Source of the DNA: a virus | DNA: 26,277 nt | Reading direction: 5' to 3' (one strand) | Virus record (IMG/VR): IMGVR_UViG_3300043464_000620 | Location: 1 to 26,277 of that record | In this document: one piece after another, positions 1 through 26,277 of the stretch | Position numbering within the stretch: position 1 is the stretch's first letter | Layout: every line of letters starts with the position of its first letter | Made by a program: the position numbers and the translations under genes | The notes under the pieces: model-generated | Database searches by the model: none | Seen by the model: only the letters and a program-made list of their open reading frames with translations | Told to the model about the DNA's origin: nothing

Positions 1-2294
1 CCCAGTGGGCGGTGCCGGGTTTCCTTGGATGCCACGACGGGCTTGAGCAGGCCCTGCACGCCTGCGATGGTGACGGGCACGCCGACAGCAGCCCACTTGG
101 CAATGGGTGGTGATGGCGCGACGAACGAAACGGCCACGTCACCAGAGGCAGGGATGCGCTCACCGACGAGGCGAGCTTGGACAGGGAGGCCGCCTTGACG
201 ACCGGCGATTTCCATTGATGTCTGGCCGCCATTGCCCCGGTTGACGATTCGGCGCCCATCGGCTAGGGCAGTGGCGAGACGGGAGGCGAGCGCTTGGGTC
301 ATGGAATCGCCCCACTGCACGATGGGGCTGCCCTGGGCTGGGGCCGGGGCAGGCTGGGGGGCCGGGGCTGGTGCTGGCTGCGGCGCTGGGGCTGGCTGGG
401 GGGCCGGGGCTGGTGCTGGCTGCGGCGCTGGGGCTGGTGCAGGCGCTGGAGCCGGAGCCGGAGCGCCGCCGAACACAGGCACCCCACCGCGCCAGTCCAC
501 CGACAGGCCGCCGCTGGGAAGTTTTACCTTGAGCTGCCGGTCGATCAGGCTGAGCGGGCCGGATTGGATGACGGCAGCGCTGCGCATGGCCTGGACCTGG
601 CCGTTCACCTCCAGGCGAGGGAATGATTCGATGATTTGACTGGCCGGGTTGAATGCCCCCCAGGTGGCGGCGATGGTTTGGCCGCGAACGTTCCTGTAGG
701 TAACGGACGGCCCTGCCAGATTCACTGACAGCGGAGCAGCCAGCACAGCAGCACGGAACGCAGCGAAGGTGGCAAACTCAGCCGCCGATGCCACGTCCAT
801 GATCACGACGTTCTGTGCGCCAGAACTGTGGAGAACGTGCATGTCGGGGAACTCACCAGAGATCAGCTCCGACGCCCCCCAGGCGCGGATGGCGACGTAG
901 GTGGAGCCTTCCCTCAGGAAGTGCCAGCCGTTGGCCTGCACCGCCTCGTCGAGGCCCTTGGGCCAGCGAATCCAGGCCTGCTGGATCATCGGGCCCCGGT
1001 AGGTCTCCCACGTCCTGTCTGTGCGGCCCTTGAACGGATCGGTGACGGGGATGCTGAACAGCGAGATCAGCGTGGATTCGTGCTGCGCGTTCTGCTGGAA
1101 CGGTGAGCTGCGGCTGAGCCAGGCGTACTGGCCAGAGGCAGTGCGCCAGTACGGGTGGGTGCAGACAATCTCGGCCAGAGGCTTACTGGTCCTGAGCAGC
1201 ACCTGATGCCCGCAGCGTTCACTGAGGCCCCGGCCACGGGCTGGCACCGGGCTGTTGATGTTGGCGACGAAATTCCCTGAGCCGATGGCGTAGTCCTGAT
1301 GGCGGTAAACAGTGCGCTCGGTGTAGGCGGCATCACCACGGGCGAACTCGCCAAACCCTGCAGCGGATCCGCGCAGGCTGAACGGCAGGATCCCCTTGCC
1401 TGCCGCCAGGTCGGCCAGCACTGCAGGCGGTCGCCAGGCGGAAATTGCAGAGCAGACGGCATAGTGCCGCGATTCCTCGAACGAGTTGAGCGACGGAAAC
1501 CGCATCGGCGGGCGGTCGCTCACTGGCATCAGTTCAGCCCACCACAGCCAATGCACCGCCTTGAGGTGGGTGTTCAGGATCGTGTTGCGCTGCGGTTCGA
1601 TGTTGCGGTAGGGGCCAGGCCGGTTGTACGGGGCGATGGTGTTGCCGTGAAAGAAGTTCGCCGCCATGTCTGCAGCGTGATAGGTGAGCACGGCATCAGC
1701 AGCAGCCTTGAGTTCAGGGTCGGTTGTGCATGAATACAACGCCTGCAGCGGATACAGATGGACCGGCAGATAATTAGGGGAGAGGTGTTCGTTATAAGCC
1801 TTGTCGTAATAGCTGCGCAGCGTTGCAAGGATGCGTTGTTTCACCACAGCGCCAAACTCAGCACTCGTCATGCGGCGGCGGGTGATTGCGTCATACCATC
1901 CCGTCTCACTGGGCCAGAGCTGGGCGAACAGCGACGCGCCAACGTACTTGATCAAAAAGTGATTCTCGGTGCCATGGCTGAGCAGGCCGCTGACGGTTTT
2001 CAGCTTGGCCGCCAGCGTGGCCCGCTGCTCAGGTGTGAACCGATCCCAGTGTTTGCAGAGAATCCAGCCAGCGCCTGCAGGCATGAACGACTCGTTGAAC
2101 CGATACTGCGTGCTGGTCAGCAGCGCCATGAACCGGGCAACAGGCGCCGGATCAGCAGGGTTCAGCGTCAGCCGGGCCAGGGTATCTGCCCAACCAAACT
2201 TCTGCGCAGTCGGGCCGTTCGGTGGACTGCTGCCGAGCGTGACATTGCGATAAGTTGAGATCATCCACGCGGCGCGTGTTTCGATGGCGGACAT
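1..2294 (-). CDS. Lyase-like / SGNH-hydrolase multidomain protein, C-terminus cut by window edge
   Basis: ATG at 2294 opens a frame with no stop to base 1 (764 codons visible). Residues 1-300 are helix-rich with many Trp, Tyr and His, recalling the alpha/alpha toroid of heparinase II/III or alginate lyases. Residues about 305-605 look beta-rich and contain TVYRHQDYAIGSG, reminiscent of the post-toroid part of such lyases. Residues 611-654 are a Pro-Ala-Gln linker. From 657 an SGNH/GDSL hydrolase begins: block I is WGDSM with Ser664 as probable nucleophile, and block II is RGNGGQTS (686-693), followed by an IPASG segment that I recall from phage/prophage SGNH proteins. Block III and the catalytic Asp/His lie beyond the edge. 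Probable role: a virion-associated enzyme that cleaves and deacetylates host surface polysaccharide. The SGNH call is strong; the lyase call is inference. No Shine-Dalgarno is evident before the start. Confidence 0.85.
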   Translation of the reverse strand, partial: MSAIETRAAWMISTYRNVTLGSSPPNGPTAQKFGWADTLARLTLNPADPAPVARFMALLTSTQYRFNESFMPAGAGWILCKHWDRFTPEQRATLAAKLKTVSGLLSHGTENHFLIKYVGASLFAQLWPSETGWYDAITRRRMTSAEFGAVVKQRILATLRSYYDKAYNEHLSPNYLPVHLYPLQALYSCTTDPELKAAADAVLTYHAADMAANFFHGNTIAPYNRPGPYRNIEPQRNTILNTHLKAVHWLWWAELMPVSDRPPMRFPSLNSFEESRHYAVCSAISAWRPPAVLADLAAGKGILPFSLRGSAAGFGEFARGDAAYTERTVYRHQDYAIGSGNFVANINSPVPARGRGLSERCGHQVLLRTSKPLAEIVCTHPYWRTASGQYAWLSRSSPFQQNAQHESTLISLFSIPVTDPFKGRTDRTWETYRGPMIQQAWIRWPKGLDEAVQANGWHFLREGSTYVAIRAWGASELISGEFPDMHVLHSSGAQNVVIMDVASAAEFATFAAFRAAVLAAPLSVNLAGPSVTYRNVRGQTIAATWGAFNPASQIIESFPRLEVNGQVQAMRSAAVIQSGPLSLIDRQLKVKLPSGGLSVDWRGGVPVFGGAPAPAPAPAPAPAPQPAPAPAPQPAPAPQPAPAPAPQPAPAPAQGSPIVQWGDSMTQALASRLATALADGRRIVNRGNGGQTSMEIAGRQGGLPVQARLVGERIPASGDVAVSFVAPSPPIAKWAAVGVPVTIAGVQGLLKPVVASKETRHRPL
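352..435 (-). repeat. Two perfect 42-bp tandem copies coding the Pro-Ala-Gln linker
   Basis: Bases 352-393 and 394-435 are identical. Each copy encodes 14 residues of alternating Ala-Pro with Gln, inside the linker between the lyase-like and SGNH regions. The unit length is a multiple of three, so gain or loss of copies changes linker length without a frameshift. The very GC-rich repeat also explains the long shadow reading frames on the opposite strand here. Confidence 0.93.
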
Positions 2295-2332
2295 TGGATG
2301 ATCGTGGTGGTTGTCTATAGTTTACCGGGCTC

Positions 2333-2482
2333 TCATGGCTGGATCACATCAAACAGCACGACGTAGACCGGCAGCGCTGCAATCGCCGTAATCCAAACAG
2401 GAACCTGTAACGCTGCAGCGAACATTCCTACCGTCCACGGGGCGGAAAGGACGATCAGCAGGATCAGGGCACTTCTTCCCAT
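2333..2482 (-). CDS. Small membrane protein, 49 aa, unknown function
   Basis: ATG at 2482, TGA at 2333-2335. The start lies inside the end of the preceding gene (19-bp overlap in another frame), a layout typical of coupled small phage genes. The protein begins MGRSALILLIVLSAPW and is hydrophobic almost throughout, with two probable membrane segments (about residues 5-22 and 26-45) separated by a short stretch around 23-28, and an acidic end DVIQP. It is followed 38 bp later by the lyase/SGNH gene. Size and topology would suit a holin-like or other small membrane protein, but no lysis enzyme is visible next to it, so I assign no function. I do not recognise the family. Confidence 0.65.
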   Translation of the reverse strand: MGRSALILLIVLSAPWTVGMFAAALQVPVWITAIAALPVYVVLFDVIQP

Positions 2483-2733
2483 GCTTCGTCCTCGGGCGTG
2501 GCTGGGTCGTCGGCCTTAAACCGGCCCCGTTCGTCCTTGGCGCGGCGCACCACTACGGCATCCTGCGCGGGTTCGGGCTGCCTGCCGGGCGCTGCTGGGG
2601 GCTGGGGGCGATCCTCGACCACTTCGGGGATGATCGGGCGGCCTGCATGATCGGGGCGCTTGCTGAGGCGCTCGGCGCCCTGCTGGCGGAGGGCGGGGAA
2701 TTTTTGGGCTGCCCTGAGGTACGGGCTGGTCAT
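2464..2733 (-). CDS. Hypothetical 89-aa Pro/Arg-rich protein
   Basis: ATG at 2733 overlaps the upstream stop (ATGA), and TGA is at 2464-2466. The N-terminus (MTSPYLRAAQKFPALRQQG) is mildly amphipathic. The middle is rich in Pro and charged residues (about 35-60), and the C-terminus is acidic (DDPATPEDEAWEEVP). There is no membrane segment or recognisable domain, and much of the chain is probably disordered. It sits between a small fibre-associated protein and the 49-aa membrane protein in one overlapping run. I do not recognise it. The reality of the gene rests on tight coupling at both ends and on the absence of a better frame. Confidence 0.7.
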   Translation of the reverse strand: MTSPYLRAAQKFPALRQQGAERLSKRPDHAGRPIIPEVVEDRPQPPAAPGRQPEPAQDAVVVRRAKDERGRFKADDPATPEDEAWEEVP

Positions 2734-3059
2734 TGGGCCATAGCCTCCAGGGTGGCGGAATCAGGGGCCTGGGTGGGGCCGCCGAGAAACACGCGGGATG
2801 GACTGTTCACCACCACTAGGTACTGGTCCCACGCCTCAGGGGCTAGGCCGATGGTGTTCACATGCCAGCCGGTGAGCGCAACGGGCGGAGTGATGACTTC
2901 GCCATCGGGGCCGTATTCGCCGCCCTCGTAGATGGTGCCAACCTCATCGAGGGCATGGGTGTGGCTGCTGGTGATCAGCTCGCCGTCTTCGTTGACCAGG
3001 CCCTCGGCGGCGGCGAGGGTGCGGAATTGGTTGCGGGTGGGGAAGCGGAAACAGTACAT
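2730..3059 (-). CDS. Small conserved tail-region protein, 109 aa
   Basis: I choose the ATG at 3059 (MYCFRFPTRNQF), which follows the upstream stop (3062-3064) by 2 bp. A longer frame from 3248 would overlap the previous gene by about 190 bp. The pattern MYCFRFPTR, then ELITSSHTHALDEVG, IYEGGEYGPDGEVI and VALTGWHVN matches, from memory, a widespread unnamed family beside phage and prophage tail-fibre or spike genes. There is no catalytic motif, signal peptide or membrane segment. Its position after the spike-domain gene is the usual one for this family. Function is unknown; an accessory fibre role is inference. Confidence 0.85.
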   Translation of the reverse strand: MYCFRFPTRNQFRTLAAAEGLVNEDGELITSSHTHALDEVGTIYEGGEYGPDGEVITPPVALTGWHVNTIGLAPEAWDQYLVVVNSPSRVFLGGPTQAPDSATLEAMAQ

Positions 3060-3061
3060 AG

Positions 3062-4402
3062 TTAGAGGGTTATATTTTGCAGCGTGGAGTTGGGGAGGCG
3101 TTGGGGCCAGTAGGTGAGGCGGCGGATGGTGCCGTTCAGCCCGCCGCTGGCCGAATTGACGTAAGCGCCAATATCCATTCGTGAATAGGCACCTAGGCTT
3201 GCAGCCGCAAAGGAGGATGGCGATGCCCCGTTGTACGAAACCGCGCAATCATTTGAATACGCTGCCGCTGCTCGCCTAACTAAAGTGTTTACCGAAGGAT
3301 TGACAACACCTTGAAGAGTGCCTGAGGACACGATGGCATAATTTCCGGTTGCGGGGAAATCAAAGCCAAGCTGTAGCCTTGTCGTTGTAACCCCTGTTGA
3401 CATTGTTAGGAACCATGCAGATGCGGTGTGGTTTAGGTCACTCCTGCGGCCATCTACATAGATTGTTCCCTCTGTCTGATTGTAAAACCCACTAAACGCA
3501 CTGCCCGTGATACTCGCCACATCTGCGCTGCGGGTGACGGCTGTGGCGGATGTTGGAATTACGCTCGTGGCAAAAGCGCCCTGCTCTAACTGGGGGAGGC
3601 CGATGCGGAGGGTGATGTCGATGGCGGCACCGGATGATGCGGTAACTCGTATGTCGGTGGTTACGCGAGCAGTGGTGGCACCGCCGTCCAAGGCTTTGAC
3701 GTAGGAATATCGCTGCTGGGCCAGGGGGGCGCCTGATGGGGTGATGCCGGCGAGCCCAAAAGCAACGAATGCGCCCGCTGATGTTCGTTCAGTTATCGAG
3801 ATTGATAGCGCCGAGATGTTGGCAAGGCTTCCGCCAACAACCTTAACGAACCATGATCCTGCCCACGTTTGCCCGTTGGACGCAACAATTTGCGTTTGCT
3901 GATCAGGCGTTGCAAGCACTGCATTGGCAAGGGCAGATGTCAGGGTGCCTTGCCAGCGAATATCAACGTAATTAATACCATCCTCCACTCCAGTTCCAAC
4001 GACAGTACGAGTCAAGTCCTGCGAGCTGCCCAGCCCATCCCAATTCGTCGGCAGCGTCCCCGGCGTACCAGCCACCGCACCCACCATCGTGTTGTTGCGG
4101 ATGCTGTTGGCCCTCTGCTCCTCCACCAACAACCCCAAGCTCTCCAGCGTCACCGGGTCGTGGGTGAACCTCGGCACGTTCGCCGCAACAATCTCGATCT
4201 GACCAGCGCTGTTCACGAACGTTCCGTCGCTCGCCCTAGTGAACGTGATCAGTTGCTGCCCGCTGACCGCATCGACCAGCGATTTCGACTCAGCGAAGCG
4301 CAGGTCCAGGGATGGCACAGCACGGGCGCGGCGCCAGAGGTCGTTCTTGGCCCACGAAGGAACCGCAATCGCTCCTCTTAGGCTAGGAATGGCTATACTC
4401 AT
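3062..4402 (-). CDS. Phage spike-domain / LamG-like receptor-binding structural protein, 446 aa
   Basis: ATG at 4402 overlaps the upstream stop (ATGA) and has a strong Shine-Dalgarno, GGGGAGGTGA, just upstream (4416-4407). The N-terminal region carries a signature I recognise from phage spike/fibre proteins: SLDLRFAESKSLVD, then ITFTRASDGTFVNSAGQI, VPRFTHDPVTLESLGLLVEE and QRANSIRNN. This is followed by beta-rich modules (about 110-290) and a C-terminal segment of jelly-roll/LamG character (about 300-446: TEGTIYVDGRRS, SRMDIGAYV, GGLNGTIRRLTYWPQRL). Such proteins are usually virion appendages with a possible carbohydrate-binding end. The window does not show where in the virion it sits. An adjacent appendage role is supported by the fibre genes on both sides. 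Confidence 0.8.
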   Translation of the reverse strand: MSIAIPSLRGAIAVPSWAKNDLWRRARAVPSLDLRFAESKSLVDAVSGQQLITFTRASDGTFVNSAGQIEIVAANVPRFTHDPVTLESLGLLVEEQRANSIRNNTMVGAVAGTPGTLPTNWDGLGSSQDLTRTVVGTGVEDGINYVDIRWQGTLTSALANAVLATPDQQTQIVASNGQTWAGSWFVKVVGGSLANISALSISITERTSAGAFVAFGLAGITPSGAPLAQQRYSYVKALDGGATTARVTTDIRVTASSGAAIDITLRIGLPQLEQGAFATSVIPTSATAVTRSADVASITGSAFSGFYNQTEGTIYVDGRRSDLNHTASAWFLTMSTGVTTTRLQLGFDFPATGNYAIVSSGTLQGVVNPSVNTLVRRAAAAYSNDCAVSYNGASPSSFAAASLGAYSRMDIGAYVNSASGGLNGTIRRLTYWPQRLPNSTLQNITL

Positions 4403-4788
4403 GCCGTCACCTCCCCGGAAAGGATATAAGCATCAGTGCCAATGGGAAGTAGGGTTGCCACCGCATACCGATAGGCAGTGCGAGTTGCGTTTAGCGCTGC
4501 GTTGATCGTCACCCCAGAAGCACCAGAGGCAATCACTTGCCCAGAACCAGTCTGGACAAACATGCAATCAAAGGTTGGCGTGAGTCCAGTGGGCACTGTG
4601 ACGGTTACGTTGGAATTACTGGTAAAACACAGGATCTTGCTGCGGTCAGCTTCTGACAGTGCGTAACTGGTGCCAGAAATCGTGGCGAAACTGCTTGCGC
4701 CTGCAGCGCCTTGCACGCCAGGCAGCGCAACATTAACCTCGGTCTCCCCAGTTTCAATGATCGCTACAACTGCTTGCTGGAAACTCAT
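4399..4788 (-). CDS. Small fibre-associated structural protein, 129 aa
   Basis: I choose ATG at 4788 (MSFQQAVV). A TTG two codons earlier is possible, but AGGA at 4799-4796 sits 7 nt before the ATG and overlaps the window of the preceding gene's stop. The N-terminus has VAIIETGETEVNVALPGVQGAAGA, with a short collagen-like PGVQGAAG patch. The remainder is beta-rich (YALSEADRSKIL, NVTVTVP, AYRYAVATLLPIGTDAYILSG). This sort of domain, with a Ser-X-X-Asp turn followed by a value-type beta-strand, occurs at the end of many phage fibre proteins. It lies 2 bp after the 200-aa protein and overlaps the 446-aa gene. Probable appendage component; exact role unknown. Confidence 0.75.
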   Translation of the reverse strand: MSFQQAVVAIIETGETEVNVALPGVQGAAGASSFATISGTSYALSEADRSKILCFTSNSNVTVTVPTGLTPTFDCMFVQTGSGQVIASGASGVTINAALNATRTAYRYAVATLLPIGTDAYILSGEVTA

Positions 4789-4790
4789 GA

Positions 4791-5393
4791 TCAATTCCTA
4801 GAGAACGTCCGTTGAACTGTTGCATCGCCTGAAAGCCAGTAATACCTTTCTCCTCCCGCGCTTGTCAGGCTTACATCATAAGAATAAGAACCCTGGCCAA
4901 GCCCAGAAGAAACAGCAGGAGCCATGCTCATTAGGATTTCACCGTTGGCCGCGTCCGTAATTGAGCAAGCAAAAGTTGCCACTTGCTGCTCGGTAATGGG
5001 ATTGTAAAGGTCGGCATCAATAATATAGCCATTAAGATCAATGGGTTTGGCAACATAAAACTGCCCAGAAGCAGTGCCACTTACATTCAGCTCGGTTCCA
5101 CTAATAGTGGACGCAACCTTGAAAGCGCTTGAGCTAAGCCCTGACGCAATCACAAAGTAAACGCGATTCAATTCCAGCCCGCAAGGCAATACAACATCTC
5201 CTGTCCCAATGGAATCCGCTGTAAATACCACTCGATCATTCGCCACGAGCTTGTGACAAGCCTTGGAAAAAGTAACGCCAGAGCCACTAACGGTAACAGC
5301 AGTTAAGTCTTGTCGCTCGTTAGTCACACGAAGAGCAGCCTTCCAAGTGGAGTTCTGGAGGATGGTAATGTCGTAACTGGCTGGGTAGATCAT
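4791..5393 (-). CDS. Tail-appendage protein with Ig-like domain split by an FCCH-like insertion, 200 aa
   Basis: ATG at 5393 overlaps the preceding stop (ATGA). The first ~25 residues (PASYDITILQNSTWKAALRV) and the last ~85 (DLNGYIIDADLYNP through GGERYYWLSGDATV) align by eye with the start and remainder of the 112-aa protein at 6874-7212. Between them lies an extra segment (about 32-115) with the pattern ACHKLVANDRVVFTAD, LPCGLELNRVYFVIASG, SSAFKVAST and SGQF. That pattern resembles the FCCH-type domain (named after ubiquitin-activating enzyme E1) often annotated in phage tail proteins. The core fold is probably an immunoglobulin-like adaptor or baseplate/fibre-connecting domain. Role is inferred from context. 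Confidence 0.8.
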   Translation of the reverse strand: MIYPASYDITILQNSTWKAALRVTNERQDLTAVTVSGSGVTFSKACHKLVANDRVVFTADSIGTGDVVLPCGLELNRVYFVIASGLSSSAFKVASTISGTELNVSGTASGQFYVAKPIDLNGYIIDADLYNPITEQQVATFACSITDAANGEILMSMAPAVSSGLGQGSYSYDVSLTSAGGERYYWLSGDATVQRTFSRN

Positions 5394-5956
5394 GCAAGGC
5401 CCACCTCTAACGTGCTCATGCGCACTTGATAGGCAGTGCCACTGGCTGGCGTATATGCTCCTCTTGTCTCCAGCTCCGCAAAGATAGATGTTTGCCCGCT
5501 TGCCAACTTCAATTGACGACCAATGTAGTCCACTTGCGCGAAGAGCACGTCTCCCATGTCGATGGGCGTGGGAAAGTCAACATAGCCCATGTAGGCATTA
5601 ATCTCTCCGCTTGCCACGTTGAACACTGCATTGTCGGCAACTGCACTGGGGCTGCTATTGAACAAATGCAATCGGAATCCTGCCATTCCCGATGGCACAA
5701 CAGTTTTGCCAATCAGCAAAGAAGCACTTTGGGCTAACACTGAACCGCCACTAGGGCCAATTCCGCTGAAAGTGTGAATGGCAGAAGTCGCCCCACCAAC
5801 CACGTCACCAGCAGTATATCCAGACGCATTGCCGGGACGATTGAAGCTCACCACTGAACGATATGCCCTGCCGTCTACACTGATGCTGGCTCCGTCTACA
5901 TCTCCCCCCAGGAGTACGGCTTGGTACTGCTCACCATTGACAACTCTCTGGGCCAT
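5390..5956 (-). CDS. Hypothetical structural protein in fibre cluster, 188 aa
   Basis: I choose ATG at 5956 (MAQRVVNGEQYQ) with AGGAG at 5971-5967, 10 nt upstream; the TTG at 5965 would sit only 1 nt from it. The protein is beta-rich, with no membrane segment: YQAVLLGGDVDGASISVDGRAYRSVVSF near the N-terminus, an extended central region (VPSGMAGFRLHLFNSSPSAV) and a C-terminal YQVRMSTLEVGLA. The central stretch FRLHLFNSSP...DNAVFNV...YMGYVDFPTPIDMGDVLFAQVDYIGRQLKL recalls a small all-beta domain I have seen in phage structural proteins of aquatic phages, but I cannot name it. The end overlaps the 200-aa gene. Probable virion appendage or decoration component. Confidence 0.7.
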   Translation of the reverse strand: MAQRVVNGEQYQAVLLGGDVDGASISVDGRAYRSVVSFNRPGNASGYTAGDVVGGATSAIHTFSGIGPSGGSVLAQSASLLIGKTVVPSGMAGFRLHLFNSSPSAVADNAVFNVASGEINAYMGYVDFPTPIDMGDVLFAQVDYIGRQLKLASGQTSIFAELETRGAYTPASGTAYQVRMSTLEVGLA

Positions 5957-5995
5957 AATCAGCAAGCTCCTATCTTTTTATCTTAGTGGCAAAAG

Positions 5996-6871
5996 CTATG
6001 GAGAGACGATTGCCTCTAGCGCTGCCACTCTTTGTTCTAAGAGCGTAAGTCTGTCTGTTGGCTCCCAGCGGTTAACAGAAGCGTTCCAAGCAAGAGCATC
6101 GCCGTCGTCTTTTGAGCCATTGGCTTCCACGTCGTGCAAGTCTTGAAGTCGCCTACCAGTGTCCCAGCGAACAAAAATGACGCCATTATTAGCTGCATTG
6201 ACGACAGCAGCCACTGCCAGTTTCAAATTGGGAGCTTGCGGCTCCGTCTTCGTGAAGCCACCAGGAACGCTTGGGTTGCACCACAGAATGTCGCCGTCAA
6301 CATAGCTATTAGTGTTGATGCCGCGAATCTTTCCAAACACTGTCACATAGCCATCGCCAGCCCCGCCAATCTCTTGGTCTGTTACGCCGAAAAAGACATA
6401 GCCAGGCAGCGTGCCATCTGCAATCATCGGTGCCACTTTAATGCGCCCACTGTTACCAACAGCTCCAGCAAACCTTACTGCCGTCCCCTTGGGAATAGGG
6501 ACCGTATTGCTATTGTTGCGGCACCGCACCATCGTCTCTTGACCAATGTAGTTGCTAATGCCCCCTTTCCCTAGTTCAAGAGTGCCTTCGTCTGCGTTCC
6601 AAGTAATCTCGCCATTACCTACGGCCTCACCTGCCGTTAGGTCAAAACGCAGCTTATCAACGATGGGCTGATCCGTCCATTCGCTGTCATAATCCTGGCT
6701 TGAGCTTTTGACCAGCAGATCATTGGTGTTGCCGCCAGGCGCCATTCCAGGCGCCATTCCAGGCTGCCACACCTCTAAAGCAACGGGGGACGATGGGGAA
6801 ACAACAAGGCTAGGTTGTTCCTCTCCAACAACCACTTGCGTTTGTTGCGTGGTTACTGTTACTTGCGTCAT
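5996..6871 (-). CDS. Fibre-like structural protein with C-terminal coiled coil, 291 aa
   Basis: I choose ATG at 6871 (MTQVTVTTQQTQ), 2 bp after the stop of the 112-aa gene. A TTG at 6901 inside that gene also has an upstream purine run (GGAAGG) and cannot be excluded. Order: N-terminal beta stretch, a GMAP repeat (PGMAPGMAPGG, about 45-55), a DLLVKSSSQDYDSEWTD motif seen at the head of many phage fibre shafts, then a beta-rich domain (about 70-240, with VPIPKGTAVRFAG and GYVTVFGKIRGINT) and a C-terminal leucine/valine heptad helix (RLTLLEQRVAALEAIV) suited to trimerisation. Probable short fibre or fibre-tip adaptor. Confidence 0.78.
   Translation of the reverse strand: MTQVTVTTQQTQVVVGEEQPSLVVSPSSPVALEVWQPGMAPGMAPGGNTNDLLVKSSSQDYDSEWTDQPIVDKLRFDLTAGEAVGNGEITWNADEGTLELGKGGISNYIGQETMVRCRNNSNTVPIPKGTAVRFAGAVGNSGRIKVAPMIADGTLPGYVFFGVTDQEIGGAGDGYVTVFGKIRGINTNSYVDGDILWCNPSVPGGFTKTEPQAPNLKLAVAAVVNAANNGVIFVRWDTGRRLQDLHDVEANGSKDDGDALAWNASVNRWEPTDRLTLLEQRVAALEAIVSP
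6737..6764 (-). repeat. 12-bp tandem repeat coding Gly-Met-Ala-Pro units
   Basis: The plus-strand unit aggcgccattcc occurs twice in direct tandem (6737-6748 and 6749-6760), followed by a partial third copy. In the minus-strand gene it encodes GMAP repeats in the N-terminal linker of the 291-aa fibre-like protein. Slippage here would change linker length in frame. Confidence 0.9.
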
Positions 6872-6873
6872 AG

Positions 6874-7212
6874 TCAGCGCCCCGTCAAGCCAGGGTTCCA
6901 AAAGGCTGTGCCTTCCAGAAGGTAAAACTTGTCCCCACTGGGCTTTGTCACTAAAATGTCATAGCGCCCTTGTTCTGTGATGCCACTGGTTACGGAAGCT
7001 GCCAGTCGGATCTTAAACATGCCGCTCGCTTGCACTGTCCACGGCAAGTCAAAAGTGGCAATTTTAGTCGTGCCTGTTCGGTTCCATAGAGTGCCGCTAG
7101 TGGTGTAGCCGCTCATGTTAACAGGCGAGCCAGTGCTGTCCTTGTACTGAACGGGCAGATCGAAAGTGGCCCCTTGGTAGATAACTATGTCGTACGCGCC
7201 AGGGGCTGTCAT
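6874..7212 (-). CDS. Ig-like tail-appendage adaptor, 112 aa
   Basis: ATG at 7212. The short protein opens APGAYDIVIYQGATFDLPVQY, a pattern (YDI-x-I-x-QG-x-T) common to small phage proteins of immunoglobulin-like fold at fibre or baseplate junctions. It continues NMSGYTTSGTLWNRTG, VQASGMFKIRLAASVTSGI, EQGRYDILVTKPSGDKFYLLEGTA. The same core recurs in the 200-aa protein at 4791-5393, so the two are probable paralogues. It is followed 2 bp later by the fibre-like 291-aa gene, with which it is probably cotranslated. Exact interaction partner unknown; an adaptor role is inference from fold and context. Confidence 0.8.
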   Translation of the reverse strand: MTAPGAYDIVIYQGATFDLPVQYKDSTGSPVNMSGYTTSGTLWNRTGTTKIATFDLPWTVQASGMFKIRLAASVTSGITEQGRYDILVTKPSGDKFYLLEGTAFWNPGLTGR

Positions 7213-7237
7213 CCGTCACGCTACATTGACAATGCCC

Positions 7238-7492
7238 CTATTCTAAGGGTGCAGTGCTCACAACGATCTCGCCACGGCGCAAGAAGCCATACTCTTCCTC
7301 CATTGCACCGAAGGCATTAAGGATGGTAACGGGCATATAGCCAGTGGCCATTGCAAAGCGAAAGAACGCTTCGCACAATGCACGCGCATTGTCGTTGCTG
7401 ACTGTCATGTTCACTTCCTCATAAGCAGGTCCCATATCAGCTTTTTCAGTGGAGAAGCGGTGGGCAAAGGAAACAGTGTTAACGAAAGCCAT
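7238..7492 (-). CDS. Hypothetical 84-aa protein
   Basis: ATG at 7492 (MAFVNTVSFAHRFSTEK), stop at 7238-7240. The protein has no membrane segment. The N-terminal half is extended and polar, and the middle contains an alpha-helical stretch (NDNARALCEAFFRFAMATGY) followed by PVTILNAFGAMEEEYGFLRRG. I do not recognise the family. It stands 45 bp after the tailspike and 25 bp before the Ig-like gene. No Shine-Dalgarno is visible. The 14 nt at the start (gccatgggaaaaga on the plus strand, 7488-7501) are identical to those at the start of the 46-aa gene at 9727, which suggests a shared initiation or regulatory signal, or a recombination junction. Confidence 0.72.
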   Translation of the reverse strand: MAFVNTVSFAHRFSTEKADMGPAYEEVNMTVSNDNARALCEAFFRFAMATGYMPVTILNAFGAMEEEYGFLRRGEIVVSTAPLE

Positions 7493-7537
7493 GGGAAAAG
7501 AGCGGGCAGCCCATCCTATCAGCCAGCGCTTGCCTCG

Positions 7538-9550
7538 TCAATACTTCCTAGACACCTCAAGAGTCACGGTGCCGGTGGCGACGGTCGTTGAGGTAGTGGA
7601 TTCATTCCGCAGCCACACGTCGATGGCGTCAGTGCGGCATTGACCAAACAGAAATGTAGCGTTAGTGGTGTTTTTGTCATAAGAAATCTTGTTGATAAAG
7701 TCTCCCAGTTTTACCCCAGGGGCTGAGATACTCAGGGTCGCCACATCGTTTGCGGCGATGGTGCCTGGGCTCCATGCGGAAGTGAAGGTTGATGGGTCAA
7801 TACCGGGGGAGTTACGGACCACCGGAGGGAAGTTGTGAGTATCGGAACTCCTTTCTATGATGTTTGTTGGGTTGTTTAGGGCGTTACAGCCGTCGATTAC
7901 GACGTTTGTAGGGGTGGCGGCAACCTGAACACCGATACCTGGAATGCCCTCGAAGTCATCGTTATACCAGTCGCAGTTTCGGATTCGACCAGTGCCGATG
8001 GTTATGTCATCAGTTAATCCTATTGCCTCGACTCCAGTAGCTGGCTCAGTCCGTACTCGAATGCCGTACTGAGCGTTATTCCAGCCGTCGATTATGTAGT
8101 TATCAATTAGGATATTTTGTCCTCGCTCTATCAGGATGCCTCCGCGGCCCGAGTTTCTAGCTACGTTGGTGGCTATGTTTAAGTTGGTTAGTTGGATGTT
8201 GCTTGTACGCAACGAGCTAACCCTAAGAGCGTCTAGCGTGTGACCACCGATTTGTCCTTTTATACTTACACCCCTTATCGGCCAGCTCTCTGTAGCAGTT
8301 GCTCCAGGGCCGGAAATATTGACTCCATACCCATTATTGATGATTTGGAAAGCCGCTCCGCTGAATGTGTATGTCACCGTGTAGGTGGAGCCCGTAGTTG
8401 GTTCGGCTCCAGCAGGCGACCAATCAATGCCGCTTGTTGTTACATTGTAGTCTACTCCTTCCGTGTAGATAGTGCTCCCTTGCTTGACCTCTTTGACAAG
8501 CGTAACCGAGGACTCTGTTAGTAAGTCTGTCCCACCAGATGCGCCTTTTGTAAGTGTATCTGTCTTCTCGTTGATGGTCCTCGCTCCACCGCCGGAGATC
8601 CACCCATCCCAGAATACACTGGTGATGGTCCCGTTGGTTGCGCTAATGGCCAAGCCCGTCCCAACGCACTTGTCAGACATGCAGTTCACAAAGGAGACGT
8701 TGCCGATAAAGTCTCCGAACTGACTTAGTAGTTGATAGTTGGCATCCTGGGTTCCAGCGATGTGAGCTTGATTGACCCAGAGGCCGTCACATCCGATGAC
8801 CCGAAGACCTACAGACAAAGATGCCCCAGGGAATGGGTTGAGAGATGGACGACTTCCCCATAGGTTAAGGTTGGAAATATAGTGGTTGGCACCAGGGTAG
8901 AACCCAGCAGAGATGGCTCCAATTAAGATGCCAAACCTTCCAGATGGTAGGGCTGGTCTATCTTGAATATCAATGTAAAGGTTGTCTGCACGCAGCTCTG
9001 CACAGCTCCTGACCTCAATTCCGGCGTTGCCATTTTCGATAAGTATGTCTTTAACATACGGCATCCATATGTGCCTAAACGAGATGTGGTAGCCGGTTGT
9101 CATGGTGTCGGCTGTGGCAACTATTTTGCCATTGATAAGGCCAGTGGGGGAGAATGTATAGCGATAGGTGTCAAGGCTGGTTATGTCGTAGCCAAAGGTG
9201 AACGTCGGTCCATAGTTCGTTGACCTTGCAAGAATTGCTTTGTTTAGGTCGATCAGGATATAGTTTCCTGGGACGGTAATTGTTGCCGTTAAGTTGTAAG
9301 TGACGCCGTGTTCTAGTTTGACAATGGCAGGGCGGTTGAGTGCTGCCGCTGCATTCACTGCTGCCTGTAGATTCTGCGTGGGCGTGCCACCAGTGAAGTC
9401 CGTGATATTGATTTCTAGCTTGTCAAGGTTGATGTCAATTTCTGGAGTGACCACCTTATCGACAATAGGCTTCTTCCGCGGCCTTGAAGGTCGAGCATTG
9501 TTGTGAACGAAAAGGCTATTGATTGACGCTGGAGGATTAGTGCGGGCCAT
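7538..9550 (-). CDS. Beta-helix tailspike, probable polysaccharide-binding or degrading, 670 aa
   Basis: ATG at 9550. Residues 1-45 are a charged, probably flexible tail-attachment segment. From about 46 (ITDFTGGTPTQNLQAAVNAAAALNR, then a glycine/asparagine-rich ladder with IDLNKAIL, ISFRHIWM, ILIENGNAGIEV, ISNLNLWGS, IQLTNLNIATN, ILIDNYIIDGWNN, VVIDGCNALNNP) it has the hallmark of a right-handed parallel beta-helix of the pectate-lyase fold. Residues about 330-405 interrupt the helix with a beta-sandwich-like insertion (VKEVKQGSTIYTEGVDYNVT through GSTYTVTYTF). The end (SAWSPGTIAANDVATLSISAPGVKLGDF) matches a C-terminal cap I recall from many phage spikes. No catalytic dyad can be assigned from sequence alone. 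Two competing hairpins flank the start codon. Confidence 0.85.
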   Translation of the reverse strand: MARTNPPASINSLFVHNNARPSRPRKKPIVDKVVTPEIDINLDKLEINITDFTGGTPTQNLQAAVNAAAALNRPAIVKLEHGVTYNLTATITVPGNYILIDLNKAILARSTNYGPTFTFGYDITSLDTYRYTFSPTGLINGKIVATADTMTTGYHISFRHIWMPYVKDILIENGNAGIEVRSCAELRADNLYIDIQDRPALPSGRFGILIGAISAGFYPGANHYISNLNLWGSRPSLNPFPGASLSVGLRVIGCDGLWVNQAHIAGTQDANYQLLSQFGDFIGNVSFVNCMSDKCVGTGLAISATNGTITSVFWDGWISGGGARTINEKTDTLTKGASGGTDLLTESSVTLVKEVKQGSTIYTEGVDYNVTTSGIDWSPAGAEPTTGSTYTVTYTFSGAAFQIINNGYGVNISGPGATATESWPIRGVSIKGQIGGHTLDALRVSSLRTSNIQLTNLNIATNVARNSGRGGILIERGQNILIDNYIIDGWNNAQYGIRVRTEPATGVEAIGLTDDITIGTGRIRNCDWYNDDFEGIPGIGVQVAATPTNVVIDGCNALNNPTNIIERSSDTHNFPPVVRNSPGIDPSTFTSAWSPGTIAANDVATLSISAPGVKLGDFINKISYDKNTTNATFLFGQCRTDAIDVWLRNESTTSTTVATGTVTLEVSRKY

Positions 9551-9579
9551 GGTGGTGACTAGGCCCGCACAGTGCGGGC
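9540..9579 (-). promoter_or_regulatory. Overlapping inverted repeats enclosing the tailspike start codon
   Basis: The arm at 9562-9570 (ggcccgcac on the plus strand) can pair in two exclusive ways. With 9540-9548 it forms a perfect 9-bp stem around a 13-nt loop; that stem includes the G of the ATG and the first tailspike codons. With 9572-9579 it forms an 8-bp inverted repeat, realistically a 6-bp stem with a 5-nt loop. No T-run follows, so it is not a typical terminator. Effect on tailspike translation is inference. Confidence 0.55.
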
Positions 9580-9586
9580 GGGATGA

Positions 9587-9727
9587 TTAGCTGCCTTGTC
9601 CTCGGCTCAATTTCCTGCCGTGACTCGGTTTACTGTGGGCGCCATTGCCCTGTCGCGTCTTTTTAGGGCGGGACACTGGGCGCTGATTGCGCTGCCCACT
9701 GATGCCAGTTTTAGCCTTGACTGCCAT
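9587..9727 (-). CDS. Small highly basic protein, 46 aa
   Basis: ATG at 9727, TAA at 9587-9589; it fills most of the 200-bp gap between the S74 fibre and the tailspike. It begins MAVKAKTGISGQRNQRP and contains VSRPKKTRQGNGAHSKPSHG and a terminal LSRGQGS. Lys/Arg are abundant and Asp/Glu are absent. From memory, short proteins with an RPKKT(R/K)QG-x-G ... RGQG pattern occur in marine and freshwater phages, cyanophages included, without a known function. Composition suggests nucleic-acid or polyanion contact, or a disordered structural peptide. No Shine-Dalgarno precedes it, and its start context is shared with the 84-aa gene. It is probably real because the pattern is recognisable and the frame is intact. 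Confidence 0.68.
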   Translation of the reverse strand: MAVKAKTGISGQRNQRPVSRPKKTRQGNGAHSKPSHGRKLSRGQGS

Positions 9728-9750
9728 GGGAAAAGAAAGAAAGCGACAGT

Positions 9751-12465
9751 CTACTGCTGCTCCAGGGCGGAAAGGCGAGCTTCAAGGGCTTCAATTTGCG
9801 CACGCTGCTCTTGCACTACGTTGACAAGGTGGACAACGTAGCGGTCGTATTGCACGCCATCAGGCGCTCCTTCTGCATTGTGATGCACAAGACGAGGATC
9901 AATCTCTTCCACTTCCTCGGCAATAAAACCCCAGTAACTATTTTCTTTTGGATCGCCCTCGCAAATAGAGCGATACCACACGGGCCTCGTCCCATAGACG
10001 ATTTCCTTGCTCTGTTCTAGGTTGGCGGTTTCTACGTCTGTCTTGTAACGAATGGAGGAAGTAGAGCGCTGGATGCGACCGCCTGAAGTGAGAAAGGCAT
10101 TGGCCGCAGATGCTGTTGTGTCAGTGATCGTCGTAAGTAGGAACGTGTTGGAAGCCGCGTTCAAATAGAGGGCGCCATTGCTTGTTGAAATTTCTGTAGT
10201 GGCAGCAAACAGCATTCGTCGCCCGCCCGCCGACTGGGAATTACCAAAGTCAAGACGGAACATCTCCACTCCGCTTGCCGCAATCGCAGGCGTATTAGCA
10301 GCAGCCCTGAACATGCCAGTATCTGTGTCGTTCTGCCAAACGAACGACGGCAGTGCAGCAGTGTCAGCGCCTACGCCATAGAAACGACTGTTCGTATTGG
10401 TTGACTGATCCAATACTTGCACCACGGCATCTTGCGTGTTGGTTGCAGTGATGGTTCCGCTGGGCACAAATGCAACGGCAGAAGCAGTTTGCCCCACTGC
10501 AGCAGTGCTCAAGTCAATTTCATTCCAAGCGCTACCGTCGCTCAGGATCAAGTCGGGAGGCGCAAGCGCAACGCCAGGGGCGGGGGAAGTGCCGGTGCCG
10601 CCGCTTGATACCACAACATAGAAACCATTGTTTTGATCAGAAGCTGCAGGCAGGCCGCTGCCCACGATCAAGCCAATAGCATCACCCTGATCTGTGACGG
10701 TTGCGACTGTGTTATTGGCGGCGTTGTAAGTACCAGCAAAGATAATGCCTCCAACGCTGATACCAATGGGCTGCCAGACATTGCCGTCCCACATAAAGAA
10801 GCTGCGCTCTAGCGGGTTGAAGAAAAGCTGGCCGGTGTATTCAGCCTGTGGAGCCGTGTTTGCAATTTGAGCAGTGGAATAGTCAGCTAGTTTTGCGCCG
10901 TTGACAGAATCATCGGCAAAGCGTTCTGTCGGGAACTCGCCAGTCTCAATTTGGGAGGCATTAAGTGCTGGAATGTCGAGAGTGGTAAGGCCAGTCGCAG
11001 CAGAAATATGGCCTTGGCTGTCAAAAGTGAAACCATTGATGGTCGTCCCAGAAACGCTATTAACGTGGTTAATGACGCCGCTGGTTACGCTTAAGCCAGT
11101 ACCAGGGCTCACTGCTCCAACCGTGCCGCTAGTCGCCAGAGGCAGGTCACTAGCCACAAGCGCACGGAACGTAGGGGCTACGCCACTGCCGCTAGTCGGC
11201 CCTGCCCAGACAGTGTTAGCAGACTGCGCACTGCTGCTGACAGTGATGGTGGAACTGAAATTATCTGGATACGATGGGGAGAAGCTGAGGGGAGTGCTGC
11301 CAGAAAAAGCAAGCGTGGCAATTCCACTGAGGCGCTGCCAAGCAGAGCCAGTCCACGTATATTCAAGGCCCGTGTTGGTATTGACATGTTGCTGACCAAT
11401 GAACGCACCACTGGCGACAGGCGCTGCAGTGCCAACTACAACGGCAGAGTTGTCATTGAGCTTGTCAGCCGTTACGGCATTATCTCCAAGCTTTGCTACA
11501 GTAACTGCCCCGTCCGCAATCTTGGCGGAACTAACCACGCCGCTTGCAATCGTGGCAGCAAACGTGCCACTACCAGTGCCAGTTACGTCGCCCGTCAGCG
11601 TGATCGTTTGATCGCCCGTGTTCGTGCCAGTGCTGGTGCCAGCAAACGTGCTGCCATTTGTCCATGTGCCGTTGGCAGTGGCAAGCGTGCCCAGGCCGAG
11701 CGTTGCACGCTGCGTAGTGGCGTCTGCGTCGTCCAGCAAGGCCCTTCCCGCAGCCGTGCAGGCAATCTCTTCAATGGTGCCGCTAGTGGCCGAGCTACGC
11801 CCCAGCAGGCGGTCCCCAGAGGACACTGCTTGAATGCGGTCGTAGTTGACAGTGTTAGCAGCCAGGCGAGTGCCAGTGATTGTGCCAGTGGCAATGTTGC
11901 CAGCCAAGATCGTGCCGCTTGCAATTTGCGCAGTCGTGATCGTGCCGCTTGCAATCTTCGCGGCAGACACACTGCCATCGGCATAGGCAGCAGTGTTCAA
12001 GCCAGAAGAAACAATTTGAGCCGTGGTAATCGTGCCACTTGCAATCTTCGCCGCACTGATCGACCCATCGCTAATCCCTGAAGCGCCAAGCACTACTTGC
12101 TGGTAGCTCGTCCCATTGAAAACTTGCAGGTTGCCAGTGGAGCTATTGAAAAAGCCTCTCCCTTCAAAGTTATCCCCGCTAGGCGCCGTGGTCTGCACGG
12201 CAATGGAACTGTCGTTTGCCAGCTTTGCTGCCGTAATGGCATCATCGGCAATGGAGGCAGTGCCGAGCTTGGTAGTGCTGTTCTGGTTGAACAGGCCAAG
12301 GTTGAGAGTGCCGCTAGGGACCAATGCCACGCCAGCAGCAACCAGCTCGCTAACAGTGGTCTTCTTGGTTTGTGACGCCGAAACATCAACAACCGCCAAT
12401 AAGTCTCCAGATGCTATTGCTGCTAATGGCAGCGCTGGCAGTTGTGAGATTCTTTGGTCAGCCAA
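9751..12465 (-). CDS. Long tail fibre with C-terminal S74 intramolecular chaperone, 904 aa
   Basis: The start is TTG at 12465 with a good Shine-Dalgarno, GAGAGG at 12479-12474, 8 nt upstream. The N-terminus (MADQRISQLPALPLAAIASGDLLAVVDVS) is a common fibre head. Residues 134-205 carry SAAKIASGTITTAQI repeats. A module ending in a Trp/Tyr-Gln motif occurs three times (about 75-124, 325-377, 520-565). The C-terminus is a peptidase S74 chaperone: SSIRYKTDV, then YWGFIAEEVEEIDPRLV and a coiled-coil end. Aligned to endosialidase (SDERLK), the catalytic pair is Ser803/Lys808 and cleavage would release about 100 residues after trimer folding. The Asp usual after the serine is Ser804. This fibre probably contacts the host; the receptor is unknown. 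Confidence 0.92.
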   Translation of the reverse strand: MADQRISQLPALPLAAIASGDLLAVVDVSASQTKKTTVSELVAAGVALVPSGTLNLGLFNQNSTTKLGTASIADDAITAAKLANDSSIAVQTTAPSGDNFEGRGFFNSSTGNLQVFNGTSYQQVVLGASGISDGSISAAKIASGTITTAQIVSSGLNTAAYADGSVSAAKIASGTITTAQIASGTILAGNIATGTITGTRLAANTVNYDRIQAVSSGDRLLGRSSATSGTIEEIACTAAGRALLDDADATTQRATLGLGTLATANGTWTNGSTFAGTSTGTNTGDQTITLTGDVTGTGSGTFAATIASGVVSSAKIADGAVTVAKLGDNAVTADKLNDNSAVVVGTAAPVASGAFIGQQHVNTNTGLEYTWTGSAWQRLSGIATLAFSGSTPLSFSPSYPDNFSSTITVSSSAQSANTVWAGPTSGSGVAPTFRALVASDLPLATSGTVGAVSPGTGLSVTSGVINHVNSVSGTTINGFTFDSQGHISAATGLTTLDIPALNASQIETGEFPTERFADDSVNGAKLADYSTAQIANTAPQAEYTGQLFFNPLERSFFMWDGNVWQPIGISVGGIIFAGTYNAANNTVATVTDQGDAIGLIVGSGLPAASDQNNGFYVVVSSGGTGTSPAPGVALAPPDLILSDGSAWNEIDLSTAAVGQTASAVAFVPSGTITATNTQDAVVQVLDQSTNTNSRFYGVGADTAALPSFVWQNDTDTGMFRAAANTPAIAASGVEMFRLDFGNSQSAGGRRMLFAATTEISTSNGALYLNAASNTFLLTTITDTTASAANAFLTSGGRIQRSTSSIRYKTDVETANLEQSKEIVYGTRPVWYRSICEGDPKENSYWGFIAEEVEEIDPRLVHHNAEGAPDGVQYDRYVVHLVNVVQEQRAQIEALEARLSALEQQ
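11851..12066 (-). repeat. Degenerate 30-residue repeats in the tail fibre (SAAKIASGTITTAQI)
   Basis: Two near-identical blocks, residues 134-151 (GSISAAKIASGTITTAQI) and 164-181 (GSVSAAKIASGTITTAQI), are spaced by 30 residues and followed by partial units (IASGTILAGNIATGTITGTRLAANT). Such repeats usually form a trimeric beta-structured shaft. Confidence 0.85.
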
Positions 12466-12473
12466 GGTGGTAT

Positions 12474-12479
12474 CCTCTC
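12474..12479 (-). promoter_or_regulatory. Shine-Dalgarno GAGAGG deciding a TTG start
   Basis: On the minus strand GAGAGG is followed by ATACCACC and then TTG, a spacing of 8 nt. No ATG or GTG in frame lies nearer, and the TTG-encoded MADQRIS is the expected start of a fibre protein. This supports TTG at 12465. Confidence 0.7.
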
Positions 12480-12495
12480 AACAGTTATGCTTAGT

Positions 12496-13371
12496 CTAAT
12501 CTTCCACTTCTTGCAAGAGGAAGTCTAGCGACTGTTCAAGGCCAATCAAGCCAGCATCTTCTTTCAGGATGTAACCCGAAGGCTGGCCAACAAGAAGCTT
12601 GATTTCGCCAGTGCTTACGAAGTCAATAGTGCAAGAGACAATGGAGCTATCCTCCACTGTAATTCCTGCCCTTGTCACCATCGCCCCCACTTCGTAGAAG
12701 ACGCTACTTGCGCCAGGGGTGGATGTGCCGTCAGTTAAGTAAAGCGCAAGGTCAAACTCGCTGCCAATGTCTAGTCGCTGAACGAGTTGAAGCATGAGCA
12801 AGGGCATTTCCTTTGCTCCGCTGGTCTTGTAGTCAAACAAGCAATCAATGGTGCCATTGCCGCTGATTAAGCCAGCCGTGTACTGGCTGCGAAACTTGTC
12901 CGCAAGACTGGTGGTGTCAATGGCCTCGCGGTCGGTGTTGAACGTATAGCCAGTGACATTGCCAAGCACGTTATAGGCCGTGTCCTTCACTTGTATTTCA
13001 ATGTTAAGAGGATCGCCAGTAAAAGCCTGTAGAGGCACTTCTCTGGCCCTTACGTTGTTTACGGCATCCTCAAAGCTGCGGAAGAATCGCAAACCGCCTG
13101 CTGCGTTCACATTGATGTAGAGGCTCACTTCATCGTTTAACTGGTTGTCAAGCCAGGTCGATGGAGGAAAGCAAACGAGCTTTCGCGGATCGCTAGTGAG
13201 CATCTCTAGCCGGTCGCCCGTTAGCAGGTTGTCAATGGCATTATCAAAGCTAAGTCGGTTCAGTGACAGGTTTACGTCGTCTGGTACTATCTGCTCACTC
13301 AGTCGCCCATAGCTCAGCTTTAGTCCACGCCGAAGCCGGATGTTCCCTTTGTGCCCAACGAATACTGTCAT
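12496..13371 (-). CDS. Two-part tail protein with tube-like C-terminal domain, 291 aa
   Basis: ATG at 13371 (MTVFVGHKGNIRLRRG). The N-terminal half (1-120) is a separate beta-rich region (VPDDVNLSLNRLSFDNAIDNLLTGDRL, LDNQLNDEVSLYINVNAAGGLRFFRSF). The C-terminal half (about 130-255) has the pattern YTFNTDREAIDTTSLADKF, AGLISGNGTIDCLFDY and EMPLLMLQLVQRLDIGSEFDL, which matches the tail-tube/TP901-type fold and parallels the 143-aa protein just upstream. The tail ends SLDFLLQEVED. Role is probably a distal tube, collar or fibre-connecting subunit between hub and fibre. Evidence is comparison within the window; family assignment needs a profile search. Confidence 0.8.
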   Translation of the reverse strand: MTVFVGHKGNIRLRRGLKLSYGRLSEQIVPDDVNLSLNRLSFDNAIDNLLTGDRLEMLTSDPRKLVCFPPSTWLDNQLNDEVSLYINVNAAGGLRFFRSFEDAVNNVRAREVPLQAFTGDPLNIEIQVKDTAYNVLGNVTGYTFNTDREAIDTTSLADKFRSQYTAGLISGNGTIDCLFDYKTSGAKEMPLLMLQLVQRLDIGSEFDLALYLTDGTSTPGASSVFYEVGAMVTRAGITVEDSSIVSCTIDFVSTGEIKLLVGQPSGYILKEDAGLIGLEQSLDFLLQEVED

Positions 13372-13379
13372 GCTGTTTC

Positions 13380-13811
13380 TTATTCAATCACTTCAACAAA
13401 ATCACCATCCATCGTGAACTGAATGGAAACCGTACTTAGTTCTCCAGTGCTGGAGCCAACCTGCGCAGATGTAATGTATGCGTCCAGCTTAATATCATCT
13501 TCGTCCTTGTTGCCCACATTGAGGATCAAGCGCACTCGATGATTGGTGTTAATCTCACCAATCCTCATGATATTCCCAAGAAGTTGCGTAAATTGTGTGT
13601 ACTGACTGCTTTCGCCGCTCTCCAGCCGATAGTAAAGCAGTGTTGCGCTACCAGTGGCTCCTTTTACGCCAGGAGTGAATGTGTTGGCGACACTGCTAAT
13701 GTCATTGGTGGAAAGAAGCTCTACCGTTGTCTCAAGCGACCAGTCACGGATTTTGGCCACTGAACTGCCGTTGTACCTCAGCGATCCAGTGCGGCCAGTA
13801 TAGAAGCCCAT
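13380..13811 (-). CDS. Tail-tube-fold protein, 143 aa, downstream of the hub
   Basis: ATG at 13811 with TAGGTGA close upstream. The sequence MGFYTGRTGSLRYNGSSVA, IRDWSLETTVELLSTNDISS, VKGATGSATLLYYR and RLILNVGNKDEDDIKLDAYI, with the end TVSIQFTMDGDFVEVIE, is typical of small phage tail-tube subunits (TP901-1 or lambda-V-like beta-barrel). Another tube-like protein is encoded at the far right of the window, so this would be a second or specialised subunit. It lies 8 bp before the 291-aa protein, with which it shares the W/Y-x-x-x-T-x-x-E and G-x-x-G-x-x-T-x-x-x-x-Y pattern. Probable distal tail protein; the role is inferred. Confidence 0.8.
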   Translation of the reverse strand: MGFYTGRTGSLRYNGSSVAKIRDWSLETTVELLSTNDISSVANTFTPGVKGATGSATLLYYRLESGESSQYTQFTQLLGNIMRIGEINTNHRVRLILNVGNKDEDDIKLDAYITSAQVGSSTGELSTVSIQFTMDGDFVEVIE

Positions 13812-13832
13812 ATCACCTATTGTTTTCTATCA

Positions 13833-13847
13833 GCTTAGCCACTAAGC
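13833..13847. other. Short perfect hairpin in the hub-to-143-aa gap
   Basis: gcttag (13833-13838) and ctaagc (13842-13847) form a 6-bp stem with a 3-nt loop in the 48-bp gap between the hub gene and the 143-aa gene. No T-run follows in either direction, so it is a weak terminator candidate at best; RNA processing or chance are alternatives. Confidence 0.4.
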
Positions 13848-13859
13848 ATCACCAATGCC

Positions 13860-16800
13860 CTATAGCACCTTGAATAGGCTGTCGGAGAAGTTTGCAACCC
13901 TACTCAAGAGCTTTCCGGCGGAATCTTGACATGGGTGTTCCATGGCCTTGATAGTCACCTCTCCTTCCTCGTCCATTGCCACCTCTGTCACTCTGAACAC
14001 GCGCTTTCTGTTGTTCTTCACGCCAAGCACAAACATCGCACCCTCTCTGCTTGCAAGGGAAGCTGCGCTAATGACTCCGGTTGTGGCATTATTCACGACG
14101 GCCACGCCAGACAAACTCTCGACTTTTTTTCCTGCTTGATACACAAGCATGTCGTAGTTGCCACTAACGATGGAGGAACGCAGTGGAATGTTGAGTTCCC
14201 CGCCTTGCATGATCATGCCGGAGGAGATGCGGTCCCAAGTGTTGAGCCCAATGTCCACGTAGACGTAGCTTCCGGGCGACACGGGAGAGTCAGTGGGGAA
14301 TGTCTTGAACTCAACCCCCCGTCTCATCCATCGCCGCTGGTTACACAACAACTTGCCGAACAAGACGGCCTGTTCCCGCTGTGTGACAAATTGCGATAAG
14401 TCAAACGTCTGCCTGATGGCAGTGCCCTCCTGCACGTCATTTGGGCTCACTTGCACACTTGCATTGCGTGGAAACACGTCTTGTACTTCCGTGTCTCGAT
14501 AGATGACAGTGGCAATGAGGTCTTGTGAACTGTCGCCATAGTCCACAAACTCTTCCTTGTAGCTGCCCTCAAGGATGTTGCCTGCCGTGAACATGGCAGA
14601 AATTGTCACCTCACGATTCGCCTCTCCCCTTCTGTTGGTTGGCACTGCAGGGATCAGGGCTTCCTTGCCGCCAATCCTTGCGAGCTCTAGCAGGCTGTAA
14701 GGCGCCACTTCTGCCCAAAACTGGCGCCACGATGACAAGTCGGCAATTACGCCGTTCATGAACAGCCTTGTGCCTAGCCCATTGTTCTTGCAAAACCGCT
14801 TAGCAAGTGCCAGGCTTTCCCAGTCAATGCCTTCTGGCTTGGCATATTTGCCAATGCCATTGTCCGCGTCAAGAACAGTGTCAGCGAAAATGTCAGGCGC
14901 GTAGCTTGTGGAATTGGCGCTCCTGCTGCGCGTACCATCTTTCTCGTCTACCACCCAACTTTCCTTGCCTTCTGTCACACAGGCAGTGATAGAGCGCAAA
15001 TCCTGCACGCCTTTGCCTGAATACACGCCAAGCGCAGCCATGCTCATGGCTTCGTACTTACCGCTGGTGCCGCCTACTTGCTGTTCCGTGACGGCAGTAA
15101 TCTTGAACTCAGGCCCGCCTTCAAAGCTAAATTGTGTACTAGTGTCAGATCGCACAGAGAACAAGTCCCATTCATTGGTGTAGAGAGGGCCTCGCTCTTC
15201 TAGGGCATTTTTATTGAGAAGGCCAGCATTAACCAACGATCCTGTCCATTTAATCCTTCCCCCATCGCCCAGCCCATAACTAGAACGCTTGCCGCTGTTT
15301 TCAATGAAAGCAAACTGCGACTGACCGCTATCTTGCGTTTCTGCACCAATATCACCAATGGGCTCCATCTTGAACTCCCACTTGGCTGTTTCGGGAGCCT
15401 TGAAATCAAGCCCAATGAAGCTATCTTGATCCGCTGCGCGTCTTACAGCAAAAACAATGGGAATAGCAATGTAATCACGATTGCCAGTCTTTCTGTAGCT
15501 AACAGTGAAGAATGCCATTCGCCCTTGAATGCCATTGTCGCTCATCTTGTAACCATCGGGAGCATCCTTTTCTCCATATTTCTTCTGTCTCCCTTGGATG
15601 CGCCGGAATAGCTTGCAGCGCAGCGAGAATTTCACATAGTCACAAGCAGTGACAGTCTGGTAGGCAGCAGAATCTGCTTTGACGAGGCATTTGGCATAGA
15701 AGTTATCATCGGCAGCGCCTTGCAAGTCCTCCCAGTTCTTAAGGGCGTAGTCAAGGAAATTGATTGCTTCTTCCTTCTCCCTAACAAGAGAGTTCATATA
15801 GTCTTTGACGGCGTTGGTGCCAATGGCATCAGTGGTGAACTCTCCTTTCAGGTCGGCAACACGCCTCTTGATGGCAATGATGCCGCCAGTACCATAGCGA
15901 TTGCCGTCAAGACCAACGAATGGGCTAGTAGTTCTACGAAGGAATTGTGAATAGGCTTTACGTCGCTCAGCAATGCTGTCGCTCAGAATGTCGTCTTTGA
16001 TCTCCCTGCGGCGTTCAATTTGCTTTTCCAGCTCGGCAATTCGCTTACCATCCACTTCTAACTTGGTTTCATCAGTAAGCACTTGCGTACCGCTGATTTT
16101 GGCTGTCTTGGGAGAGAGCTTATAAGCTTCTGAAATGCGCTTTTCTAGCTCTTCCTTAAGCCTGTCAATGTCTTTCTTGACGGCTTGAAACGCAGCATTG
16201 CTCTTCGCCTCTTTACGCAGTTGCTTGTCGTAGTCACCTGCCAGCACGTCGTCTCTAAGTTGACGCACTTTTTCCATGTCATCATCAAGCTCCTTCCGTA
16301 GCTTCGCAACAGACAGGCGAGGCTTGTCCGCCAGGAAGCGTTCAAGCTCTTTCTTGCTGTTCGCCAGCGACCCACCGCGAGCGACAACATAAGACTGCCT
16401 TTCGTCTAGCTCGTCCCTCCATCTAATGGTTTCCGTGCCTTGAAAGGAATAACGCTTGCCTAGAAAGCGAAACTCAACGTCACCGGATTGCTCCGTGGTG
16501 GTGTCATAGTCGTCGCTATTGGTGACCCTCCTGAGGAACGTGGGGATGGCATCGGCGCGAGGGGCCTCGTCCAAAAGCTTGGGGCCTGTTGTTTCCGCGT
16601 CAGAAGCTTTTGCCTTGAGCACCTCTTGAGCGGTTTCTAGGTCTTCTCTGTCCTTGTCATCCCACGTTTTAGCTTTCGTTTCGTCGTATGGCGTGAGTGG
16701 CCTGCGGCCAGGCTCCACACATTCAAAGACGGCCTCCACTTCATTCTTGTCTAGGTTGGTCTCATCACTCACGCCAACCAGCTTGAACTTTGCGCTGCCA

Positions 16801-17756
16801 AGCCTGTAGACAGCAGCTTGGTCAAGTGACGACACCATTTGATAGCGCAAGTTCTTAGCGGCTTCTTGAGCCACCTTGTCTTGTCGCCTAAATGCTTTCT
16901 CAAAAATAAGCGTGAGCTTATCGCCTTCTTTGTAGCGCACATCACTGCCCGACTGCCAGCTCCCTCCCTTAATGCGAATGCCCAAGTCCGCCCAGTCTGG
17001 CCGCCCTGACGTGCGACGTTCCTGGATCTCCACGTTCACTGGAATGGGATCGTAAACGCCAATGGAAGTGAGGCTGCTAGGCGTGAAGGCTTGGCTGTAG
17101 CCCTCTAGGCGCTTGTCACCATCTCGCAATTGGCATACGTCAGAAGACGATGGGGCTCCGTCCCTAGTTGGATCTTTGCCATCGCCCAACACTTTATTGC
17201 TGTAACTGACATTGCCATTTTGGTTGTAGTAGAGCCAAGTGTTGGCACCACTGAACTGTCCTAATGGAAGCTGGCCAAATGCCACTCTGTCAAAGTCAAT
17301 CGTTTTGACTTTCGCTGCGCCTACCAACAGAAGCAATTGCATGAATTGACTACTGCCATAGCTTTCCACGGCAGACCATACAAGCGACGTAGCAACGCGC
17401 ACTGATCCACGGGCGTTGTCTTTGGAGCAGTAGACGAGGTTGACTGGTTGGCCGTATTGCGCAAGCTCTTGGGAGGAGTTGAAGCCAAAGCGTGGACTAA
17501 AGCGCTGCTCTCTGGGGCGTCGTTGATTCTGTTCTTCCGGCTTTGGCGCAAGCAACGCTGCCGCCACCTGAAAGACAATGCCAACAATGGTGAGGACAAG
17601 CGCCGCAACTGCTACCGTATTTTGAGGCTCTTCTAGTTTTTGTTCAGAAGACTTTTCGCAGTCTCTCGTTGCCATCAAGAAGTCAAGATACTCTTGCTTC
17701 GTAATGCCGAGAGCTTCCACCAGTTGGTGTTCGTATGGCAGCAGCGGACGATTCAT
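13860..17756 (-). CDS. Tail tip / hub protein (lambda J-like position), 1298 aa
   Basis: ATG at 17756 overlaps the NlpC-like stop (ATGA). Residues 47-70 (TVAVAALVLTIVGIVFQVAA) form a clear membrane-type segment, usual near the N-terminus of J-like hubs. The beta-rich hub continues with NLVYCSKDNARGSVRVATSLVW and MQLLLLVGAAKVKTIDFDRVAFGQLPL. Residues about 455-670 form a long charged, Leu/Glu/Lys-rich coiled-coil insertion (KKELERFLADKPRLSVAKLRKEL, KDIDRLKEELEKRI, RIAELEKQIERRREIKDDIL). The C-terminal half resumes hub-like domains (FCKNNGLGTRLFMNGVIADLSSWRQFWAEVAPYSLLELAR, VFPRNASVQVSPNDVQEG, KTFPTDSPVSPGSYVYVDIG). There is no fibronectin-rich receptor tip as in lambda J; adhesion is probably delegated to the downstream fibre genes. 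Confidence 0.85.
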   Translation of the reverse strand: MNRPLLPYEHQLVEALGITKQEYLDFLMATRDCEKSSEQKLEEPQNTVAVAALVLTIVGIVFQVAAALLAPKPEEQNQRRPREQRFSPRFGFNSSQELAQYGQPVNLVYCSKDNARGSVRVATSLVWSAVESYGSSQFMQLLLLVGAAKVKTIDFDRVAFGQLPLGQFSGANTWLYYNQNGNVSYSNKVLGDGKDPTRDGAPSSSDVCQLRDGDKRLEGYSQAFTPSSLTSIGVYDPIPVNVEIQERRTSGRPDWADLGIRIKGGSWQSGSDVRYKEGDKLTLIFEKAFRRQDKVAQEAAKNLRYQMVSSLDQAAVYRLGSAKFKLVGVSDETNLDKNEVEAVFECVEPGRRPLTPYDETKAKTWDDKDREDLETAQEVLKAKASDAETTGPKLLDEAPRADAIPTFLRRVTNSDDYDTTTEQSGDVEFRFLGKRYSFQGTETIRWRDELDERQSYVVARGGSLANSKKELERFLADKPRLSVAKLRKELDDDMEKVRQLRDDVLAGDYDKQLRKEAKSNAAFQAVKKDIDRLKEELEKRISEAYKLSPKTAKISGTQVLTDETKLEVDGKRIAELEKQIERRREIKDDILSDSIAERRKAYSQFLRRTTSPFVGLDGNRYGTGGIIAIKRRVADLKGEFTTDAIGTNAVKDYMNSLVREKEEAINFLDYALKNWEDLQGAADDNFYAKCLVKADSAAYQTVTACDYVKFSLRCKLFRRIQGRQKKYGEKDAPDGYKMSDNGIQGRMAFFTVSYRKTGNRDYIAIPIVFAVRRAADQDSFIGLDFKAPETAKWEFKMEPIGDIGAETQDSGQSQFAFIENSGKRSSYGLGDGGRIKWTGSLVNAGLLNKNALEERGPLYTNEWDLFSVRSDTSTQFSFEGGPEFKITAVTEQQVGGTSGKYEAMSMAALGVYSGKGVQDLRSITACVTEGKESWVVDEKDGTRSRSANSTSYAPDIFADTVLDADNGIGKYAKPEGIDWESLALAKRFCKNNGLGTRLFMNGVIADLSSWRQFWAEVAPYSLLELARIGGKEALIPAVPTNRRGEANREVTISAMFTAGNILEGSYKEEFVDYGDSSQDLIATVIYRDTEVQDVFPRNASVQVSPNDVQEGTAIRQTFDLSQFVTQREQAVLFGKLLCNQRRWMRRGVEFKTFPTDSPVSPGSYVYVDIGLNTWDRISSGMIMQGGELNIPLRSSIVSGNYDMLVYQAGKKVESLSGVAVVNNATTGVISAASLASREGAMFVLGVKNNRKRVFRVTEVAMDEEGEVTIKAMEHPCQDSAGKLLSRVANFSDSLFKVL

Positions 17757-18139
17757 TTGCGCAGTCTAAAATAGTGGCCAATGGTAGGAGGCAAGGGCGC
17801 TATCACCACGCCATTCTTTTTGTGAATGTGCAAAATTCGCCCATCATCTAACACTGTTCCCATTGCCCCTCCATTCTGCCCCTCCATGAGCACCACGGCA
17901 TGAGGCTCCGGCCCTTCTAGGCGAGTGCCATTCTTTAGCAGCCATCGAGCCATGAACCACGATGGCAGAGAATCGTCAGTGTATTGCTCAAACACCCAAG
18001 CAAAGTCTGGCGCGTAGTCGTGGTAGCCAAGACGTTTATGCACTTCCGCAGCGAGCAGGCAGCAATCCACAGTGCCGCTTCCATCGCCAGGCACTGCGGC
18101 CCATGCCCGATTAAGCCCAATCAAGTCGTGGAAGCTCAT
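17753..18139 (-). CDS. NlpC/P60-like tail assembly protein, 128 aa
   Basis: ATG at 18139, overlapping the previous stop by ATGA, and ending with an ATGA overlap onto the hub gene. The GTVDCCLLAAEVHKRLG block around Cys26/Cys27 resembles the catalytic Cys helix of NlpC/P60-type hydrolases (usually DC-x-x-L/F). His80 in PEPHAVVLMEG and His104/His106 in ILHIHKKNGVVIAP fit the second half of the papain-like site (HA-x-x and a late His). The end (GHYFRLRK) matches the usual final strand. Position between minor tail proteins and the J-like hub matches lambda K/I. Role: possibly peptidoglycan cleavage during injection, or tail assembly. Assignment moderately sure; catalysis not shown. Confidence 0.75.
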   Translation of the reverse strand: MSFHDLIGLNRAWAAVPGDGSGTVDCCLLAAEVHKRLGYHDYAPDFAWVFEQYTDDSLPSWFMARWLLKNGTRLEGPEPHAVVLMEGQNGGAMGTVLDDGRILHIHKKNGVVIAPLPPTIGHYFRLRK

Positions 18140-18603
18140 TGCAGATAGAGTTCAGCGTTTAGCGGCAGGATGCCTACATTGTCCACGCTTAGTGTGCGAG
18201 CAGGGAACGATGCTCCTACACTGTCCATTGCGCTCCTGAAGCGAAGTTCCACGGTCTCATCGCTATAGCTTGCGCCAATGCCAATGTAGTAGTCGGAAAA
18301 GCCTGGCACAAGTTGATCAGAGGCTGTCACCCATGCCGTTGTCAGCTCTAAGGCGCTGAGGCGGTTTCCGTCAGAAGCTTCCACCATCCGCACGATGATT
18401 TCCTCTGCAGGAAACAACACGCGGAATTGTTGGTTTTCGCCATTGAGACTTGCCATGGCGCCGTCCGCTTGGAATGGCGCGAAAGTGTAGCCTCGCCCGT
18501 TAAAATTTTTGCTCTGGCCAATGAAGTAGTTTTGCAGTCGATATGTGGCAGTTTTGTCTGCACTTGTGTAGTCAAAGAACTGGCAAAGGCGAATAACTGT
18601 CAT
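18136..18603 (-). CDS. Minor tail protein (lambda L-like position), 155 aa
   Basis: ATG at 18603, with ATGA overlap at the upstream and downstream junctions. The chain starts MTVIRLCQFFDYTSADKTAT; central motifs are NFNGRGYTFAPFQADGAMASL and NQQFRVLFPAEEIIVRMVEASDGNRL. The C-terminal ETVELRFRSAMDSVGASFPARTLSVDNVG and LPLNAELYLQ form a recurrent pattern in phage minor tail proteins immediately upstream of NlpC-like and hub genes. Probably part of the tail-tip complex; no catalytic motif or membrane segment is visible. The exact family name should come from a profile search. Confidence 0.8.
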   Translation of the reverse strand: MTVIRLCQFFDYTSADKTATYRLQNYFIGQSKNFNGRGYTFAPFQADGAMASLNGENQQFRVLFPAEEIIVRMVEASDGNRLSALELTTAWVTASDQLVPGFSDYYIGIGASYSDETVELRFRSAMDSVGASFPARTLSVDNVGILPLNAELYLQ

Positions 18604-18989
18604 AGGTCAATGTCACCCTGCAATTCAATGGTTACATTGCTGATTTCTCTATACACTGACTGAATGGTTGGAGGTCCAACGTATTCCCATTGAATGTCAT
18701 AGGGAGACTGAATAAAACCCTGTAAATTGTTTGTCATTCCAGCAAAAAGGCCGTTAGGAAGCCTGAAGCGCTCAAAACCTCCCGATGTGTCCCTGTAATG
18801 ACGCAACAATTCAACGGTATCAGGATCGCGGAGGTTCTGGTAGAAAAGGGAGAGCTTGTAGCTATTAGGCTTGTTACCAAAGCTGCGTTTAACCGTAGCG
18901 CCAGACAATGCGCGATAAGTCTTAATGGGAAACTGCCCAAGCGTGAACTCGCGCTGGGAGGGAACGATGGAGGGGAATGTTTGACTCAT
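18600..18989 (-). CDS. Minor tail protein (lambda M-like position), 129 aa
   Basis: ATG at 18989, immediately after the tape measure (TGA-TC-ATG). The N-terminus (MSQTFPSIVPSQREFTLGQFPIKTYRALSGATVKRSFGNKP) leads into SYKLSLFYQNLRDPDTVELLRHYRDTSGGFERFRLP and ends YDIQWEYVGPPTIQSVYREISNVTIELQGD. The organisation (a strand-rich N-terminus, a helix with DPDTVELLRHY, then FRLP and a Trp-Tyr strand) is common among distal tail or M-like proteins between tape measure and hub. It has an ATGA overlap with the 155-aa gene. Likely structural, at the tape-measure/tip junction. Confidence 0.78.
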   Translation of the reverse strand: MSQTFPSIVPSQREFTLGQFPIKTYRALSGATVKRSFGNKPNSYKLSLFYQNLRDPDTVELLRHYRDTSGGFERFRLPNGLFAGMTNNLQGFIQSPYDIQWEYVGPPTIQSVYREISNVTIELQGDIDL

Positions 18990-18991
18990 GA

Positions 18992-21900
18992 TCAGCGCCC
19001 TCTCATGCCAATGCGGCTTCTAGTGGCAGGGCTCTGTTGAATCTTGTCGAGAGTCATGTTCATCCCACGAAGGGCACCGTCTTTTGCAGCTTGGCGACGA
19101 GTGGAAGCCATCGCTGCCTCTAGTTGATCCCTGCTGACGTATTCTACGCCGCCAATGTTGGTGCTCTCAAACTTCATGGAAAGAATGGGCGCCATAGCCT
19201 GTAGCGGGCTCATGGTGTTCATTGCCTCGCGGAGAGAAGCTGATTGGTCATTCATCTTCACAGGAATGGAGCGACCATCAGGCAGGGGCACAATGGCTTC
19301 GTTGTAACGACCTTCTCCAACCATTCCGAGCGTGGGGCCATTCACCACTCCACCATTGGCAAAGAACTTCAGTCCAGTATTGAAGTTCCAAGGAATACCA
19401 CTGCCGCCTCCCAGCGCAGCAGCACCTCCTCCTCCACCGAACAGGCCGCCAAGCCCTCCTAGTGAACTGAAACCACCCAAGGCACTGCCTAGCCCCATTG
19501 CAATGGAGCCAATGCCTCCCAGTACGCCAGACACGCCGCCTTCCTTGATTTGACTAACGCCTGCCACAATGCCCATGATTGAGCTTGCGGCAACGCCCAC
19601 GGCAGAGACGGTTTGACCAAGGTTTTGCTGCCAAGTGATATTGTTTTTCCCAAGCTCTGCGGCAGCTTGCCCCAAGAAGTTTACTGATCCACCATAAGCG
19701 AGACTGAGACGGTCAACACCTTGCTGCGTTGCATCTGCCGTTGTAGTCATGGTTTCCTCCACAGCTTGAGGCACTGCAGCTAGTGGGGCAATAACAGCAG
19801 GCGGGACGATAGATGATGGTGTATCAAAGCGTTGGGAGTAGGGCAGCACTGGCAGAGCCTGAGGGCCTACAGGGGCACCAAGGGGTGCTGGAGCAGTACC
19901 AAGAGCGGGAGCGGGCGCAGGAGTAGGGGCTGCGGGTTCGCCCTTCTGGGCGGAAGTGTTCCTGTCGATAGCCTGAGTGAGCGTTCTCATTGCCGCAATT
20001 TCAGCTTCAAGCGCAACAATCTGCTCTCGCCGTTTAGCCTCCTCGTCGGGAAGCCCGAAAATGCCAAAGAGTTGCTCCTTGAAAAACTTTTCAACAGGCT
20101 TCATGGAAAAGTCGATGAACATAGTAAGCGCTTGCTTGGACAGGCTTTCTTGCATTTTTTTGGCAGCTTCTTTGATGTCTCCTCCGCTCATAATGTCTAC
20201 AAACAAGCCTTTGTAGCTCGACATTGCACCGTCTACCGCCTCGTTTACCAAGCCAATTGCCTCTTCCATATTTTTCATAGCGTCGGCGTGTTGCAGGGTT
20301 GTTAGCAGGCTTTCCTTTTCCGTTAGCGTCAGGCTTTGCATAGCCTTTTCAACGTCTTCAAAGCCTTTGCGATATTTGACAAGCGCTTCACGCACTTTGG
20401 CAAGAGTATCTGCGCGAGCCTTTTGCTTAGCGGGGTCAGCATCTGTTGTTGCCTGTAATTGCTTTTCAACTGCCAGCAATTCCTTGGTCTTGTTTAACAG
20501 CCCTTCTCGGAGCGCCAAGCTTAAGTTTCTTGCGTTATAGAGCTTTTCTTCGTGCTCAATCACAGCAGGGTCCACCCCTTCTAACTGCAATTGATTCCGA
20601 AGCCGAAGCATCTCAAGCTCAATTTTCGCCTCTTCCGCAGGAAAAGCCTCCCCTATCGCTTTTCCAATCAGGCTTTCCGTAATTGCAACTGTTTTGGTTA
20701 ATTCGGCATTAAGTGCAGCAAGAGAAGTTTCAATCGTTGCAGCGCGTTGAGCAGTGGCTTCTTCCACCGAAAACTCTGCGCCCATCTCCCGTTTTTCCAT
20801 GGAAAAGGCAGGGCCTGAGGCAGGAACTGCGCCGCCTTGTGTCCCCATAAGCTGAGCAAGTCCTGGTGTCAAGGGTACGCGCCCGCCAGGAGTTGGAATA
20901 TGAAGATGCGTTGCATGTCCTCGCGGGTCACTGGTGGGGCCGAATAACTGATTACCAAAAGCGCCTGTTGCCCGCAGACGAGCTTCCATCTCTTTAGTCT
21001 TTTGGACATAGTTACGGTCGTACTTCGGATCGGTAAAGCCCATATCCATTGCGTTGAGCATGTGATTGGGCGTCCTGTGTCCGCGATTAGTGAAATCGCC
21101 GCTAGTTCTTCCCATCCCCTGGGAAAACAGCCACTGCCGCAACACTTCCTTACTGATCGTTCCACCAGAGGCAGGCGGGAGGTTTAGTGGCGATGGCGCC
21201 CCAGGAATTGTTCCAGCTTGCATCACAGGCACGGGGATAGCGGCGGCAGCCTCAGCGGCAGCTCTAGCACGCTTCGCCAGTGTCACCTGTAAATTTGCAC
21301 CAGCAATTTTCTCCATGGTGCTATTAAGCGCTTCCATCATTTGCGCTCTTGTATCAACAAGCCCTTTCTCTAGGGATAGTTGCGCACGATAGAAACGATT
21401 GGCCGCAGCCATGCGATAGTCATACGCTTCGTCAACAAGCGATTTCTCAAGATCAAAACGAATGCGATCAAGTTCTGTTTGTTTCTGGTGGCCAATCTCT
21501 GTTAGCTGGTTTTCATGGGCTGCTGTTGCAATGAGTCGTTGCTGCTCTTGATTGGCGGCACGCTCAGCTAACGCCTGCTCTTTTGCAGCTAAATCCTCTG
21601 CACTCTTTTCTTTCTTCTTACTGGCCTTGTCATCGGCCTTCTCTCTTTCCATCGACATGCCAGCACCAGGCCCACCAAAGGTGAGTTCTGTGGTCCCAGA
21701 CAGTGCAGCTTCACCGCCAAGCCCTTTGAACTTGGCTTCCGCTTCTGCTCTTTGCTTGCGCAGCTTTTCAACGTCAGGCTTGAAGCTGAACACTGCACCT
21801 ACGGCAGCAGGCCCAAACGGCAGCGCAGCAGCAGCCGCCAATGGAGTGGGAATGGGAGGACCGGCTTCGGCTGTTTTAATGCGCTGATCAAGCGAAACCA

Positions 21901-23590
21901 TTTCCGCTTTGTACTCTGCTGCGGAAGCTGCGCCAACGGCCATCCGCGCATTGCGAATGAGCTGCTGAACGCGCCCAATCACGGGGGTAATAACAGCGCC
22001 AATTGCATTTGCACTAATACGTACAATGTCAACAATGCCCTTGAAAATATCCCCGAAGTCCCGAGACATTTGCTTAAGCATTAGCTCGTTGTCTTTGACA
22101 AACTTTGTTATATCTTTCAGCCATGAAGTTACTGCATCCTGAATGGATGCACCAGATAGTCCCATCGTGGAACCAATGGCGACTTGCATTTGCTCAAACG
22201 CCACTTGCAGCCTGCGGCCCGCAAACTCTGGGGCGGTCGCTAATTGCTCGCTAAACTTCGCGTAGTCAGAGTAATTCTTTTTGGCAAACTCAACAAGCTC
22301 TGCAATGCCAATCTGTCCTTGTTCTAATCCCGTCTGAAGTTCCTCAAAGCTCAGCTTATTGGCTTGTGCAAACTTGACCACGGCACCAGGAAATCTCTCG
22401 CCCAACTGTCCGCGCAGCTCTTCTGCTTGCACTCCCCCTTTGCTGAGAATCTGGACAACGGCACGCATGGCGCCTTCAAGGTCTTCCGCTCGCCCGCCAG
22501 TGGCTGAAATCGCCAAGGCAGTACCTTCCATTATCTGTCCTGTTTCAGCAACAGACAGCCCGTACTGCTTTGTATTGACGCGGAGCTGAGTGAAAAGGCG
22601 CGTGGTCTGCTCTAGCGGCATCAACACCCGCTGACTCATTTCAGCGACAGTCGCTTGTGCCTCCGCAAAGTCTTTGGCATCCACAGATGCCATGGCCAAG
22701 CCACGCTGCATCTGCTGTACGGACGCGGCTTGGCTTGTAATCTTTGCCAGAGACGCGCCGACATTATCTACAGCTTGGCCAATGGCCGCACCAGCGAAGG
22801 CTCCTGGCACGCCACCGGCAAGGCCGCCAGCAACACCTCCTAACGCGCTACCTGCACCGCCACCAAGCCCGCCTCCATAAAGAAACGCTCCACCAGCCGC
22901 GCCAGCTCGTTGCCCAGCAGTTAACGGCTTTCTGCGAACCCGCTCAAGCCCGCTTTCTAGTTTTTGTATTTCTTTGTTGAGCGCCTTCCATTCTCGGCCG
23001 TCAGGCTTGATTTCTTTAGCTCTGATTTGCAGCAGTCGAAGTCGGGCCTCTACTTGCCCCAGACTGCCAGGAGCAAATGCCCCCAGCGACCCCTTGATTT
23101 GAATGGCCTCAGCGGCTTGCTGAGCCTTTTTCATGTCAACATTGAGACGCCCAATGTCACGCTGAAGCGCCACCCATTCTTTCGTGTTGGGCGCGATCAA
23201 CGAGGCTTGAACTTGCAGGCTTCTTAGATGACGCTCGTATCTAGCCAGGGAGCCAGGGTCAAACTGGCTCGCTTGCCCTCGCAGGCTGATGGCTTCTCCA
23301 GCCATCCTTCCACGCTCTCTCCGCCCCTGCACTCCGCCAAGCCGTTCTTGCAGAGAAGCAAATACGCCACCGCCAATATCGACCTTCCGCAGGCTGCGCT
23401 GCAACTTAGCGATTTCCCTGTCAAGGGCTCGGAAGGTTGTATTGATGCTTCTATTGAAGTCGGCAGTATCAAGCGTTAGCTCAATCTTGTTGCCCGCCTT
23501 CTTTACATTGGCAATGCTTGTAATAACGTCATCAAGTTGCCTGTTAATTTGAGACGCATTTGTTGAGAAGTCAATTGTATATTTTGCCAT
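18992..23590 (-). CDS. Tape measure protein with embedded metallopeptidase-like segment, 1532 aa
   Basis: I choose ATG at 23590 (MAKYTIDFSTN); a TTG two codons earlier is possible but less likely. Domains: an N-terminal helical region (1-215), a Gly/Ala-rich hydrophobic stretch (about 220-265), then a tape-measure N-terminal domain (QMQRGLAMASVDAKDFAEAQATVAEM through GGVQAEELRGQLGERFPGA). A long charged coiled coil follows, then about 815-905 with HRTPNHMLNAMDMG and GHATHLHIP, resembling a zinc-peptidase site (His843, Asp849 and the later His cluster). Further helices and a second Gly-rich hydrophobic stretch come before the C-terminus. Such proteins set tail length and often form the injection channel. 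At 0.15 nm per residue the tail would be about 230 nm (inference). Likely also helps to open the cell wall. Confidence 0.93.
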   Translation of the reverse strand: MAKYTIDFSTNASQINRQLDDVITSIANVKKAGNKIELTLDTADFNRSINTTFRALDREIAKLQRSLRKVDIGGGVFASLQERLGGVQGRRERGRMAGEAISLRGQASQFDPGSLARYERHLRSLQVQASLIAPNTKEWVALQRDIGRLNVDMKKAQQAAEAIQIKGSLGAFAPGSLGQVEARLRLLQIRAKEIKPDGREWKALNKEIQKLESGLERVRRKPLTAGQRAGAAGGAFLYGGGLGGGAGSALGGVAGGLAGGVPGAFAGAAIGQAVDNVGASLAKITSQAASVQQMQRGLAMASVDAKDFAEAQATVAEMSQRVLMPLEQTTRLFTQLRVNTKQYGLSVAETGQIMEGTALAISATGGRAEDLEGAMRAVVQILSKGGVQAEELRGQLGERFPGAVVKFAQANKLSFEELQTGLEQGQIGIAELVEFAKKNYSDYAKFSEQLATAPEFAGRRLQVAFEQMQVAIGSTMGLSGASIQDAVTSWLKDITKFVKDNELMLKQMSRDFGDIFKGIVDIVRISANAIGAVITPVIGRVQQLIRNARMAVGAASAAEYKAEMVSLDQRIKTAEAGPPIPTPLAAAAALPFGPAAVGAVFSFKPDVEKLRKQRAEAEAKFKGLGGEAALSGTTELTFGGPGAGMSMEREKADDKASKKKEKSAEDLAAKEQALAERAANQEQQRLIATAAHENQLTEIGHQKQTELDRIRFDLEKSLVDEAYDYRMAAANRFYRAQLSLEKGLVDTRAQMMEALNSTMEKIAGANLQVTLAKRARAAAEAAAAIPVPVMQAGTIPGAPSPLNLPPASGGTISKEVLRQWLFSQGMGRTSGDFTNRGHRTPNHMLNAMDMGFTDPKYDRNYVQKTKEMEARLRATGAFGNQLFGPTSDPRGHATHLHIPTPGGRVPLTPGLAQLMGTQGGAVPASGPAFSMEKREMGAEFSVEEATAQRAATIETSLAALNAELTKTVAITESLIGKAIGEAFPAEEAKIELEMLRLRNQLQLEGVDPAVIEHEEKLYNARNLSLALREGLLNKTKELLAVEKQLQATTDADPAKQKARADTLAKVREALVKYRKGFEDVEKAMQSLTLTEKESLLTTLQHADAMKNMEEAIGLVNEAVDGAMSSYKGLFVDIMSGGDIKEAAKKMQESLSKQALTMFIDFSMKPVEKFFKEQLFGIFGLPDEEAKRREQIVALEAEIAAMRTLTQAIDRNTSAQKGEPAAPTPAPAPALGTAPAPLGAPVGPQALPVLPYSQRFDTPSSIVPPAVIAPLAAVPQAVEETMTTTADATQQGVDRLSLAYGGSVNFLGQAAAELGKNNITWQQNLGQTVSAVGVAASSIMGIVAGVSQIKEGGVSGVLGGIGSIAMGLGSALGGFSSLGGLGGLFGGGGGAAALGGGSGIPWNFNTGLKFFANGGVVNGPTLGMVGEGRYNEAIVPLPDGRSIPVKMNDQSASLREAMNTMSPLQAMAPILSMKFESTNIGGVEYVSRDQLEAAMASTRRQAAKDGALRGMNMTLDKIQQSPATRSRIGMRGR

Positions 23591-23592
23591 GA

Positions 23593-24117
23593 TCAACGAC
23601 CTCTCAGCAGGCTATTGCCAATGCTTTGTATTGCTTCGTCTATGTCTGCAAGCGTTGGCTCCGTCCATGGTCTAGCGGGATTAGCCGTGCCACCACGCCC
23701 AACGTAGCCATCATGAACCCCCCCGGCATGAGGCGCTGTCCATTGAAATTCCTCTGCATTCCTGTCTGTGCGCACTCGCTGCTTGCTCTGCAAAAGCTCT
23801 CCAGTGTCAACGACATTCCTCGGTTCGCTCACTATCTCTCCATTCTTCCTGCGAGTGAACTGGTCAGGCCCTTTCCAGTCCCATTGCACATTGGACAGTT
23901 GTTGGTCAAAGTCCGCATCAGCCCAATCCATTGCCGCTTCAAAAATGCGCCCATTGATGCCATACAGTCTGCGCGTTGGCAGCCCTTCCGTCTCCCTCAC
24001 TCGGATGCCAGCAAAGCGTTGCAGGCGACGATCTAAGCCGCCTAGACCATCCAGAAGTCTCTGAATGGCGCTGTCCGCTTCAAACCTATTGCTTTCAAAA
24101 CGGACGGTGTAGCTCAT
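23593..24117 (-). CDS. HK97 gp10-like / neck-type structural protein, 174 aa
   Basis: ATG at 24117, 28 bp after the frameshift product's stop; the end is coupled to the tape measure (TGA-TC-ATG). The N-terminal half is amphipathic (RFEADSAIQRLLDGLGGLDRRLQRFAG). The second half has VVDTGELLQSKQRV, FQWTAPHAGGVHDGYV and NPARPWTEPTL, which echo the conserved TG-x-L...S and terminal P-x-R-P-F/W of HK97 gp10/neck-completion proteins. Its position between chaperone and tape measure is unusual for a neck protein, so a tail-completion or tube-cap role is equally possible. Family assignment is tentative. Confidence 0.7.
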   Translation of the reverse strand: MSYTVRFESNRFEADSAIQRLLDGLGGLDRRLQRFAGIRVRETEGLPTRRLYGINGRIFEAAMDWADADFDQQLSNVQWDWKGPDQFTRRKNGEIVSEPRNVVDTGELLQSKQRVRTDRNAEEFQWTAPHAGGVHDGYVGRGGTANPARPWTEPTLADIDEAIQSIGNSLLRGR

Positions 24118-24145
24118 CCTCTAATGACAACGCCTTTTCTGCAGT

Positions 24146-24562
24146 CTAAACAAGTTCAGCACCAAGAATGCCTACAATGGCAGGCGGCAGCTTCTCGTTC
24201 TTCAGTGCCCATTGCATTGCCGCAATGGTAGTGTCACTCAACCCATTGTTCGTCTTGGGCTTCTCATAGGGGAGGAAAGATTCAACGGTCACGCTGCTTT
24301 TCTTTCCTCCTAGCGCCCCGTAAACGAGACAGGCCAATTTAGCCGTAGTCACACTATCGGCATTGGCTTCATGCTGCCTCTGCTGAATGGACGTTTCCAG
24401 CAGCACTCTCAAAAGCTTGAGCGGAAGTCTTGCAAAGTTTGCGGCATGGAACAATGGATCGGGGATGTTCAGGCAAGCAATGCGTGCATAAAGACTTCCC
24501 CAGTCCGTTATCGCGGCAAGCGTCAACTCACACGACTCTTCTAAGCGAGACAGCCCTTTTAC
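24146..24562 (-). CDS. Downstream (T) part of the tail assembly chaperone, read by -1 frameshift
   Basis: The frame is open from the slippery site through 24146. After slip at C CCA AAG, reading continues VKGLSRLEESCE and then TLAAITDWGSLYARIACLNI, adding 138 residues to the 171-residue upstream part (309 in total). A TTG at 24526 inside this frame is the only nearby alternative start, with no convincing Shine-Dalgarno. Sequence features are helical (LPLKLLRVLLETSIQQRQHEANADSVTTAKLACLVYG, TTIAAMQWALKNEKLPPAIVGIL). In lambda and many siphophages the G/GT pair binds the tape measure during tail assembly, and only the extended form recruits tube subunits. Role follows from position and slippery site. 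Confidence 0.82.
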   Translation of the reverse strand, partial: VKGLSRLEESCELTLAAITDWGSLYARIACLNIPDPLFHAANFARLPLKLLRVLLETSIQQRQHEANADSVTTAKLACLVYGALGGKKSSVTVESFLPYEKPKTNNGLSDTTIAAMQWALKNEKLPPAIVGILGAELV

Positions 24563-25074
24563 TTTGGGGAGTCGTCACCTTCTTCTTCCGCAGCAGGACG
24601 CACGTCATCTTCATCCCGCATGAATTGCTCAATCTTTTGCATCAATGGGATGGGCAGTTTTTTGGTGTCATCAACAGTCCACTCGCTAGTAGATTGCCAT
24701 TTCTTACCTTCTAACACTTCCCCCCTGTTCTTCATGAACATCGTCACCAGTTCCTCTGTCTGATCCTTGTTAGTGAGGGAATGAGCCATCACTGTATCAA
24801 TTTCTGCTTCAAAACCAGCAAAGAACTCCGCCCTTTCAGCGCCAGGCATTTCAAACATTGCAAATGCCTCTTCTTCGGCAATGCCTTTCTCTTTTGCAAT
24901 CTTTCGCGCAAGGCGAATAAGCTCCAACGTAAAACGCGCCTGTTTCTTGCCTTGCGACTCACGCAACCACGCTTCTTCAGTTAGCCAACTGCCATAGCTG
25001 CGAATACGCATCTTTTCGCCAAGCTCGCAATATGACGGGCTGCTCAGTAAGAAAAAGTCTGAATAGCGACTCAT
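24559..25074 (-). CDS. Tail assembly chaperone, upstream (G) part, 171 aa
   Basis: ATG at 25074 overlaps the 77-aa gene's stop (ATGA). The protein is helix-rich and charged (LRESQGKKQARFTLELIRLARKIAKEKGIAEEEAFAMFEM), continues with EELVTMFMKNRGEVLEGKKW and a segment ending MQKIEQFMRDEDDV, and terminates in a very acidic EEEGDDSPK. Length, acidic end and position between tube and tape measure fit the G-type tail chaperone. The stop TAA at 24561-24559 directly follows a C CCA AAG slippery site, giving a minor fusion with the downstream frame. As expected for this pair, neither part resembles an enzyme. Confidence 0.82.
   Translation of the reverse strand: MSRYSDFFLLSSPSYCELGEKMRIRSYGSWLTEEAWLRESQGKKQARFTLELIRLARKIAKEKGIAEEEAFAMFEMPGAERAEFFAGFEAEIDTVMAHSLTNKDQTEELVTMFMKNRGEVLEGKKWQSTSEWTVDDTKKLPIPLMQKIEQFMRDEDDVRPAAEEEGDDSPK
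24562..24568 (-). promoter_or_regulatory. Programmed -1 frameshift slippery heptamer C CCA AAG
   Basis: The minus strand reads C CCA AAG and then TAA in the 171-aa frame. A slip of both tRNAs back by one base gives CCC AAA, then GTA AAA GGG in the open downstream frame. The form X XXY YYZ is fully satisfied, and the stop is immediately 3' of the site. This is the arrangement of the conserved G/GT frameshift of tailed phages. I see no obvious stimulatory stem-loop or upstream Shine-Dalgarno-like enhancer by eye. Confidence 0.85.
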
Positions 25075-25304
25075 GGACAGCGATCAAGAAGTAGGGGAAG
25101 TCTAGCGTTCACAATTCTTGTAGGCATAGGCTTTTCTACGGCCTTAGCGGGCAGCTCAATGGCCAAAACTTTTGTCTTTGCATCAATCTCGCAAATAGCT
25201 GGCGAACCAGGCAAGAAGCAGGCAAGCCCAACGTTCAACATGCCATCCTCAAACGCGCAGTCAAACAACCACACTTTGCCGCAATTGCTTTTTAGTAGCT
25301 TCAT
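25071..25304 (-). CDS. Hypothetical 77-aa protein in the tail operon
   Basis: ATG at 25304 shares its A with the stop of the 136-aa gene (TAATG), and the end overlaps the chaperone start (ATGA). The chain MKLLKSNCGKVWLFDCAFEDG, LNVGLACFLPGSPAICEIDAKTKVLAIELPAKAVEKPMPT is strand-like, with four cysteines (8, 16, 29 and 38) and no obvious domain. It has no signal peptide. The tight coupling on both sides supports a real gene that is translated with the tail operon. I do not recognise the family. The four cysteines might bind a metal, but they are not in a classical zinc-finger spacing. Confidence 0.75.
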   Translation of the reverse strand: MKLLKSNCGKVWLFDCAFEDGMLNVGLACFLPGSPAICEIDAKTKVLAIELPAKAVEKPMPTRIVNARLPLLLDRCP

Positions 25305-25714
25305 TAGGGGCTGGTGATCAATCGAGCAATCTCCACGTCTGGAATAGTAATGCGATATTGACCGTAAGTAGTGTCGGTTTCAGGCTGAGGCGACAAACTA
25401 GCGTCAGGGAATCGCCTGCAAATGCGGTCAGCAGCCAACGTAAGTGCTTGAGAATTGGTGCTGTAGTCCACCAATGTAACGGTCCACAGCTTTCGCTGTT
25501 GCAAGATGCCCACGCCGGAACGGGGATTCAGCCTGGGAAACTCATAAATGTTCACCTCTAGCCCACTCACCTTCCATTCAGGAGGCACACCACTTCGCCC
25601 TGTCACGTAAATGGCTGGCACTTGCTGACCATCAGGCAGCGTATAACTGCCAATCAAGTCGGGCTGCATCGTCAGCAGCGTGGTAATAATGTCGCGGAGT
25701 TGAGCGATGTTCAC
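25304..25714 (-). CDS. Tail terminator / tail-completion-like protein, 136 aa
   Basis: GTG start at 25714, with a GGGGAGG Shine-Dalgarno at 25730-25724, 9 nt upstream, that is also the 3' arm of the terminator before it. Features: an N-terminal helix (MNIAQLRDIITTLLTMQPDLIG), strands (QQVPAIYVTG, GLEVNIYEFPRLNP), and a conserved-looking block LWTVTLVDYSTNSQALTLAADRICRRFPD, ending YGQYRITIPDVEIARLI. This resembles tail-terminator or tail-completion (gpU/gp17-like) alpha-beta proteins, in which a helix packs on a small sheet. In lambda the terminator gene precedes the tube gene; here it follows. Call by pattern and context, not by a named profile. Confidence 0.65.
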   Translation of the reverse strand: MNIAQLRDIITTLLTMQPDLIGSYTLPDGQQVPAIYVTGRSGVPPEWKVSGLEVNIYEFPRLNPRSGVGILQQRKLWTVTLVDYSTNSQALTLAADRICRRFPDASLSPQPETDTTYGQYRITIPDVEIARLITSP

Positions 25715-25717
25715 AAT

Positions 25718-25741
25718 AAAAAACCTCCCCGTAAGGAGAGG
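25718..25741 (-). terminator. Rho-independent terminator after the tube gene, overlapping the next gene's RBS
   Basis: On the minus strand ggagagg is complemented as CCTCTCC, then TTAC loop, then GGGGAGG, a 7-bp stem with one G-U pair, followed by six T residues (25723-25718). It lies 24 bp after the tube-like gene's stop. Its GGGGAGG arm is the Shine-Dalgarno for the GTG at 25714. The hairpin could attenuate read-through and limit translation of the tail operon, giving higher expression of the tube subunit. Confidence 0.75.
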
Positions 25742-25765
25742 CTAACAGAGCTATGGGAGAGAAGG

Positions 25766-26277
25766 TCAGTTGGGGGCAACAGGAATGATGCTGCCAGAGC
25801 TGGTGGCACTCTGATGGATGCCAATGCGGCTGCGGCTAACGAGATCAAAGGTGACTTCCACAAGGTTGTCAGCAGGGTAGCTCTCGTTGTAGTTCATCAC
25901 GGCAGCGCAGAAAGCCACACGGTCGTAATAGAAAGTGGTGCCACTCACGCCAAGCTGCTTATTGATTTCGACATACACCTCATGGGTTTTGTCGTAGCGT
26001 GAAGCGCTAATCACTTGGAACGCTTCATCAAAGCTGTTGGGCAGGAAAACTGTGCCATCAACGTCCTTCTGGAAGTAGGAGGTAATAGAGGCAGTGGCTT
26101 GACTAGTGACGATCACGCTGTCAGCGAAACCGCCGCCGCCAAGCAGGTAAAACTCTTGGTTGCCATCGTTGAAGGCCACAGAAGCCGTGGTGGCAGCCTG
26201 CAGGGTGAAGAGGGTGGGAGCCCCGCTCACGGTGAACGTAGCGCCGCTCTGCGTGATCACAGGACGACCAGAGGCCA
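25766..26277 (-). CDS. Major tail-tube-like protein, 5' end at window edge
   Basis: The frame is open to the window edge. The first full in-window start is GTG at 26260, but the frame continues upstream as ASGRPVITQSGATF, and the last two bases (26277-26276) read TG in frame, so an ATG one base outside the window is likely (about 170 aa). It is beta-rich: TLFTLQAATTASVAFNDGNQEFYLLGGGG, FADSVIVTSQATASITSYFQKD, VFLPNSFDEAFQVISASRYDKTHEVYVEI, and NLVEVTFDLVSRSRIGIHQS. The combination of early position, beta-barrel pattern, a terminator immediately downstream and no homologue to sheath suggests the major tail (tube) protein. Not confirmed by a profile. Confidence 0.72.
   Translation of the reverse strand, partial: ASGRPVITQSGATFTVSGAPTLFTLQAATTASVAFNDGNQEFYLLGGGGFADSVIVTSQATASITSYFQKDVDGTVFLPNSFDEAFQVISASRYDKTHEVYVEINKQLGVSGTTFYYDRVAFCAAVMNYNESYPADNLVEVTFDLVSRSRIGIHQSATSSGSIIPVAPN

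Follow-up and report, generated by a model that had tools for sequence, protein, structure and literature searches.

Tail genes at the locus

The window, by which we mean the whole 26,277-base virus record analysed here, carries a siphovirus tail module on its minus strand, in which two overlapping frames, G and T, lie ahead of the tape measure gene and are separated from it by a single gene (Table 1). The preliminary description had read the end of the G frame as a -1 slippery heptamer with a stop codon directly behind it, the -1 frame running open into a next gene that has no strong start of its own, and our analysis agrees with it on each of these features, down to the coordinates. The G frame ends GAC TCC CCA AAG TAA, in which C CCA AAG lies in frame. 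Re-pairing one base back would place the two codons on CCC AAA, and reading would continue with GTA AAA GGG (V K G) through 138 open codons (24562..24149), giving a predicted fusion of 171 + 138 = 309 aa with SPK-VKG at the junction. On the 5' side, the -1 frame is closed four codons before the junction (*RLPK), and the first possible start in the T frame is a TTG at 24526, 12 codons past it. By sequence, the locus encodes a short product of 171 aa and a -1 extended product of 309 aa with a common N-terminus, an arrangement that is the same in all 92 distinct junctions of the family described below.

Table 1. Features of the chaperone-like gene pair and its neighbours in the window
Feature	Position	Strand	Details
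Tape measure protein, 1534 aa	18992..23596	-	Pfam TMP_3, E 1.4e-23; PHROG 2335, E 5.2e-35
174-aa gene between T frame and tape measure gene	23593..24117	-	PHROG 37577 (no assigned function), E 2.7e-6; VHDGY...PARPWTEP motif
T-like frame	24146..24562	-	138 codons plus stop; predicted C-terminal part of the 309-aa fusion
TAA stop of G frame	24559..24561	-	Abuts heptamer; same abutment in 56/92 junctions
-1 slippery heptamer C CCA AAG	24562..24568	-	-1 heptamer in 92/92 junctions
G-like frame	24559..25074	-	ATG start, 171 aa; putative tail assembly chaperone, short product
Purine-rich GAAGAAGAAGG stretch	24569..24591	-	Upstream of heptamer; possible weak Shine-Dalgarno-like stimulator

The 174-aa gene has no Pfam match. 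In the window and in the related loci L004 (1157-1588), L015, L013 and L044, the space between T and the tape measure gene is taken by a gene whose product has about 143-174 aa and carries a VHDGY...PARP(F/W)TE-like motif; such a gene is missing there in Synechococcus phage S-CBS4 and in L171. Its placement is unusual, and the motif recalls HK97 gp10-like tail-completion proteins. Upstream of G, where a lambda-like tail tube gene would be sought, the genes at 25071-26260 gave no Pfam or PHROG match.

Features of three other proteins in the window were noted by eye. The tape measure protein contains a stretch, GRTSGDFTNRGHRTPNHMLNAMDMGF...GHATHLHIPTPGG, that resembles an inserted metallopeptidase-type domain, and the 1150-aa tape measure protein of L004 is without it. 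At 3-2294 (minus strand), a protein that runs off the window has a linker of proline-alanine repeats that leads into an SGNH-hydrolase-like stretch (IVQWGDSMTQ). A fibre-like protein at 9751-12465 (minus strand) ends in a C-terminus like an endosialidase-type intramolecular chaperone domain (SSIRYKTDVETA...WGFIAEEVEEI).

Profile libraries gave no confident match for the G and T proteins themselves. AlphaFold2 predicts for G (mean pLDDT 80.9) a mainly helical core and a disordered acidic C-terminal tail at residues 159-171, and the T part is predicted to be all-helical. Across the family, for which the G alignment holds 89 homologues, the Pfam profile Phage_tail_T (the lambda gpT family) gave weak, sub-threshold matches in 13 of 88 T proteins (best E 0.0027) and Phage_TAC_3 in 2 of 89 G proteins (best E 0.014), also weak and sub-threshold; PHROG 337, 'tail protein', matched 10 of the 88 T proteins weakly. 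Profile comparison with lambda G and T gave no significant match to the window family, PDB sequence searches with G and T returned nothing usable, and a PDB fold search found no confident match of G to a solved structure. A fold search among viral models returned mostly unnamed matches, those of G and T including the neighbouring accessions A0A346A5Z9 and A0A346A600, which suggests that these two are a gene pair in one phage.

A -1 heptamer conserved across the family

We gathered relatives by protein similarity alone, and the heptamer played no part in the searches. Homologues of both parts came from IMG/VR contigs, from S-CBS4 and from one distant bacterial copy (L171, in a metagenome-assembled genome), and both parts were present in 162 loci that reduce to 92 distinct junction sequences. 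The few loci with one part only hold part of the pair, mostly by ending inside it. The G and T of the window were matched at 100% identity in two contigs from other samples.

In all 92 distinct junctions, T lies in the -1 frame relative to G, and the overlap contains an in-frame X XXY YYZ heptamer with Y = A. The background, counted as in-frame X XXY YYZ (Y = A or T) inside the same genes, is 0.22% of codons in the first gene and 0.41% in the second, so that at least one heptamer per overlap is expected by chance in about 4% of loci, against the 92 of 92 observed. Five types occur: AAAAAAC (36), CCCAAAG (26), AAAAAAA (19), CCCAAAA (10) and AAAAAAG (1). Among distinct sequences, those nearest to the window (L009, L010, L011, L015, L004 and L098) all have C CCA AAG with a TAA or TAG immediately behind it, and L171, the single distant copy from the bacterial genome search, also has an A AAA AAA site.

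The pattern of change shows that slippage potential is conserved beyond what protein coding requires. The amino acid encoded just ahead of the slip differs between loci (S, G, A, D or V among CCCAAAG sites; A, G, E, P, R or S among AAAAAAC sites), and that codon always ends in the base, C or A, with which the heptamer begins. A maximum-likelihood tree built from G plus T has at least six changes of heptamer type with no loss of slippage potential, and at least five changes in the abutment of the stop. The preliminary description had named loss of the heptamer with retention of the frames as the result that would count against it; we looked for such a case and saw none, as a different -1 heptamer takes the place of CCCAAAG wherever the latter is absent. 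On this comparative evidence, a -1 programmed frameshift joining the two frames is strongly supported. Slippage itself at C CCA AAG, and its rate, are inferred.

Alternative readings of the second frame

The T frame might instead be a separate gene, begun at the TTG at 24526 or at a non-standard codon and translated, without any frameshift, by coupling to the end of G. Phages often couple translation around stop codons, the window does have its TTG 12 codons into the frame, and ahead of the conserved T-D-W motif 21 of 91 loci have a GTG or TTG and 2 have an ATG. Against this, 68 of the 91 loci have no ATG, GTG or TTG between the upstream stop and that motif, the starts that do exist differ in position between loci, and the T frame is already conserved 5' of the TTG. 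From heptamer to motif, the T frame is under purifying selection, with pN/pS of 0.34 in the group of the window's length and 0.15 and 0.46 in two other length groups, compared with 1.14, 1.06 and 0.90 when the same stretch is read in the G frame; sequence pairs were pooled and are non-independent, so these ratios are descriptive. Coupling would also give no reason for an ever-present in-frame heptamer. Because a start is not conserved and most relatives are without one, initiation of the second frame at its TTG, which the preliminary description had named as a refuting outcome, is unlikely; we reject an independent start for most of the family and consider a separate gene very improbable overall. 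Read-through of the TAA is no alternative either, since the window's G frame reaches another stop after 5 codons (family median 7). Transcriptional slippage, in which the T part would be reached through mRNA indels rather than ribosomal frameshifting, is conceivable where relatives carry runs of 6-7 A (AAAAAAC, AAAAAAA). However, the window and about 40% of the junctions have CCCAAAG or CCCAAAA, in which no base is repeated for long, and the tandem-slip pattern is kept across both kinds of heptamer in one gene family. We judge polymerase slippage unlikely at CCCAAAG and, as an account of the family, give it almost no credence.

A different question is what the -1 products do. The frames could be expressed by -1 slippage and serve a tail role other than that of a chaperone, as might be argued from their lack of significant homology to any named chaperone family. 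Several features speak against this: the pair sits before the tape measure gene, it has the G/GT -1 architecture, G has an acidic flexible tail followed by a helical T part, and the weak Phage_tail_T and Phage_TAC_3 matches point to the chaperones. We therefore regard a non-chaperone role as improbable, if somewhat less so than a separate T gene. The preliminary description had identified the frames as tail chaperones outright; position and G/GT architecture support that identification well, and direct homology to Phage_tail_T and Phage_TAC_3 is sub-threshold, so we propose the chaperone role from architecture and from position before the tape measure gene. With high confidence, we interpret the two frames as G and T of a tail assembly chaperone gene of the lambda type, joined by a -1 slip. 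Points that weigh against this reading are the lack of a significant match to lambda G or T or in the PDB, the unremarkable stimulator signals of the window described below, and the fact that the 174-aa gene, rather than T, is the immediate neighbour of the tape measure gene.

A working model and the signals around the slip site

As a G/GT chaperone gene, the locus would be read as follows. Most ribosomes would terminate at the TAA and release the 171-aa G protein, and a minority would slip one base back, the tRNAs for CCA and AAG re-pairing on CCC AAA, and would go on to complete the 309-aa fusion of G and T. On the lambda pattern, G would be the protein that coats the tape measure, and the fusion would bring in tail-tube subunits through its T part, so that the rate of slippage would set the G:GT ratio.

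Elements that could stimulate the slip differ across the family. A Shine-Dalgarno-like signal is enriched about 10-14 nt 5' of the heptamer, and this upstream element is stronger than synonymous recodings in 30 of 35 representatives (Wilcoxon p 2.5e-7). For the window itself, GAAGAAGAAGG (-6.9) is not stronger than synonymous recodings of the same stretch, and no RNA structure stands out 3' of the heptamer (z near 0). RNAalifold found only two pairs downstream of the heptamer in the CCCAAAG/CCCAAAA group. In the AAAAAAC clade, a stable stem-loop begins 8 nt past the heptamer (mean z about -2.5 against synonymous recoding), and a search of this stem for covariation or compensatory changes found none. 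Its arms, CGGCTTGC-GCAAGCCG (alignment columns 16-23 paired with 27-34), are present 8 nt 3' of A AAA AAC in most members of the clade, for example at L044 3013-3031.

C_CCA_AAG is highly shift-prone in E. coli (PMC5009743), so the slip site of the window may need little stimulation, by analogy with shiftiness figures that come from E. coli rather than from cyanobacterial ribosomes. In the same bacterium, A_AAA_AAG is much more shift-prone than A_AAA_AAC (PMC5009743).

The only unusual trait of the family is the stop that directly abuts the heptamer, and it is where something new might be found. It is found in 56 of 92 junctions, across three heptamer types, and the stop is TAA in 35 of 35 abutting AAAAAAC cases. 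One possibility is that the abutting stop takes an active part in the signal: while it occupies the A site, termination would be slow enough for the tRNAs in the E and P sites to slip back, and the level of release factor would tune the G:GT ratio. This would explain the use of sites such as A AAA AAC, the less shifty of the two in E. coli, as well as the persistence of abutment across three types; we offer the idea tentatively and think it rather improbable.

Comparison with known systems

The window pair compares closely with lambda gpG/gpGT in design. In both, two frames stand just before the tape measure gene, and a -1 slip, which is predicted for the window, leads into the second frame shortly before the first one ends, giving a short and a long product with a common N-terminus. 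The slip sites are G GGA AAG in lambda and C CCA AAG in the window, and the stop lies 15 nt past the slip site in lambda, whereas it follows the heptamer directly in the window. Unlike lambda, the window has an additional gene that separates T from the tape measure gene, and there is no detectable sequence similarity between the two pairs.

The closest named phage to the window family, whose window member is a freshwater phage, is the siphovirus S-CBS4, in which gp032 and gp033 are homologous to G (30% identity, E 3e-6) and T (27%, E 6e-11). S-CBS4 shares the -1 design, with T in the -1 frame and an A AAA AAA heptamer in the overlap; its heptamer lies 39 nt before the G stop rather than abutting it, and, unlike in the window, no gene separates T from the tape measure gene. 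In the S-CBS4 record (HQ698895 19779-20749; our loci L006 and L173), G runs from 19779 and T is open across A AAA AAA, whereas the public annotation gives two hypothetical proteins with late starts (gp033 from 20528) and misses the frameshift. Searches of the literature turned up no report of frameshifting in S-CBS4 or related phages.

Exchange of slip sites within a tail gene pair is familiar from viruses of other hosts, in which the same pair uses different -1 heptamers in different viruses (PMC5009743), a likeness that we draw from the description alone. The family-wide signal about 10-14 nt upstream also has a parallel in the Shine-Dalgarno-like element upstream of E. coli dnaX-type sites. 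The downstream hairpin of those sites has a counterpart in the stem-loop of the AAAAAAC clade, which is without covariation, and has none in the window sequence.

For a family that profile libraries miss and that is annotated as hypothetical in the only named phage found, these comparisons provide a likely function and a correct gene model. The roughly 90 distinct junctions, in which five heptamer types interchange while the -1 slip is kept, form a natural data set for the evolution of frameshift sites, and the same set could be useful for asking whether an adjacent stop aids slippage in phages related to a Synechococcus virus. Overall, the window and its relatives make up a new, cyanophage-related sequence family of probable G/GT-type chaperones within a kind of system that is already known from lambda.
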